Shown here piece by piece: positions 1 through 64,000 of a stretch of 64,000 nt of DNA. A program made the translations under genes and the position numbers. Numbering within the stretch: position 1 is the first letter of the stretch; the number at the start of each line of letters is the position of its first letter. Source of the DNA: Roseburia hominis A2-183 (GTDB lineage Bacteria; Bacillota; Clostridia; Lachnospirales; Lachnospiraceae); assembly GCF_000225345.1 (NCBI RefSeq), contig NC_015977.1, forward strand, positions 3,031,001 through 3,095,000. The letters are read 5' to 3'. The notes beneath the pieces were generated by a model that was given only the letters and a program-made list of their open reading frames with translations, was not told the origin of the DNA and made no database searches.

Positions 1-65
1 AACTGTAAAGTCACAACATCCATGTTAAGCAATTTTGCAGCCTCTTTTGTCGTAACTCGTTCCAT
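1..65 (-). CDS. Excisionase-like DNA-binding protein (partial, N-terminus only)
   Basis: Only the first 21 codons are in the window; the gene runs off the left edge. The visible start reads MERVTTKEAAKLLNMDVVTL, which matches the opening helix-turn-helix of excisionase/MerR-like HTH_17 proteins (TTKEAAKLLN). Its ATG overlaps the stop of the upstream small HTH gene (TAATG), so the two are translationally coupled. Next to a tyrosine recombinase, a Xis/AlpA-like directionality or regulatory role is likely but inferred. Confidence 0.55.
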   Translation of the reverse strand, partial: MERVTTKEAAKLLNMDVVTLQ

Positions 66-268
66 TAGTGCCCCTCCTTTCCATTTGTCTCCTCTTTACC
101 GCTTCTGACCTTCTTAATTGCCGAATTCAGCCGTTCAAGCTGTTTCCCTTTTAAATCCTTCCTTAGCCATCTGCAAAGCGTAAATTCGGAAATTCCCATT
201 GCTTCCGCAACTTCCCACTGCTTTACCTGATTTTGCTTCATCAGCAGTTTTACTTCTTCTTTTTTCAC
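65..268 (-). CDS. Small helix-turn-helix protein of the integrated element
   Basis: A 67-residue basic protein whose core (QVKQWEVAEAMGISEFTLCR) looks like a Cro/MerR-type helix-turn-helix. I chose the GTG start at 268 because GGAGGAG lies 6 nt upstream, whereas the ATG at 283 has no Shine-Dalgarno. It is divergent from the XRE repressor gene and is followed by an overlapping excisionase-like gene. Probably the first gene of the mobile element's excision or early transcript. Target unknown. Confidence 0.55.
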   Translation of the reverse strand: MKKEEVKLLMKQNQVKQWEVAEAMGISEFTLCRWLRKDLKGKQLERLNSAIKKVRSGKEETNGKEGH

Positions 269-290
269 TTGTTTCTCCTCCATATTTTTG

Positions 291-349
291 TTGACATTGT
301 TGCTGTTGTTGTCTATACTAATTATGTACTATATAGTACATGCAAGCAA
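291..349. promoter_or_regulatory. Divergent promoters sharing an 18-bp operator
   Basis: Plus strand: TTGACA (291-296), 17-bp spacer, TATACT (314-319), leading to the XRE gene. Minus strand: TTGCTT (344-349), 17-bp spacer, CATAAT (321-326), leading to the small HTH gene. A perfect 18-bp palindrome, ATGTACTATATAGTACAT (324-341), lies between the minus-strand elements and just downstream of the plus-strand -10. It is the obvious site for the XRE repressor to control both directions. Confidence 0.7.
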
Positions 350-408
350 TCCTGTTTCTCATATGGTACGAGCAAATATGATGTGTAAATGAAAGGAGTA
401 CATGAAAA

Positions 409-1137
409 ATGCTGAAAAATCAAGATGAAATCCGGGGACGGATCATTCAAATACGAAAAGAAAGGGGGTTATCACAGAACCAGTTAGCAAAAGACTTTGG
501 AATTTCCAGAACGCATTACTGCAACGTAGAGAATGGTAAGAAACCTGTAACAGAGAGTTTTCTCAAAGTGCTAGCCAGCGGTTACAAAATACCTATGGAA
601 GCGTTTATTCCTAATGAAAATGGAGATTTGATGCAATACTGCGAGTGCACCAATGATTTTGTTAATGCAATCATCGATGACTATTTCAATTCCTTTGAAA
701 TACGCAAATACTACATTGATGAATATGAACAGCCTTATTACGGTGTTCTCTCCTACCTGCATGATATCGGCTATACGATTGAATATGAGCTTCTTCAGGA
801 AGCCCATTTACAGGATTCCTTCGATACTGCAACCGGATCTGTTGATGTAAAAGAAATTGCTGAAGATGGCGTAATCCATGTCTATTCAAATGAGTCTGGA
901 AAAGACGTTGCCCAGATACCATTAACCAAGCTGGCAGAACTGGAAAAAGAAGTGAAAGATTTTGTTGAGTATAAGCTCTCTGCGTACAAAGTGGCTAATC
1001 CTACCAAACGTTCTGACCTGCTTCCGAAGTCCATTTATGCTTTTGATATTCCAAATGAAATTGCAAGAGTAAAACGCTACAAGGAATATGCAGAGTATTG
1101 CCTTAAACAATTAGAACAAATGCAGAAAGAAGGTTAA
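409..1137 (+). CDS. XRE-family transcriptional regulator (element repressor)
   Basis: A 242-residue protein with an N-terminal HTH_3 domain (about residues 9-63; RKERGLSQNQLAKDFGISRT) and a long C-terminal region I do not recognise. It has no visible Ser-Lys LexA-type protease motif. GGAG lies 10 nt upstream of the ATG. It sits 3 nt ahead of the integrase gene, so the two are probably co-transcribed. By position it resembles a phage or ICE repressor acting at the palindrome at 324-341. Confidence 0.8.
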   Translation: MLKNQDEIRGRIIQIRKERGLSQNQLAKDFGISRTHYCNVENGKKPVTESFLKVLASGYKIPMEAFIPNENGDLMQYCECTNDFVNAIIDDYFNSFEIRKYYIDEYEQPYYGVLSYLHDIGYTIEYELLQEAHLQDSFDTATGSVDVKEIAEDGVIHVYSNESGKDVAQIPLTKLAELEKEVKDFVEYKLSAYKVANPTKRSDLLPKSIYAFDIPNEIARVKRYKEYAEYCLKQLEQMQKEG

Positions 1138-1140
1138 AGT

Positions 1141-2202
1141 ATGAAGTTACCAAACTCTTACGGCAGCGTAATCAAGCTTGGTGGCAAACGACGAAAGCCC
1201 TACGCTGTCCGTATCTCGAAACTTGTGGAAGACGATACCGGGAAGGTCAAGCGAAAATACACCTACCTAGCTTACTTCTCCAAACCGGAAATGGCTTATA
1301 CCTATCTAGCTGAATACAATAGCGGTGCGGTTGTTCCGGAACATATGAAATACTCGGACTCTCCCACCTTTGCAGAGATGTACGAGAAATGGAAGAAATA
1401 CCGAAAATCTCTTAAAAACCAGATTAGTGATTCCACGTGGCGAAATTATGAGATTGCTTTTCATCATTTCAGTGAACTGCATGACCGCAAATTTATTTCC
1501 ATCAGGACAAATGATCTGCAGCAATGCTTAAATGCCTATAATCACAAGTCGCAGACTACGATTTCTTCTATGCGAGCCGTCCTGAAGGCTATGTATCAAT
1601 ACGCTAAATTGAATGAATACATAGACCGGGATTTAACAGAAGGTCTGGTTTATGAATGGACAAACTCTACGGAGCAGATACACGACAGGTATTCCGATGA
1701 AGAAATCAAAACACTCTGGTCGAAGCTATATGAAATCAACAATGTAGATATCATCCTTATAATGATTTACACCGGCTTGCGACCAACCGAGCTGTTGGAA
1801 ATCCAGACGGAAAATGTCCATTTAGATGAAAAGTACATGGTTGGCGGCATGAAAACCGAAGCCGGGAAAGACAGAATTATCCCACTAAACGATAAGATTA
1901 TTCCTCTCGTCAAGAACCGCTACGATCCGAACAAGAAATACCTGATCAATAACAAGTTTGGAAATCATTACACCTACGGAACCTATATGAACGGGAATTT
2001 TAATACGTGCATGGGAAAACTCAAAATGAAACATCTGCCCCACGATGGCAGACACACCTTTGCTTCACTTATGGACAGCGCCGGGGCAAATGACGTATGT
2101 ATCAAATTAATTATGGGACACAGTATGAAGAACGACACCACCAAGGGAACGTACACCCATAAGACTTTAGAAGAACTTCTTACAGAAGTAAACAAGATTT
2201 AG
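1141..2202 (+). CDS. int: Site-specific tyrosine recombinase (integrase)
   Basis: A 353-residue phage/ICE-type integrase. The N-terminus (about 1-60) resembles an arm-binding domain, followed by a SAM-like core-binding domain (about 70-170) and the catalytic domain. Catalytic residues are visible: Arg214 (TGLRPTE), His301 and Arg304 (HDGRH), His327 (GHS) and the nucleophile Tyr338 (GTYTH). It is the last gene of the element, so the chromosomal junction should lie just downstream, before gdhA. It appears intact and probably functional. Confidence 0.93.
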   Translation: MKLPNSYGSVIKLGGKRRKPYAVRISKLVEDDTGKVKRKYTYLAYFSKPEMAYTYLAEYNSGAVVPEHMKYSDSPTFAEMYEKWKKYRKSLKNQISDSTWRNYEIAFHHFSELHDRKFISIRTNDLQQCLNAYNHKSQTTISSMRAVLKAMYQYAKLNEYIDRDLTEGLVYEWTNSTEQIHDRYSDEEIKTLWSKLYEINNVDIILIMIYTGLRPTELLEIQTENVHLDEKYMVGGMKTEAGKDRIIPLNDKIIPLVKNRYDPNKKYLINNKFGNHYTYGTYMNGNFNTCMGKLKMKHLPHDGRHTFASLMDSAGANDVCIKLIMGHSMKNDTTKGTYTHKTLEELLTEVNKI

Positions 2203-2329
2203 GAGCAAAAACTGAATACACTTATAATGTTGTTGTGGTATCAACATTACACTCATGTTCAGCCTGAATCATCCTGAAAAGTAACAGATGGAAACGCTTT
2301 AAAAAGCATCCAAAATCAGTAAAAACAAG

Positions 2330-2373
2330 TGTATACCACATGTATATCACTTGTGTACCACGTGTATATAACG
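2330..2373. repeat. Four tandem 11-bp repeats, candidate integrase arm-type sites
   Basis: Four consecutive 11-mers starting at 2330, 2341, 2352 and 2363 share TGTRTAYCACN (first unit TGTATACCACA); the fourth ends in AAC rather than CAC. A degenerate inverted copy (TGTGGTATCA) lies near 2234-2243. The spacing of about one helical turn, directly downstream of int, suggests arm-binding sites for the integrase. The att core was not identified in 2203-2512. Confidence 0.6.
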
Positions 2374-2440
2374 ACCTCAAAATAACGTATATTATCTTCT
2401 ATTTATGAATATTCTGACAATTCTTTTGTCATTTCAATAC

Positions 2441-2479
2441 ATAAAGAAAAGTCCCATAAACACTGGGTTTACAGGACTT
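2441..2479 (-). terminator. Terminator of gdhA
   Basis: An interrupted hairpin (AAGTCC at 2449-2454 with GGACTT at 2474-2479, plus an inner 5-bp stem). On the minus strand it is followed by a T-rich stretch (CTTTTCTTTAT). It lies about 35 nt after the gdhA stop. It could overlap the attachment site of the integrated element. Confidence 0.55.
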
Positions 2480-2512
2480 AACCATATCTTATATTATCTT
2501 AGAATTTCTTAA

Positions 2513-3883
<1,371 letters not shown>

Positions 3884-4022
3884 TTACTCTTAGTATATTG
3901 TGCTGTGTATACACTGCAATATTTTCATCAGATACATTTTAGTATAAAATGTTTTCATGTGCAATCTTTTTTTCTTTATTCCGCTAAATTGTTAAAGCTT
4001 TATAGCAGGATAGCAAAACCGG

Positions 4023-4066
4023 AAAAAACGCCTCCGGCAGAAGACTCTCTCCTGCCGGAGGCGTTT
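4023..4066 (-). terminator. Strong terminator of the fab operon
   Basis: A perfect 12-bp GC-rich stem (4029-4040 with 4052-4063), extended by A:T pairs to 4026-4066. On the minus strand it is followed by TTTTTT. It ends the minus-strand operon about 30 nt after the last gene. Confidence 0.93.
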
Positions 4067-4093
4067 GGCTATTCTTTCCTAATTTCAAATCTC

Positions 4094-4357
4094 TTAAATC
4101 AAGCGATAAATAATAATCGCAATCAGCACGCCGATAATGCTGGCGATGGTAATCTTGATTGATAATCCGAATGTGATCACCAGAATGCCCAGATCCAGCA
4201 CAATCGGGCTGGCGAAGCCGAAGCTCTGCCCATAATTCAGCCAGCTAAGTCCCGAAACACCTGCAGCAGCATTTCCGATAAAACCGCCCAGCATAATTCC
4301 TGCCAGAAGCATTAAAAACAGCGCCCAGTTATTCTTGCCCAACGCTCCTCTGCTCAT
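4094..4357 (-). CDS. DUF4321 small membrane protein
   Basis: An 87-residue protein with two hydrophobic segments (about residues 9-30 and 54-85) and the DUF4321-type core LSWLNYGQSFGF...LDLGI. The start at 4357 is preferred because GGAGG lies 10 nt upstream; the longer frame overlaps fabT. It is 4 nt downstream of fabT, last gene of the fatty-acid operon. Function is unknown; a membrane role is inferred only from hydrophobicity and context. Confidence 0.75.
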   Translation of the reverse strand: MSRGALGKNNWALFLMLLAGIMLGGFIGNAAAGVSGLSWLNYGQSFGFASPIVLDLGILVITFGLSIKITIASIIGVLIAIIIYRLI

Positions 4358-4361
4358 ATGT

Positions 4362-4814
4362 CTATTCCTCCTCCAATCCATATTCCTCTTGAAAATAGTC
4401 CACGAGCTTTGCCAGCGTATAGATCAAAATCGGCGTCTCCTGCTCATTCAGCTGTCCCTTGATGTTGGCGATCATTTTGCGGTGAAACTCTTCGTGATGC
4501 GCATATGCCGCTTTTCCTTTGTCCGTCAAGTACACCCACACCACGCGTTTGTCCTGCTTGCTGCGTTCTCTTACGGCATACCCCTTCTCAGTCAGGCCAT
4601 CCATCGCCTTCGTCAGCGTACCGGTCGTGACATCCATCAGCTTTGCCACCGCCGTCATGCTTTTCGGCTCCTTTAATCCGATGGCTTCTATAATATGAAA
4701 ATCGTTGTAGCTGATGTCCTTAAATTCCTCATTCACCAGACATCTCGCCTCAATCTCCATAATATCCTTGAATAGCCTTACCAGTAATTCGTTCAATGTC
4801 TCATCCGTGGTCAT
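4362..4814 (-). CDS. fabT: MarR-family fatty-acid synthesis repressor
   Basis: A 150-residue winged-helix MarR protein (MTAVAKLMDVTTGTLTKAMD recognition region, wing near KQDKRVVWVYLTDKG). In streptococci and many clostridia the MarR protein encoded with fabH/fabK is FabT, which represses fab genes when bound to acyl-ACP. Here it is ninth in the fab operon, and a near-perfect FabT box lies in the operon promoter at 12302-12318, so autoregulatory FabT is the best call. Confidence 0.86.
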   Translation of the reverse strand: MTTDETLNELLVRLFKDIMEIEARCLVNEEFKDISYNDFHIIEAIGLKEPKSMTAVAKLMDVTTGTLTKAMDGLTEKGYAVRERSKQDKRVVWVYLTDKGKAAYAHHEEFHRKMIANIKGQLNEQETPILIYTLAKLVDYFQEEYGLEEE

Positions 4815-4860
4815 GTATCATACTCCTGTTCATAGCAGTATCTGTTCCCGACCACACCGC

Positions 4861-5844
4861 CTACACCGCCTGCCAGCGGAGCACTGCTGCGCCCCACGTA
4901 AGACCGGCTCCAAAGCCTGCCAGTACTATTTTACTGCCTTCTCCTATCATACCATGATTATTGACATTATCAAGTAAAATCGGCACGCTCGCCGAGGAAA
5001 TATTTCCATACTTCTGCAGATTTGTGGGAAATTTTTCCATCGGCTGATGCAGGCGTTTCGCCACTGCCTCGATGATTCTAAGGTTCGCCTGATGCAGCAG
5101 GAAAAAATCGATTTCATCCATCGAAAGCCCTGCCTCTTCCACCGCCCCGGCAATTACTTTCGGCACCGTGCGCACCGCAAACTTATAGACCTCCTGCCCG
5201 TTCATGGACACGTACGAGAGCGCGGTGTCGCCCTTCACATACGGATTGTGATTTCTGCGGTTGTCACAGCGCAATACCATCCCGCCCGCGCCGTCCGTTC
5301 CAAGCACGGTGCTTAAGATGCCCGCATGCTCCTCCGCCTCATCTGCTTCCAGCACTGCCGCACCTGCGCCATCCCCAAACAACACACAGGTACTCCGGTC
5401 GCTCCAGTCCATGATCCGCGACAATGTCTCCGCACCAATTACCAGCGCCCGCCGGCTTCCGCCGGCTTCCAGATAGTGGCGTGCAATATCCATCGCGTAT
5501 AAAAAACCCGAGCAGGCGGCACTGACGTCAAAGGCGACCGCCCGGCATGCCCCGAGTGCGCTCTGCACCTCGCAGGCAAGGTTCGGGAGCAGCCGGTCCG
5601 GCGTGATCGTCGCCGCAATGATCAGCTCCAGCTCCTCCGCGTCCATATGTGCAGATGCAAGTGCCCGCTTCGCCGCCTCCACTGCCATTTCTGTCGTTGT
5701 CTCTCTCACAGCCAGATGTCTGGTCTCAATTCCCGTCCGGCTTCTGATCCACTCATCCGATGTATCCATCCATTGACTAAGATCATCGTTCGTCACACAT
5801 TTTTCGGGGACTGCACTTCCGGTGCCCACGATCTTTACCTTCAT
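4861..5844 (-). CDS. fabH: 3-oxoacyl-ACP synthase III
   Basis: A 327-residue KAS III that starts chain synthesis by condensing acyl-CoA with malonyl-ACP. The catalytic triad is visible: Cys111 (SAACSGF), His251 (LLHQANLR) and Asn281 (YGNISSAS). It lies 17 nt downstream of accDA and 46 nt upstream of fabT. Length and motifs are normal for the family. Confidence 0.96.
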   Translation of the reverse strand: MKVKIVGTGSAVPEKCVTNDDLSQWMDTSDEWIRSRTGIETRHLAVRETTTEMAVEAAKRALASAHMDAEELELIIAATITPDRLLPNLACEVQSALGACRAVAFDVSAACSGFLYAMDIARHYLEAGGSRRALVIGAETLSRIMDWSDRSTCVLFGDGAGAAVLEADEAEEHAGILSTVLGTDGAGGMVLRCDNRRNHNPYVKGDTALSYVSMNGQEVYKFAVRTVPKVIAGAVEEAGLSMDEIDFFLLHQANLRIIEAVAKRLHQPMEKFPTNLQKYGNISSASVPILLDNVNNHGMIGEGSKIVLAGFGAGLTWGAAVLRWQAV

Positions 5845-5861
5845 ATCGGGTCTCCTTCCTT

Positions 5862-7571
5862 TTAAAACACGCGGAATCTCTGATAGCGCTCCGCAGCGAG
5901 CTGATCCCCGGTTTTTCCGTTCTGTTTTTTCAAAAATGTTTTTATATGCCTCTTCATGTAACGCGATATGGAAATCAGTGCCGGCTGATCCGCCATGCCG
6001 TACTCCGGTATGATCTCCTCAATCACGCCGAGCGCTTTTAAATCCTGCGCGGTAATTTTCATGACGCCACTCGCTTCTTTTGCCCGTCTGCCATCCTTCC
6101 AGAGAATCGATGCAAACCCTTCCGGCGATAAAATGCTGTAGGTCGCATTCTCAAGCATCCAGACCTCATTTCCAACAGAGAGTGCCAGCGCACCGCCGCT
6201 TCCGCCTTCCCCGATCATAATGCAAAGAACCGGAACCTTTAAGCCGGACATCTCATACAGGTTTCTCGCGATCGCCTCGCCCTGTCCGCGCTCCTCCGCC
6301 TCCATGCCGCAGAAGGCGCCGGAGGTGTTCACAAATGTAATGACCGGACGCTTAAATTTTTCCGCCTGCTTCATCAGCCGGAGTGCTTTCCGATATCCCT
6401 CCGGCGACGGCATTCCATAATTCCGGTGCATACATTCCTTTAAATCTTTTCCCTTATGCACACCGATCACTGTGACCGGCTGGCCATCCAGATACGCCAC
6501 ACCGCCGACAATCGCCGGATCGTCCCGGAACTGCCGGTCTCCATGTAATTCCATAAATTCGTCAAAAATCTGCTCTATGTAGTCCACAGACGCCAGCCGG
6601 TCCACCTTTCTCGCTGCCTTGACCTTCTCCCACGCGGACAATGCTTTCGCCTTTGTGGCGCGCTCTTTCATCAGTTCTGTCGCCTCGAGGCAGTCTGCCT
6701 CCCGCACCGGATCGAAATTGGCATAACCTTCTTTTTTGTGATGCAGCTTTAAGATGCGGTACAGGGTAAGCTTTAGCTCCTTCCTCTCCACAATCCTGTC
6801 AACAAATCCGTGCTCCAGCTGAAACTGTGCCCGCTGAAAACCTTCCGGCAGCTTTTCCCCGATCGTCTGCTCAATCACGCGCGGTCCCGCAAAACCGATC
6901 AGTGCCCCCGGCTCCGCCAGGATGATGTCTCCAAGCATGGCAAAACTTGCCGTCACGCCCCCGGTCGTCGGGTCTGTCAGCACCGGAACATACAATAGCC
7001 CCGCTTCCGAATGCCGCTTCAATGCCGCAGATGTTTTTGCCATCTGCATCAGGGAAACGATCCCCTCCTGCATTCTGGCGCCACCGGAGCAGCAAAACAG
7101 GATGACCGGCAGACCTTCCTCTGTCGCGCGTTCCACCGCACAGGCAATTTTCTCCCCCATCACATGCCCCATGCTGCTCATCAGAAATCTGGCGTCGCAG
7201 ATGCCAAGCACCGTGTCCTCACCGTATATTTTACAGTGACCTATGGTGACCGCCTCATGCAGTCCGGTCTTTTCCTTTGCCGCTTTTACTTTGTCCTCAT
7301 ATCCCGGGAACTCCAGCGGATTCGCCTCCGCCAGATCCTCGAACCACGAGGTAAACGTTCCCGCATCCGCCACCATGCGGATGCGGTTTCTGGTGCGCAC
7401 CCTGAAATAACTGCCGCACTCATAGCAGACATACAGATTTTTTTCCGCTTCCTTTTTATTGATCTCCCTGCCGCAGGCCGGGCACACAATCGTCTCCTGC
7501 AGCGCCTGTGCTGCCTCCACCGGTGTTTTTTCTGCCGGTTCTTTTTTCCGCTTCTGAAACAAAGCCGCCAT
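5862..7571 (-). CDS. accDA: Fused acetyl-CoA carboxylase carboxyltransferase beta-alpha (AccD-AccA)
   Basis: One 569-residue chain carries both carboxyltransferase subunits. The AccD half (about 25-285) has the zinc ribbon Cys30, Cys33, Cys49, Cys52 (CPACG...CYECG). The AccA half (about 315-569) starts around [13 protein letters not shown] and has the [11 protein letters not shown] oxyanion region. The start at 7571 is set by AAGGAGGAG upstream, spanning the fabZ stop; the longer frame overlaps fabZ. Together with AccB and AccC it makes malonyl-CoA, but accB and accC are not in this operon, unlike the usual clostridial order. Confidence 0.93.
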
Positions 7572-7578
7572 TTTTCCT

Positions 7579-8016
7579 CTACTCCTCCTTGCTGCCGATT
7601 GCAAACGTAAGCTCCGCCGTGCAGACAACCTCCCCGCGCACAGACGCCGTCGCACTGCCGATGCCGATCGGTCCTTTCTGCCGGATGATCTCCGTCGTCA
7701 GGGTCAGCACATCCCCCGGCACCACTTTTTTCTTAAATCTGGCACGGTTAATCTCCGCAAAATACGCGGTCTTTCCACAGTTTTCCTCCATACTTAAGAT
7801 TGCCACCGCACCGGTCTGCGCCAGTGCCTCGACAATCAGTACCCCGGGCATCACCGGTTCCCCCGGGAAATGTCCTCCGAAATAAGGTTCGTTGTAGCTG
7901 ACGCATTTTCGCGCCACCGCGCGTTTTCCGGGCTCCAGTTCTTCCACCGCATCGATCAGCAGAAACGGCTGTCTGTGCGGAAGGATCTCCATGATCTGTC
8001 CGATCTCCAGTTCCAT
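7579..8016 (-). CDS. fabZ: 3-hydroxyacyl-ACP dehydratase
   Basis: A 145-residue hot-dog-fold dehydratase. His49 and Glu63 ([12 protein letters not shown]...EALAQTG) form the active site. The ATG at 8016 overlaps the fabF stop (TGATG), with GGAGG 9 nt upstream; the in-frame GTG at 8019 is less well placed. No fabA/fabN-type isomerase is seen in the operon, so unsaturated fatty acids may arise from FabZ isomerase activity or another gene elsewhere (inference). Confidence 0.95.
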
Positions 8017-9257
8017 CACGCCTCGCCTCCATATCTCTTAAGTAAAAGGCTCGCATTGTGCCCGCCGAATCCAAGGGAGTTGCTGAGCGCGTACGGCACC
8101 TCCATCGCCACCGCCTCCCTGCAGTAGTCAAGATCCAGTTCCTCATCCGGTGTCTGGTAGCCGACGGTCGCGTGCACATAATTTTCCTGCATTTCCTTGA
8201 CGCAGGTTACAAACTCCACGGCGCCCGCAGCCCCGAGCAGATGTCCGATCATCGATTTTGTGGAATTGATTTTAAGCTTCGTGGCATGTTCCCCAAACGC
8301 AAGCCTGATTGCGCGCGTCTCAAACAGATCATTCAGATGTGTCGCCGTTCCATGTGCATTGATGTATGGAATCTCGTCCGGTTTTACCCCCGCATCCTTC
8401 ATGGCATTTTCCATCGCACGCGCCGCGCCCGCACCGTCCTCCGCCGGAGATGTAATATGGTAGGCATCTGAGGAACATCCGTAGCCGGCTACCTCTGCAT
8501 AAATCTTCGCTCCACGCTGCTTCGCATGCTCTAACTCCTCCAGCACGACGATTCCCGCGCCCTCTCCCATGACAAACCCGCTCCGCTCCTTATCAAACGG
8601 CAGGGAACATCGCTTCGGATCGCTCTCGGACGACAGTGCCGTCAGCGCCGTAAAGCCGGCAATTCCGATCGGACAGATGCTGCCCTCCGTACCTCCTGCG
8701 ATCATGACATCCGCTTCCCCATACTGGATGCTCCGGAACGCCTCGCCGATCGTATTCGTGCCGGTCGCACAAGCCGTCACATCGTTGATGCTTTTTCCCT
8801 TGAAGCCAAACTGGATCGACACGTTGCCTGCTGCCATGTTGGAAATCATCATCGGCACCAGAAGCGGATTGACACGTCCCGGTCCCTTTTCCAGAAGCTT
8901 CTTATATTCGCGTTCGATCGCCTGCAGACTTCCGACGCCGCTTCCGATCGCTGTTCCCACCAGATACGGGTCTTCCTTCTCCATCTCAAGTCCGGCATCC
9001 GCGATGGCCTCTTTCGTTGCCGCCACCGCATACTGGCAAAACAGTTCCATGCGTTTTGCCGCCTTGGGATCCATATAATTTTTCCCGTCAAAATTCTTTA
9101 CTTCCGCTGCCAGATGGCATTTATATCCAGATGCGTCAAAATGCGTGATTTCCCCAAATCCTGTCTTTTCTTCCCGCACCGCATTCCAAAATTCTTCTAC
9201 AGAGTTCCCGATCGGCGTTATCACGCCCATTCCGGTTACTACGACCCGTCTTCTCAT
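8016..9257 (-). CDS. fabF: 3-oxoacyl-ACP synthase II
   Basis: A 413-residue KAS II elongation enzyme. The Cys-His-His triad is Cys163 (TACATGTN), His302 ([11 protein letters not shown]) and His339 ([11 protein letters not shown]). The length is typical. It overlaps fabZ by one base and follows fabG by 32 nt. Confidence 0.96.
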
Positions 9258-9289
9258 ACCTGCCTCACTTTCTTTCAGTTACTACTCCC

Positions 9290-10015
9290 TTACATACACA
9301 TGCCGCCGTCCACAGAGATCACCTGACCGGTGATATACGCGGCCTTGTCTGATGCCAGAAATGTCACAAGTTCTGCCACATCCTTTGTATTTCCGCATCT
9401 CCCCAGTGGAATCTGTTTTTGAACGGCTTCCTTTGCGCTCTCTGTCATGGCATCCGTCATATCGGTCTCAATAAAACCGGGTGCCACCGCATTGCAGGTG
9501 ATCCCCCGCGACGCCAGTTCCCTTGCCACACTTTTCGTCAGTCCGATCACCCCCGCCTTGCTTGCACTGTAATTTGCCTGCCCGGCATTCCCCATCACAC
9601 CGGACACGGACGAAATATTGACAATTCTTCCATAACGCTGTTTTAAAAAATAGCGGGACGCGTGCCGTATCGTATGAAATGTTCCCTTCAGATTTGTCGA
9701 AAGAACCGCTTCAAAATCCGCCTCGCTCATCTTCATCAGCAGACCGTCCCTTGTGATTCCGGCGTTGTTGACTAAAATATCGAGATGCCCATACGTCTCT
9801 ATCATCGTTTTGATCATGTTTTCGCAGGCTTCAAAATCCGCCACATCGCACTGCATGGCGACTCCGCCGATTTTCTCCGCCAGTTCCTGTGCCGCCTGTC
9901 CCGATCCGCGGTAATTCACGACAACAAACGCGCCTTCCCTTGCAAGTGTTTCTGCGATCGTACTGCCGATCCCTCTTCCCGCTCCGGTCACAAGCGCTAC
10001 CTTTCCTTCCAGCAT
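9290..10015 (-). CDS. fabG: 3-oxoacyl-ACP reductase
   Basis: A 241-residue short-chain dehydrogenase. It has the NADP-binding TGAGRGIG motif (10-17), the NNAG motif (83-86), catalytic Ser near 136-138, Tyr149 and Lys153 (YSASK), and the C-terminal ITGQVISVDGG signature. The ATG at 10015, preceded by AGGAGAG, is preferred over the longer frame that overlaps fabD. Confidence 0.96.
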   Translation of the reverse strand: MLEGKVALVTGAGRGIGSTIAETLAREGAFVVVNYRGSGQAAQELAEKIGGVAMQCDVADFEACENMIKTMIETYGHLDILVNNAGITRDGLLMKMSEADFEAVLSTNLKGTFHTIRHASRYFLKQRYGRIVNISSVSGVMGNAGQANYSASKAGVIGLTKSVARELASRGITCNAVAPGFIETDMTDAMTESAKEAVQKQIPLGRCGNTKDVAELVTFLASDKAAYITGQVISVDGGMCM

Positions 10016-10028
10016 CTGACTCTCTCCT

Positions 10029-10964
10029 CTACTTTGCCATATATTCCTTGAAGTCACCCATAGTTTCCACATTGTATACCTGCACGGTATCTGCCGGGAC
10101 TTCGGTCTGCTTTAAGATCTTTTTCATAAATCCGCTCAGTGTATGACCTGGACCGATCTCCACAAACGTATTCACACCATCCGCAAGCAGACGCTCCATA
10201 GACTGCTGCCAGCGTACCGGTGCACACACCTGCTGTTTCAGCAGCGGCTTCACAGCCTCCGCTTCCCGGACATAGTCCGCCGTCACATTCGCCAGATACG
10301 GCAGCTTTATCTCCCGGAGTGTTACCGCCGCAAGCGCCTCTCCCAGCTTCTCTCCCGCCTCTTTTAGCATGGGCGAGTGAAACGGCCCGCTGACCTTAAG
10401 CGGCACCGCACGCTTCGCACCGCTCTCTTTGCACTGTTCGCCTGCCACCGCAACTGCCGCTTCCTCTCCGGTGATTACAATCTGTCCCGGGCAGTTGTAA
10501 TTCGCAATGGATACCGTGCCCGCAGTCTGTCCGCAGATCTCCTCTATTTTTTCCGCGTCCAGTCCCAGCACCGCCGCCATCGCGCCGCCGGCCGGCACCG
10601 CCTCCTGCATGTAGATGCCGCGCTTTCTCACAAGCGCAAACGCATCCCTCTGCTCCATCACGCCGCTTGCCAGCAGTGCCCCGTACTCTCCGAGACTTAA
10701 TCCTGCCGCCACATCCGGTGTTCTTCCTTCTGCAAGCAACGCCTGAAGGATCGCCGCCTCCACGGTCAGCATGCCAATCTGTGTGTATTCGGTGATATTT
10801 ATTTTCTCATTTTCTTCAAAGCAGAGCGCCGCAATATCCAGACCGGACGCCTCGGATGCCGCCGCAAACACGTCCCTGCTCACGGGAATCTGCTCGTAAA
10901 AATCTCTGCCCATACCGATGTACTGTGCTCCCTGTCCCGGGAACAAAAATGCTGTCTTTCCCAT
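10029..10964 (-). CDS. fabD: Malonyl-CoA:ACP malonyltransferase
   Basis: A 311-residue acyltransferase. It opens with FLFPGQGAQYIGMG, has the nucleophile Ser90 in GLSLGE, and a downstream His in GPFHSPML. It loads malonyl groups onto ACP. The start at 10964 lies 1 nt after the fabK stop, so the two are tightly coupled. The longer frame overlapping fabK is rejected. Confidence 0.95.
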   Translation of the reverse strand: MGKTAFLFPGQGAQYIGMGRDFYEQIPVSRDVFAAASEASGLDIAALCFEENEKINITEYTQIGMLTVEAAILQALLAEGRTPDVAAGLSLGEYGALLASGVMEQRDAFALVRKRGIYMQEAVPAGGAMAAVLGLDAEKIEEICGQTAGTVSIANYNCPGQIVITGEEAAVAVAGEQCKESGAKRAVPLKVSGPFHSPMLKEAGEKLGEALAAVTLREIKLPYLANVTADYVREAEAVKPLLKQQVCAPVRWQQSMERLLADGVNTFVEIGPGHTLSGFMKKILKQTEVPADTVQVYNVETMGDFKEYMAK

Positions 10965-10965
10965 G

Positions 10966-11946
10966 TCATTCTCCCTTATCCGATGTGCGTCCCAAGAAGA
11001 CGCTCTTCTTTTCCCAAAAATCTCCGTCACCTAAAAGCCCCGCGGTCTGCGCCATCAGTTCCTCTATCATCTCCTGACAGGTCTGTTCTTTTTTCACAAG
11101 TCCCGCGCACTGTCCTGCCATCAGGCTGCCGTGCACCACATCCCCGTCCATCACTGCCTTTCGCAAGGAGCCAAGCGTCAGCTGCTCCAGTTCCTCAAAT
11201 CCGGCGCCCTCTTTTTCGAGTTTTAAATATTCGCGGCTCATCGCATTGCGCAGAACCCGGATCGGATGTCCGGTGCTCATGCCTGTAACCTCGGAATCAA
11301 TGTCGCGCGCCTTTACGATCCGTTCCTTGTAATTTTCATGTACAATAGACTCCTTCGCCACGACAAACCGGGTTCCCATCTGTACCCCCTCTGCGCCAAG
11401 CATAAAGGAGGCTGCGATCCCTCTTCCGTCCGCGATACCGCCCGCTGCAATGACCGGAACCGACACAGCATCCGCCACCTGCGGCACCAGCGTCATCGTC
11501 GTCTGCGCACCGATATGTCCGCCGGACTCCATTCCCTCTGCAATCACAGCGTCCGCGCCAGCACGCTCCATCATCTTCGCCATGGCAACGCTCGCCACGA
11601 CCGGGATGACCACCACGCCCGCCTGCTTCCATGCCTCCATGAACTTTGCCGGACTTCCCGCACCGGTTGTGACAACCGGCACTTTCTCTTCTATGACAAT
11701 CTTCGCCACTTCCGGCGCGTTTGGATTGAGCAGCATGACGTTCACGCCAAACGGACGGTCCGTCCGCGCCTTTACCTCACGGATCTGTTCTCTTACCACT
11801 TCCGGCGGCGCGCTTGCCGCTCCGATGATTCCGAGTCCACCCGCGTTCGACACTGCTGCCGCCAGGTGATATTCCGCCACCCATGCCATACCACCCTGAA
11901 TGACCGGATATTTTGTTCCAAGCAATCTGCTTACCCTTGTTTCCAT
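10966..11946 (-). CDS. fabK: Enoyl-ACP reductase II (FMN-dependent)
   Basis: A 326-residue TIM-barrel flavoprotein of the nitronate monooxygenase/FabK family (YPVIQGGMAWV start; EGMESGGHIGA and AAGGIADGRG phosphate/FMN-binding loops). It reduces trans-2-enoyl-ACP. Its place inside the fab operon argues for FabK rather than a nitronate monooxygenase. FabK enzymes are insensitive to triclosan. The start at 11946 has GAGGAG upstream; the N-terminal extension of the longer frame is charged and unlikely. Confidence 0.93.
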   Translation of the reverse strand: METRVSRLLGTKYPVIQGGMAWVAEYHLAAAVSNAGGLGIIGAASAPPEVVREQIREVKARTDRPFGVNVMLLNPNAPEVAKIVIEEKVPVVTTGAGSPAKFMEAWKQAGVVVIPVVASVAMAKMMERAGADAVIAEGMESGGHIGAQTTMTLVPQVADAVSVPVIAAGGIADGRGIAASFMLGAEGVQMGTRFVVAKESIVHENYKERIVKARDIDSEVTGMSTGHPIRVLRNAMSREYLKLEKEGAGFEELEQLTLGSLRKAVMDGDVVHGSLMAGQCAGLVKKEQTCQEMIEELMAQTAGLLGDGDFWEKKSVFLGRTSDKGE

Positions 11947-12020
11947 ACTTCTCCTCTTTTCTTCCTGCCGGTCTTTTTTCTTACCCTTAAACACCGGTAT
12001 GTCCCGGCTGCTGTCTTCGC

Positions 12021-12254
12021 CTATGCTGTAACCCCGCGGTTCTTCAAATATGTGATCACATCTCCGACCGTCACGATCGATTCCAGATCCTCCGACGGAA
12101 TCTCCACGCCGAATTCCTCCTCCAGCGCCATGACAAGTTCAAACAGATCCAGCGAATCCGCACCCAGATCTTCCTTTAACTTTGTGTTCTCTTTAATCTC
12201 AGACTCCTGTACGTTTAACTGCTCCGCAATGATCGGTCTCATCTTTTCTAACAT
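12021..12254 (-). CDS. acpP: Acyl carrier protein
   Basis: A 77-residue acidic four-helix protein. The 4'-phosphopantetheine site is Ser34 in GADSLDLFELVMALEEEFG. First gene of the fab operon; it carries all intermediates of the cycle. Confidence 0.97.
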   Translation of the reverse strand: MLEKMRPIIAEQLNVQESEIKENTKLKEDLGADSLDLFELVMALEEEFGVEIPSEDLESIVTVGDVITYLKNRGVTA

Positions 12255-12301
12255 GTTTCTTCTCCTTTTCCCTGTTCCTTTTAATTATTTGCTTTTCAAA
12301 T

Positions 12302-12361
12302 ATTTTGATAATCAAATTATTCGCCTTTCAAAGTATATGTCTGTCCTGTTTGATTGTCAAG
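12302..12361 (-). promoter_or_regulatory. fab operon promoter with FabT operators
   Basis: On the minus strand, TTGACA (12355-12360), a 17-bp spacer and TATACT (12332-12337) form a consensus vegetative promoter. A near-perfect FabT box, AATTTGATTATCAAAAT (12302-12318), lies just downstream of the expected start site. A second, weaker box (TTTGATTGTCAA, 12349-12360) overlaps the -35. Occupancy of either would block initiation. The streptococcal FabT consensus ANTTTGATTATCAAATT is from established knowledge. Confidence 0.87.
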
Positions 12362-12461
12362 GTATTTTTTGGAAACGTTTCGCTAAAATTGCGTTAATGC
12401 GTTGAAATATCATGCAAAATTGCTTACAATATTCGTAATAAGATGTGGGAGGAGTTCGCTG

Positions 12462-13517
12462 ATGAAACAATATTTTGGAATGAGCCAGACAGGAAACTTA
12501 AAAGAAGCTGCACAGGGCGTTCACGCTCCGGGACTTCTTATCCTGATGTCCAACGCAGACCAGTTTGAGGCACACGTTACAGAACTGGAATCCCTTTTCC
12601 CGGGAGTCCCGAGCATTGGCTGTATCGGCATGAGTTACAGTACCAGGGTCGTCGAAAAGGGAGTCGGTCTGGTTGCTTTTTATGACAATGTCACCGCTGT
12701 TGCCAACGTTTTGGAGCAGGCATCCACCATGCCCGTCAAATACATCGAACGCATGGAACAGGATTTAAAAAATGTCCACGCAAGTTCGAAAGATACCGTC
12801 TGTATTGACCTGTGTACCGGAAATGACGCCTGTGTGCTGACCACGATCCACAGCATTCTCGGCAAGGTGGGAATTCCGCTTGTCGGCGGCACCGGGGATA
12901 GCGGAAAAGTCTCTGTCAACGGAACGATCTATGAAGACGCCGATGTCTACGCTTTTGTGAAAAACAACGGAGGAAAAGTTGCTGTCTACAAGGAGAATCT
13001 CTACAAACCGATGCCAGGCTACCGCTTCATCGCTTCCAATACCGACCGCAGCAGATACTATGTCGGCGAGTTAAACGGCAAATCTTCCAAGCAGGCTTAT
13101 ATGGATGCCTTACATATCAGCGAGAGCAATATCATCAACCAGACTTTCCACAATCCGCTCGGCAAAATGAACGGACAGGACATCTGTATTATTTCCTTAA
13201 AGGAAGTATCCGGGAATGGTCTCTGCTGTTACAGACAGGTCAATGATTCCGATGTGCTCGTTCTTCTGGAAGAACAGGATTACAACGAGATTCTGGATGA
13301 GACGCTGCAGCGCATCCGCCGCGATTTCAACCATATTTCCGGCGTTTTCTCCATCAACTGTGTTTTCCGTTACCTTCTGTTCTCACAGGAACACCATATG
13401 GAAGATTATCTGAAAACCATGTCCACACTCGGTGATCACGCCGGTCTGATCGGATTCGGAGAACATTATAATCAGCAGTTCGTCAACCAGACCATGACCT
13501 GTGTCGTATTTGAATAA
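12462..13517 (+). CDS. FIST-domain sensor protein
   Basis: A 351-residue cytoplasmic protein resembling FIST N plus FIST C domains ([23 protein letters not shown]-terminal CVFRYLLF...[16 protein letters not shown]). FIST domains are thought to sense small ligands, possibly amino acids, and often accompany chemotaxis proteins. GGAGGAG 7 nt upstream sets the ATG at 12462; the longer frame lacks a site. It is 26 nt ahead of a soluble chemoreceptor gene, suggesting a sensor-transducer pair. Confidence 0.82.
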
Positions 13518-13543
13518 TCTGTGATAGAAAGAGGAGGATTTCC

Positions 13544-14518
13544 ATGTTTTCATTAAAAACACCAAAGAATGCAGCTGCTGCACCAGCCACGTCCACCAGC
13601 CGCTTAGATCTTCATCCTGTTACGCATATTGCGGACTGCCTGTTAGATTACCAGAAGCAGCTCTCCACCAGCGAAGTGCACTCTTTAGATGAACTGCAGT
13701 CCATCACACAGGCATTCCAGCTCGTTCTGGACGAAAATGCCGCGCTCCGCGAAAAGCTGGATTCCTTTCATGAGCTGTTCGGCGATGTGGACAGGGCTTC
13801 CGGTGAATTTGCTTCCGTCAAATCTGACATTGCCAGCTCTGTCGGTCTTGCACAGCAGCGTGTTGACGGATTGAAAGACAGCTCCAAAGAAGTGCAGGAG
13901 CGCTTTTTGGAAATGCAGAACACCTTTTCCGATTTCCAGGTTTCCGTTCAGAAGATCAAGGACTGCATGGCACAGATCATCTCAATTGCCAACCAGACAA
14001 ACATGCTTGCCCTGAATGCTTCGATTGAGGCTGCCCGCGCCGGAGAGCAGGGAAAAGGCTTTGCGGTCGTTGCCGAGGAGGTCAAAAATCTTGCGAGTGA
14101 GATCAAGAGTCTTGTCAGCACGGTAGATATCAGCATCGGCGACGTCGAGCAGGGCACCGCCAACCTGAATACCAGTATTTCCACCTCGCAGGACGCCTTG
14201 AACCAGAGTATGGAAAATGTTGATTCCACGTATGAAGTGTTCGATCAGATCACAACCGCTGCCGGCGGTGCGGACACTGTACACCAGCAGATTACAACCG
14301 CCATGTCCGCCGCAGAGCAGAAGCTGGACGAAGTCAGCCAGTCCTTCAGCCTTGAGGAACGGCAGTTTGACGCTGTTATGGAGCATATCAATCACGCCAA
14401 TGATCTCGGAACCACCAAGAGTTCCCTCTTCGAGGACATGACCAATCTGCTCACACAGATTGCGCCGCTCACAGAAGAACTGGAGAAGAACACAATCGTA
14501 CTTGACAATTCCAAATAG
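13544..14518 (+). CDS. Soluble methyl-accepting chemotaxis protein
   Basis: A 324-residue receptor with no membrane segment. The hairpin tip is visible as [20 protein letters not shown] (about residues 149-168), followed by [17 protein letters not shown], the CheA/CheW-contact region. The N-terminal 80 residues have no recognisable sensor domain. Co-directional with the upstream FIST gene, which probably supplies the ligand-sensing part. Confidence 0.9.
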
Positions 14519-14560
14519 AATCGTTATAGTAAAGTTCGTTATAATAATATCGAATATGAA

Positions 14561-14645
14561 AACGCTAGGGGTGCAGATTCTGCTGAGAGATGATCGTTCA
14601 TTGACCCTTATTACTTGAACCGGATAATACCGGCGTAAGGAAGCT
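14561..14645 (+). ncRNA. TPP riboswitch aptamer (THI element)
   Basis: Contains the conserved THI-box blocks GGGGTGC (14568-14574), CTGAGA (14583-14588), GACCC, and the 3' block CCGGATAATACCGGCGTAAGGAA. Followed by a terminator and thiT, a thiamine transporter gene, which is the expected target. Thiamine pyrophosphate binding should switch thiT off. Confidence 0.96.
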
Positions 14646-14663
14646 TTTTGCAATAACGCAGAC

Positions 14664-14703
14664 AAATCCTCCTGGCTACATATTCACCAAGGAGGATTTT
14701 TTT
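14664..14703 (+). terminator. Riboswitch expression platform: terminator overlapping the thiT ribosome-binding site
   Basis: A 10-bp stem (14664-14673 with 14690-14699), extended by two G:C pairs around a bulged A. A run of seven T (14697-14703) ends exactly at the ATG of thiT. The 3' stem strand contains the only Shine-Dalgarno (AGGAGG, 14690-14695). When formed, it would both terminate transcription and hide the ribosome-binding site. Confidence 0.88.
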
Positions 14704-15387
14704 ATGAATAACTTTTTTGCTACACCGGAAGGCGGCTGGGGTGACGGTTCCGTCCATCTGACTACCGTCGGTATTGCAATCGTCATCGCAGTCATCGCCC
14801 TTCTTCTGATTGTTGCCGCTATCGTGCGCCACAAGAACGCCACGCACAAGTCCGCACTGACCACAAAGCAGCTCGTCTACTCTGCTGTTGCGATCGCGCT
14901 GGCCGTTGTGTGTTCGATGATCAAGCTGTTCGACATGCCAATGGGTGGTTCCGTCACTCTGCTGTCCATGCTTTTCATCGTTCTGATCGCTTACTGGTAT
15001 GGTCCGTATGTCGGCATTATGACCGCAGTGGCTTACGGCCTGGTGCAGTTCGTACTGGAGCCGATTTTCTACACAATCCCGCAGATGCTCTTGGACTACC
15101 CGCTGGCATTCGGTGCTCTGGGTCTTGCCGGCTTCTTCAATAAGAAAAAGTGGGGACTTCAGATCGGATATATCGTTGGCGTTATCGGACGTTTTGTATT
15201 TGCAACGATCTCCGGCGTTGTATTTTTCGCAGCATACGCCCCGGAAGGCATGAGCCCGCTGGCATATTCTGCCGGCTATCAGGCATCCTACCTTGTTCCG
15301 GAGGCAATCATCACCTTGATTATCATCTGCATTCCACCGGTATCACATGCACTTGCGGAAGTCCGCAAACGCGCCGTGGAAGCGTAG
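14704..15387 (+). CDS. thiT: Energy-coupled thiamine transporter S component
   Basis: A 227-residue membrane protein. An N-terminal extension with one hydrophobic segment (about 21-43) precedes the usual six-helix ThiT core (TTKQLVYSAVAIALAVVCSMIKLF; LLSMLFIVLIAYWYGPYVG; EPIFYTIPQMLLDYPLAFGALG; GRFVFATISGVVFFAAYAPEGMSP). The YGP, aromatic and Asp-Tyr-Pro residues are ThiT signature positions. It works with a general ECF module encoded elsewhere. Controlled by the TPP riboswitch just upstream. The extension is longer than in Lactococcus ThiT. Confidence 0.93.
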   Translation: MNNFFATPEGGWGDGSVHLTTVGIAIVIAVIALLLIVAAIVRHKNATHKSALTTKQLVYSAVAIALAVVCSMIKLFDMPMGGSVTLLSMLFIVLIAYWYGPYVGIMTAVAYGLVQFVLEPIFYTIPQMLLDYPLAFGALGLAGFFNKKKWGLQIGYIVGVIGRFVFATISGVVFFAAYAPEGMSPLAYSAGYQASYLVPEAIITLIIICIPPVSHALAEVRKRAVEA

Positions 15388-15410
15388 GCAGCGCTATAAA
15401 AAGGACTGCC

Positions 15411-15986
15411 GCCCCCGCGCTTTGCACTTTAAAACGGGATACGTTTTATTATAAGAATATTGGAGAATATGAAGTTCCAGAATGCAACCAGAGGCGGCAA
15501 TTCTTTGAAGCAAAATCCGAGGATTTCTTCCGTGCCGCGTCGAACATCGAGTTCTGTGTCTTTCCACGTTTGGACAGTCCCCGGGGCGTGTCCGACAAAA
15601 CACAGACAATGAGCGGACTTTCTGGTGCCCCTAGTGGCACCGCTTCACAGACAATATAAAACCGCGCGAACCGAAACTCGTTATCATCTGCTATTGAAAA
15701 CAAGGCAGATGATAACTCAGACATCGGCTTCGCGCGGTTATGTTGTGTTCAGTGGTGCCAACAAGGGGCACACACAAAAGTCCTTAAATTGTCTGCGGTT
15801 TGTGGACACGCCACGTGGAATGTTCCAAACTTGGAAAAACACAGATGATCAAGGATGTTCGACGCGGCATGGTTAGAAATACCGGATTTTGCGCTTAGAA
15901 TTGCCGCCTCCGGTTGCATCTGGAACGTGATAGTCTCTGCTTCCCATAATAAAACGTATCCCGTTTATAGTGCGATGCACGCGGGC
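15411..15986. repeat. Long hairpin-forming element, copy A
   Basis: A 576-bp imperfect palindrome between convergent thiT and the ROK kinase gene. The arms pair almost throughout: the outer stem (GCCCCCGCGC side with GCGGGC), AAAACGGGATACG with CGTATCCCGTTT, then on to the apex stem TTATCATCTGC (15681-15691) with GCAGATGATAA (15705-15715) and a 13-nt loop. The two arms are recognisably different: type 1 (left) carries GAGCGGACTTT, type 2 (right) carries AAAAGTCCTTAA. The same architecture recurs as copies B and C. Open frames inside (up to 91 codons) lack ribosome-binding sites and are taken as by-products. Confidence 0.9.
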
Positions 15987-15999
15987 GAAAGCCCTTTTT
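15983..15999 (+). terminator. Small intrinsic terminator after copy A
   Basis: GGGC-GAAA-GCCC followed by TTTTT on the plus strand. It would end thiT or element-A transcripts just before the stop codon of the convergent ROK gene. Confidence 0.7.
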
Positions 16000-16936
16000 A
16001 ATCTAAGAGCATCTCTACGCAGCCGTACATTCCGGCGTCATTCCCGAGTCCCGCAAGTACGAACTTTGTGTTGGCGCATGCGTGGAATGAAGTGGCAACA
16101 AAGTGCTTCTTCACTGCATCCGTGAGAATATCACCAGCTTTGGAGACGCCTCCACCGATTACGATGACCTCCGGATTCACAACACATGCGATATTGGAAA
16201 GTGCTGCTCCTAAAATGCCACATACCTCATCGACAACTTCAAGCGCCACTTTATCACCCGCTTTGGCTTCGTCAAATACGTCCTTTGCGGTCAGATCTGC
16301 ATGTTTTCTAAGCGCAGTATCTTCGGATGCCTTCTCGAGGGTACGCTTCGCCACACGCACAACTCCGGTTGCAGACGCATACTGCTCCAGACAGCCGTAC
16401 TGTCCGCAGTTACACTGCTCCTTCTCGTGTGCATTCACTGTAATATGACCAATCTCGCCACCGGCTCCGTCAAATCCGGCTACAACTTTTCCGTCGACAA
16501 TAATGCCGCCGCCGACTCCGGTTCCCAGCGTTACCATGATGACATCTCTGCAGCCTTTTGCCGCACCCTGCCACATCTCGCCGAGTGCCGCCACGTTTGC
16601 ATCATTTCCTGCCTTCACCTTCAGTCCGGTCAGATCTCCAAGTTCTTTTTCTACATTTACAACACCCCAGCCGACGTTCACGCAGCGGTGTACCACACCG
16701 TCATTTTTTACCGGTCCCGGCACACCGACACCGATTCCCTGCACATCGTTCCTGGAGATTCCCTTTTCTGTCAGCTTTCCCTCAATCGCCTGAGCCACAT
16801 CCGACAGAATCGATGCTCCGCCGTTTTCCTTATTCGTCTTGATCTCCCATTTGTCAATGAGCTTTCCATCCGTCTCAAAAAATCCGATCTTGCAGGTCGT
16901 TCCCCCTACGTCAACTCCAAATGCATATTTTTTCAT
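15998..16936 (-). CDS. ROK-family sugar kinase (glucokinase-like)
   Basis: A 312-residue ROK kinase. ATP-binding DVGGTTCKIGFF (9-20), catalytic Asp in GNDANVAALGE (about 105), and the zinc-binding cluster CNCGQYGCLEQYAS (about 175-188) are all present. Firmicute proteins of this type are glucokinases phosphorylating cytosolic glucose; substrate is inferred. A second ROK gene (22754-23707) is strongly similar. Its stop codon is 12 nt from the end of long hairpin copy A. Confidence 0.9.
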   Translation of the reverse strand: MKKYAFGVDVGGTTCKIGFFETDGKLIDKWEIKTNKENGGASILSDVAQAIEGKLTEKGISRNDVQGIGVGVPGPVKNDGVVHRCVNVGWGVVNVEKELGDLTGLKVKAGNDANVAALGEMWQGAAKGCRDVIMVTLGTGVGGGIIVDGKVVAGFDGAGGEIGHITVNAHEKEQCNCGQYGCLEQYASATGVVRVAKRTLEKASEDTALRKHADLTAKDVFDEAKAGDKVALEVVDEVCGILGAALSNIACVVNPEVIVIGGGVSKAGDILTDAVKKHFVATSFHACANTKFVLAGLGNDAGMYGCVEMLLD

Positions 16937-17065
16937 GCTTCCATTCTCCTGTTCCCTATTTGTATCCTTGCATCGTTTTCTGTCCGTTATGTACTCTGCC
17001 GATGCCTTTACCCATGCTTATGATAACGTTTCCAGTCTTATCTGTCAATGTTAAGGTGTATTCTC

Positions 17066-19429
17066 TTAAGGTGCCCCGGGCGCTGTCTCCTGCGGCGTAT
17101 CCGAAGCGTTCTCCCCGGATGACTGCGCTGCATTTTCCTGCGCTGCGTCGGATGCATTTTCCTGTGACGTTCCTGTTGTATTCTGCTGCGAAGCGTCTGA
17201 CGGCTGTTCCTGTGTGGCATCCGGCGTATCCGATATCCCCTGCCCGTTTTCCTGTGAAGATGACGGAACATCCGTCGCACTTCCCTGTGGCGTGTCCGGT
17301 GTATCCGTCACATTCTCCTGCGGTGTGTCTCCATTCTCCGCCGGCGTTTCCTCCTGTGCGCTTCCCTCATCCGTTGCTGCATCCTCTGCGTCTGTCTCCC
17401 CGGAAGAAGCATCCGGAATCTGCGTATAGGGCAGAAAATCCAGCCATTCCAGTCCTTCATGTGCCTGCTCCATAAATGTCTGCCAGATTTTTCCCGGGTA
17501 GGTATTGCCCATCAGGCTGTCCATCTCTTTTGGCATATCGTATCCAACCCACACGCTGGTCGTGTAATATCTCGTATAGCCGGCCAGCCAGCCGTCTTTG
17601 TGGTCGTTGGTGGTTCCCGTCTTTCCGGCGCACGGCATATCCGACAGTCCAAGTCCGCGCCCCGTACCGTTGGTAAAAACTCCCTTCAAAACATCCGTCA
17701 TCATCCGCGCCGCATTCTGCCGGTAGACTTCCTGCCCCTCCTGCGCTGCAAGATAAACATCCGCCCCGTCATCGCCGGTGATCCGCATAATACAGGTCGG
17801 CTCGCGGTACACCCCGTCATTGGCGAGCGCCGCATATCCGGCCGCCATCTCCAGAGGCGACACACCGTTGGTAAAGCCGCCCAGCGCCGTCGCCGGTACA
17901 TAATCCGCCGCATCCAGCCTGGAAAAATGCATGTTCTCAAGATAGGACAGACCGACCTGCGGCGTCAGTTCTTCATAGAGCTTCCACGCAATGGTATTGA
18001 TTGATTTTTCGACTGCGGTGCGCACCGTCACATTTCCAAGGTAGGTACCGTTCGCATTTTTCGGTCCGTCTTCCACCGGTTCATCCACAACAATGCTCTC
18101 CGGCGTATAATTCCGCTCGAACGACGGCGTGTATACCGTGAGCGGCTTAATCGCACTTCCCGGCTGACGGTAGCTCTGGTAGGCGCGGTTTAACGTGTAT
18201 CCGTCAAAATCCTGCTCCCTGCCGCCCACCATCGCGCGCACGTAGCCGCTATCGTTGTCAATGCAGACTGCCGCCCCCTGCAGATCATAAACACCCTCGT
18301 CATTTTTCTCCGTAAAAGCGGATAAGGTATCGTCAACTGCCGCCTGCAGTTCCTCCTGAAGCTGCAGGTCAAAGGACGTATAAATCTGATAGCCCTCCGT
18401 GTACAGCTGCTTCTGGCACTCGCTGTAGGATTCGCTGTAAGCCTGCTCGTAAGCCTCCCTCTCGCCCTCCGTTGCAAACTGATACTGGAACACAAACCCG
18501 GCCTGCTCCATCAGAGCACGGGTCGCACAGTAATAGGCGTACGTTTCCACGTAATTATTTTTTTCCATCGCCTCCGGCCGCTTTAAGGTAATGTTCTCCG
18601 CTACCGCCGCTGCATATGCCATCTGTGTAATCTTGCCGTCATCCCGCATTTTACCCAGAATCCGGTCGCGCCGCTCGACTGCATGATCCATGTGGGTAAC
18701 CGGATCATACACGGTTGGATTGTTGGGAATCGCACATAAAAATGCGATCTGCGAGAGATCCAGATCCCCGACCTCACTGTCGAAATAGCCGCTGCCTGCT
18801 GCTCCGATTCCATAATACCCGTTGCCATAGTAAATATTATTCAGATAAAATTCCAGAATCTGATCCTTGGTATATTTTTTCTCCAGATTCTGTGCAATAA
18901 AAATCTCTTCCACCTTGCGCTGCCAGGTCTTCTCCTGCGTCAGAAATACATTTCTGGCAAGCTGCATTGTGATCGTGCTTCCCCCCTGCGTGATCTTCCG
19001 GTTTTCAAGCAGTGATTTTGCCGCGCGCACAAGCGCTCTGAAATCCACGCCTCTGTGCTGGTAAAAACGCTGATCCTCCATACAGACCACCGCATCGATC
19101 ACGGGCTGCGGTATCTCGTCGCGCTTTAGATAATAGGACGCTCCCTGGTCATTAAGCCTGGATATCACACTGCCGTCAGCCGCATACACAACGCTTGTGC
19201 GGTACCTCCGGAACGTCTCCTCCGTCGAATTCCGTACCAGACTGTCCGCTTCCTTGCGGATGCTGCCCACCTCTGAGGCATATCCGCCAAGGACATAGTA
19301 GCCCAGCCCGCCGAGCACCAGCAGGGAAAGGACAAACTGTACTTTGACAAATATCCAGAATCCCCGATATTTTTTCTTCTTTTTCTTTGCAGCCACCGTA
19401 TTCCTCCCTGCCCTTTTCTCGCGTGTCAC
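17066..19429 (-). CDS. Class A penicillin-binding protein (PBP1A-type)
   Basis: A 787-residue bifunctional peptidoglycan synthase. It has a short basic cytoplasmic tail, one transmembrane anchor (about 25-50), and a GT51 glycosyltransferase domain (EDQRFYQHRGVD with catalytic Glu; GGSTITMQLARN). The transpeptidase domain has SxxK (GSAIKP), SxN (SINT) and KTGT (GKTGTTNDHKDGW). The last 120 or so residues are low-complexity, rich in Thr, Gln, Glu, Asn and Ser with repeated TPQ/SQENA-like words, probably an extracellular spacer. It follows the YhaN-like gene by 42 nt in the same direction. Confidence 0.94.
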   Translation of the reverse strand: MTREKRAGRNTVAAKKKKKKYRGFWIFVKVQFVLSLLVLGGLGYYVLGGYASEVGSIRKEADSLVRNSTEETFRRYRTSVVYAADGSVISRLNDQGASYYLKRDEIPQPVIDAVVCMEDQRFYQHRGVDFRALVRAAKSLLENRKITQGGSTITMQLARNVFLTQEKTWQRKVEEIFIAQNLEKKYTKDQILEFYLNNIYYGNGYYGIGAAGSGYFDSEVGDLDLSQIAFLCAIPNNPTVYDPVTHMDHAVERRDRILGKMRDDGKITQMAYAAAVAENITLKRPEAMEKNNYVETYAYYCATRALMEQAGFVFQYQFATEGEREAYEQAYSESYSECQKQLYTEGYQIYTSFDLQLQEELQAAVDDTLSAFTEKNDEGVYDLQGAAVCIDNDSGYVRAMVGGREQDFDGYTLNRAYQSYRQPGSAIKPLTVYTPSFERNYTPESIVVDEPVEDGPKNANGTYLGNVTVRTAVEKSINTIAWKLYEELTPQVGLSYLENMHFSRLDAADYVPATALGGFTNGVSPLEMAAGYAALANDGVYREPTCIMRITGDDGADVYLAAQEGQEVYRQNAARMMTDVLKGVFTNGTGRGLGLSDMPCAGKTGTTNDHKDGWLAGYTRYYTTSVWVGYDMPKEMDSLMGNTYPGKIWQTFMEQAHEGLEWLDFLPYTQIPDASSGETDAEDAATDEGSAQEETPAENGDTPQENVTDTPDTPQGSATDVPSSSQENGQGISDTPDATQEQPSDASQQNTTGTSQENASDAAQENAAQSSGENASDTPQETAPGAP

Positions 19430-19471
19430 GCTGTGCCGTCCTGCCCCTCTTTGCCTACAACGTAAACGGTA

Positions 19472-21115
19472 CTATAACTCTATCATGTGATATGCGATTC
19501 CCAGTTCCTCCAACAGCTTCTGCTCCCGTCTCTGGCAGGTAAACAGGATCGTCTGCGTCCCGTTCGCCGCCAGCAGCCGCAGCGTCTGCCGCAGACGGTC
19601 ATCGTCATACATTGCAAAGGTTTCATCCAGAAGCAGCGGCAGCGGTTCTTCCTGTGTCACAATGCTTCCGACTGCCATGCGGAACGCAAAATAGAACTGT
19701 TCCAGCGTTCCTCTGCTGAGCGCCTCCGGCAAAACCTCTCTTCCCTCCGTCTGCACGCGGAGCTTTCCCGTTTCGTCCACTTCCGCCAGATCGTATTTTC
19801 CCTCTGTAATCGCAGAGACATATCTGGATACCACACTGTTGATCTCATCTCTCCGCTCGTCCCCGTATTCCCTTGACAGGCGGATGATCTCATTTTTTGC
19901 CATCTCGACGGCATCAAGTTCCAGCTGGAGTTCTCTCTCCCGTGCGCCCGCTCCGCTGCATACTTCCAGCTGTTCTGCCAGATTGCATCGTCTCGTTTCC
20001 TTCTCCGCGAGTGTTTCCTCCAACCCTGCAAGCAAGCGTCTGCTCTGCTTTTCCGACTCCGCAAGCCGGATGCGCACCGCGTCCTCCGCTGCCGCGCTCT
20101 CTGGCGCCTCCGCCGTCTCCTTCCCATTTTCTCCTGCACGCGCCTGCCCCGCGCTCCTATGGCGCAGTATGCCTGCCACTCCGATGCCGAGCAGAATGGC
20201 AAGAACGCCTTCCGCCGCCGCAAACAGCTCCGGCGCATAACCCGCGCGGTGATACCACCATGCATTTCCTGCCAGTCCCACTGCTGCCGCCAGTCCCAGA
20301 AAAAGGCTTCTCACAGGAAAACCGTTTCCGTCAGCTCTCCTTTCCCTGTCTGACGCAGTCCCCGCATTTTCCGCAGTTCGGGCATCTTCCGGTCGCTGTC
20401 CGTCTCTCACCTGCGGGTGCATCCTGGCATACGCCCGCATATCCGCTGCCGCCTTCTCGATCTGCTCACGAAGCCTGCCGCAGTCCTCCTCGAGCATGCG
20501 CCGCTCCACGGTAAGCTGCTGCAGCTGTTGTTCCCGCTTCTCCTGTTCACTTTTGATCTGCGACTGCAGGCTTCTCTTTTTCTGCTCCAGTTTTTCCACC
20601 GCACGCGTCACGCGGATTCCCGCATTGCCCCCGTCCGACATATCGGAAAGATACTCTGCCAGAAGTCCGGTCAGCTCTGCTCCCGTCACCGCCCGGCACT
20701 GCGGAATATCACAGGTGTTCTCATACGCCTCCCGGGTGACCCCTCCTAAAAGCATTCCAAGATCTCCGTACGCGACGGACAGTTCCTCCCCGTCCGCCAG
20801 ATTGCAGAGGCGTGCTCTCGGTTCTTTATGGTAAAAATTGCGTTCCAGATAAAACGGTCTGCCTCCGACGCTAAACTGCAGCGCGCCGCTGTAATAGGAC
20901 GGTGCATGCCACGGCTCATAGCGCAGATAGCCCTCCGTCCCCTTTGCCCGTCCCCGGCCTTTTTCCAGCCCGAACAGCATCGCGGTCAGAAACGCGTGCA
21001 GCGTCGTCTTACCGGCTTCGTTTTTTCCATATACAATGTTGATCCCCGGGGCAAAATCCACGGTTCTATCTGCCAGCTTTCCAAAGCGAAAAATTGCGGC
21101 TCTGTCAATCTGCAT
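19472..21115 (-). CDS. SbcC/YhaN-like AAA ATPase, short and with a hydrophobic centre
   Basis: A 547-residue ATPase. Walker A GKNEAGKTT (about 30-38) follows an SbcC/RecF-like N-terminus. Coiled coils flank a central hydrophobic stretch (SLFLGLAAAVGLAGNAWW and a second segment ending VLAILLGIGVAGIL). The C-terminal Walker B/D-loop is PLLLDETFAMYDDDRL. It pairs with the nuclease-like gene upstream, as YhaN does with YhaO. It is about half the length of Bacillus YhaN, and the hydrophobic hairpin suggests membrane association. A role in DNA end processing or stress is inferred only. Confidence 0.82.
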   Translation of the reverse strand: MQIDRAAIFRFGKLADRTVDFAPGINIVYGKNEAGKTTLHAFLTAMLFGLEKGRGRAKGTEGYLRYEPWHAPSYYSGALQFSVGGRPFYLERNFYHKEPRARLCNLADGEELSVAYGDLGMLLGGVTREAYENTCDIPQCRAVTGAELTGLLAEYLSDMSDGGNAGIRVTRAVEKLEQKKRSLQSQIKSEQEKREQQLQQLTVERRMLEEDCGRLREQIEKAAADMRAYARMHPQVRDGQRPEDARTAENAGTASDRERRADGNGFPVRSLFLGLAAAVGLAGNAWWYHRAGYAPELFAAAEGVLAILLGIGVAGILRHRSAGQARAGENGKETAEAPESAAAEDAVRIRLAESEKQSRRLLAGLEETLAEKETRRCNLAEQLEVCSGAGARERELQLELDAVEMAKNEIIRLSREYGDERRDEINSVVSRYVSAITEGKYDLAEVDETGKLRVQTEGREVLPEALSRGTLEQFYFAFRMAVGSIVTQEEPLPLLLDETFAMYDDDRLRQTLRLLAANGTQTILFTCQRREQKLLEELGIAYHMIEL

Positions 21116-21158
21116 GTCTGTCCCATCCTTTGCTTTTTGTCATACTTCAGGCATTCCG

Positions 21159-22211
21159 TCAGCAGTCATAGCCGAGCAGCGCATTCACACCGTACTCCAG
21201 TGCCTTTGCGGTGCAGACGCCCGGTTCTTTTTTTCGCATACTGCGTATGTATTCCCCAAGTATCGAATCCGCGTGCTCCTCCAGCAGCTTCTCGTAATCA
21301 TAATCCGGCACCGTCTGGTCTGTAATATCCACAATCCGGTCGAGCTTCCCGATCTCCTGCACATCAAAGGAATACTCCGGATCTTTTTTCCCTTTGATAT
21401 ACAGACGGAAATACTGATACTCCGGTCTCTGCTCCAACAGCTCCTTTGCCCAGTCCCACAGCATACGGTCTGTCGTGTTCCGGTCTGCCTGATACATCTC
21501 ATGACAATATTCGCAATGGCGCAGCGGATAAAAATACACATCTGCCCCCGCTGCACCGAACGTTCCCATCCAGTATCCGTGCGGCCCGGTGTCGTTGCAG
21601 TCTGTCGGCTCCAGGCTTCCCGCCATTACCGCCTTGTGCGGCATGAGCCAGCCGCTCCTGTGAATGTGTCCCGCCGCAATATAATCAAATCCGTTCTGTA
21701 ATATCCGCTCCGCCGAAAACGCAATATGGCGCTCATCGCCGCCATGTGCCAGCAGGATGTTGCACCTGCTGCGGTTTACAGGGCGCAGATCATCATACCG
21801 TCTGTCACGGATCTCCCTGTGCCAGTAGCTTAGCCCGTATACGGTCGTGTTGTATTCCGGAAAATCGACTGCTTCCGCTTCCTCTTTCTTAAATACTGTC
21901 ACGTTATCCGGCCACAAATCCGCGAGGTAATACGACTTTTCCCTGAGATAATCATGATTGCCGGCAATCAAAAGAACCTGTGTGTCCGGAATCTCTCCGA
22001 AAAGGCGGCTGACCTCCCGCACCTCCTTTTTGAGCGGCTGTGCGTGGAAAAGATCCCCCGTCACAAACAGAAACTCCGGTTTTTCTCTTTTTGCCACCCC
22101 GATCACATCTGCAAAAGAATCCCAGATCTGCCGCGCCCGCTGCTCACTCCACGGCTTTCCCTGATCCGGCTTTACCCCGAGATGTACGTCTGCGATATGT
22201 ATAAATTTCAA
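21159..22211 (-). CDS. SbcD/YhaO-like metallophosphoesterase (DNA repair nuclease)
   Basis: A 350-residue calcineurin-like phosphoesterase. The metal-binding motifs are ADVHLG (Asp/His), GDLFH, GNHDY and, later, AHGGDERH and AAGHIHRS. A TTG start at 22211 is chosen because GGAGA lies 9 nt upstream and the protein then begins at the conserved KFIHIADVHLG; the longer ATG frame adds unrelated residues. Co-directional with and 43 nt ahead of the YhaN-like ATPase, with which it probably forms a Rad50/Mre11-like complex. Confidence 0.88.
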   Translation of the reverse strand: MKFIHIADVHLGVKPDQGKPWSEQRARQIWDSFADVIGVAKREKPEFLFVTGDLFHAQPLKKEVREVSRLFGEIPDTQVLLIAGNHDYLREKSYYLADLWPDNVTVFKKEEAEAVDFPEYNTTVYGLSYWHREIRDRRYDDLRPVNRSRCNILLAHGGDERHIAFSAERILQNGFDYIAAGHIHRSGWLMPHKAVMAGSLEPTDCNDTGPHGYWMGTFGAAGADVYFYPLRHCEYCHEMYQADRNTTDRMLWDWAKELLEQRPEYQYFRLYIKGKKDPEYSFDVQEIGKLDRIVDITDQTVPDYDYEKLLEEHADSILGEYIRSMRKKEPGVCTAKALEYGVNALLGYDC

Positions 22212-22299
22212 ACTGCATCTTCTCCGTTCTGCGTTAATTACCTCTATTGTACACTGTCGCGCCATGTTTCACAAGTTTATCCGGCATGTACCCTCTCCC

Positions 22300-22761
22300 A
22301 AAAATAACTGCCGGATTTCTGAAGCCGGAATGGACGATGTTTTATGATGGAGATGTCAGAAAATACGAAGTTCCAGAATACAGCCGGCAGCGACATTCTG
22401 ATCGCAAAATCCGGTATTTCTAACCATGCCGCGTCGAACATCCTCAATGATCTGTGTTTTTCCAAGTTTGGAGCATTCCACGGGGTGTGTCCGCAATCCG
22501 CAGACAATTTTAGGACTTTTGTGTGTGCCCCCTTGTTGGCACCAGAAAGTCCGCTCATTGTCTGCGGTTTGTCGGACACTCCCCGTGAACTGTCCAAACG
22601 TGGAAAGACACAGAATTCGATGTCCGACGTGGCACGGAAGAAATACTCGGATTTTACTCCAAAGAATTGTCGCTGCCGGCTGCATCTGGAACTTATCGTT
22701 TTCTCTCTCTCCATACAAAATATATGCCATTCTATGCTTCAGAAATCCGGCAGTTATTTTT
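22300..22761. repeat. Long hairpin-forming element, copy B (inverted, apex deleted)
   Basis: A 462-bp palindrome in the opposite orientation to copies A and C: its left arm is the type-2 arm and its right arm type 1. The outermost 24 nt of the two arms are perfect complements, and the right end (22754-22761) overlaps the stop codon of the ROK kinase gene. Middle blocks are clearly homologous to copy A. The conserved apical domain is missing; the arms join directly at GGTGCC, consistent with deletion between the two GGTGCC words seen in copy A. Confidence 0.88.
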
Positions 22762-23707
22762 CCTCTGAGGTGTCCAGCAGAAGTTTCATGCTGCCGTACA
22801 TGCCGGCATCATTTCCCAGACGTGCCAGTTCAAACGGAATGTCCGCACCTGCCGGCAGTACATCGGGTCTGTAATACTTCTGTACGATACGCAGGATGAT
22901 CTCTCCCGCCCCGGCGATTCCTCCACCGATCACAAAGACCTCTGGATCTATCACTTCCGCCACGGCTGCGAGCGCGCTTCCAAGCGCTTTTCCCAGAACC
23001 TCCACAGCATCCAGTGCCAGACGGTCGCCTCTCTTTGCCGCATCCAGAATCTGTTTTGCCGACAGTTCCGGTGTGTCGACGAGTATCGTGTAGGGATCCT
23101 TTTTCTCCAATAATTTTCTCGTTATGCGGATCAGTCCCTTTGCGGAAGCATACTGCTCCACGCACCCGTATTTTCCGCAGACACACCGCTCAATCTCCTT
23201 GTGGAACACGGTCATATGCCCGATCTCGCCCGCGATTCCATGGGCGCCTGCGAGCACTTTTCCATTCAGGATGACCGCTCCGCCCACGCCTGTTCCAAGC
23301 GTTACCATCACCATATCGCGGTACCCCCTGCCGCCGCCCTGCCACAGTTCTCCGAGAGCCGCCGCATTTGCGTCGTTGCAGACACAGACCTTTTTCTGCA
23401 GGCGCATCTTTAACTGCTCCTGCACCGGACATGCCTCCCATCCCAGATTCACAGCGCCTCTGACAACTCCATCCCGCCCGGCAATTCCCGGTGTGTCAAT
23501 GCCGACGCCTATGATCTGCTCATCCGCAAGCCCCCGCTCTCTCTGTCTGCGTTCCAGTGATGCTGCCACATGTTCTATAATATGTTCCCCCTGTTCACTG
23601 GTATCCGTTGGAATCTCCCATTTTTCCATCAGTTTCCCGCTGTCTGTAAACAGACCAAGTTTGCAGCTTGTGCCCCCGACATCTACGCCAAAACCATACT
23701 TCTCCAT
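22754..23707 (-). CDS. ROK-family sugar kinase, second paralogue
   Basis: A 317-residue ROK kinase parallel to the one at 15998-16936: DVGGTSCKLGLF, CNDANAAALGE with catalytic Asp, and the zinc cluster CVCGKYGCVEQYAS. The start at 23707 matches the paralogue's N-terminus (MEKYGFGVDVGG) and follows GGGGGA; the longer frame is rejected. Substrate unknown (glucose or another hexose). Its last codons form part of the terminal stem of long hairpin copy B. Confidence 0.9.
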   Translation of the reverse strand: MEKYGFGVDVGGTSCKLGLFTDSGKLMEKWEIPTDTSEQGEHIIEHVAASLERRQRERGLADEQIIGVGIDTPGIAGRDGVVRGAVNLGWEACPVQEQLKMRLQKKVCVCNDANAAALGELWQGGGRGYRDMVMVTLGTGVGGAVILNGKVLAGAHGIAGEIGHMTVFHKEIERCVCGKYGCVEQYASAKGLIRITRKLLEKKDPYTILVDTPELSAKQILDAAKRGDRLALDAVEVLGKALGSALAAVAEVIDPEVFVIGGGIAGAGEIILRIVQKYYRPDVLPAGADIPFELARLGNDAGMYGSMKLLLDTSEEK

Positions 23708-23956
23708 GTTTTCCCCCTGCCCGCAGCATCTGATCGTCTTCTCCCCCGTCAGACGCCGCCTTTTTTCTTTGTCCTCATTATAGGACAGATCCATACTGTG
23801 GAACAATTACACATCTTGGCTTTATTTTGCCATATTTGTTCTTCTCTGTATCTTTCCAATCTCCGTGCACCGTAATACAGTCTCATCTCCACTCACACGC
23901 CCGGCTGCTGTCACATCTCTCTCCGGGATACTGGTATTCTTATCCCCGTCTTGCGG

Positions 23957-25159
23957 TTACCTGATGTGGCTTGTGATGATTGTTCCAACCGTACGCAAAA
24001 TAAATTTTCTCAGATCTGCTTCAGACATGTTGCCCACATCTATTCTGTCGCCGCTCATTTTTTCAAATTGAACCTCCCCACTGATCGAAATCACAAGGTT
24101 TATATCATGCTCACCATTATCAATCAAAAACTCATAGCCCCCTTCTTCCCCTGCTGCTTTTCCTGTCAGTTCCAGTATGGAATGCTCACCCTCCAAATCC
24201 TCTGCGAGCAATTCCAGATTCTGCATTCTGTATTCTCCTCCCTTGAACAGCAGGCGGAATGCCGTATCAGACTTTTCCGCCTCCGTAACAACCGCTGCCA
24301 GTTTATTCTGGTACACATAGACTTTTACATTGATATCCCCCATACTGCATGCTCTATCTCTGAGCTGCGAAAAGTCCTCCCCCAGCTTCAGCTTCAATGC
24401 ATCTGCTGCTCCACCGTAATACGCATCGTATACCTCCTTCACTCCATCCATTACCTGCAGAAGTTCATCCTCTGTGACGGTAAATTCATACCCGTTACAT
24501 TTTCTGGCGCTGCCGTCCACTATGAATTCTTCTTTTTCTGCTTTTTTTATATCGAGCGTCTTGTACTCATCGTATATTACGGACAGGATCTCCTGCGCCG
24601 CTCTGTTCTGTTCTTCTTTCGAGGTAAGTTCACGAAGTGCCGCATCGATCGATGCAACCCCATCCGCTCCCAGAAGATCCACTATGTAGCCGTCTTTCTC
24701 TTCTTTGTAATTGTATACCAGCAGATTATCTGTAAGCATCGGGATGCTTGCGCAGAGCTGCTCATCATCCAGGTTTGCCAGAAAATCCAGATTCTCCCTA
24801 CCGAAAAGTGAAATCGTTCCCCCTGCCTGCAGCTGTGTATCTTTGTATTTAAACGTTCCATCAAAGTCTTTTCCCCTGACAGCCCCTTTTACACCAATCG
24901 TATATTTCCCGGATGCTATAATATCTGCAGCATTCCTATTCTCAACAACCGTGGGCAGATCTTTTATGGTATTTCTTGCTGCAAGCAGAATCCTGTTACT
25001 TCTGCTCAAAAATGCTCCGCTGCAAATTCCAATGATCAAAATAATTGCCGCCACAGCCACTACGCCGATCGTCCATATGATTTTTTTCGGCACCTTCCTG
25101 CCAGACTTTCCATCTGCTTTGGTCATTTCCCCCATCGTCACGTCAGGTTTTTCGCTCAT
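23957..25159 (-). CDS. Membrane-anchored protein of unknown function
   Basis: A 400-residue protein with a short polar cytoplasmic N-terminus, a single transmembrane helix (about 26-50, IIWTIGVVAVAAIILIIGIC) and a large extracellular domain of alternating polar/hydrophobic pattern suggesting beta structure (KYTIGVKGAV, FDGTFKYKDTQLQAGGTISL). No catalytic motif is visible. It could be an envelope lipid- or polymer-binding domain of the LolA/LppX type, but that is a guess. Stands alone between ROK kinase and spoVT. Confidence 0.72.
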   Translation of the reverse strand: MSEKPDVTMGEMTKADGKSGRKVPKKIIWTIGVVAVAAIILIIGICSGAFLSRSNRILLAARNTIKDLPTVVENRNAADIIASGKYTIGVKGAVRGKDFDGTFKYKDTQLQAGGTISLFGRENLDFLANLDDEQLCASIPMLTDNLLVYNYKEEKDGYIVDLLGADGVASIDAALRELTSKEEQNRAAQEILSVIYDEYKTLDIKKAEKEEFIVDGSARKCNGYEFTVTEDELLQVMDGVKEVYDAYYGGAADALKLKLGEDFSQLRDRACSMGDINVKVYVYQNKLAAVVTEAEKSDTAFRLLFKGGEYRMQNLELLAEDLEGEHSILELTGKAAGEEGGYEFLIDNGEHDINLVISISGEVQFEKMSGDRIDVGNMSEADLRKFILRTVGTIITSHIR

Positions 25160-25244
25160 ATGTTTCCACCTTTCTAACTTTCCATGAAACTCATTTGCTT
25201 TATGAGATTACCATGTCTCCCGGCTTCTTTCAAGGCATATGCCC

Positions 25245-25283
25245 AAAAAGGCACCTGAAACACACTGTTTCAGATGCCTTTTT
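25245..25283. terminator. Bidirectional terminator between spoVT and the anchored protein gene
   Basis: AAAAAGGCA...CTGAAACA pairs with TGTTTCAG...TGCCTTTTT around a short CAC loop with one internal mismatch. A/T tracts on both sides allow it to act in either direction. It lies 12 nt after the spoVT stop. Confidence 0.87.
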
Positions 25284-25294
25284 CCAGTTCTGTT

Positions 25295-25843
25295 CTACTG
25301 TTCCATCTGTCTGCCCAGAAAGCCTGCCGCCGCCGCCGCAAGTTTGCTCTCTGTCTCTCCCATTTTCTCCCGTTCTTCCCGTGAGCAGAGGATCACTGCG
25401 CCAATGGCGTCCCCCTCACAGATAATCGTGCTGATTGCCTGCTGTCTGTACTCGCCGGCATCGTCCGCCGTCAGTTTTACAAATGCCTTTTCGTCGTCAG
25501 AAGCTACCAGACTTTTCCGCTCACCGATGATCTCCTCCAACTGTCCGCTGATGGGCTTGCCCTCAAAATCCTTCTTGCCACTGCCGGACGCCGCGACCAC
25601 ATGATCCCCGTCCGTGATCAGCACCAGATATCCCGTCGTGTGCGCCAGACTCTCGGCGTATTCCCCGGCAAACTGGCTCAATTCTCCGATGGGCGAATAT
25701 TTTTTTAAAATAATCTCTCCCTCACGGTCGGTAAATATCTCAAGCGGATCTCCCTCACGTATGCGAAGCGTTCTGCGGATTTCTTTGGGCACCACAATTC
25801 TGCCCAGATCATCTATTCTACGCACGATTCCCGTTGCTTTCAT
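25295..25843 (-). CDS. spoVT: Stage V sporulation protein T
   Basis: A 182-residue regulator. The N-terminal AbrB-type swapped-hairpin domain (MKATGIVRRIDDLGRIVVPK, residues 1-50) is followed by a GAF-like domain (about 56-180). SpoVT modulates forespore sigma-G genes in Bacillus and Clostridium, which indicates a spore former. A sigma-G-like promoter lies upstream at 25942-25972. Confidence 0.95.
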   Translation of the reverse strand: MKATGIVRRIDDLGRIVVPKEIRRTLRIREGDPLEIFTDREGEIILKKYSPIGELSQFAGEYAESLAHTTGYLVLITDGDHVVAASGSGKKDFEGKPISGQLEEIIGERKSLVASDDEKAFVKLTADDAGEYRQQAISTIICEGDAIGAVILCSREEREKMGETESKLAAAAAGFLGRQMEQ

Positions 25844-25941
25844 AAATTTTCCTCCAATGCTTTATTTTCGCAAGAGCGCTTTGTCTGTTTCCATCTCTGT
25901 AGATAAAGCCTCTCTTATTTGCTATATATTAGCTTGGGAGT

Positions 25942-25972
25942 TAGTATATGGGAAAACTGAAAAATTTATTCG
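25942..25972 (-). promoter_or_regulatory. Sigma-G/F-like promoter for spoVT
   Basis: On the minus strand, CGAATA (25967-25972), an 18-bp spacer and TATACTA (25942-25948) lie about 100 nt upstream of the spoVT start. They resemble the forespore consensus TGAATA-17/18-CATACTA. Dependence on sigma G is known for Bacillus spoVT; here it is inferred from the motif. Confidence 0.6.
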
Positions 25973-26030
25973 GGAAACTGTCCGCTACCCATTGCATTAT
26001 TTCAAACATGATACTGCTGTTTTTATCAAT

Positions 26031-26873
26031 TTATCTTTCATTCCTATCGATCTGCAGATTTTTATAATATTGCATTGGAGTAACACCATACTCTTTCTTA
26101 AATGCCCTGAAAAAATGATTGTATCCGCCAAATCCTCCAAGTTCATAAACCTCACGGATACTTTTTCCCTGTTCTATATAGTGTCTGCACAGATCCAGTC
26201 TGCTCTTTACAATATATGAATGTGGCGTTTCGCCTGTCATCTTCTTGAATTCTCTCACAATATGATAGCGGCTTACATAAAACTCGTTTTCCAGGCGCTC
26301 CAATGATATATCTTCTGTCAGGTGTTCTCTTATATATATGAAAATATCATCCATTACAACATGCTTTTTCTTATTTAATTTTAGCTGTACGTCCTCCTTG
26401 ACAGACGACCGCAACGCAAGTACCAGAAGCATTGTCAGTAGGCTTTTCTCATACAATGTGTGCGCAAATTTAGGAGATTCCTTAAGCATTGAATACAGCT
26501 TTTTGGAAATATTCTTTATAAGCATGGCAGATTCACTCTCAGAATGAACTGTCTTAACCTGAAAGGGAACGATATCAAATGCCTCGTCAAGTCTTGTATT
26601 TTCATCTGATAAGCTCTGCAATAACTCTGTTCCCACATAGAGCACATATAGTTCTAACGGATATTTGTTTTTTCGATATTCAATCTTCACTTTATTGCCA
26701 GGCTTAATAAATATTAAGTCCTCCATGGTACAGACCGCCTTTTCATTTTCCTGACGTAAATATCCCATACCACCTGTCACAAAAATAATTGTATGGTTTT
26801 TCTTCTGTCCAAAACTGCGCTGTCCGCTATCTTCTATTTTTATATATTCCATCTCATAACTCTGTTTTTTCAT
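26031..26873 (-). CDS. AraC-family transcriptional regulator
   Basis: A 280-residue regulator. An N-terminal cupin-like sensing region (about 1-150) precedes two helix-turn-helix motifs (ISLERLENEFYVSRYHIVREF and the GFGGYNHFFRAFKKEYGVTP signature near 235-270). It is divergent from the transporter-esterase-reductase operon and is the likely activator of it, with the operon substrate or product as inducer (inference). Confidence 0.88.
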   Translation of the reverse strand: MKKQSYEMEYIKIEDSGQRSFGQKKNHTIIFVTGGMGYLRQENEKAVCTMEDLIFIKPGNKVKIEYRKNKYPLELYVLYVGTELLQSLSDENTRLDEAFDIVPFQVKTVHSESESAMLIKNISKKLYSMLKESPKFAHTLYEKSLLTMLLVLALRSSVKEDVQLKLNKKKHVVMDDIFIYIREHLTEDISLERLENEFYVSRYHIVREFKKMTGETPHSYIVKSRLDLCRHYIEQGKSIREVYELGGFGGYNHFFRAFKKEYGVTPMQYYKNLQIDRNER

Positions 26874-26991
26874 ATGTTAATTTTGCACATTCCAGCATCC
26901 ATATTTTTGTTCATTTTGTCAATTTATACAATACATCAATTTTCCATAGTTTGCAAGCAATTTTTGTATATGTTTATCTCTCTAATCCCCA

Positions 26992-26997
26992 TATAAT
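26992..26997 (+). promoter_or_regulatory. -10 element of the transporter operon promoter
   Basis: TATAAT lies 47 nt upstream of the transporter ATG. No good -35 hexamer is present at 16-18 bp, as expected for a promoter that needs an AraC-type activator. The 170-bp divergent gap (26874-27043) is very AT-rich. Confidence 0.5.
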
Positions 26998-27043
26998 GAA
27001 CATGTAGCTACCAAAACAACACAAAAACGAGAGGTATTTTATT

Positions 27044-28423
27044 ATGAAAGAAACAAGACCATTTTCCATGAAGGACAAAATCGGTTACACTCTTGGCGAT
27101 TTGGGATGTTGCTGTACAGAACAGTTCCGAGCCATGTATCTTGCTATTTTTTATACCCTGGTGCTGAAGGTCAACCCGGTGCACGTAGGAATCCTTATGC
27201 TTATCACAAAGCTTTGGGATGCCATAAACGATCCATTAATCGGTGCACTTGTTGACAGTCACCAGAACAAGGGTAAGGGCAAATTCATTCCGTGGATTAA
27301 ATTCTTTGCTTTTCCAACCGCAGTCCTTTGTATCTTAGGCTTCGTCAACGTAAGTAATTTTGCTTATGGTGCCCGTCTTGCTTACATGTTCATCACATAT
27401 GTTGTATATGAAATTATGTACACATGTGTAAGCGTACCATTTGGAAGTCTTTCAAGTGTTATGACAGATGATGTAAACCAACGGACCGACCTTTCACGCT
27501 TCAGAAGTCTTGGCGGCACAATCTTTATGACCGTCATCGTTATTGCCGGTCCATTATTCTTATACAAAGACAACCAGCCTGTACCAAGCCACTTCCTTAT
27601 TATGGCAGCCATCTGTGCTGTTATCGGTTTCATCTGCCTTATGTTTACATCACACTGGTGCAAGGAGCGTATTATCACCGAGCCAGTTGCCAAAGAAAAA
27701 GAGAAGCTTAACTATTTAGACGTGCTGAAAGCCATCTCCAAAAACAAAGCTTTACTTGGTGTTATGTTATCCAGCTTTATTGGTATCGTTGGTGCCGGTA
27801 TGGTAAACGGCTTAAATACCTACTTATTCCGTGACTATTTCGGAAATGTCGCCATTATGGCAGTTTCAGGCATGTTAAGCGTTATCTGGTCGCTTATCGC
27901 ATTCATTGGGACAAAATTTGTTGCAAAGAAATTTGGAAAGAAAGAATGGATTATGTATAGTGCAACTTTCTCAGTTGTTGTTTATGCTATTTTATTCTTT
28001 TTCCCTCTTGAGAACCCAATGCTCTTTATTATTATCAACGGAATCTGTTATCTTGGTGTCAGCGGTTTCCAGGTATTAGTCTGGGCCCTTGTAAATGACG
28101 CAATTGACTATCAGGAACTTCAGACCGGAAAACGTAACGAAGGTATCGTGTACTCTGCATATACATTTTTCCGTAAGCTTGCTAATGCCGTATCCGGAAG
28201 TATGAGCAGCTTTGCACTTGCAATCGCAGGCTTTAACGTAAATGAGGCCGTTCAGAGCGAAGCATTCTCCGGACGTCTCTGGAAAACATATACCGGATTA
28301 TATGTAGCCGGGTACTTATTAGCTGTACTTGTATTAAAGTTTGTATACCCTCTTACAAAAGAGAAAACAGCTGAAATGTTACAGAATTTATCAGACAAAC
28401 GAAATGCTGCAAACGCAGAATAA
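27044..28423 (+). CDS. GPH-family (MFS) sodium/proton-coupled transporter
   Basis: A 459-residue, 12-helix symporter of the glycoside-pentoside-hexuronide family. It has the family opening (KIGYTLGDLGCC), DAINDPLIGALVD after helix 2, and VNDAIDYQELQTGKRNEGIVYS near helix 10. First gene of a plus-strand operon with an esterase and an ene-reductase. It may import a glycosidic or ester-linked plant or host compound rather than a simple sugar (inference). AGAGG precedes the ATG. Base composition is lower in GC than the neighbours. Confidence 0.9.
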   Translation: MKETRPFSMKDKIGYTLGDLGCCCTEQFRAMYLAIFYTLVLKVNPVHVGILMLITKLWDAINDPLIGALVDSHQNKGKGKFIPWIKFFAFPTAVLCILGFVNVSNFAYGARLAYMFITYVVYEIMYTCVSVPFGSLSSVMTDDVNQRTDLSRFRSLGGTIFMTVIVIAGPLFLYKDNQPVPSHFLIMAAICAVIGFICLMFTSHWCKERIITEPVAKEKEKLNYLDVLKAISKNKALLGVMLSSFIGIVGAGMVNGLNTYLFRDYFGNVAIMAVSGMLSVIWSLIAFIGTKFVAKKFGKKEWIMYSATFSVVVYAILFFFPLENPMLFIIINGICYLGVSGFQVLVWALVNDAIDYQELQTGKRNEGIVYSAYTFFRKLANAVSGSMSSFALAIAGFNVNEAVQSEAFSGRLWKTYTGLYVAGYLLAVLVLKFVYPLTKEKTAEMLQNLSDKRNAANAE

Positions 28424-28447
28424 CTTCAGAAACCGAGGTATCTTGCA

Positions 28448-29200
28448 TTGACAAAACAAGTTGAAATAACAAACCGCTCAGGTCATGTCTTACGCGGAAT
28501 TGTAAATATTCCGGATGAAGGCTCGCGCTTCCCCGCCATCATTAACGTACACGGATTTACCGGAAATAAAAGCGGATACAAAAATATCTATACCCACACA
28601 GCCAGATTTCTGGCTGAAAACGGATTTGCCAGCGTCCGCTTTGATTTATACGGAAATGGCGAAAGCGACGGTGAGTTCGAGGACATGACATTCACCGGTA
28701 TCTTACATGATATCGAAGATATTATAAACTGGACAAAACAGCAGGATTTTGCCAATCCTGATAAAATTATTTTATCAGGCCAGAGCATGGGCGGCTATGC
28801 AGCTGCCACTGCTGCGCCTATCGTTAATCCACATGCTCTCATACTCATGTGCCCGGGAGCCGGCATGTGGTTTGGATGTAAAGACCGCGCCGAGGCAATG
28901 GAAGCACAGGGAATCACAAAAGCAGATATAGAAGGGCTTTGCTTCCCTACTTCTTTTAACCATGATTTATATCAGTATGAACCGTTTTCATCCGCAGCGG
29001 GATATACAGGTGCTGTTCTTCTTATCAGAGGAACGGCAGACGATCTGGTAGATGATGCTACCTGTCATCGATATGAAGCACTCTATAATGGCAAATGCAG
29101 TTACAAAACAATTGAAGGCGCAAATCACAACTTTGCAAGCGGTTCTGCAAGAGCTGAATTAGACAGGCTCATATTAGAGTTTTTAACACCATTGAAATAA
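28448..29200 (+). CDS. Alpha/beta hydrolase, cinnamoyl/feruloyl-esterase-like
   Basis: A 250-residue cytosolic serine hydrolase. Nucleophile Ser113 sits in GQSMGG, there is an oxyanion HGFTG motif, and the catalytic Asp (GTADDLVDD) and His (EGANHNFAS) come near the C-terminus. It resembles small bacterial cinnamoyl esterases. The start is TTG at 28448, with GAGG 9 nt upstream and no better start nearby. Between a transporter and an ene-reductase gene, it probably cleaves an imported ester to release an unsaturated acid; the substrate is unproven. Confidence 0.85.
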   Translation: MTKQVEITNRSGHVLRGIVNIPDEGSRFPAIINVHGFTGNKSGYKNIYTHTARFLAENGFASVRFDLYGNGESDGEFEDMTFTGILHDIEDIINWTKQQDFANPDKIILSGQSMGGYAAATAAPIVNPHALILMCPGAGMWFGCKDRAEAMEAQGITKADIEGLCFPTSFNHDLYQYEPFSSAAGYTGAVLLIRGTADDLVDDATCHRYEALYNGKCSYKTIEGANHNFASGSARAELDRLILEFLTPLK

Positions 29201-29229
29201 GATAATCACTTTGAAAGGATGTGTGCACA

Positions 29230-31164
29230 ATGAAATTATTAGAGCCCATTAAAGTTGGAAACATTGAATTTAAAAACCGTATTATGTTTCCCCCACTTAC
29301 AACAGGATACGAAGAAAAAGATGGATCTATCGGCGAACAGAGTTTTCGTTTCTATGAGCGCCTTGCAAAAGGTGGTGTTGGATACATTGTCATTGGAGAC
29401 GTTGCTCCTCTTTCAACATTCTCTCCTACACCAAAACTTTACTCTCCTCAACAGGCAGAAGGCTTCCAGCGGCTTGCCGATGCATGTCATAAATACGGTG
29501 CAAAGCTTGGAATCCAGCTGTTCCATCCAGACTATAACGTCGCAGCTTTAAACGAAATGTTTCACCAGGGAAAAATGCAGGAGGCAAGAGCCAAACTTCA
29601 CCATGATATGCAGCACTTTGTAAATGAAGTAACTGCGGAAGAACTGGATGAAATTATTAAGCACATGGAAAATTGTGCTGTTTTAGCCCACAAAGCAGGC
29701 GTTGACTGTATCGAAGTACATGGAGACCGCCTTGTCGGATCGCTCTGCTCTCCTATTTTAAATCACAGAACAGATGAATATGGCGGAGACCTTGCAAACC
29801 GTACACGTTTCGCCTTAACTCTTGTACGACGTTTAAAAGCAATTGTCCCAGATATGGTTATCGACTACAAGCTTCCAATCGTAACTCCTCTTGGAGATAA
29901 CGGCTTTCGGGGAAAAGGTGGTCTTCCACTTGATGAGGCCTGCATTTTTGCAAAAGAATTAGAAGCTGCCGGTGTTGACACATTGCATGTCGCGCAGGCT
30001 AACCACACCGGAAATATGGGGGATACCATTCCTGCTATGGGGACACAGCCATATGGTTTTATGGTTTCATACTCTAAAAAAATCAAGGAACTCGTTTCCA
30101 TTCCCGTATCCGTGGTTGGTCGTATTGTAACACCAGAAGCTGCTGAAGCCGTTATTACAAATGGCTCTGCTGACATCGTTGCACTCGGGCGTTCACTGCT
30201 TACCGATCCTGATTTTGCAAACAAGTGTGCCGATGGACACTGCTGCGATGTCAGAACATGTATGATGTGTAATAAAGGATGTACAGACAATATCCAAAAC
30301 CGTGCATTCCTAAGCTGTGTATTAAATGCCGAGAATGGTTATGAGACAAGCCGTCAGATTACTCCTGCAGTCACAGCAAAGCGAATTGCAATTATCGGTG
30401 CAGGAATTGCAGGACTTGAAGCAGCACGTGTCGCCGCTCTGAGAGGCCATCAGGTAACTATATTTGAAAAGTCACTCCAGATCGGTGGTCAGCTTCTTAT
30501 TGCCAGCGTTCCACCCCGAAAAGAAGAAATGATGAGAAGCATTAACTACTATCTTAACGTGCTTCCCGAATTATCAGTGACATTCCGTCTGGGTCAGGAA
30601 TTTACCGGAAAAGACTATGATTCGTTTGATGAAGTAATTGTTGCAACAGGTGCAACGAATGCAATCATTCCCGTTCCGGGCAAAGATCTTCCAATCGTTA
30701 CAAGTGCATGGGATATTCTTGCTAAAAAAGAAATTGTATTCGGCAACGTATCTGTCATCGGCGGTGGTCTTGTAGGTGTTGAAACTGCGGAATACCTTGC
30801 TGCCCGCGGATGTAACGTTACAATTATTGAAATGATGGATCAGATTGCAAAGGAAGAAAGCAGCACGATTCTCCCAACTTTGATGAGTGAATTAGAGCAT
30901 TCCAATGTCCAGATCCTTACCTCTGCAAAACTATCAGAGATCAATGACCATGCAGTTATTGTTGAGAAAACAGAAAATGAAAAAACCTCGGTCTTAGAGA
31001 TCAGATCGGATTTCGTTGTAATGGCTGTTGGTGCAAGAAAGAATCTTCCGGATCTTTCGGCTTGTCCGCTCCCGCTTCATTATATTGGCGATTGTGCCGG
31101 AGAGCGTCCGAGCAATATCGATCATGCCATTAAATCAGCATATGATGCCGCATGTGAAATATAA
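29230..31164 (+). CDS. Fe-S flavin ene-reductase (2,4-dienoyl-CoA reductase / enoate reductase family)
   Basis: A 644-residue three-part flavoenzyme: Old Yellow Enzyme TIM barrel (1-335), a [4Fe-4S] site at Cys344, Cys347, Cys351 and Cys363 (C-x2-C-x3-C-x11-C), then an FAD/NAD(P)H module with IIGAGIAGLEAARVAALRG and a second dinucleotide motif SVIGGGLVGVETAEYLA. Relatives include 2-enoate reductases (FldZ), BaiCD/BaiH and daidzein reductase, which reduce activated C=C bonds anaerobically. ATG at 29230 has AAAGGA 10 nt upstream; a GTG at 29221 is too close. Last gene of the operon. Confidence 0.9.
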   Translation: MKLLEPIKVGNIEFKNRIMFPPLTTGYEEKDGSIGEQSFRFYERLAKGGVGYIVIGDVAPLSTFSPTPKLYSPQQAEGFQRLADACHKYGAKLGIQLFHPDYNVAALNEMFHQGKMQEARAKLHHDMQHFVNEVTAEELDEIIKHMENCAVLAHKAGVDCIEVHGDRLVGSLCSPILNHRTDEYGGDLANRTRFALTLVRRLKAIVPDMVIDYKLPIVTPLGDNGFRGKGGLPLDEACIFAKELEAAGVDTLHVAQANHTGNMGDTIPAMGTQPYGFMVSYSKKIKELVSIPVSVVGRIVTPEAAEAVITNGSADIVALGRSLLTDPDFANKCADGHCCDVRTCMMCNKGCTDNIQNRAFLSCVLNAENGYETSRQITPAVTAKRIAIIGAGIAGLEAARVAALRGHQVTIFEKSLQIGGQLLIASVPPRKEEMMRSINYYLNVLPELSVTFRLGQEFTGKDYDSFDEVIVATGATNAIIPVPGKDLPIVTSAWDILAKKEIVFGNVSVIGGGLVGVETAEYLAARGCNVTIIEMMDQIAKEESSTILPTLMSELEHSNVQILTSAKLSEINDHAVIVEKTENEKTSVLEIRSDFVVMAVGARKNLPDLSACPLPLHYIGDCAGERPSNIDHAIKSAYDAACEI

Positions 31165-31231
31165 AAGGTTTTTTCCCTATTCGTACCCAGTATATATTCA
31201 CATTCGCAGAATATCTGCAGACATGAAATTA

Positions 31232-31264
31232 CGGGCGTGTCAGTTTCTGACACGCCCGCTTTCA
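31232..31264. terminator. Terminator between convergent ene-reductase and chemoreceptor genes
   Basis: A perfect 12-bp stem, CGGGCGTGTCAG with CTGACACGCCCG, around a TTT loop (31232-31258), followed by CTTTC on the plus strand. Confidence 0.85.
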
Positions 31265-31301
31265 TTCTCATCTTATCATTTGTATTCTTGCCGCAGTCTT
31301 C

Positions 31302-33083
31302 CTACAACCGGAAATGCTCCATGCTGTCTGCAAGCACTTTCATGTCGCCCTCCAGCTTCTCGATCATTCCACTGGAGCGCTCCACCGTTCCCTCCAGCTC
31401 AGTTGTCATACTGGAAGTCTCCTCCGTGGATGCCGCATTATCTGTCGCAAGATGCGTCAGCACCTCGATGCTCTGGGTAACTTTCTCACGCTCCTCATTC
31501 GCAGTGCGGATCATATCCGTCACCACGCGGATGGAATTCGTGCACGCCTCCAGTGCCTTCTGCATATCCAGAAACATCTCGCTGGTATGATTCAGCGCCT
31601 CTACCTGCTGCTTCGACGCATCATTCATCTGTACCATAATGCCCATCGACTTCTCGGAATTCTCTGTCAGCTCTCCGATAATGTCGTTAATCTCATGCGC
31701 TGTATCTGCCGACTGTGTCGCAAGACTTCCGATCTCTTCCGCAACTACCGCAAATCCGCGTCCGGCTTCTCCCGCGCGCGCCGCCTCGATCGAAGCATTC
31801 AGTGAAAGCAGATTCGTCTGATCTGCGATCTCACTGATCAGCGTCGCCGCCTTGCTGATCTTATTGACGGATGCATTGGTACTCTCCGTCTGTGTATACA
31901 TCGACTCGATATCCGCCTCTGTCTTATTGTTCGTATCGATCAATTCACGAAGCTTAGCGAGCGACTTATCGGAATACTCCTGCATCTGATTGGCATTGCC
32001 GACCAGTTCTTCCATCTCGCTGGAGATCTTCTCGATGCCTTCCGCGATCGTCATGATACCGTTGGACGCTTCCGTCGTGGATCCTGCCTGCGTCGTGCTG
32101 TTTTCCGCAATCTCATTGACGGCAACCGCAACGTTTCCGATGGACTCCTGCATCGAGGAGAAATTACCAGTAAACGACTGCAGTGCATTCCGCAGATCTG
32201 TTGATGCCGTGCTGATGCTTCCTATCAGGGAAACAATCTGCTTCTGCGCGGCATTGAGTGCCTCTGCCGTGTCTCCCAGCTCGTTCTTCTCCCTTACGTT
32301 CACGGTCGTTGTCAGATCTCCGTCGGAAAGTCTGGATGCCAGCCCCTGGATCTCCACCAGCGGCTTGCAGAGCTTCGCCGCATAGATTCTCGCCCACACG
32401 AACGCCATCACAAGCATAACAGCCATCATTATGACTATCACAATGCAGAGAACCTCGAACTTCTGGTTGATGCGTCCTTCCACACCCGTCATCTCTACCT
32501 GCATGTCATCGACGTAGTTACCGGTGGAGACTGCCCATCCCCACGGTGCAAACAACTCGGAATATGCTACCTTCGGCGCAACCGTCACACCGTCAGCCTT
32601 CGTAAAGTAAAATTCATTGAATCCGCCTCCATCGGCACTGTTACAGACCTTCATAATCTCCTGGATGATCATGACACCATTCTGATCCTCCAGATCGTAG
32701 CGGTTATTTCCTTCCTGCTCCGCCAGAATCGGATGCATTACCAGATTGTAATCCGTATCATCAATCCAGAAATATCCGCTTCTGTCATCGCGGTAACGCA
32801 TGGCGCGGACGATCTCCTTCGCTTCTGCTTTCGCTTCTTCCTCTGTCAGTTCCCCTGCCTGGCTCTTATCATATTCTGCCTGCAGCACAGCAATCACCGT
32901 CTGGACCTCAGACTTGATCTCTGTGTTGTAACCGGAATCCATCGCACTTTCATATTCCGTCAGCGCCATATTGGTCGTATTCCGGATACTGAAAATGGAA
33001 GTTGCCCCAAGCAACAGGGATGCCAGTAATACCAGCATCAGACAGGTCATCGTTAACGTATGTTTCACACTTCTTCTGTTCAT
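31302..33083 (-). CDS. Transmembrane methyl-accepting chemotaxis protein with Cache domain
   Basis: A 593-residue receptor. TM1 (about 10-32), a periplasmic single-Cache domain (about 40-200; [19 protein letters not shown] and [16 protein letters not shown] are sCache_2 marks), TM2 (about 208-235), HAMP (about 235-290) and the signalling domain with hairpin tip [20 protein letters not shown]. sCache_2 receptors often sense small organic acids. Supports a motile organism. Confidence 0.94.
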
Positions 33084-33211
33084 ACCATGCCGCCTTCCTT
33101 GTTGTGATTCCGCACAACTCTTCTGTGTTTCTCATTATTTTTATTGTACTTTATGTACAAAAATCATGCAATGGTACTTCCTTACCAAAAGTGAAACATT
33201 TCTCAACAGAC

Positions 33212-33865
33212 CTACGCATTCAGGAAATCTCTGATCTCCTCCGGTTCGCGGACAAAATGATCTGCACCATGTTCTTTTAAGAACGCTTCCTCCCGGAATC
33301 CCCACAGGACGGAAATGCACGGCAGACCGGAATTTTTCGCTGTCATCACATCCACCTCGGAATCTCCGACATACACGGCGCCCTCCTTTGGCATGCCAAG
33401 CTCCTTTAATGCCGCATAGACCGTATCCGGCGCCGGTTTTTTCGCCACTCCGGCACTCTCGCCGATTGCCACTTTCACAATTCCCTCAAAATAAATCTCC
33501 GCCAGTTCCTTCACCGCAGAATCCGGCTTGTTCGACACGATCGCAAGCGCATATCCGTCCGCCTTCAGTTCCCGGAGCAGATCAATCACTCCGTCATAGG
33601 CTTTTGTATTGTCATTGCAGTGAATATCATAATACTCCCGGAAAATCGCAAGCGTCTGCTCAAAGACTTCCGGTGCCGTTCCCTCCGGAACCGCCAGCTC
33701 GATCAGGCGCGCCACACCGTTTCCGACAAACCGGCGCACATCATCCAGTGTGCGCTCCGGCATATTCATCCTGCGCAGCGCATAGTTTGTCGCTTTTGTC
33801 AGATCCTCCAGTGTATACAAAAGTGTTCCATCCAGATCAAAAATGACTGTCTCGTATTTCTTCAT
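33212..33865 (-). CDS. HAD-family hydrolase (phosphoglycolate phosphatase-like)
   Basis: A 217-residue HAD phosphatase. Motif I is FDLDGTLL (nucleophile Asp), motif II Ser/Thr in AIVSNK, motif III Lys in KKPAPDT and motif IV YVGDSEVDVMTAKNSG. The alpha-helical cap is of the Gph/PGPase type. Substrate not determined; phosphoglycolate or another small sugar phosphate is likely. Same strand as the aldo/keto reductase gene upstream. Confidence 0.88.
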   Translation of the reverse strand: MKKYETVIFDLDGTLLYTLEDLTKATNYALRRMNMPERTLDDVRRFVGNGVARLIELAVPEGTAPEVFEQTLAIFREYYDIHCNDNTKAYDGVIDLLRELKADGYALAIVSNKPDSAVKELAEIYFEGIVKVAIGESAGVAKKPAPDTVYAALKELGMPKEGAVYVGDSEVDVMTAKNSGLPCISVLWGFREEAFLKEHGADHFVREPEEIRDFLNA

Positions 33866-33935
33866 TCTCCCACTCCTCTTCGCCTCACGTGTGCATTACG
33901 CGCATTGCATGTCGTTCTGCATGTCTGCGCATCTC

Positions 33936-34964
33936 TTATTTTACGCTGACTTCTCCCGCCAGTACCCGCTTGTAATCTTCGTAATTCTTCGCAAGCAGTG
34001 CCGGTGTGTCCAGTCCGTACGGACATTTGCTCTTGCATTTGTTACAGTGCAGGCAGCCCTCAATTTTTTTCATCTTCGCCTGCATCTCCGGCGTCAGCTG
34101 TGCCTCCGACGGCGCGCGGCGCAGCATCAGGGACATTCTCGCACAGTTGTTGATCTCAATTCCGGCAGGACATGGCATGCAGTAACCGCAGCCACGGCAG
34201 AATTCGCCCGAGAGTTCTTTTCTGTCATGCTCGATCACCGCTGCGATCTCCTCCGTCATGACCGGCGGATGTTCAATGTAGGAAATGAACTCGTCCAGTT
34301 CCCGCTCTCTCTGCACGCCCCAGATTGGCAGCACATTCTCATACTGTGCCTCAAACGCGTACGCTGCAGCCGAATTGTTGATCAATCCTCCCGAGAGCGC
34401 TTTCATTGCAATAAATCCCATTCCCGCCTGCTTACACTTCTCCACCAGCTCGATGTCCTTCTCTGTCGCCAGATAGCAGAACGGGAACTGAAGCGTCTCA
34501 TAAAGTCCTGACTCGATCGCCTCATCTGCCACGGCAAGCCGGTGGTTCGTGATACCGATGTGGCGGATTTTTCCCTGTGCCTTCGCTTCCAGCATCGCCT
34601 CGTAAAGTCCGGTTCCGTCGCCCGGCTTCGGGCAGAAGGATGGATTGTGGAACTGATAGATGTCAATGTAATCCGTGCGCAGATTGTGCAGGGAAATGCC
34701 AAGCTGCTCCCAGAATTCATCCGCATTGGCAGCCGCCGTCTTCGTCGCAATATAGACTTTTTCCCGCATGCCCTCAAACGCTTCGCCAAGCTTCTCCTCG
34801 CTGTCCGTGTAGAACCGCGCGGTATCAAAAAAAGTGATGCCGGCATCATATGCCTTTCGCGCCAGCTTCACGGCATCCTCCGTGCTGATCCGCTGGATCG
34901 GAAGTGCGCCAAACCCGTTCTTATTGACGGTAATCCCTGTTTTTCCAAGTGTCACTCTCTCCAT
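33936..34964 (-). CDS. Aldo/keto reductase with C-terminal ferredoxin-like Fe-S domain
   Basis: A 342-residue protein. The AKR barrel (1-260) has Asp in FFDTARFYTDSEEKLG and Lys in VYIATKT as catalytic residues. The C-terminal 4Fe-4S region has CRGCGYCMPCPAGIEINNC and CLHCNKCKSKCPYG, spaced for two clusters. This architecture is common in anaerobes, where ferredoxin may replace NADPH as electron source (inference). Substrate unknown. Confidence 0.9.
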   Translation of the reverse strand: MERVTLGKTGITVNKNGFGALPIQRISTEDAVKLARKAYDAGITFFDTARFYTDSEEKLGEAFEGMREKVYIATKTAAANADEFWEQLGISLHNLRTDYIDIYQFHNPSFCPKPGDGTGLYEAMLEAKAQGKIRHIGITNHRLAVADEAIESGLYETLQFPFCYLATEKDIELVEKCKQAGMGFIAMKALSGGLINNSAAAYAFEAQYENVLPIWGVQRERELDEFISYIEHPPVMTEEIAAVIEHDRKELSGEFCRGCGYCMPCPAGIEINNCARMSLMLRRAPSEAQLTPEMQAKMKKIEGCLHCNKCKSKCPYGLDTPALLAKNYEDYKRVLAGEVSVK

Positions 34965-35034
34965 TTTTTTGCCTCCACATTTTTCTTACACACATTGCCC
35001 GCTAAAAAGCTACATCTCTGTTGCTTTCCTGATA

Positions 35035-37017
35035 CTATTTCAGATAAGGAAAGAATACTTCACTCTTTTCCTTTTTGTCAAACATGTTGTTGTACTGCAA
35101 AATATTATAGTTCCGGATCCAGTCCGCTTCCTCCCCCGTCGCTTCCTCGATATGCAAAAATCCTCCGGCAGACTTGGAATAATAGCCTCTGGAATTGATT
35201 GCCGGAATGGTCTCCATCATGTCCGCGAGGAACTGATTGTACGCCGGAAGCTCTATTCCTGCCCTCTCCAGTGCCAGCGTCGAGAGATAATTGATGCTGG
35301 TGACCGGCAGTTCCACCTCCGTGCTCTCATAGTTCGTCCAGATGAAAAACGGTATCGTATACAGATCTTCCAGTTCATCCTCGGTCAGTCCCGAAAGTCC
35401 CTTGCCGTTTAAGTTCGGATAAAAGCTGGACGAAAGGCTCGGCTGGTGATCGCCGAAAAATACGATCTCCACCGGATCATCCACATTTTGAAAATAGGAG
35501 ATCAGATACTCCAACGCCGAATCACTCTCGTGCACCAGAGAGAGATACTGATTGACATCCGGATAGTTTAAGCCCAGCAGGCGTACCTTCTCATCAAAAT
35601 TATCGTACTTTTCCGTATAACCGCCATGGTTCTGCATGGAAATGCTCATGATGAACAGATCCTCATTCGCCGCACGGCTCTCATAGCGGTCAATGATTTT
35701 CTCATACAGTTCCCGGTCGGTAATATATTCCCGCAGAAGCTTCGTCTGGTCAAAATCGTCGATAAAATGTGTCTCATCAAACCCGAGATCCGGATACACT
35801 GCATTGCGGCTCCATCCGGTCTCATAGTACGGATGCATTGCCACACAGGTATAACCGTCGTTCTTTAAGTTGGACACAATCGAGGTCGGCGTCTTGGAAA
35901 TATACTGCTGGTATACCACGGAACCGCTCGGCAGAAATGCCATGGAGTTCCCGGTCATAAACTCCCACTCCGAATTCGGCGTCTTCGCACCGAACACGGA
36001 AGACAGCGCATATCCGTGAATGGCATTCTCCTTCAGGGAGTGGAAATAAGGCGCCACATCAATATTCGTGGAAAAATCTCCCACCACCGAAAGATCCGCA
36101 TACGACTCGCTCATGACCACGATAATGGCCGGCTTTTCTCCCGGATCAGCCGCCACATCCGCATATGCCGAGGCAGCGTCTTTCTCTCCCTGCTTCTTCC
36201 CGCCGCTATCACCGCCAGAATACTGTTCTTCCAGCGCTTTCACCGCCTCACTGGAATACCCGTCGGGCGCAGCGATAAAACAATCTCTTACACTCAGCAC
36301 AAAATTCAGAATATATCCGTTGCGGTAGCTTCCTTTCTGCTCCCAGGTCTCTGTCACTATGTACTCCGTCTTATGACCGATATACACGCCGCTCAGCACG
36401 GCAAGAGAGATACAGATGATCGCCATCGGCACTCTCTTTTTAAAGGAAACGTGAAGCTTGCGGATCAGCGCCACATAGAGCGTGGAAATCAGAATCACAT
36501 AGCCCGCCCGGTCATCCATCACGAACTCATAATTGCCCGCCACCGAAAGTCCGGTCTGGATGGATTTCAGGTCGCTGAAAATAAATTCGTTCCCGCGGAA
36601 CAGATATACGAAATAGTTGATTCCCGCCAATGACACCAGAAAAATGTGGGAAATCATGCAGGTAAGTCCCGTATTATTGGTAAAAACCTGTACCGCCAGA
36701 AATACCACCAGACAGCACAAGATATTGAGCAGCATCTTCGGCTGTGTGATCTTGGCGCGAAGCTCTGCATCCAGCAGCAGATACTGCACATGATACGCCG
36801 TGAAAATACTGCTGGCGCCGATCATCAGTCCGGTCCAGACCCACGGGATCTTCTCTGACAGTTCCACCTCCAGGCTCTTAAATAGGAAGTAGCACGCTCC
36901 GAATACCGGCAGCGCCCACACCGAAAAGCCGATTTTCCAGAACAATACCGCGGCAAAGATCATCGCCACCGCAAGTCTGCCCAAATTACCCTTGTCAAAA
37001 TATAATTTTATTTTCAT
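35035..37017 (-). CDS. LTA synthase family sulfatase-fold membrane protein
   Basis: A 660-residue protein with five N-terminal transmembrane helices (about 10-230) and a large extracellular sulfatase/LtaS-type domain (about 290-600). Metal- and phosphate-site motifs include VVMSESYADLS, the catalytic-Thr region GAKTPNSEWEFMTG and FGDHQPSLSSSF. LtaS transfers glycerol-phosphate from phosphatidylglycerol to build lipoteichoic acid; other members decorate glycolipids, so the product is not certain. It lies next to the flippase/radical SAM genes, across long hairpin copy C. Confidence 0.9.
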   Translation of the reverse strand: MKIKLYFDKGNLGRLAVAMIFAAVLFWKIGFSVWALPVFGACYFLFKSLEVELSEKIPWVWTGLMIGASSIFTAYHVQYLLLDAELRAKITQPKMLLNILCCLVVFLAVQVFTNNTGLTCMISHIFLVSLAGINYFVYLFRGNEFIFSDLKSIQTGLSVAGNYEFVMDDRAGYVILISTLYVALIRKLHVSFKKRVPMAIICISLAVLSGVYIGHKTEYIVTETWEQKGSYRNGYILNFVLSVRDCFIAAPDGYSSEAVKALEEQYSGGDSGGKKQGEKDAASAYADVAADPGEKPAIIVVMSESYADLSVVGDFSTNIDVAPYFHSLKENAIHGYALSSVFGAKTPNSEWEFMTGNSMAFLPSGSVVYQQYISKTPTSIVSNLKNDGYTCVAMHPYYETGWSRNAVYPDLGFDETHFIDDFDQTKLLREYITDRELYEKIIDRYESRAANEDLFIMSISMQNHGGYTEKYDNFDEKVRLLGLNYPDVNQYLSLVHESDSALEYLISYFQNVDDPVEIVFFGDHQPSLSSSFYPNLNGKGLSGLTEDELEDLYTIPFFIWTNYESTEVELPVTSINYLSTLALERAGIELPAYNQFLADMMETIPAINSRGYYSKSAGGFLHIEEATGEEADWIRNYNILQYNNMFDKKEKSEVFFPYLK

Positions 37018-37133
37018 ATGTTTCCTTATTTACGCTTTCTTTACATATTTTTTGCATGCCAACGTTAATTTTATCATGACTTGTGCGTTTGTCAATTTCC
37101 CAAACCTTAAACTTTTCAAAAGAGGCGCAAAAT

Positions 37134-37710
37134 GAGGCTCGCACACAGGGCGGAGAATAGATTGCCGGTCACAATAAAATGTAAGATGCAATAAAGTTCC
37201 AGATAGAAACAGTGCATAGGATATTCGTTGGAACAAAATGCGAGAATTTCTTCTCTGCCGCTTTTTATATCCAATTCCGTGTCTTTCCACGTTTTGACAA
37301 TCCGCGGGATGTGTCCGACACGCCGCAGACAATGAGCGGACTTTTTAGTGTTCCTAACATCACCGCTTCACAGACAATATAAAACCGCGCGAACCGAAAC
37401 TCGTTGGCATCTGCTATTGAAAATAAGGCAGATGCCAATTCAGACATCGGCTTCGCGCGGTTATGTTTTGTTCATTGGTGATGTAAGGAACACACAAAAG
37501 TCCTTAAATTGTCTGTCGGCCTGCGGACACACCCGCGGAGTGCTCAAAACTTGGAAAAACACGGATCATCACAGATGTAAAAAGCGGCAGAGTTAGAAAT
37601 TCCGTATTTTGCGATCCGAATTCCTACGCACTGTTTCTATTCTGGAACTCTGCTGTACTTACTGTTATCGTATCACTGCCAGTCTATTCTCCGCCCTGTG
37701 TACCAGCCTC
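37134..37710. repeat. Long hairpin-forming element, copy C
   Basis: A 577-bp palindrome, same orientation as copy A and within one base of its length. The terminal stems (37134 onward with 37683-37710) differ completely from those of A and B but pair with each other. Apex stem TTGGCATCTGC (37404-37414) pairs with GCAGATGCCAA (37428-37438); copy A has AT/AT where C has GG/CC. GTGTTCCT with AGGAACAC and GCCGCTTTTTATATC with GATGTAAAAAGCGGC likewise replace different but paired blocks of copy A. The right end lies 15 nt from the stop codon of the flippase-like gene. Confidence 0.9.
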
Positions 37711-37725
37711 ATATCACAGGCGGCG

Positions 37726-38703
37726 CTATCGTTTGGCTTGTCCCGTTTTTTTGAGGTAGATGCGGCGTATGATGACCACAACCGCCCCCACCAGAAACGG
37801 GAATACGAAGGTACCGAAGCGGTACAGAAGCGACGCGGAGCCTGCCAGTCCGGTTCCGACAATTCCGGAAAAGAGTGCAGTAAAGACGAACTCGGTAGAG
37901 CCGATTCCCGCCGGTGACGGAATGACTGCCGCAAGCATGACAGAAAGCGATGTGACCGCCATCGTCTGCGGGAGCGTAATCTCCCCCTGCCCCAGAAAGA
38001 TCAGATACGGGATGGAATACCAGAATGCGAACTTGATGAGGTTCAATCCCACTGCACCCGCAACCAGCCGCTTCTCTCCCATCAACTGTCTGGATGCATC
38101 CTCCAACATCTGGCACTGGTCATGAAGCATTGCTGCCTGCGGATCAAACCGCCCTTTCGTCTTTCCATTGAAGAAATCCACCACCCAAAGCAACATGCGG
38201 TGAAACTGCCTGGAACAGCTGAACAGAATTAAAACCACGGTGATGATCAGCGTTACAAGATATCCCGCCAACAGCAGCCACATATACTCCCCAAAATGTA
38301 CCCGCATATAATTCCAGTTCAGTGCGAACAGAATCATTGAGAAAAACGCGATACTGATCTTATGAAACGCGTACTGCAGCATATACATTCCGAAGCTCTT
38401 GGAATACTCTATACCGTGCTCTCCCAGATAGACAATCGCGGCAACCCCTGCTCCGCTGCCAAGTGTCGCCACGCGGTAAAAAGAGCACAAAAAGGCATTG
38501 GTAATACCCATGCCTAATGTGAATTCACGATTATATTGTTTTGCAAGCAGCGTGGTAATCACGCCCTCGACACAGTGATACACGACAGTCATTGCACAGA
38601 TGCCTGCAATGACCGCCGGTGTCGTTTTTTCTAATTGTTCTAAGATCGGTCCTGCTGAATCCCGGAATGTATAAACAATGATTCCGATGATGACAAGTAC
38701 CAA
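37726..38703 (-). CDS. Flippase-like membrane protein (UPF0104/LPG synthase transmembrane domain)
   Basis: About 325 residues with about eight transmembrane helices, of the family that includes the lipid-flipping half of MprF and AglD-like proteins (FYRVATLGSGAGVAAIVYL; IPSPAGIGSTEFVF near the C-terminus). The start is uncertain: the first ordinary start codon is TTG at 38703, inside the first helix. The frame is open upstream to the preceding stop, and an AAGGGG site is spaced 8 nt from an in-frame ATC at 38739, which would give the family-like N-terminus SKAKKQILKW. Co-transcribed with the radical SAM gene. Confidence 0.85.
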   Translation of the reverse strand: MVLVIIGIIVYTFRDSAGPILEQLEKTTPAVIAGICAMTVVYHCVEGVITTLLAKQYNREFTLGMGITNAFLCSFYRVATLGSGAGVAAIVYLGEHGIEYSKSFGMYMLQYAFHKISIAFFSMILFALNWNYMRVHFGEYMWLLLAGYLVTLIITVVLILFSCSRQFHRMLLWVVDFFNGKTKGRFDPQAAMLHDQCQMLEDASRQLMGEKRLVAGAVGLNLIKFAFWYSIPYLIFLGQGEITLPQTMAVTSLSVMLAAVIPSPAGIGSTEFVFTALFSGIVGTGLAGSASLLYRFGTFVFPFLVGAVVVIIRRIYLKKTGQAKR

Positions 38704-38751
38704 TGCCCATTTTAAGATCTGTTTTTTCGCCTTGCTGATAACGATCGCCCC

Positions 38752-40149
38752 TTATTTTTTCTTAAAGTTGGTGTAGCCCTTCTGCTGGTACGGATGCTCT
38801 GCCCACAGCTTATCTGCTGTCTCTTTCCACTGGCATGCATACTCCATACATTTTCCGCAAAGATGCTCTACCGGCTCCGCCTCCTCAACATCCGTTGAGT
38901 GTGCACCGCTCTCGTGTACCATCTTCTGGAGCAGCTCCGGATTCTCTAACATTGGACATGGACGAAGCATGTTCTCATTGAACGGCTGACCGTCTCTGTA
39001 CGCCATGAACAGCGGCTGCTGTAAACACTCTAACAGAGACTTCTCACGGATATTTGCTCCTGAATAGTGAATAAATACACACGGCTCAACATCACCCTTC
39101 GGGTTGATGTGGCAGTAGTTTCTTCCTCCGGCGATACATCCGCCAACATACTCTCCATCGTTCTGGAAGTCCATAACGAAGATCTCTTTACCGCCTGTAA
39201 ATCCACGTACCTCACGGATTCTGTGGTAAATATATTCTCTCTGTTCTCTGGTCGGCATCAGTTCCGGTGAAGCCTTCATACCTACCGGCATCAGATGGAA
39301 GTACCATGCGAAACGGCTCCCGTGCTCGATCAGAAGATCAAAGAACTCATCCGATGTAACGGCATCCATGTTCTTGCTGGTGTAGCATACGCTGTTACCG
39401 AAGATCAGCCCGTTCTCATGAAGCAGATCCATTGCATGAAGAACCTTGTCAAATACACCTTCGCCGCGGCGGAAATCATTGGCCTCCTCAAATCCCTCAA
39501 GGCTGATGGATAAGGACAGGTTGCCGACACGCTTCATCTCGTCACAGAATGCCTGGTCTACGAGAGTTCCGTTTGTGTAGCAGTGAAATGCACACTCGTT
39601 GTGCTTCTCACAGAGCTTAATGATATCGTCTTTTCTGACTAACGGCTCACCACCGGTCATCATATAAAAGTAAATACCAAGCTCCTTACCCTGTGTCACG
39701 ATATTGTCAAGCTCATCAAACGTAAGATTGAGCTTGTGTCCGTACTCAGCAGCCCAGCAGCCGGTGCAGCGCAGGTTACATGCACTGGTCGGATCCATTA
39801 AGATCAGCCACGGGATGTTACAGTTATGTACTTCCCTCATCTTACGAATCGTCTTCGTTCCCACAAATGCTGCCTGATATCCCAGATTTAATGCTGTCAT
39901 CTTTGCTACATGGGGATCGGTCTCATCCAGAAGACGATTTACATAATGCATCCATTTATTGTCCGGATCCTGAATCATCTTTCTGGCTCCGTCATACGCT
40001 TCCTTACGGAAGTTATCGCCCATGAACTTTTCTGCAAGATCAACAATCTGAAGCAGGCCTTTTTCACGATCCTTATTCAGATGCTTCAATGCTGCATCAA
40101 TCGCCACGCTGAATGCCTTTCTCTCTACTGACTGTGCTAAATTTGCCAT
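38752..40149 (-). CDS. Radical SAM enzyme with C-terminal Cys-rich (SPASM-like) region
   Basis: A 465-residue protein. A helical N-terminal domain (1-110) precedes the radical SAM core with Cys124, Cys128 and Cys131 (CNLRCTGCW) and the GGEP motif (YMMTGGEPLVRK). C-terminal Cys-rich segments (GGCIAGGRNYCHINPKGDVEPC, shortened here; HLCGKCMEYAC) suggest auxiliary Fe-S clusters. The ATG at 40149 has GGAGG 8 nt upstream. Linked to a flippase-like gene and close to an LtaS-like gene, so a lipid or envelope substrate is plausible; peptide or sugar modification is also possible. Confidence 0.85.
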   Translation of the reverse strand: MANLAQSVERKAFSVAIDAALKHLNKDREKGLLQIVDLAEKFMGDNFRKEAYDGARKMIQDPDNKWMHYVNRLLDETDPHVAKMTALNLGYQAAFVGTKTIRKMREVHNCNIPWLILMDPTSACNLRCTGCWAAEYGHKLNLTFDELDNIVTQGKELGIYFYMMTGGEPLVRKDDIIKLCEKHNECAFHCYTNGTLVDQAFCDEMKRVGNLSLSISLEGFEEANDFRRGEGVFDKVLHAMDLLHENGLIFGNSVCYTSKNMDAVTSDEFFDLLIEHGSRFAWYFHLMPVGMKASPELMPTREQREYIYHRIREVRGFTGGKEIFVMDFQNDGEYVGGCIAGGRNYCHINPKGDVEPCVFIHYSGANIREKSLLECLQQPLFMAYRDGQPFNENMLRPCPMLENPELLQKMVHESGAHSTDVEEAEPVEHLCGKCMEYACQWKETADKLWAEHPYQQKGYTNFKKK

Positions 40150-40306
40150 CACTTAATCCTCCGTTTTCTTCCATACACACTAATTCTTTTCTAAGATGAA
40201 AGTATAAGGAATACTGCTCTTTTTTTACATATGCAATGCATTTTAAGTGTTGCCACCCGATATACATTTTCCTTGTTTTGTCTATCATCTTATGACAATC
40301 TGACTG

Positions 40307-40382
40307 TTTTGATTATCGCCGAACTATATTATATAGTTTCCATTACTACGTGATAGTATAACACTCTTTTTTTGATTGTCAA
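40307..40382 (-). promoter_or_regulatory. Promoter and operator region of the radical SAM operon, with FabT-like motifs
   Basis: Minus strand: TTGACA (40377-40382), 16-bp spacer, TATACT (40355-40360). TTTGATTGTCAA (40371-40382) overlaps the -35, exactly as at the fab promoter, and TTTTGATTATC (40307-40317) matches half of a FabT box about 30 nt into the transcript. A 17-bp inverted repeat (AACTATAT-T-ATATAGTT, 40322-40338) lies just downstream of the predicted start. The 5' leader is about 200 nt. Confidence 0.6.
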
Positions 40383-40481
40383 TCTATTTGTTTTATTACA
40401 TTTTTCTTAAATCTTCCATTCCTCACTTAACACCTTCCTGTAAAATGGTTATACTCATGATGAACGAAAGGAGGAATTCCC

Positions 40482-41450
40482 ATGCCAGGTTTTGTTACAC
40501 ATTATCTGTTTGGCGAAGAAATCTATCACCAGTTAAAATGTAATTCCCAGAAAAAAAATCTGTTTTATAACCGCAGCGCTTATGCGTTCGGACTGCAGGG
40601 ACCGGATCTGTTTTTCTATTATCTTCCGTCCTATGCCCTGCACCGCCACAATCTCGGTGCCCTCGCACACACCACGGAGCCGCGTGCCTTTTTTCACGGA
40701 CTGCTGGAAAGTTACGGGCGTCTCTCGTCCGCCGCAGACCGGGGCATTGCCGAAGCCTACATCTCCGGTTTCCTGGGGCACTATCTGCTCGACACCACAT
40801 GCCATCCCTATATCTATGCCATGACGCATTACCATGACAAGAAGGAGAAAAGCTATTTTTCCAGACATGCCTATCTCGAGACAGAGATCGACACCGAACT
40901 GCTTGCCAGAAAGCGCCACAAGACACCCTGTGAATTCCACGCCGCCGATACGATCCAGCTGACTTTTGCCCAGAAACGCGTGATTGCCGGGCTCCTGTAC
41001 GATGCCTATCATTACGCATTCCCCGAACTTTCCATTCATCGCAGCACCATGTGGATGGGAATCATCTCGCTTCCGCTCGGCATGCGGATTCTTCACGATG
41101 AAACCGGACAAAAAAAGGTTCTTTTCCGGTTCATGGAGAAGCATTTTCTGGGATACCCGTTATTTTCCCCGTTGATACCGAGCGACACACTGTTTTTCCG
41201 CACGGATCCTTTTAACCTGAGGCATGCCTCCTGGAAGAATCCCTGGGATGCCACACGCGTCTCCACAGAAAGCTTTTTTGATCTGTACGAAAAAAGCAGT
41301 GCGCGCTGCCTTACCATGATGCGAAAGCTTCACACATTACTGCATACAGAACCAAAAAGTGAGCTGCAGAAACAGCTCACTCTGGAATTTCTAAAAGAAT
41401 ACGGCAATCTGTCCTTCCACAGCGGTCTGGATGCGCAGATTCCAAGCTGA
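40482..41450 (+). CDS. Zinc-dependent phospholipase C family protein
   Basis: A 322-residue cytosolic-looking protein (no signal peptide). It has the clostridial zinc-PLC-like pattern: MPGFVTHYLFGE start, FGLQGPDLFFYY, and histidine-rich GFLGHYLLDTTCHPYIYA (about 105-122), which supplies metal ligands. True secreted PLCs have a signal peptide; this intracellular group is of unknown function. Strong RBS GGAGGAATTCCC. Stands alone and convergent with a dehydrogenase gene. Confidence 0.82.
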   Translation: MPGFVTHYLFGEEIYHQLKCNSQKKNLFYNRSAYAFGLQGPDLFFYYLPSYALHRHNLGALAHTTEPRAFFHGLLESYGRLSSAADRGIAEAYISGFLGHYLLDTTCHPYIYAMTHYHDKKEKSYFSRHAYLETEIDTELLARKRHKTPCEFHAADTIQLTFAQKRVIAGLLYDAYHYAFPELSIHRSTMWMGIISLPLGMRILHDETGQKKVLFRFMEKHFLGYPLFSPLIPSDTLFFRTDPFNLRHASWKNPWDATRVSTESFFDLYEKSSARCLTMMRKLHTLLHTEPKSELQKQLTLEFLKEYGNLSFHSGLDAQIPS

Positions 41451-41475
41451 TGCGCCCCCAAATAGGCGCATTCTT

Positions 41476-42411
41476 TTACAGATGGAAAAATTCCCGGATC
41501 TGTCCCTCAATGATCTTCATCAGACGCGCGCGTGCCTCAATGCTTGCCCATGCGATATGCGGCGTAATCATCAGCTTATCACTGTCCTTGATCTCACGCA
41601 GCGGATTGTCTGCCCGCATCGGCTCCGCCGAGAGCACATCCAGCCCCGCTGCAGCGATTGTACCGTTCTTTAACGCCTCCGCCAGATCTTTCTCCACCAC
41701 GATCGGTCCTCTTCCAAGGTTCAGGAAAATCGCAGATTTTTTCATTTTTGCAAACGCCCCGGCGTTCATAAGCCCTTCCGTGTTGGCATCCAGCGGCGCA
41801 TGCACCGACACGATGTCCGACTCCGCGAGCAGCGTGTCAAAATCCACTCTCTCGTATCCCGGCTGATCGTGCTTTCCGGAGGTGGAATAGTAGAGCACCC
41901 GGCACCCGAACATACCCGCAATGTCCGCCACTCTTCTGCCGATCGCGCCCAGGCCGATGACGCCCCATGTCTTTCCGCTCAGCTCATGAAACACATTGTC
42001 AAAATGTGTAAAGGAAACATCTCCCACATATTTTTCTGATTTTACATACTCATCATAATAATGTAACTTTTCAAGCAAATAGAACAATAACGCAAACGTA
42101 TGCTGTGCCACTGTCTCCGTGGAATAGCCCGCCACGTTGCGCCATGCAATCCCGCGCTGATCCAGATATTCCTTGTCGAGATTGTTGGTTCCCGTCGCCG
42201 TCACACATACCAGCTTTAAGTGCTCCGCCTCGCCGATGGACTGCTCGTTGATCACAACTTTGTTGAGAACAATCACATCCGCATCCCGGGTGCGCTCTCT
42301 TGCCTCCTCGGGTGTGGAAAATCCGTATTTTACAACTTCACCAAGAGCATCATAACCGGACAGATCAATGTCGTCACCAATTGTCTTTGCATCCAAAAAT
42401 ACAATCTTCAT
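41476..42411 (-). CDS. D-2-hydroxyacid dehydrogenase
   Basis: A 311-residue NAD-dependent dehydrogenase (glycerate/hydroxypyruvate or D-lactate type). Rossmann motif GVIGLGAIGRRVADIAG (about 146-162), catalytic Arg (near LGRGPIV), Glu, and His in TPHIAWASIEAR. The start at 42411 gives the family N-terminus MKIVFLDAKTIG; the longer frame is rejected. It overlaps nothing and is 19 nt downstream of the patatin gene. Exact substrate is not readable from sequence. Confidence 0.88.
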   Translation of the reverse strand: MKIVFLDAKTIGDDIDLSGYDALGEVVKYGFSTPEEARERTRDADVIVLNKVVINEQSIGEAEHLKLVCVTATGTNNLDKEYLDQRGIAWRNVAGYSTETVAQHTFALLFYLLEKLHYYDEYVKSEKYVGDVSFTHFDNVFHELSGKTWGVIGLGAIGRRVADIAGMFGCRVLYYSTSGKHDQPGYERVDFDTLLAESDIVSVHAPLDANTEGLMNAGAFAKMKKSAIFLNLGRGPIVVEKDLAEALKNGTIAAAGLDVLSAEPMRADNPLREIKDSDKLMITPHIAWASIEARARLMKIIEGQIREFFHL

Positions 42412-42430
42412 CGTTTGTTTTCTCTCTTTC

Positions 42431-43279
42431 TTATCCCAGATATGCACGCAGTTTTTGCATGCTTCTTTCTGTCAGTTCATAACCCTCGTCGTAAAGTCTC
42501 CGGAGCTTGATGACGTCCGTGGTTGTCCGTCCCACCCCATAAGTGGATTCCGGAGCGATGACGAGGATTTTTCCCTCCTGCTCGAGTTCCTGCAGTCTGG
42601 TCATACATTCATTGTAGCGCTCCGCCCGGGAATCCATGCTCTCCACAATCTTCGGATATTTCTTGTACAGCTTATCCGTAAGGCGGACTGCTTTCTCCGT
42701 CTTCTTCACATATCCGCGTTCTCTTGTAAGCACCACGATGAGTCTGTCGCATCCCTCCGCCAATGCGTGTTCATACGGGATGGAATCGGCAATCCCGCCG
42801 TCCAGATAATAATGTCTGCCAAGCTTCACCGGCTGGAAAAGGATCGGCAGCGAACAGCTCGCCACCAGCGTATCGCGCATATCCCGTCCCCTCGGCACTT
42901 CGACATATTCGGCTTTTCCGGTATGAATGTTGGTCACTGCCGCTTCGACTTTTCCCGGATACGCCGCAAACGCGTCATAGTCAAACGGAATCAGTTCATT
43001 CGGCACTTCCTCAAACACGAACTTCGTATTAAAATACGCTTTTTCGTTCCGGTTAAAAAGATGCCGCATGCCCATATACCGCTTGTCCGCAATATAATTT
43101 TCCACTACCTCTATATTTCTGCCCTTCTGCCCCGACAGGTAGGATACACCGTACGCAATCCCGGCGGAGACGCCGATCAGATAATCCGGCATCAACCCCT
43201 CCTCCAGAAACGCATCCATCACTCCACAGGAGAACACCGTACGGTTGGCGCCTCCCTCAAATACCATTCCAAGCTTCAT
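42431..43279 (-). CDS. Patatin-like phospholipase
   Basis: A 282-residue lipase-fold protein of the YjjU/RssA type. The oxyanion motif GGANR (9-13) is followed by nucleophile Ser in GVSAG (about 39) and catalytic Asp in DGG (LDGGIADSIP, about 157). Intracellular, no signal peptide. The ATG starts 1 nt after the NfeD stop, so translation is coupled. Probably acts on membrane phospholipids or lysophospholipids. Confidence 0.88.
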   Translation of the reverse strand: MKLGMVFEGGANRTVFSCGVMDAFLEEGLMPDYLIGVSAGIAYGVSYLSGQKGRNIEVVENYIADKRYMGMRHLFNRNEKAYFNTKFVFEEVPNELIPFDYDAFAAYPGKVEAAVTNIHTGKAEYVEVPRGRDMRDTLVASCSLPILFQPVKLGRHYYLDGGIADSIPYEHALAEGCDRLIVVLTRERGYVKKTEKAVRLTDKLYKKYPKIVESMDSRAERYNECMTRLQELEQEGKILVIAPESTYGVGRTTTDVIKLRRLYDEGYELTERSMQKLRAYLG

Positions 43280-43280
43280 A

Positions 43281-43760
43281 TTATTCTGCCTCTTGCTCTG
43301 TCTGCGGCGGTGTCGGAACCTGCGGCATCAGTCCGCTTTCCGTGACATACATGGTCACACCGCGGATCTCCTTTACCTTCACGATCGTTCCCGCCTCATA
43401 TCTTTTTCCATCCTCGCTGGCTCTTGCCGTCCACTCCTGTCCCTTGTAGACCGCAGTGCCGGTTCCTCTCTGATTATCCACCGTCTCCGTCAGACACACG
43501 TTTTCACCGATCGCCTGCTCGTAGTTGGTCCGGATCAGGTGCGGCTTTAAATACTTCATCGCCCACGGCCGGGTAAATGCCACCAGAACCAGGGAGACCA
43601 CGAAAAATACGCCGATCTGCCAGCCCAGTCCCACGCCGCACAGGCACAGAATCAGGGAAATCAGCGCGCCCCCTGCGAACCAGATGGACGTCAGTCCTAC
43701 CGTCGCAATCTCAACCAACACAAAAAGAATTATCAGACCTATCCAGATCATTGCTTCCAT
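43281..43760 (-). CDS. NfeD-family membrane protein
   Basis: A 159-residue protein with two or three N-terminal transmembrane segments (about 1-65) and a C-terminal OB-fold (about 85-148; IGENVCLTETVDNQRGTGTAVYKGQEWTA). NfeD proteins partner with stomatins or SPFH proteins, but none is adjacent here; instead it is coupled to a patatin. The start at 43760 has AGGAGGATATC upstream. Confidence 0.87.
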   Translation of the reverse strand: MEAMIWIGLIILFVLVEIATVGLTSIWFAGGALISLILCLCGVGLGWQIGVFFVVSLVLVAFTRPWAMKYLKPHLIRTNYEQAIGENVCLTETVDNQRGTGTAVYKGQEWTARASEDGKRYEAGTIVKVKEIRGVTMYVTESGLMPQVPTPPQTEQEAE

Positions 43761-43926
43761 ATGATATCCTCCTCTCACACATCCCATTTACCAGAATTCG
43801 TATTTCCTGCTTTCAGGCGAATTCTTTGGAATTTAGTATAGCATATCCGTTTTTTGTTTTCTATGGTTAATTCTATGCCGCATTCTGCCGAAACATATTA
43901 GAGAATCTTTTTAAGGAGGAATCACT

Positions 43927-44646
43927 ATGTCAAATACAGCGTATATCGGATCCGGCACCACCTTAAGTTCCAAATATTACCTGCGCAGTTTCTACCGTTC
44001 CGACCGGGAAGCCGGCACTTCCTCCAAACGCCGTGAATTCAGCGGCAACCAGCTCGCTCTCGCCGACGGCAGGGCGCTCCGCAAGGCAGTGCGCCGGCTG
44101 ACATCCTCTGATTTTTCGGACGACCAGGGCACCAATACGCGCAACAGCGTGCTCGCCTATATCCAGACCTACAACAACATGCTTTCCTCTGCCGGCAGTT
44201 CCTCGGACCGTACCTTAGAGCGCAATGCAAAGCAGTTGAAAAATATTACAAGCGAATATTCTTCCGAACTTGACAAGATCGGCATCACCGTCAATGATGA
44301 CGGCACGCTCACAAGCCGTACCACCCTGTTTGAAAGCGCAGATCTCTCCAAGTTCAAAGAACTGTTTTCCGCTGACGCGACTTACATGCAGCGCACTTCA
44401 ACGTATGCCAAACGGTTTGCAAACCGCGGTGAGGCGCTCGTTACCTCTGATAACAACCTGCTGATGCAGAAAAAAAATGCCGCTGCCACAGGTTCTTCCG
44501 CAGCAGACGGCACCACTTCATCCGGCACCACAGAGAAACTGGATGATGGCACTGTCACCACCGCGGCACAGATCGTATCCCAGAGTCTGGATCTGGATAC
44601 CCTCTTAAACACCGGCATCGGCAAAAATATTAACATTATTCTATAA
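43927..44646 (+). CDS. FliD-like (flagellar cap) domain protein, function unproven
   Basis: A 239-residue Ser/Thr/Asn-rich protein with no signal peptide. The segment LDKIGITVNDDGTLTSRTTLFESADLSKFKELF (positions about 116-148, quoted in part: GITVNDDGTLT) resembles the C-terminal region of flagellar hook-associated protein 2 (FliD), as do the Asn/Gln-rich helical flanks. It is shorter than FliD and not beside other flagellar genes. Excellent RBS (AAGGAGGAATCACT). Its last two codons overlap the convergent S66 peptidase gene. Confidence 0.6.
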   Translation: MSNTAYIGSGTTLSSKYYLRSFYRSDREAGTSSKRREFSGNQLALADGRALRKAVRRLTSSDFSDDQGTNTRNSVLAYIQTYNNMLSSAGSSSDRTLERNAKQLKNITSEYSSELDKIGITVNDDGTLTSRTTLFESADLSKFKELFSADATYMQRTSTYAKRFANRGEALVTSDNNLLMQKKNAAATGSSAADGTTSSGTTEKLDDGTVTTAAQIVSQSLDLDTLLNTGIGKNINIIL

Positions 44647-45669
44647 ATATTCCATCTTCACGGAGATGTCATTTCCGTTCACCTGCACCGTTGCATAGCT
44701 TCCGCACACCAGCGGCATCATCGGTGCAAGGTGTCCGATATCCACATCCATAACGACCGGCACCCCGTAATCTTTCAACAGATCCCACACCGCATGGTAC
44801 TGGTCCAGCCCCATCAGTTCCTGCCCGTAGACGGCAGGTCTTCCGATCAGAAAAGCTTTCACATGGGAAAACCAGCCGGCATGCTTCATCTGCCAGACCG
44901 CCCGCCGGATCGCCATCACATTAAGATCACAGGATTCCAGGAACCAGATCATACCGTCATTCTTATACTTTTCCACAAACCCGGTTGTTTTATCATAAGT
45001 TGTCCCCAGAAGATTCACCAGACAGTCCACACATCCGCCGATCAGGCGTCCCTGCACCGTAAGTGCCTCCGTCGGTTCCGGGAAAACATGCAAAATTCGC
45101 TGTTCCGTGACATGGTATGGCACAAGCGGATGCTCGGCATCTTTTAAGCTTTCCTTTTCCCAGAGATCATATCCGTTTACCGTATGCTTCTGTCCGCGCA
45201 GAAGTGCATATGCATCCGAAAGACTCGGATGCCACGGCTCCATGCCGAACGCTGCCGCACACGGGCCGTAGATCGATGCGGTATCACAGAGCGTCGCTAA
45301 AAGATATGTCATGTTTGTATTGTCGGAATATCCCATGTACCACTTCGGTACCGCTGCCCGGATCTGTTCAAAATCCACCGCGTCCAGTGTCTCACACATC
45401 AGTTCCCCGCCACCGCAGGAGATCAGCACCTCATTCTTATCGCTGCAATAATACTCTGTCAGTTCTCTGCCGCACGCCTCCGGCGTGTTGCTGATCCCGA
45501 TTCCGCAGTCGGCATAACAATTCGGTCCGAGATCCAGGGGATGTCCCATTTCCCGGAATTTTTTCTGTGCGTTCAAAAATGCGGTGTGATACGGCTCAGT
45601 CGCACACCCGAAGGATGGCGCCACAAAACCGATCGTTCCATGTTCGGATAAATTTTTCGGATATCTCAT
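44641..45669 (-). CDS. S66-family LD-carboxypeptidase / MccF-like peptidase
   Basis: A 342-residue serine peptidase. N-terminal FVAPSFG, the nucleophile region GYSDNTNMTYLL (Ser about 105), and Glu/His in the C-terminal half (SCDLNVMAIRRA; DIGHLAPMMPLVCG). S66 enzymes cleave LD bonds of muropeptides or detoxify microcin C-type peptides. The start at 45669 with GGAGA upstream is chosen over a 58-residue extension that overlaps the next gene. A distant paralogue lies at 47305-48192. Confidence 0.88.
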   Translation of the reverse strand: MRYPKNLSEHGTIGFVAPSFGCATEPYHTAFLNAQKKFREMGHPLDLGPNCYADCGIGISNTPEACGRELTEYYCSDKNEVLISCGGGELMCETLDAVDFEQIRAAVPKWYMGYSDNTNMTYLLATLCDTASIYGPCAAAFGMEPWHPSLSDAYALLRGQKHTVNGYDLWEKESLKDAEHPLVPYHVTEQRILHVFPEPTEALTVQGRLIGGCVDCLVNLLGTTYDKTTGFVEKYKNDGMIWFLESCDLNVMAIRRAVWQMKHAGWFSHVKAFLIGRPAVYGQELMGLDQYHAVWDLLKDYGVPVVMDVDIGHLAPMMPLVCGSYATVQVNGNDISVKMEYL

Positions 45670-45710
45670 CTGTGTCTGTCTCCATTTTCTTTTATTTTCC
45701 ACCGGCAGAT

Positions 45711-46409
45711 CTATGGATTCTGCCGTCTCCACTCTGCTTCCCTTTTCTGTTCTTCCAGGGACGCCCGGTACCCCTGCATATTTTTCCGGATATGCGCCAG
45801 GCTGATGGTTCCCGTTATCTGCTCCGCCGGATGATCCATCCACGGCTTCTGTTTCTCAGGCGGATAGATCGATGCGATCGTATTGCTTCCGATCCGCAGT
45901 CTCTGCCCCTCGAGCAATATCTCATTCGTCTCCACAGTGAGCGCAGCCTCCCACGCATTCCACGGGAGCAGTCCTTGCGCAAGTACCGTTGTACCGCGAA
46001 GAATGAGATACGAGACGCCCGTTTCCTTCGGCGTCACCTGTAACATCTTTGGTTGCTCCGGTCTGTGCATGATTTTATCAAACAGCCAGTCAAGCGGCTT
46101 TAAAATAAGAACCGTCAAGACCAGCGCCATACCGTAGGAGACATCGCCGACCACACCGCCCCAACAGGAAAGCCAGACGGAAAATGCCGGCGTCTGCCGC
46201 TGTACCGCAAACAGATAAACGACCGTGGCACAGAGCACAAACGCGTCAATGATGATCGTCACAATGGCAAACGGCATCAACTGTTTTTCTTTTTTGATGC
46301 CCCATGCGGCGTAGCTGCTGCGCTCGTCCTCCGTATAAAGAACCGGCAGATAGTAGGTTTCCGCCCCGGCAGTTTTGTATGAACTGTCTGCGTTATCATA
46401 GATTTCCAT
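45711..46409 (-). CDS. Membrane protein of unknown function
   Basis: A 232-residue protein with a 45-residue polar N-terminus and two hydrophobic segments (about 46-70 and 82-105), then a C-terminal cytosolic domain (ETGVSYLILRGTTVLAQGLLPW...WEAALTVETNEILLEGQRLRI) with a beta-rich look. I do not recognise a family. It lies between two S66 peptidases and YitT on the same strand, so an envelope role is possible. Confidence 0.7.
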   Translation of the reverse strand: MEIYDNADSSYKTAGAETYYLPVLYTEDERSSYAAWGIKKEKQLMPFAIVTIIIDAFVLCATVVYLFAVQRQTPAFSVWLSCWGGVVGDVSYGMALVLTVLILKPLDWLFDKIMHRPEQPKMLQVTPKETGVSYLILRGTTVLAQGLLPWNAWEAALTVETNEILLEGQRLRIGSNTIASIYPPEKQKPWMDHPAEQITGTISLAHIRKNMQGYRASLEEQKREAEWRRQNP

Positions 46410-46447
46410 GTATGTTTCTCCCTTTTACAACAGTTGTATCGCATTCT

Positions 46448-47308
46448 TCATTGCTGCCGCTTCGGCTGATAGCGGATATCTGACACCGTGTATACCGTAA
46501 TGAATGCATGTGGGTCCTCACGACTGATATAATTCATGAGTTTCTGATACTCCGCCTTGTCCACGATGGCGATGATTTCGTTCCGCTTCTGCATATTGTA
46601 TGCACCGATCGACTCATAGATCGTCGCTCCACTGTGCAGATCCTCTATGATAAACTTGCGCAGTTCTTCTTCCTTTTCGGTGATGATGCAGACACGGCGC
46701 TTCATGTCATGGTCAAAAATAAAATGATCCAGCACAATACCGTTGAAATATGTACCGAGGATACTGAGCACAACCGTCTTCTTGTCATAGACGAGTGCCG
46801 CCGAAAGCGCCACACACATGCCGGACAGCGACATGGCTTTTCCCAGCTCCATATGCAGATATTTGTTCATGATCTTTGCCACAATGTCCAGTCCGCCGGA
46901 AGACGCATTCCGGTTAAACAGAATGCTGAGTCCCACACTGACCACCAGAATATAGCACAGCACATCCAGTTCCTGGCTGCCGGTGAGCGATTCGTAATCC
47001 GGGAAGATTCTCTCAAAAATTCCCAGAAACACCGGCAGCGCCACACTGGTGTAAACCGTCTTCACGCCAAATTCCCTTCCGCAGGTAAAAAATCCGATAA
47101 TTAAAAGCACAACATTTAAGATCATCGTGATCGCGGACAACGGCAGCGGTATAAAATTGGACAGCACGATTCCAAGACCGGAAATGCTGCTGACGGATGC
47201 GTGGCTCGGCACCAGAAAAAAGTATACGGCTGTGGCGATAATCGCCACGGCAGCCGTCAGGATTGCCGTCTCTTTCGCTAGTTCTGTGTATGTCATCTCT
47301 TTTTTCAT
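46448..47308 (-). CDS. YitT-family membrane protein
   Basis: A 286-residue protein with five to six transmembrane helices (about 12-190; FNRNASSGGLDIVAKIMNKY is the YitT family signature) and a C-terminal DUF2179 domain (about 215-280; ATIYESIGAYNMQKRNEIIAIV). Function is unknown in general; transport has been proposed. Its ATG overlaps the stop of the S66 gene upstream (ATGA), so the two are coupled. Confidence 0.9.
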   Translation of the reverse strand: MKKEMTYTELAKETAILTAAVAIIATAVYFFLVPSHASVSSISGLGIVLSNFIPLPLSAITMILNVVLLIIGFFTCGREFGVKTVYTSVALPVFLGIFERIFPDYESLTGSQELDVLCYILVVSVGLSILFNRNASSGGLDIVAKIMNKYLHMELGKAMSLSGMCVALSAALVYDKKTVVLSILGTYFNGIVLDHFIFDHDMKRRVCIITEKEEELRKFIIEDLHSGATIYESIGAYNMQKRNEIIAIVDKAEYQKLMNYISREDPHAFITVYTVSDIRYQPKRQQ

Positions 47309-48192
47309 CTGGTTTCCAACTGTCTCCTTTCAGCATCTGTAACAACGCTTCGACATTCTTCGTCTCCGCCGCAGTATATCCTTTCTCCGATCCGGATCGC
47401 TTTCGCGTCATTTCCGTGACCGATTTCCTGTGTCTTTGCGATCGGAATCTGCGTCCCTGCCGCCTCCCTCACCAATGCAGTGATATCCGGGCTGCACGCA
47501 TGCGCCTCCATCGCCGTAAATGTTCCGAGCAAAATTCCTCCGACCTTCTCAAACGCCCCCAGCTGCTTTAGCTGCGCCAGATACGTCGCCATCTGCGGCA
47601 CTTCGCCGCCGTATGCTTCCAGCAGCAGAATCTTGTCGCAAAGATCCGGAAAATAGCGGGTTCCCGACAGCTTCAAAAAGCAGCGGATATTCCCGCCGAC
47701 AACAACGCCTTCCATCTTCTCCCCCTGCACAAAGCGAACCTGCGGGTCAAACAGCGCCGCACGGTTCTCAAATCTCCGCCGCTGCACCTCTTTTCCCTCT
47801 CCCCAGACCATGTTCTTGACCTGATAGAGCACGCTGCTTTTCCCGGTCTGTGCATAGATGGCGTTGATGACCGTCGTCAGATCGCTGTAGCCCCAGAAAA
47901 CCGCCCTGCTTCTTCGGATGGCGGCATAGTCCAGCCCGTCCAGCACCTGATTAGCGAGATCTCCTCCGGAAATGTCATAGATCTCCTCCACCTCCGGGTC
48001 ATTGAAGAAACGCATCAGTTCCGCGGCGCGCTCTGCTCCCGTACCTGAAAATGCGGCATTTTTTTCATAGATATCATTGCTCCATAAAACCTTGTGTCCC
48101 GTTTCCTCCAGATACCGTGCCAGTTCCTCGTTCTGGCTTCGATATTCTTCTTTCTGCCCGTTGGAACACGCCACGATTGCAACTGTTTTCAT
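47305..48192 (-). CDS. S66-family LD-carboxypeptidase-like peptidase, second copy
   Basis: A 295-residue protein with S66 features: AIVACSNGQ start, YDISGGDLANQVLDGLDY, the nucleophile region GYSDLTTVINAIYA (Ser about 107), Glu in the LLEAYGG region, and His in QEIGHGNDAKAIRIG. Shorter than the copy at 44641. The start at 48192 gives MKTVAIVACSNG; the longer frame is rejected. First gene of a pair with yitT. Several hairpins lie in its leader. Confidence 0.85.
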   Translation of the reverse strand: MKTVAIVACSNGQKEEYRSQNEELARYLEETGHKVLWSNDIYEKNAAFSGTGAERAAELMRFFNDPEVEEIYDISGGDLANQVLDGLDYAAIRRSRAVFWGYSDLTTVINAIYAQTGKSSVLYQVKNMVWGEGKEVQRRRFENRAALFDPQVRFVQGEKMEGVVVGGNIRCFLKLSGTRYFPDLCDKILLLEAYGGEVPQMATYLAQLKQLGAFEKVGGILLGTFTAMEAHACSPDITALVREAAGTQIPIAKTQEIGHGNDAKAIRIGERIYCGGDEECRSVVTDAERRQLETR

Positions 48193-48223
48193 TGGATTTC
48201 CCTCTTCCTGTATCGCAGTGCCG

Positions 48224-48390
48224 GTACGGGAAATCAAAGATTTCCCGTACTGACGGGTATTCGCCCTATCATCCACGTCTTTGTTTCATGCCCACTTTTG
48301 CCTTCGCGAACATTATATCCTCTTTTCTGCGCCGACTTCTGCGCATCCGAAGTTCCGCAGGAACTTCTAATATGAACTCGTCAGAGTTCA
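48224..48390 (-). promoter_or_regulatory. Hairpin-rich leader upstream of the S66-yitT genes
   Basis: Three perfect small inverted repeats: GTACGGGAAATC with GATTTCCCGTAC (48224-48250), GAAGTTCC-GCA-GGAACTTC (48349-48367) and TGAACTC-GTCA-GAGTTCA (48373-48390). They may be operators or leader RNA structures. No known riboswitch consensus is recognised. Confidence 0.4.
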
Positions 48391-48439
48391 TTATATCATA
48401 TTCATCTCCACTTCAACACTGATCTCTCACAGAAAGTGG

Positions 48440-48467
48440 TTGCAATCTTTTTTATTTACGCTATAAT
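48440..48467 (+). promoter_or_regulatory. Promoter of tRNA-Gly
   Basis: TTGCAA (48440-48445), 16-bp spacer, TATAAT (48462-48467); the predicted start lies about 10 nt before the mature tRNA. Confidence 0.75.
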
Positions 48468-48482
48468 AATAGTATGTGTTTT

Positions 48483-48553
48483 GCAGACATAGTACATCGG
48501 TAGTATATCAGCTTCCCAAGCTGAGGAGGCGGGTTCGATTCCCGTTGTCTGCT
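48483..48553 (+). tRNA. tRNA-Gly (anticodon CCC)
   Basis: A 71-nt cloverleaf: acceptor GCAGACA/TGTCTGC, anticodon stem-loop with CCC at 48515-48517, T arm with GGTTCGATTCC. CCA is not encoded. It has its own promoter and terminator. Confidence 0.96.
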
Positions 48554-48560
48554 TATTCCA

Positions 48561-48607
48561 AAAAGCCCGGTAAAATCCATTATGGATTTTACCGGGCTTT
48601 TATTTTG
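48561..48607 (+). terminator. Terminator of tRNA-Gly
   Basis: A perfect 19-bp stem (48561-48579 with 48583-48601) around a TTA loop, followed by a T-rich tail. A/T tracts on both sides could make it bidirectional. Confidence 0.95.
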
Positions 48608-48690
48608 TCTTTGGTGGTCAGACCCCCCGCCGCACTTTTCGCATATCATAATAGAGCTTGAAGCGTAATCCTATTTCCAATATCCTCCTA

Positions 48691-48719
48691 TTGCAGAATT
48701 GTTACATAATTGTTACAAT
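48691..48719 (+). promoter_or_regulatory. Promoter of the small Cys-rich peptide gene
   Basis: TTGCAG (48691-48696), exactly 17 bp, then TACAAT (48714-48719). ATTGTTACA occurs twice within 20 nt in the spacer/-10 region (48699 and 48710), a possible operator. Confidence 0.7.
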
Positions 48720-48765
48720 TCTTTTGTGCTTAGCTAACACAAATAAGAATAAGGAGGACGAAACT

Positions 48766-48837
48766 ATGTGCTTTAACTTCAATAGCTGTTCCGAGTTATT
48801 TACTGCTCTTTGCAAATACTTTAACCTCGGATGTTAA
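48766..48837 (+). CDS. Free-standing 23-residue cysteine-containing peptide
   Basis: A 23-residue peptide with Cys at positions 2, 8, 16 and 23 (last), rich in Phe and Asn (begins MCFNFNSCSEL, ends FNLGC). AAGGAGG lies 8 nt upstream of the ATG. It has its own promoter (48691-48719) and terminator (48905-48952), and the next gene is convergent, so it is not a leader peptide. There is no signal sequence. Possible roles include a precursor peptide, signal or toxin-like peptide; no family is recognised. Too short for routine gene callers. Confidence 0.6.
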   Translation: MCFNFNSCSELFTALCKYFNLGC

Positions 48838-48904
48838 TTACCCACAGGATAAACGATGCAGATTCTGACATCCGCATCATAAAACACAGGATGTAACACA
48901 TCCC

Positions 48905-48952
48905 AAAAGCGCCGGCACCGATGAACTTCACCCATCGGTGCCGGCGCTTTTT
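48905..48952. terminator. Bidirectional terminator, peptide gene / ABC permease
   Basis: A perfect 19-bp GC-rich stem (48905-48923 with 48933-48951) flanked by A and T tracts. It ends the plus-strand peptide transcript and the minus-strand ABC permease transcript, whose stop codon is adjacent. Confidence 0.94.
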
Positions 48953-51900
48953 CTATTCTACACTCTTTAAAGCTTCCACCGGATCAATTTCATCCAGGGA
49001 GCGGTTCGTCAGCAGATCCACCAGGATCGCAAACAAAAATGAGAGGCCTGCCGCCATGGCATAGCTTTTCCCGTGAAGGGACACCGCCAGATAAATCGAC
49101 GGCATGTTCAAAACATACGTTAAGGTCTGCGCAAACGCATATCCCAGCGGAATTCCGCAGACAATGCCGATCGCCGTGAGTATCATGGTCTCTTTGTTGA
49201 CATACAGATGCACTTCACGGTCAAAAAATCCCAGCACCTTAATCGTCGCCAGCTCTCTGCTCCGCTCGGAAATATTCGTCGTAGACAGCGTAAATAAAAC
49301 CACGAACGCGAGCGCCGCCGCCATGATAATCACAATGTAGACCACCATATTGATCAGGGTGAACGCATCCGAGAACTCATCCGAAAGCTCCTGCTTGCTG
49401 GTGTAGGACACGATACCCTCTTTTCCGCCGAGATCATCTGCATAGGCAATTTCATCCGAACATTCTTCCGACAACTTTAAAAATACTCCGTTCGGTTCAT
49501 AATCGCCAAACAGCGATTCATAGGTTTTCTCTGTCATATAGACGTTATTGCCGAGGTAATTGCGGACGAGACCGCTTACCGTCACTTCCCGCTGATTCAG
49601 ATCCTGATCCTGAATCTCCACCTGATCGCCGGCCGCAAACCCAAGCACATTTGCCGCATTCTGCGTCACCAGAATCTCGCCGTCCAAAAGGCCGATCTCC
49701 TCATCCTTAAGATTGTACAGACCAATGTACTCTGCAAGAGGCTCATCCCCCGGCACGACAATCATCTGTGCCTTTTCTTCCTTCCCGGCAGCATTCTTCA
49801 GCTTCACCGTGGAAATCTGCACGTTCAGCGCACTTTGCACATTCGGATCCCCATTTACATAGGAAAGAATCTTGTCATTGTCGGATGCTGCCCCCGCCGC
49901 CATGACATCATACCGGTACACATTCTCATACTGGCGCGGCAGCAGGTCTGTCACCGAATCCCTCACCGCGAATCCGAAAAGTAAGAGCGCCATGCATCCC
50001 ATAATTCCCGCTACGGTCATGAAAAGACGCTTTTTATAGCGGAACAGGTTGCGGGCGGTCACTTTATTGAGAAATGACAGGCGCTTCCATACCGGCGTGA
50101 TGCGCTCCAGCAGTACGCGGGAGCCTGCGCGCGGCGCTTTCGGCCGCATCAGAACTGCCGGCATGTGTACAAGTTCCGCTTTACATGCACAGGCGGTAGC
50201 GATGACAATTCCGGCCGCAAAAAGTGCAGCTCCGCCACATCCGAGCAGCGGCATAAAGCGCAGCAGATATTCCGGGAACAGATACATCGTATCAAAAATC
50301 CGGAAAATAATCTCCGGCAGAAGAACAAATCCGCACACATTTCCCAGAATTCCGCCGGACACACTCGCCGCACATGCATACACCAGATATTTTCTGCGGA
50401 TCTCACGATCCGTAAAGCCGAGCGCTTTGTAGGTTCCAATCAGACCGCGGTCCTCCTCCACCATACGGGTTATCGTCGTCAGGCTGATGAGAATGGCAAC
50501 AACGAAAAATACCATCGGGAACACCGTACCGATCGCCTCAATCGACGCCGCATCGCTCTTCACATTGGCATAACCGCTCAGAGACGTGCGATCCTGTACA
50601 TACCACTGTGTCATGTCAATGTCCGCAATCTTTTGCTCTTCCTCCGCAATCGTCTCATTGAAGTCCGCAAGATTTTCTTCATATTCTGCCTTGCCGTCCG
50701 CGTATTCCGTCTCACCTTCAAGCAGCTTTTCCCGTCCTTCGGCGAGATTTTCCTCACCGTCCTTTATCTGCGCCGCAGTCTCCTGTTCCTTTTGCGCCAG
50801 CTGCGCCTCGCCTTCGGAAAGCGCCATACTGCCGTTCTCCAGCTCTGCTCTCTTATCGGCAATCTGCGATTTTCCGAAGATGATCTGTGCTTCCCCTTCG
50901 TTCAGTTCGTTCCATGCCGCATCAAACTGCTGCCGTGCCGTCTGTTCTGCCGTATCCAGCTGCGCCTGTGCCTCGCCGAGCGCCTGGATTGTCGCCCGCA
51001 CATTTCCCAGTCCCATTGCAAGCTGTACCAGCTGATCGGCTGTGGGTTGCTGCAGCGCCTCCAAAAACGCACTCTGGCTGTCCGCCACCAGTCCCGGCAC
51101 CGCCGCCTGTGCCTGCGAGGCATCCTGCTCTGCGACCACCGCTCTTGCTACGGGTAAATACGCCTCCACTGCCGCCTGCACATAGGCGTCCCAGGCCTCA
51201 GCGGGCCATGCTTCCCCGTACGCCTGGATGACCTCCTGCGCCTGCGCTTCCAATGCCGCCTCCGTCTCCGCTGCCTGTTTACTGCTCTCTGTAAGCTGTG
51301 CGCGTGCCGCGTCTAACTGTGCATAGGTTTCCTCTTCCTTTGCCGAAAGCGTCTGCTTACCGGATGCCACCTGCGCCTCGCCTTCCGAAAGCTGCTGCTC
51401 CGCTGCATCCAGCTGCGCGCTGCCATCGGCAATCTGCTGCTTTCCCGCGGCAATTTCATCTCTCGCTTCCGCAAAACCATCCTCCGCCTGCTGTTTTTCC
51501 GCATCAAATTCCTCCTGGCCGTCGGAAAGTTCCTGCCAGCCCTTATCCAGCTCTGCTCTCGCATCGGAAAGCTGCTGCTCTGCCTCAGCAAAGGACTCTT
51601 CCGCCTCCGCTTTCGCATCCGCAAGCTTCTCTTTCGCCTCATCCGTGACTTCCACGTACCGTGCCTGCTCCCGATTTTCCTTAATCTGCGTTTCAATCGC
51701 ATCCGTCACCTGTGCGACCTTTTCCTCATAGGCATCGGAATAGCAGAACAATTCTGCAGCACCATCGACGGTAAGGCAGACTTGTGTGTAAATATCGCTG
51801 TCTGCCGCCTCCGGCAAGATGAACACAGTGTCATCCTCCGACTGCCCGGAGCGGAACGCCGTCGCTCCCTTTGCATTGTTGACATCCTGCACATCCACCA

Positions 51901-52414
51901 CAATTCCCGTTACGGTAAAGCGGCTGCAGAGCAGCGAAGACTCCTCATCATCTGTTGTATCCACCGCGATGACATCCCCGATGCCGCATCCCGTCTCATC
52001 GGCAAACGCGGTTGTAACGGCGGTCTCATCCGCACTCTCCGGCAGCCTGCCGGACAACACATACGGCTGATTGATTCCCCTGTCATTCAACGTGCAGACT
52101 GCAATGCTGACCTCATGATCGTTTACTTTCGCATGTACCGTCTCACTGTAGACGCCGACCGCATCCGCGACACCGTCCAGTGCCTTTAACGCATCCACAT
52201 CCTTCTCCGTAAGTCCGAGCGTCGAGACGACACTGATATCGTACAGTCCCTGTCTGTCATAAAACTGATCTGCCGAATAGCGCAGATCCATGCAGGCAGC
52301 CCGCAATCCGGTGAGCATTCCGACACCCAGAATCGTGATCAGCATGATGGAGAAAAACCGTTTTTTCCCCTTGCGGATCGCCCGCCATATCTCCTTATTA
52401 TATGCACTCTTCAT
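48953..52414 (-). CDS. Large FtsX-type ABC permease with long coiled coil
   Basis: A 1153-residue permease. TM1 is near 17-40 (FFSIMLITILGVGMLTGLRA), followed by a MacB-like extracellular domain, a very long alanine/glutamate-rich coiled coil (about 255-610, with many LAEGEAQ-like heptads), then an FtsX core of three helices (about 640-770), a second extracellular domain and three C-terminal helices. This is the large-permease type that works with a separate ATPase, here encoded 29 nt upstream. The start at 52414 is supported by AGGGATACTG. Likely lipid, peptide or drug export or envelope remodelling. Confidence 0.9.
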   Translation of the reverse strand: MKSAYNKEIWRAIRKGKKRFFSIMLITILGVGMLTGLRAACMDLRYSADQFYDRQGLYDISVVSTLGLTEKDVDALKALDGVADAVGVYSETVHAKVNDHEVSIAVCTLNDRGINQPYVLSGRLPESADETAVTTAFADETGCGIGDVIAVDTTDDEESSLLCSRFTVTGIVVDVQDVNNAKGATAFRSGQSEDDTVFILPEAADSDIYTQVCLTVDGAAELFCYSDAYEEKVAQVTDAIETQIKENREQARYVEVTDEAKEKLADAKAEAEESFAEAEQQLSDARAELDKGWQELSDGQEEFDAEKQQAEDGFAEARDEIAAGKQQIADGSAQLDAAEQQLSEGEAQVASGKQTLSAKEEETYAQLDAARAQLTESSKQAAETEAALEAQAQEVIQAYGEAWPAEAWDAYVQAAVEAYLPVARAVVAEQDASQAQAAVPGLVADSQSAFLEALQQPTADQLVQLAMGLGNVRATIQALGEAQAQLDTAEQTARQQFDAAWNELNEGEAQIIFGKSQIADKRAELENGSMALSEGEAQLAQKEQETAAQIKDGEENLAEGREKLLEGETEYADGKAEYEENLADFNETIAEEEQKIADIDMTQWYVQDRTSLSGYANVKSDAASIEAIGTVFPMVFFVVAILISLTTITRMVEEDRGLIGTYKALGFTDREIRRKYLVYACAASVSGGILGNVCGFVLLPEIIFRIFDTMYLFPEYLLRFMPLLGCGGAALFAAGIVIATACACKAELVHMPAVLMRPKAPRAGSRVLLERITPVWKRLSFLNKVTARNLFRYKKRLFMTVAGIMGCMALLLFGFAVRDSVTDLLPRQYENVYRYDVMAAGAASDNDKILSYVNGDPNVQSALNVQISTVKLKNAAGKEEKAQMIVVPGDEPLAEYIGLYNLKDEEIGLLDGEILVTQNAANVLGFAAGDQVEIQDQDLNQREVTVSGLVRNYLGNNVYMTEKTYESLFGDYEPNGVFLKLSEECSDEIAYADDLGGKEGIVSYTSKQELSDEFSDAFTLINMVVYIVIIMAAALAFVVLFTLSTTNISERSRELATIKVLGFFDREVHLYVNKETMILTAIGIVCGIPLGYAFAQTLTYVLNMPSIYLAVSLHGKSYAMAAGLSFLFAILVDLLTNRSLDEIDPVEALKSVE

Positions 52415-52443
52415 CAGTATCCCTGCCTTTCTCTTCTGCCCCG

Positions 52444-53145
52444 CTACCACTCGATCTCCGCGATCGGCGTAGGGTGCGCATTGCAGGTAATCTCTGTCAC
52501 CTTTCCGCTCTTAAAGCGGATCAGGCGGTCAGCCATCGGTGCCAGCGCAGAGTTGTGCGTAATCAGAAGTACCGTAATCCCATCGTTCCGGCAGGTATCC
52601 TGCAGCAGCTGCAGAATCTGTTTTCCGGTGTTATAGTCAAGCGCTCCCGTCGGCTCATCGCAGAGCAGGAGTTTCGGATTCTTGGCGATCGCACGCGCGA
52701 TAGACACCCGCTGCTGTTCTCCTCCGGAAAGCTGCGCCGGAAAGTTATTTTTGCGGTCCGCCAGTCCCACTTTTGTGAGCATCTCCCCGGCATCGAGCGA
52801 ATTTCTGCACACCTGCGCCGCAAGTTCCACATTCTCTATCGCTGTGAGATTCGGCACCAGATTGTAGAACTGGAATACAAACCCGATATCGGTACGCCGG
52901 TATCCGACGAGCTGCTTTTTGTTATACTTTGCAATATCTCTGCCATCCACCTTGATCTCGCCCGCAGTCGGCACATCCATTCCGCCTAAAATATTGAGCG
53001 CCGTCGTCTTCCCTGCACCGGAGGAACCGAGAATCACTGCCAGTTCGCCCTTCTCCACAGAAAATGAGGCTCCATCCAGCGCTTTGATCGAAGTCTCACC
53101 TGTCTTATATTCCTTCGTTACATTATTAAATTCGATATATGCCAT
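52444..53145 (-). CDS. ABC transporter ATP-binding protein (partner of large permease)
   Basis: A 233-residue MacB/LolD-type ATPase. Walker [11 protein letters not shown]-loop, signature [17 protein letters not shown] and Walker [14 protein letters not shown] are all intact. The start at 53145 yields [17 protein letters not shown]; the longer frame runs into the intergenic region. Divergent from the TetR gene, which probably represses it. Confidence 0.94.
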
Positions 53146-53267
53146 AAAAGGCCGCCTTTCTTCCCAGACTCTGTTTTTTATCTCTATGCAGATTCCATTT
53201 TCTATGCCTAATGTACTCCCCGCGCTGCCTTTCATCAATCAACAGATTCTCCGCACGTGTTAAAAAA

Positions 53268-53296
53268 TTGAAGACAACACGTTGTCGTGCTATAAT
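53268..53296 (+). promoter_or_regulatory. tetR promoter with operator between -35 and -10
   Basis: TTGAAG (53268-53273), 17-bp spacer and TATAAT (53291-53296). The palindrome GACAACACGTTGTC (53273-53286) fills the spacer, a classic autoregulatory position. The same site could control the divergent ABC genes. Confidence 0.75.
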
Positions 53297-53342
53297 TTAC
53301 GTGAAGACAAAATGAACACAAATCTTATACCGGGAGGTTTTC

Positions 53343-53972
53343 ATGAAAAAGCAGCCCCATATCACAGAACAGACCAAAAATAATCTGCGGATCGCTTTCT
53401 GGTCTCTCTACGCGCAAAAACCGATAGAAAAAATCTCCATCAAGGAGATTACCGAGCTTGCCGGTTACAACCGCGGCACCTTTTATCTCTACTATAATGA
53501 TGTATATGATCTTCTTCATCAGATTGAGGAAGAAATCCTCGGGAAAATTACAGATGTTCTGAATGATTCTCTGGAAAAAAATGATACCTTTGACCTTTCC
53601 GGTCAGATGGGAATTCTTTTAGATCTGATGCAGACATATGAAACCTATGCTGCTGTACTCTTAAGCGATCATGGCGACCCGCATTTTGCGACCCGCCTGA
53701 AAGAAGTGGTATGGCCCCTCTTAAACCGTTATTTTGTTCCCTCGGAGGGACATGACGATTACGAGATGGCACTTCTTGCCGATTTTTACCTGTCCGGCCT
53801 TCTCGCCAGTGTCATTCGCTGGCTGCAGAACCCTAAAATGACACTGGAAGAGTTTTTGGATTTTATGGTGGGAACCATTTTCCCTAAACCTGATTCCCCA
53901 CAATCTTATAGTAGCTGCGGGAAGTCAGCGCAAACACCAGCAGATAAATCAGCAGAAACACCAATGCCGTAA
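53343..53972 (+). CDS. TetR/AcrR-family regulator
   Basis: A 209-residue protein. N-terminal HTH (about 10-55; KISIKEITELAGYNRGTFYLYY) and a C-terminal ligand-binding helical domain with a TetR_C-like FLSGLLASVIRWLQNPKMTLEE pattern (DFYLSGLLASVIRWLQNP). Divergent from the ABC permease operon. The last 30 or so codons overlap the 3' end of the convergent BceB-like gene by 89 bp. Confidence 0.9.
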   Translation: MKKQPHITEQTKNNLRIAFWSLYAQKPIEKISIKEITELAGYNRGTFYLYYNDVYDLLHQIEEEILGKITDVLNDSLEKNDTFDLSGQMGILLDLMQTYETYAAVLLSDHGDPHFATRLKEVVWPLLNRYFVPSEGHDDYEMALLADFYLSGLLASVIRWLQNPKMTLEEFLDFMVGTIFPKPDSPQSYSSCGKSAQTPADKSAETPMP

Positions 53973-55926
53973 CCGCAACGCATAAGGCAAACAGTGCGGT
54001 ATTGTTGAGGCTGAACGCCGCCAGAATCCATTTGATCATCGGGAATGCCATGACAACATGAAGTACTGCTGCCCCGATCGGCAGGAAAAATACCGTCAGG
54101 ATCTGTGTACGGATACTCCGCTTTACCTCGGCATTGCTCATGCCGACCTTCTCCATGATGGCATACCGTTCCTTGTCCTCGTAGCCTTCCGAGATCTGCT
54201 TGTAAAAAATGATCAGCACCGTCACCATGAGGAACATCGCGCCCAGAAACAGACCGATAAAAAGCAGACCACCGTTTAAGCTGTAGTATTCATCCCGGTT
54301 CTGTGCCCGGCATTCGACATACGTTCTAGAATAAGAGTCCTTTGCATCATCCGACGGATGCCCGTCATTGTATGCGGTAATCGCCGCATGAAGCGTATTT
54401 TCCGCTGCCACTTTTTCTTCTGCTGTTCCGTCTATGTCAAACGCCATATTGTATTTGATCTGCAGGCTTACACGCTCCTCGTCCCAGTTCTGTTTCAACT
54501 CCGTAAAAATCTGCCCCAGCGCCTCCCTATCCGGCACAATCATAAATACACTGTCGTCTGCCATGTCATCCAGATAATCGTGATCCGTCTCAGGATATGC
54601 GTAGATCTGTTTTACCTGATATGTCTCGTTGTCAAGCGCCAACGTCCCTTTTTCATAGGCAGAGGATGCTGCCAGTGCAATCTCTCCGCAGCCAAGTTCC
54701 CCGACCGTTTCACCGGTGTAATTCTCCCAATCGGATTTTGGCAGAATCGTGAGCAGCACCACATCACTAATACTGTAATCTGTGCCTGCCCCGATGCCGG
54801 TCACGGAAAATCCATCGTCCGTGCGCACCGCGGTCAGCGACATGTTCAACATGGCGCTGTGCCCCGTCAGTACCCGTCCGGAATCCTTCAGGGATGCTTC
54901 CGCCAGGGCATCCACTTCCTCCGGATGTTCCGGCATTGCATTATAGTAGGACACCACAGACACCTCATGTGCAAAACGCCGTTTTAGGGCGTCTTCCACT
55001 CCCAGATACATACACAGGGTGGTAGAAACCGTCACCAGAACCATCGTCGACAGAATACAGATATTGGCAAGTCCCACCGCGTTCTGTTTCATCCGGTAGA
55101 TCATACCGGAAACCGTCGTAAAATGTCTTGATTTGTAATAATAGTTTTTATTTTTCCGAAACAGTTTGAGTACGGCAATACTGCCCGCAGTAAACAGACA
55201 ATACGTTCCCAGAATCACAAGCAGCACCGCCACAAAAAACATGGTAATGGCAGAGACTGCGTCCGCCACCGTAAGCGCCAGATAATAGCCGCCGCCGAGT
55301 GCCGCCGCTCCGATCACCGCCAGCAGCACTTTCGTCTTCGGCTCCCGCTCTCCCGCATTGGCGCTGTGCAGCAGTTCCATCGGATTGGAAAGCTTTATCT
55401 GCATAAAGTTATAGAAAAGTGTGACCGCGTATATACAGCCGAAAAGCACCAGCGTGTGGCGGCATCCCGTCAGCGAAATGGTAAACGGAACGCTCTGGTT
55501 GAATCCTGTCATGCGGTACAAAAGCATCGTCATCAGCTTGCCGAATGCAATGCCGAACAACAGGCCTCCGCCGATCGTAACCGCCGCCGTAAACAGCATT
55601 TCCAGAAAAAGCACCCTGGCGATATGTTTCTTCTCCATCCCAAGTATATTGTATACGCTCAATTCCCGCTTGCGCCGCTTCATGATGAAGCTGTTGGTAT
55701 AAAACAGGAAAATCGCCGCGAACAGTCCGACAATGATCACTCCGAGCAGCAGCGTTACCGCCACATAGGCGCCGCCTCTCATCTGCTCCAGCCCCGGGTT
55801 ATCCTGAATGGACATTACCAGATAGAACATCGCTGCCGAGAACACCCCCGCCAGAAGGTACGGCAGGTAAAGCTGTCTGTTATTGCGGATATTGACTGCT
55901 GCCAGTTTGACATATAACTTACGCAT
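53884..55926 (-). CDS. BceB-type ABC permease
   Basis: A 680-residue FtsX-domain permease of the antimicrobial-peptide resistance type. N-terminal helices (about 17-90), a GMEKKHIARVLFLEMLF-like FtsX loop, a large extracellular domain (about 310-540) and C-terminal helices (about 545-680). It starts within the last codons of the ATPase gene (8-nt overlap). With the adjacent kinase and regulator it forms a complete Bce-like module for sensing and resisting cell-wall-active peptides; the ligand is unknown. Confidence 0.9.
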   Translation of the reverse strand: MRKLYVKLAAVNIRNNRQLYLPYLLAGVFSAAMFYLVMSIQDNPGLEQMRGGAYVAVTLLLGVIIVGLFAAIFLFYTNSFIMKRRKRELSVYNILGMEKKHIARVLFLEMLFTAAVTIGGGLLFGIAFGKLMTMLLYRMTGFNQSVPFTISLTGCRHTLVLFGCIYAVTLFYNFMQIKLSNPMELLHSANAGEREPKTKVLLAVIGAAALGGGYYLALTVADAVSAITMFFVAVLLVILGTYCLFTAGSIAVLKLFRKNKNYYYKSRHFTTVSGMIYRMKQNAVGLANICILSTMVLVTVSTTLCMYLGVEDALKRRFAHEVSVVSYYNAMPEHPEEVDALAEASLKDSGRVLTGHSAMLNMSLTAVRTDDGFSVTGIGAGTDYSISDVVLLTILPKSDWENYTGETVGELGCGEIALAASSAYEKGTLALDNETYQVKQIYAYPETDHDYLDDMADDSVFMIVPDREALGQIFTELKQNWDEERVSLQIKYNMAFDIDGTAEEKVAAENTLHAAITAYNDGHPSDDAKDSYSRTYVECRAQNRDEYYSLNGGLLFIGLFLGAMFLMVTVLIIFYKQISEGYEDKERYAIMEKVGMSNAEVKRSIRTQILTVFFLPIGAAVLHVVMAFPMIKWILAAFSLNNTALFALCVAVTALVFLLIYLLVFALTSRSYYKIVGNQV

Positions 55927-56692
55927 GACAGCCTCCCTCTTTGCCGGTGGTAAGAACCGTCAGCGTATCCGAAATCCGCACATACAGCTCCTCATTCGTC
56001 ATATTCCCGCGGTACAGCTGATGAAATACTTCGCCGTCCTTGATAAAAAGAATCCGGTTGGCATGGCTCGCCGCTTTCGTGGAATGTGTCACCATAAGAA
56101 TCGTCTGTCCTTCCCCGTTGATCGTGCCAAACAGCTTCAACAGTCCGTCGGTCGCCCTGGAATCCAGCGCCCCCGTCGGTTCATCTGCCAGAATCAGCTG
56201 CGGACGGGTGATCAGTGCGCGGGCAACCGCCGCCCTCTGCTTCTGTCCGCCGGAAACCTCATAAGGATATTTCTCAAGCAGCACATCGATCCCAAGCTTT
56301 TCGGCAATCGGCCAAAGCCGCTCCTCCATCTCCTGCACCGGTGCATCTGCCAGGACAAGTGGCAGAAGAATGTTATCTTTTAATGAAAAATGATCCAGCA
56401 AATTAAAATCTTGAAAAACAAAGCCCAGGTTCTCCCTTCTGAATTTGGAAATCTCCCTCTCGCCGAGTGTCACAATGTTCTTATTATTCAACAGCACTTC
56501 CCCCGCGGTCGGTTTGTCTAACGCCGCCAGAATATTAAGCAGTGTCGTCTTTTCTGAACCGGACTCTCCCATAATTGCGACATACTCCCCTTTTTCCACG
56601 GAAAAATTCAGATCTGCAAGCGCCTGCACCTGATTTCCCCCAAACCTTGTTGTATATATTTTTTTCAAATTATGAACTTCCAGAATAGCCAT
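55919..56692 (-). CDS. BceA-type ABC ATPase with altered Walker A
   Basis: A 257-residue ATPase with normal signature (VSGGQKQRAAVARAL) and Walker B ([13 protein letters not shown]). However, Walker A reads GESGSEKTT: the invariant glycine before the lysine is Glu47 (codon GAA at 56552-56554, one base from GGA). This should disturb phosphate binding, so the module may be crippled or the base may be an error. The start at 56692 has AGGAGAGA upstream. Confidence 0.92.
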   Translation of the reverse strand: MAILEVHNLKKIYTTRFGGNQVQALADLNFSVEKGEYVAIMGESGSEKTTLLNILAALDKPTAGEVLLNNKNIVTLGEREISKFRRENLGFVFQDFNLLDHFSLKDNILLPLVLADAPVQEMEERLWPIAEKLGIDVLLEKYPYEVSGGQKQRAAVARALITRPQLILADEPTGALDSRATDGLLKLFGTINGEGQTILMVTHSTKAASHANRILFIKDGEVFHQLYRGNMTNEELYVRISDTLTVLTTGKEGGCHA

Positions 56693-56801
56693 GTGTCTCT
56701 CTCCTTTCCTTGACTGTACCCAGTATAACAAAACAGAGAAATGCAAGCCATTTCTTTGGATTACATTTCTCTGCTGTTTCTTACGTTTTTGTAAGATTCT
56801 T

Positions 56802-57842
56802 CTATGACTCTTCCGGGAAGCCGATCATCACCCGGGTTCCCGTTCCTTCCTGCGATGTGATCGTAAAGCTGTGCCCCAGCTTTTTTAAAATTGTGCTGCA
56901 AAGATACAGCCCGATTCCGGTCGATTTCTGGTTGGCATGACCGTTATATCCGGTATAGCCTTTTTCGCAGACTCTCGGCAGATCCTCCGCGCGTATTCCG
57001 ATCCCCGTATCGGTAATGGTAAGGCGTCCCTCCTCCATCCCAATCGTAATGCTCCCCTCATGCGTGTACTTGAGCGCATTCGACAACAGCTGTTCGATGA
57101 CAAAGCCGAGCCATTTTTCATCGGTGAGCACCCGTGCCCCCGTCTCCTCGTAGTGCAGTACGATCTTCTTGCTGATGAAATGTCTCGCATAGCGGCGCAC
57201 CGCCATCCGGATCACTTCGTCGAGATCTGTCTGCCGCAGCACAAAGTCCGTGGTCTCCGATCCGAGACGCATATACGAAAGCGCCATGTTCACATACTGC
57301 TCAATCGCAAACAGCTGCTGTAGTTCTTCATCCTTGCGCTTCTCCCTCTGCCGCTGCAGCCTTTCCCTGTCCGCTCCCAAAGGCTCCTCTGCACCGGGAA
57401 TATCCGCTTCCTCCTCGATTAAAAGCTTTAGCGCCGCAATCGGCGTCTTGATCTGGTGCACCCACATGGTATAGTATTCCATCAGATCGCGCTTTTCGCT
57501 GACTGCCGTATTCCAGATACGCATTTTCTCCTCCGCCAAAAGCCCAAGCAGCCGTTGATAATCCTCCTCCAGGATTTCGCCGGGTTCCGGAAGATTCTCC
57601 AGCGATACCGTTATTGACTGCCGCAATGCCAGCAGTTCCCTGTGCCGTCTGCCGTAACTTATCCTATCCATCGTCACTGCAAGCAGCAGAATTCCCAGAC
57701 ACAACAGCATGCCGTAGGCAATCTCCCCGGCAGGCACTTCATTTAAAAATAAGACTGCCGTCATCACGATCCCGCAGCCAGTCACTGCGGCAATCCATTT
57801 CAGACGGCATTTTATGTAGGATCTTCCTATTTTCTGCTTCAT
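56802..57842 (-). CDS. BceS-type intramembrane-sensing histidine kinase
   Basis: A 346-residue kinase with two transmembrane helices (about 16-35 and 40-60) and almost no extracellular loop. The phospho-acceptor is His in WVHQIKTPIAALKLLI (about 130), followed by N box, G1 (DTGIGI) and G2 (STGIGLYL). Such kinases sense the flux through the partner ABC transporter. It follows its response regulator by 9 nt. Confidence 0.93.
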   Translation of the reverse strand: MKQKIGRSYIKCRLKWIAAVTGCGIVMTAVLFLNEVPAGEIAYGMLLCLGILLLAVTMDRISYGRRHRELLALRQSITVSLENLPEPGEILEEDYQRLLGLLAEEKMRIWNTAVSEKRDLMEYYTMWVHQIKTPIAALKLLIEEEADIPGAEEPLGADRERLQRQREKRKDEELQQLFAIEQYVNMALSYMRLGSETTDFVLRQTDLDEVIRMAVRRYARHFISKKIVLHYEETGARVLTDEKWLGFVIEQLLSNALKYTHEGSITIGMEEGRLTITDTGIGIRAEDLPRVCEKGYTGYNGHANQKSTGIGLYLCSTILKKLGHSFTITSQEGTGTRVMIGFPEES

Positions 57843-57851
57843 CAAAATCCC

Positions 57852-58523
57852 CTACCCGATATGGTACCCGATTCCTTTCTTCGTCAAAATAAAATCCGGA
57901 AGTCCTGCTGCATCCAGCTTTTTCCGCAGTCTTCCCACGTTGACGGAAAGGGTGTTCTCATCCACAAAGCTGTCGCTTTCCCACAGCTTCGTCATCAACG
58001 TATCGCGGGACACGATCTTCTCCTTGTTCTCCATCAGCACCTGCAGTATCTTAAGTTCGTTTTTCGTTAAGTCCACCCGCGTCTCCCCGCAGGTGAGTGT
58101 CGCATCGCCCAGATTTAAGAGTGCGCCTCTATGCTCCAGCACCGTATTCTGCCCGGCAAAATCATAGGTGCGGCGCAGAAGCGCCTGAATCTTCGCGGTC
58201 AGCACATCCAGATCGAACGGCTTGGCAATGAAATCATCGCCGCCCATATTGACCGCCATGACGATATTCATATTATCCGACGCCGACGACACGAAGATTA
58301 CCGGAACCTTCGACATCTCCCTGATCCTGCTGCACCAGTGGTACCCGTTGTAAAAGGGAAGCTTGATGTCCATCAGCACCAGCTGGGGCGCCGCCCCCGC
58401 GAACTCCTTCATAATATCGGAAAAATCCTCCACGCAGACCACATCATAATCCCAGCTTTCCAGATGCTTTTTTAAGCTTCGCGCAATGATCTCATCGTCC
58501 TCCACGATCAATATCCGGTACAT
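57852..58523 (-). CDS. BceR-type OmpR-family response regulator
   Basis: A 223-residue regulator. The receiver domain has Asp52 (LMDIKLPFYNG) as phosphorylation site and Lys near FIAKPFD. The winged-helix DNA-binding domain spans about 125-223 (LTKNELKILQVLMENK; VNVGRLRKKL). First gene of the RR-kinase-ATPase-permease set. Expected to activate the ABC genes; no operator was identified in the 109-bp gap before the ATPase gene. Confidence 0.94.
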   Translation of the reverse strand: MYRILIVEDDEIIARSLKKHLESWDYDVVCVEDFSDIMKEFAGAAPQLVLMDIKLPFYNGYHWCSRIREMSKVPVIFVSSASDNMNIVMAVNMGGDDFIAKPFDLDVLTAKIQALLRRTYDFAGQNTVLEHRGALLNLGDATLTCGETRVDLTKNELKILQVLMENKEKIVSRDTLMTKLWESDSFVDENTLSVNVGRLRKKLDAAGLPDFILTKKGIGYHIG

Positions 58524-58533
58524 TCTCTCTCCT

Positions 58534-59583
58534 TTACCACAGTTCCGCCAATTCGTAGATCAGCTTCTCGGTCTTCTCCCAGCCCAGGCACGGATCCGTG
58601 ATCGACTTTCCGTAACAGCCGTCACCGACCTTCTGTGCTCCGTCTTCTATATAACTCTCGATCATCAGTCCCTTCACCAGCTTTCTTATCTCTCCTGACA
58701 CCTTACAGCTGTGCAGGACATCCTTGCTGATGCGGATCTGCTCCATAAACTGCTTGCTGGAATTGGAGTGGTTCGTGTCTATGATGACCGCCGGATGTGC
58801 CAGCTCGTGTCCGGCTTCCTTCGCCTCTTCATAATGCTCCAGCAGATTCTGCAGATCCTCATAATGATAATTCGGAATATTTCTGCCAAACTTGTCCACA
58901 TATCCGCGCAAAATGGCATGTGCATACGGATTGCCGGTCGTCTTGACCTCCCAGCCACGGTATAAAAACGTATGTCCGTGCTGTGCCGCAATGATCGAGT
59001 TCATCATAACGGAAATATCTCCGCCGGTCGGATTCTTCATTCCTGCCGGAATTCCCACGCCGCTTGCCGTCAGTCTGTGCTGCTGGTTCTCTACCGAGCG
59101 TGCTCCAATCGCCACATACGACAGCAGATCCGAAAGATAGCGGTGATTCTCCGGGTAGAGCATCTCGTCCGCACAGGTAAAGCCGGTCTCTTCCACCGCC
59201 CGCATATGCATGTGACGAATCGCAATGATCCCTTTTAGCATATCTGATTCCCGCTCCGGATCCGGCTGATGCAGCATGCCCTTGTAACCGATTCCGGTCG
59301 TGCGCGGCTTGTTGGTATAAATGCGCGGAATCATAAAAATCTTATCCGCCACCTTCTCCTGCACCGTGCGGAGTCTTGAAATATAGTCGATCACAGCATC
59401 CTCATTATCTGCTGAGCATGGGCCAATCACAAGAATCAGCTTGTCCGATTTTCCTTCAAAAATATTCCTGATCTCGTCATCCCTCTTCGTCTTGGTAGCT
59501 ACAATCTGTGCACTGACCGGATGCTGCTCCTTTAACTCCTGCGGAGTAGGCAGCTTCCGCAAAAATTCCATCTCCATTTCCAT
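58534..59583 (-). CDS. 3-deoxy-7-phosphoheptulonate (DAHP) synthase, class I
   Basis: A 349-residue AroF/AroG/AroH-type enzyme condensing PEP and erythrose 4-phosphate, the first step to aromatic amino acids. Motifs include LVIGPCSADNEDAVIDYI, the KPRTTGIGYKG phosphate site, GARSVENQQHR, PTGGDISVMMNSI and the metal-site HANSN-like DTNHSNSSKQ. Which aromatic amino acid inhibits it cannot be read from the sequence. It lies 10 nt ahead of bceR on the same strand, so read-through is possible. AAAGGA precedes the ATG. Confidence 0.94.
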   Translation of the reverse strand: MEMEMEFLRKLPTPQELKEQHPVSAQIVATKTKRDDEIRNIFEGKSDKLILVIGPCSADNEDAVIDYISRLRTVQEKVADKIFMIPRIYTNKPRTTGIGYKGMLHQPDPERESDMLKGIIAIRHMHMRAVEETGFTCADEMLYPENHRYLSDLLSYVAIGARSVENQQHRLTASGVGIPAGMKNPTGGDISVMMNSIIAAQHGHTFLYRGWEVKTTGNPYAHAILRGYVDKFGRNIPNYHYEDLQNLLEHYEEAKEAGHELAHPAVIIDTNHSNSSKQFMEQIRISKDVLHSCKVSGEIRKLVKGLMIESYIEDGAQKVGDGCYGKSITDPCLGWEKTEKLIYELAELW

Positions 59584-59637
59584 ATCTATTGATCCTTTCT
59601 GTCATACGCACTGCTGCATATGGTATCTTCTTATATT

Positions 59638-59705
59638 TTCACACTGCAACGCGTTGCAGTGTGAATCCACTTAAGTATGATACAGCTTTATGCCGGGACT
59701 GTCAA
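59638..59705 (-). promoter_or_regulatory. DAHP synthase promoter with a 28-bp perfect palindrome
   Basis: Minus strand: TTGACA (59700-59705), 17-bp spacer, TATCAT (59677-59682). A perfect 28-bp palindrome (59638-59665, centre ACGCGT) starts about 10 nt after the -10, i.e. over the predicted transcription start and early leader. It could be an operator or a leader hairpin. Confidence 0.72.
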
Positions 59706-60112
59706 CCTTTTTTCACTATAATACATAAGATTCCGCAACATGGCAAGCAACATCGCCCTGCCGTTTTTCCAGATGCTCTGAAACATCATGTTCGCGCAGA
59801 CCGTCATCGGCTGAAAGAACAGCGCCACAAGCTGGACCCGGAGCGCCCCCTCTCCGATCGCCACCACCTCGGGATCTTTCTGAAATACCGCCACAAGCTG
59901 TGCCGGGAAAAACATCCCGATGACCGCAATCGCGCCGAGCAGCACTTCTCCCGCTGTGAGTGTGAAATAGAAGCCCTTCCGGACCCTTCCGTATTTTTTT
60001 GCGCCATAGTTGAATGCCGACACCGGCTGGAATCCCTGACCGATTCCAAGTCCGACCGAGAAGACGAACATGCAGATCCGGTTCACAATCGACATGGCAG
60101 CCACCGCCGCAT
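59688..60112 (-). pseudogene. MATE efflux protein, internal fragment
   Basis: About 130 codons match the central-to-late region of a MATE family Na+/H+ drug antiporter (MSIVNRICMFVFSVGLGIGQGFQPV; FNYGAKKYGRVRKGFYF). Both ends are lost: upstream it changes abruptly near 60112 into unrelated sequence that codes for an integrase on the other strand, and downstream it ends after RAMLLAMLRN with no final helices. Not functional. Confidence 0.83.
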
Positions 60113-60459
60113 ACCTAAAAGAGTATTTGGCTGCTCTGCCCGGCTCATACCTTTTTACCTGCCGTGATGGGTCCATCATGACACATTCAGCGTATGTCAA
60201 GATGTGGCAGTTGATCGTGAGAAAAATGAACCATGCCGCCGGTGGTACCGGTGCGTTCCCAGTCATATCTGATCTGACCGCCCATATCTTCCGGCACAAC
60301 TACTGCTCAAACCTCTGCTATCAGGTACCTGCGATCAGCATTAAAAAAATCGCCCAGCTGATGGGTGACACCGAAAAGATGGTGCTGGACGTCTACAACC
60401 ACATCATGGACGAGAAAGAAGATGCCGCGGCGGTCGTGAATGATATTCTGGCGGTTTAA
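60113..60459 (+). pseudogene. Tyrosine recombinase, C-terminal fragment
   Basis: About 115 codons of an integrase catalytic domain: LTAHIFRHNYCSNLC carries His-x-x-Arg (HIFRH), MGDTEKMVLDVYNHI carries the nucleophile Tyr. The N-terminal two thirds and the first catalytic Arg are missing; the frame runs into the reversed MATE fragment near 60112. A scar of a lost prophage or ICE beside the tRNA cluster. Confidence 0.83.
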
Positions 60460-60460
60460 T

Positions 60461-60520
60461 TTGCAGACGCACTGCGGACATTGGTGTCAAAATACCCCTT
60501 GCGGACGCGCTGCGGACATT
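60461..60520. repeat. Two 22-bp direct repeats after the integrase fragment
   Basis: TTGCAGACGCACTGCGGACA plus TT (60461-60482) and its near copy TTGCGGACGCGCTGCGGACA plus TT (60499-60520; 2 mismatches), 38 bp apart. Within each unit GCGGAC/GCAGAC recurs. They directly follow the integrase stop codon, so they may be old integrase-binding sites. Confidence 0.65.
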
Positions 60521-60566
60521 AAAAATCATCAACTTTTGCTTACTTTTCCCTACTGGGAAAATGGCA

Positions 60567-60609
60567 TAAAAAGAGCGGGAAGCCTTGAATTTACCGGCTT
60601 TCCGCTCTT
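60567..60609 (-). terminator. Terminator of the rRNA-tRNA operon
   Basis: A 14-bp stem (60571-60584 with 60596-60609, one G:T pair). On the minus strand it is followed by TTTTT. It lies 11 nt after the tRNA-Lys gene. Confidence 0.9.
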
Positions 60610-60619
60610 CATTTCCTAA

Positions 60620-60692
60620 TGAGACACGGGGGATTCGAACCCCCGACAACCTGATTAAAAGTCAGGTGCTCTACCAACTGAGCTAGTATCCC
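60620..60692 (-). tRNA. tRNA-Lys (anticodon TTT)
   Basis: A 73-nt cloverleaf; anticodon at 60657-60659 (loop CTTTTAA), acceptor GGGATAC with GTGTCTC, T loop TTCGAAT. Last gene of the tRNA cluster. Confidence 0.96.
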
Positions 60693-60716
60693 ATATTATT
60701 TTTAAACAAAACACAA

Positions 60717-60789
<73 letters not shown>

Positions 60790-60809
60790 ACAAATGCTTT
60801 CGCATTGAG

Positions 60810-60883
60810 TTGCGGGAATAGGATTTGAACCTATGACCTTCGGGTTATGAGCCCGACGAGCTTCCAGACTGCTCCATCCCGCG
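60810..60883 (-). tRNA. Initiator tRNA-fMet (anticodon CAT)
   Basis: A 74-nt cloverleaf; anticodon at 60847-60849. Initiator marks are visible: C1:A72 mismatch (CGCGGGA with TCCCGCA) and three G:C pairs at the base of the anticodon stem (GGG/CCC). Confidence 0.96.
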
Positions 60884-60922
60884 CTATGAAATTACTTCTG
60901 ATAATATTTGTTATCAAAAGAA

Positions 60923-61004
60923 TGGGCAGAGGTGGATTCGAACCACCGAAGCAATTTGCAGCAGATTTACAGTCTGTCCCCTTTGGCCACTCGGGAATCT
61001 GCCC
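60923..61004 (-). tRNA. tRNA-Tyr (anticodon GTA)
   Basis: An 82-nt class II tRNA with a long variable arm; anticodon at 60968-60970 (loop CTGTAAA); acceptor GGGCAGA with TCTGCCC and A73. Confidence 0.96.
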
Positions 61005-61034
61005 ATTTACACACAATATGAAATTATGTGAAAA

Positions 61035-61106
61035 GCCGATGATCGGACTCGAACCGATAACCTGCTGATTACAAATCAGCTGCTCTGCCAATTGAGCCAC
61101 ATCGGC
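61035..61106 (-). tRNA. tRNA-Thr (anticodon TGT)
   Basis: A 72-nt cloverleaf; anticodon at 61072-61074 (loop TTTGTAA); acceptor GCCGATG with CATCGGC and T73. Confidence 0.96.
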
Positions 61107-61121
61107 ATATATAATAAGAAA

Positions 61122-61194
61122 TGGGACCTATAGGGCTCGAACCTATGACCCTCTGCTTGTAAGGCAGATGCTCTCCCAGCTGAGCTAAGATCCC
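61122..61194 (-). tRNA. tRNA-Val (anticodon TAC)
   Basis: A 73-nt cloverleaf; anticodon at 61159-61161 (loop CTTACAA); acceptor GGGATCT with AGGTCCC. Confidence 0.96.
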
Positions 61195-61203
61195 ATATAA
61201 AAA

Positions 61204-61277
61204 CGACCCAAGCGGGACTCGAACCCGCGACCTCCGCCGTGACAGGGCGGCGCTCTAACCAACTGAGCCATTGGGCC
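61204..61277 (-). tRNA. tRNA-Asp (anticodon GTC)
   Basis: A 74-nt cloverleaf; anticodon at 61241-61243 (loop CTGTCAC); G73 discriminator as expected for Asp. First tRNA after the 23S gene. Confidence 0.96.
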
Positions 61278-61329
61278 ATAAAAATTGTACCTTCAAAACT
61301 TCATACAGAAATCATCCAACAAACTTTTT

Positions 61330-64000
<2,671 letters not shown>

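Follow-up and report, generated by a model that had tools for sequence, protein, structure and literature searches.

The window, by which we mean the whole stretch of 64,000 nucleotides of Roseburia hominis A2-183 DNA that was analysed, contains three copies of a giant hairpin, which we refer to as A, B and C. Copy A fills the gap between two convergent genes, thiT and a gene encoding a ROK kinase. The best relatives of this kinase come from Roseburia and allied Lachnospiraceae. Both ROK kinase genes of the window abut a hairpin copy at their 3' end, and a TPP riboswitch lies upstream of thiT, as expected. The features are listed below by position in the window; genes were assigned from Pfam matches.

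14557-14658: TPP riboswitch
14704-15387, plus strand: thiT, left neighbour of copy A
15397..16000, plus strand: whole hairpin of copy A from minimum free energy (MFE) folding, including its A-tract/T-tract base, AAAAAGGACTGCCGC...AAAGCCCTTTTT
15403..15412, plus strand: left end motif of copy A, GGACTGCCGC, placed by motif position
15412..15602, plus strand: left (type 1) arm of copy A, with a variable outer part followed by conserved GCAAAATCC..ATTTCTTCC..TTCTGTGTCTTTCCACGTTTGGACA
15603..15795, plus strand: inner conserved domain of copy A, CAGACAATGAGCGGACTTT ... GAAACTCG-hairpin-CTCAGACA ... AAAAGTCCTTAAATTGTCTG, the region of covariance model R1 (202.7 bits)
15796..15995, plus strand: right (type 2) arm of copy A, complement of the left arm in the MFE fold
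15998-16936, minus strand: ROK kinase gene, right neighbour of copy A, convergent with thiT
21159-22265, minus strand: metallophosphatase gene, neighbour of copy B
22300..22761, minus strand: copy B, a hairpin without the inner hairpin domain, with 26-nt perfect end arms (30 bits)
22754-23806, minus strand: second ROK kinase gene, neighbour of copy B
35035-37017, minus strand: sulfatase-domain gene, neighbour of copy C
37132..37712, plus strand: copy C, with its inner domain at 37326-37515 (212.5 bits) and copy-specific outer arms
37726-38703, minus strand: LPG-synthase-like gene, neighbour of copy C

We found that each of the three copies, when folded as RNA, forms one long imperfect hairpin, and an independent scan for inverted repeats recovered the same arm places. 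The MFE structure of copy A is a single unbranched hairpin spanning approximately 15397-16000, with a folding energy of -357.8 kcal/mol compared to a shuffled mean of -174.8 kcal/mol (n = 20; z -32); copy B (-283.8 kcal/mol; z -25) and copy C (~37132-37712; -340.4 kcal/mol; z -28) likewise form single unbranched hairpins. The two arms of copy A are unlike, with GAGC(GGACTTT) opposite (AAAGTCC)TTAA; in the family consensus, too, this stretch is left unpaired. Thus, each copy has a direction, and that of copy B is opposite to that of copy A. The original prediction had described a very long imperfect hairpin with distinct arms and a direction, with related elements at 22300-22761 and 37134-37710; all of this is borne out, and its count of three copies is right for the window, while the family in the whole genome is far bigger (82 pattern sites). 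Palindromes tend to yield open frames, and frames of 82-176 amino acids overlap the window copies; none of the ten that were scanned matched a Pfam family below E 0.1.

This genome of 3.59 Mb carries a family of some 82 copies, each with an orientation. A 24-base core pattern, allowing up to three mismatches, had 45 forward and 37 reverse matches on the single 3,592,125-base contig, of which the window covers 3031001-3095000, and the reversed pattern, used as a control under the same conditions, had none. We used a looser core pattern, which gave 84 sites (at least one of which looks spurious), to define the 70 copies analysed below, after setting aside one site without a left anchor and 13 with an arm extension below 60 nt (three of them zero). 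These 70 copies span 417-742 bp, and their nearest-neighbour identity has a median of 91%; the closest pairs include one of 96.2% identity (526 nt) and one of 95.5% (629 nt). When nine pairs of copies were aligned, likeness ended in most at or near the terminal GG and CC, with unlike flanks beyond, and in two of the nine similarity ended further in on at least one side. The inner stretch also varies in length among the 79 copies in which it was measured: it is shorter than 180 nt in five, four of which (copy B included) have 60-64 nt and lack the inner domain, and it is 221-226 nt in 13, with an extra mini-hairpin in those inspected. Two short hairpins (133 bp at L134 3667-3799; 229 bp at L135 5461-5689) keep the outer arms and lack the centre, and are probably tip deletions of the element.

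The inner domain has a conserved fold. In an alignment of 26 inner domains over 206 columns (18 from R. hominis, seven from relative G077 and one from G070), we observed double-sided changes that keep the pair in 38 of the 59 predicted pairs. Across this alignment 94.8% of cells pair, compared to 79.7% in shuffled versions and 35-42% after sliding the partner by one to three columns, and none of 500 shuffles matched the observed value on any of five covariation measures. Similarly, for 27 domains from twelve genomes with 35 pairs, 91.1% of cells pair compared to 62.2% in shuffled versions, and at most one of 500 shuffles attained any measure. Since the structures were derived from the same alignments, they are favoured over the slid versions. 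Several unpaired motifs (CTAG..CTAA, TCACAAA..TAT, and GAAACTCG facing CTCARACA) stay mostly fixed while the helices change letters. A conserved structured core is thus common to several species, and the possibility raised alongside the original prediction, that the copies share no structure, falls away. Over the copies there was no Rfam match at gathering thresholds, and at a loose threshold copy A gave just three sub-threshold matches to miRNAs and snoRNAs (E 0.47-3), in line with the earlier view that the element fits no described RNA class.

We examined how the arms pair within and between copies. In three successive zones the mean arm-match score within a copy was 22.4, 28.2 and 15.3, compared to 12.2, 14.8 and 8.1 when the arms came from different copies. 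Same-copy scores exceeded the 95th percentile of the cross-copy scores in 18, 6 and 22 of the 70 copies by zone (and in 8 of 70 for the flank beyond the ends); these numbers are low because many copies are related. Between close copies (92-96% identical), differences that fall in one arm and break a pair far outnumber compensated ones (973 to 56, with about 17 compensated ones expected on a rough estimate; the copy pairs in this count are not independent), and the compensated share grows with the distance between copies, up to 0.38 per single change. Rapid conversion of one arm by the other is therefore not seen among close copies.

The kinds of mismatch in the arms bear on the molecule that is folded. 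Over all four zones, measured in fixed windows, G-T and A-C mismatches are about equally frequent (325 and 295), and the same is true of the variable arms (176 and 191 in the zones at 60-165 nt); the zone adjoining the core has 123 G-T and 36 A-C mismatches, and the core itself has 26 and 68. (We used fixed windows because ends defined by arm extension give 490 to 330 in the outer arms, a ratio biased by the reward that extension gives to G-T.) Since the two kinds are nearly equal overall and in the variable arms, pairing of the arms may be maintained in the DNA itself or on both strands, rather than by folding of an RNA from one strand.

The outer ends carry a recognisable motif in part of the family. 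Terminal inverted repeats common to the copies were found on both sides in 29 of the 70 copies, for which the typical base is aaaaGGRRYTGYYGC...GCRRCARYYCCtttt; the other 41 lack recognisable ends on both sides. The end sequence TGCCGCAATAAGCATA has 64 matches in the genome, many of them paired around hairpins. It is not the ordinary terminator sequence of this genome, an explanation that we rejected on finding one match in the 376 kb examined, and end sequences vary from species to species. Outside the 29 recognisable ends, at least three A residues lie beyond the left end in 23 copies, at least three T residues lie beyond the right end in 20, and both occur in 18 of 29, compared to 16%, 11% and 2.1% at random flank positions. 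These 18 have the layout of an intrinsic terminator, a GC-rich stem with an A-tract before it and a T-tract after it. The base of the element is thus predicted from its layout to terminate transcription from both sides. By eye, we saw no target-site duplication in the flanks of the 29 copies, which tend instead to be complementary (aaaa/tttt).

Most copies lie where two genes end facing each other. Of the 70 copies, 43 are in a convergent context, 25 in tandem, one is divergent and one could not be assigned, with gene context taken from a greedy open-frame caller rather than from annotation. For comparison, convergent genes flank 5 of the 47 gaps of the window, that of copy A among them, and relative to this single-window baseline the excess is large (binomial p ~1e-24). 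Facing gene ends lie within 60 nt of the copy in 100 of 112 cases (median 5), and downstream start codons keep a greater distance, with a median of 99 nt over 27 sides. The overlap of hairpins with coding ends (45 of 112) is a soft figure, since hairpin ends were set by an arm extension that rewards G-T. Orientation tracks the neighbouring genes weakly if at all (nine tandem copies in the direction of the genes and 16 against). Among 26 loci in other species, 12 are convergent, 11 tandem and two divergent, with one unassigned.

At the site of copy A, several relatives have an ordinary terminator. The thiT-ROK junction of relatives G076, G006 and G078 has, by eye, a terminator of approximately 35-45 bp with A- and T-runs. 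Among seven named relatives with convergent rok and thiT matches less than 900 nt apart, four (L216, L219, L222 and L236) have a plain terminator, L235 has a weak hairpin only, and L218 has a terminator in an 878-nt gap that probably holds another gene. In the seventh (L228, ~10936-11180), a 245-bp hairpin of sequence unlike copy A lies at the equivalent convergent junction.

Relatives were searched with covariance models, as had been proposed for the original prediction, and copies were mapped with their neighbours. With R1, built on the 191-nt inner domain, matches at E <= 0.001 occurred in 12 of 62 genomes of the genus, and in 9 of the 30 with a completeness of 90% or more and a contamination of 5% or less. 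The matches per genome, among the best 41 candidates scored in each, numbered at least 41 in R. hominis, 13 in G013, 11 in each of G062, G073 and G077, six in G070, four in each of G067 and G007, and one in each of G010, G020, G076 and G082; these counts include both strands of some copies, such that the 11 in G077 fall at seven distinct places. With R2, run over 392 genomes of the order (173 genera), at least two genomes were positive, R. hominis and G403, a member of another genus with at least five matches. This figure is a lower bound, since only the best six candidates per genome were scored, and known positives of the genus may lie outside the draw. Among named loci (68 searched with R1 and 80 with R2), only L230, from the Lachnospiraceae MAG SC0379_S9_8, matched; its hairpin has a folding energy of -369.5 kcal/mol (z -26) and adjoins a ROK gene on the 5' side. 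A blastn search with part of copy A had found none in 59 relatives, a false negative due to low sensitivity, given that the covariance model finds copies. Copy A had no blastn match among phage and plasmid records, and one exact core pattern had none among viral contigs; one exact pattern likewise had none in a collection of genome contigs, from which near genomes are perhaps missing.

The copies of R. hominis have expanded within its lineage. In a FastTree analysis of 96 inner domains (73 from R. hominis and 23 of the 26 loci from other genomes, three short loci being left out), the 73 formed one clade (support 0.97), and single clades were also found for G007, G013, G062 and G073 (0.99-1.0), although not for G077 or G070. 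Six loci in other species lie at gene ends that also bear a copy in R. hominis, three with both flanking genes matching. We considered that copies at shared sites might be each other's closest kin, and rejected this: at none of the six was the R. hominis copy the other's best match, ranking 19th to 39th among R. hominis copies in four cases and giving no match in two, and the two copies point the same way at three of the sites and opposite ways at the other three. The low ranks and mixed orientations suggest either that favoured sites received insertions more than once or that the copies inside a genome have been homogenised, and some shared sites could reflect common descent.

If the element is mobile, its mobiliser would act in trans, and we searched for it in two ways. 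A search of the genome with the end motif found no parent element with the same ends. The unpaired matches that were fetched were hairpin copies, fragments, or copies interrupted by an IS110-type element, except for one site (95271, two mismatches) with no hairpin match; four further sites with two mismatches were outside the fetched set. Hairpin copies or fragments are present in 14 of 14 fetched regions, and in the three whose frames were listed (L136, L137 and L140) the only transposase is that of the IS110 insertion into the copy (L137 and L140). We also compared 22 genomes, including eight element-rich members of the genus (at least four R1 matches each), for three enzyme families. DDE_Tnp_1_6, which we take to be the transposase domain of IS1182, the family to which IS1272 belongs, is present in none of the eight (with a weak partial match in G403); Y1_Tnp, the family of the RAYT transposases of REPs, is present in three; and RVT_1, the reverse transcriptase of retroelements and group II introns, is also present in three. 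All three are thus rejected as the universal mobiliser.

The IS110-type element encodes an identical 418-amino acid protein (PF01548, PF02371) in two hairpin copies, where by eye it lies at the same CTAG motif, which adjoins the inner loop of the hairpin:

L137, ~3320-4840 (R. hominis, 1.99 Mb): IS110-type insertion
L140, ~2530-4080 (R. hominis, 0.49 Mb): IS110-type insertion

It may be a passenger that targets the hairpins, much as other insertion sequences use REPs as targets (PMC1525189).

This family is real and abundant, with a conserved fold and a position at gene ends, and it lies outside Rfam. We think that it is a structured, non-autonomous mobile element which takes over the place of intrinsic terminators and itself ends transcription, a reading that is the best supported of those considered and to which we give a probability of roughly 60%. 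The original prediction had left open a large structured RNA, a foldback element, or DNA bound by a protein. A mobile, foldback or MITE-like element is favoured, because there are about 82 dispersed copies with symmetric ends, close copies have unlike flanks, the 73 R. hominis inner domains tested form a single clade, and the sites are of terminator type; a stand-alone RNA gene is less so. The accompanying claim that this is no IS or MITE stands insofar as neither a target duplication nor a parent transposase was found, but the element behaves like a MITE. A copy consists of a conserved directional inner domain with fixed internal loops and long arms, which differ between many copies and yet stay complementary within each. 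It would move as a folded single strand, either DNA or RNA, whose core is what is recognised, with the enzyme supplied in trans, and would take the place of an intrinsic terminator hairpin as described for IS1272 (PMC5678879), such that no target duplication would be left. The base of the inserted copy would then terminate transcription from both sides, so that insertion would be nearly harmless and a high copy number could be reached. Several results weigh against this mobile-element reading. The search for an autonomous partner sharing these ends found none, and none of the three enzyme families tracks the presence of the element; the inner domain is more conserved across species than a passive MITE would need; 27 of the 70 copies lie outside a proven convergent context and 41 lack recognisable ends on both sides; and the comparison sites that bear terminators come only from other species.

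The alternative that survives best, although we consider it clearly less probable than mobility, is that the family is a large structured noncoding RNA, either a cis-acting 3'-UTR module or an sRNA, in which the inner domain would bind a protein or ligand and the stem would present or protect it, with copies spread or kept through action on many mRNAs. The compensatory changes in the inner pairs and the conservation in several species of unpaired CTAG..CTAA and of GAAACTCG with CTCARACA are what such an RNA would show, and the long hairpin after the orthologous ROK gene of L220 has as its core TwoAYGGAY, described as a proposed CsrA-binding RNA (PMC4333381). In contrast, selection on an RNA from one strand should favour G-U, which in the variable arms is no commoner than A-C, and the weak relation of orientation to the neighbouring genes is also unfavourable. 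The G-U argument is itself tempered by the excess of G-T next to the core, and transcription of both strands from convergent genes could obscure such a signal.

It is improbable, in our judgement, that the hairpins are not mobile at all and are terminators of convergent genes that grew in place by hairpin-templated mutation (template switching), with gene conversion producing their likeness. This explanation would account for the higher average complementarity within copies than between them, for the six gene ends that bear a copy in R. hominis and also in another species, and for four copies of other species (L191, L201, L204 and L210) whose outer arms are near-perfect inverted copies with a sequence unlike that of other copies; gene conversion would also yield clades confined to one genome. 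However, the differences between close copies are mostly pair-breaking changes in single arms, the conserved internal loops would be erased by such growth, and similarity between copies mostly ends at the same end motif. Least probable is a MITE belonging to a known transposase family, the parent IS of which was lost from this genome: symmetric ends, dispersed close pairs and the want of Pfam matches in the scanned frames agree with it, but no parent IS with these ends was found, the three candidate families are absent from most element-rich relatives, the ends differ between species, and no target duplication is visible by eye.

If the mobile-element reading is correct, convergent gene ends in gut bacteria have been colonised by an element disguised as a terminator. 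Long palindromes are expected to be unstable in bacteria, and some eighty natural replicates in one genome, with those of several further species, would provide a test bed for their persistence and for recognition of a folded core. The interpretation of RNA-seq and antisense signals in Roseburia would also be affected, because mRNAs transcribed into a copy would carry a giant hairpin at their ends.

We compared the family with known repeats. A full-text search, judged from titles and the starts of abstracts and leaving subscription papers mostly outside, found no published description of such giant hairpins. MITEs in general are short and multicopy, with inverted ends and no transposase, and in this the hairpins resemble them; unlike MITEs, the whole element is palindromic, the arms covary, and neither a target duplication nor a parent IS was found. 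REP units measure 20-40 bp, and the giant hairpins (417-742 bp) are more than 10 times longer, with Y1 genes in only three of the eight element-rich genomes, although they share with REPs and BIMEs, as these are described in PMC1525189, the character of high-copy extragenic palindromes that serve as targets for insertion sequences. IS1272, in the account of PMC5678879, made three new insertions into inverted repeats, of which two lie immediately downstream of genes, replacing the target repeat and leaving no target duplication. The hairpins resemble it in that no duplication is visible by eye, and would resemble it further if they replace terminator-type inverted repeats, but IS1272 has a transposase gene, whereas none was found for the hairpins and DDE_Tnp_1_6 is absent from all eight element-rich genomes. 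The bcr1 repeats of the Bacillus cereus group, as described in PMC6542083, are similarly short, multicopy (11 to 130 per genome) and group-specific, with mobile features; the same description (100-400 bp, tied to TTTAT motifs) sets them apart from the present family, whose members are single hairpins of 0.4-0.7 kb at the ends of genes.

We also came across long hairpins with different sequences. A seed scan of the 80 named loci and the window gave 24 candidates. In the Lachnospiraceae MAG L220, a hairpin of roughly 350 nt lies just after the orthologous ROK gene, which has an ordinary terminator too, and its core (1353-1522, minus strand) is TwoAYGGAY (RF01731, 119 bits; PMC2864571, PMC4333381), the poorly conserved external stem of which may be part of a larger element; copy A does not match RF01731 up to E 5, and R1 and R2 miss the L220 hairpin. 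Another lineage, L257, has three long hairpins in 21 kb (centres 2280, 17706 and 18534), two of them 97.5% identical over 281 nt, a separate and perhaps recently mobile family. With such hairpins in L220, L257 and L268, and L228 pointing the same way, giant hairpins probably occur more widely in these bacteria and fall into more than one family. We tentatively raise the idea, which we regard as possible rather than probable, that these are mobile elements of a kind of their own: a "mega-hairpin", palindromic throughout, would move as a folded single strand recognised by its structured core and swap for a terminator, and each copy would gain private complementary arms because these are copied anew from the local site; its enzyme would be of none of the classes tested, and the hairpins of L257, L220 and L268 would be parallel members. 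The L268 hairpin (~20540-20900) has the motif pair GAAACTCG...CTCAGACA in an otherwise different sequence, and is a possible distant relative missed by R1 and R2.
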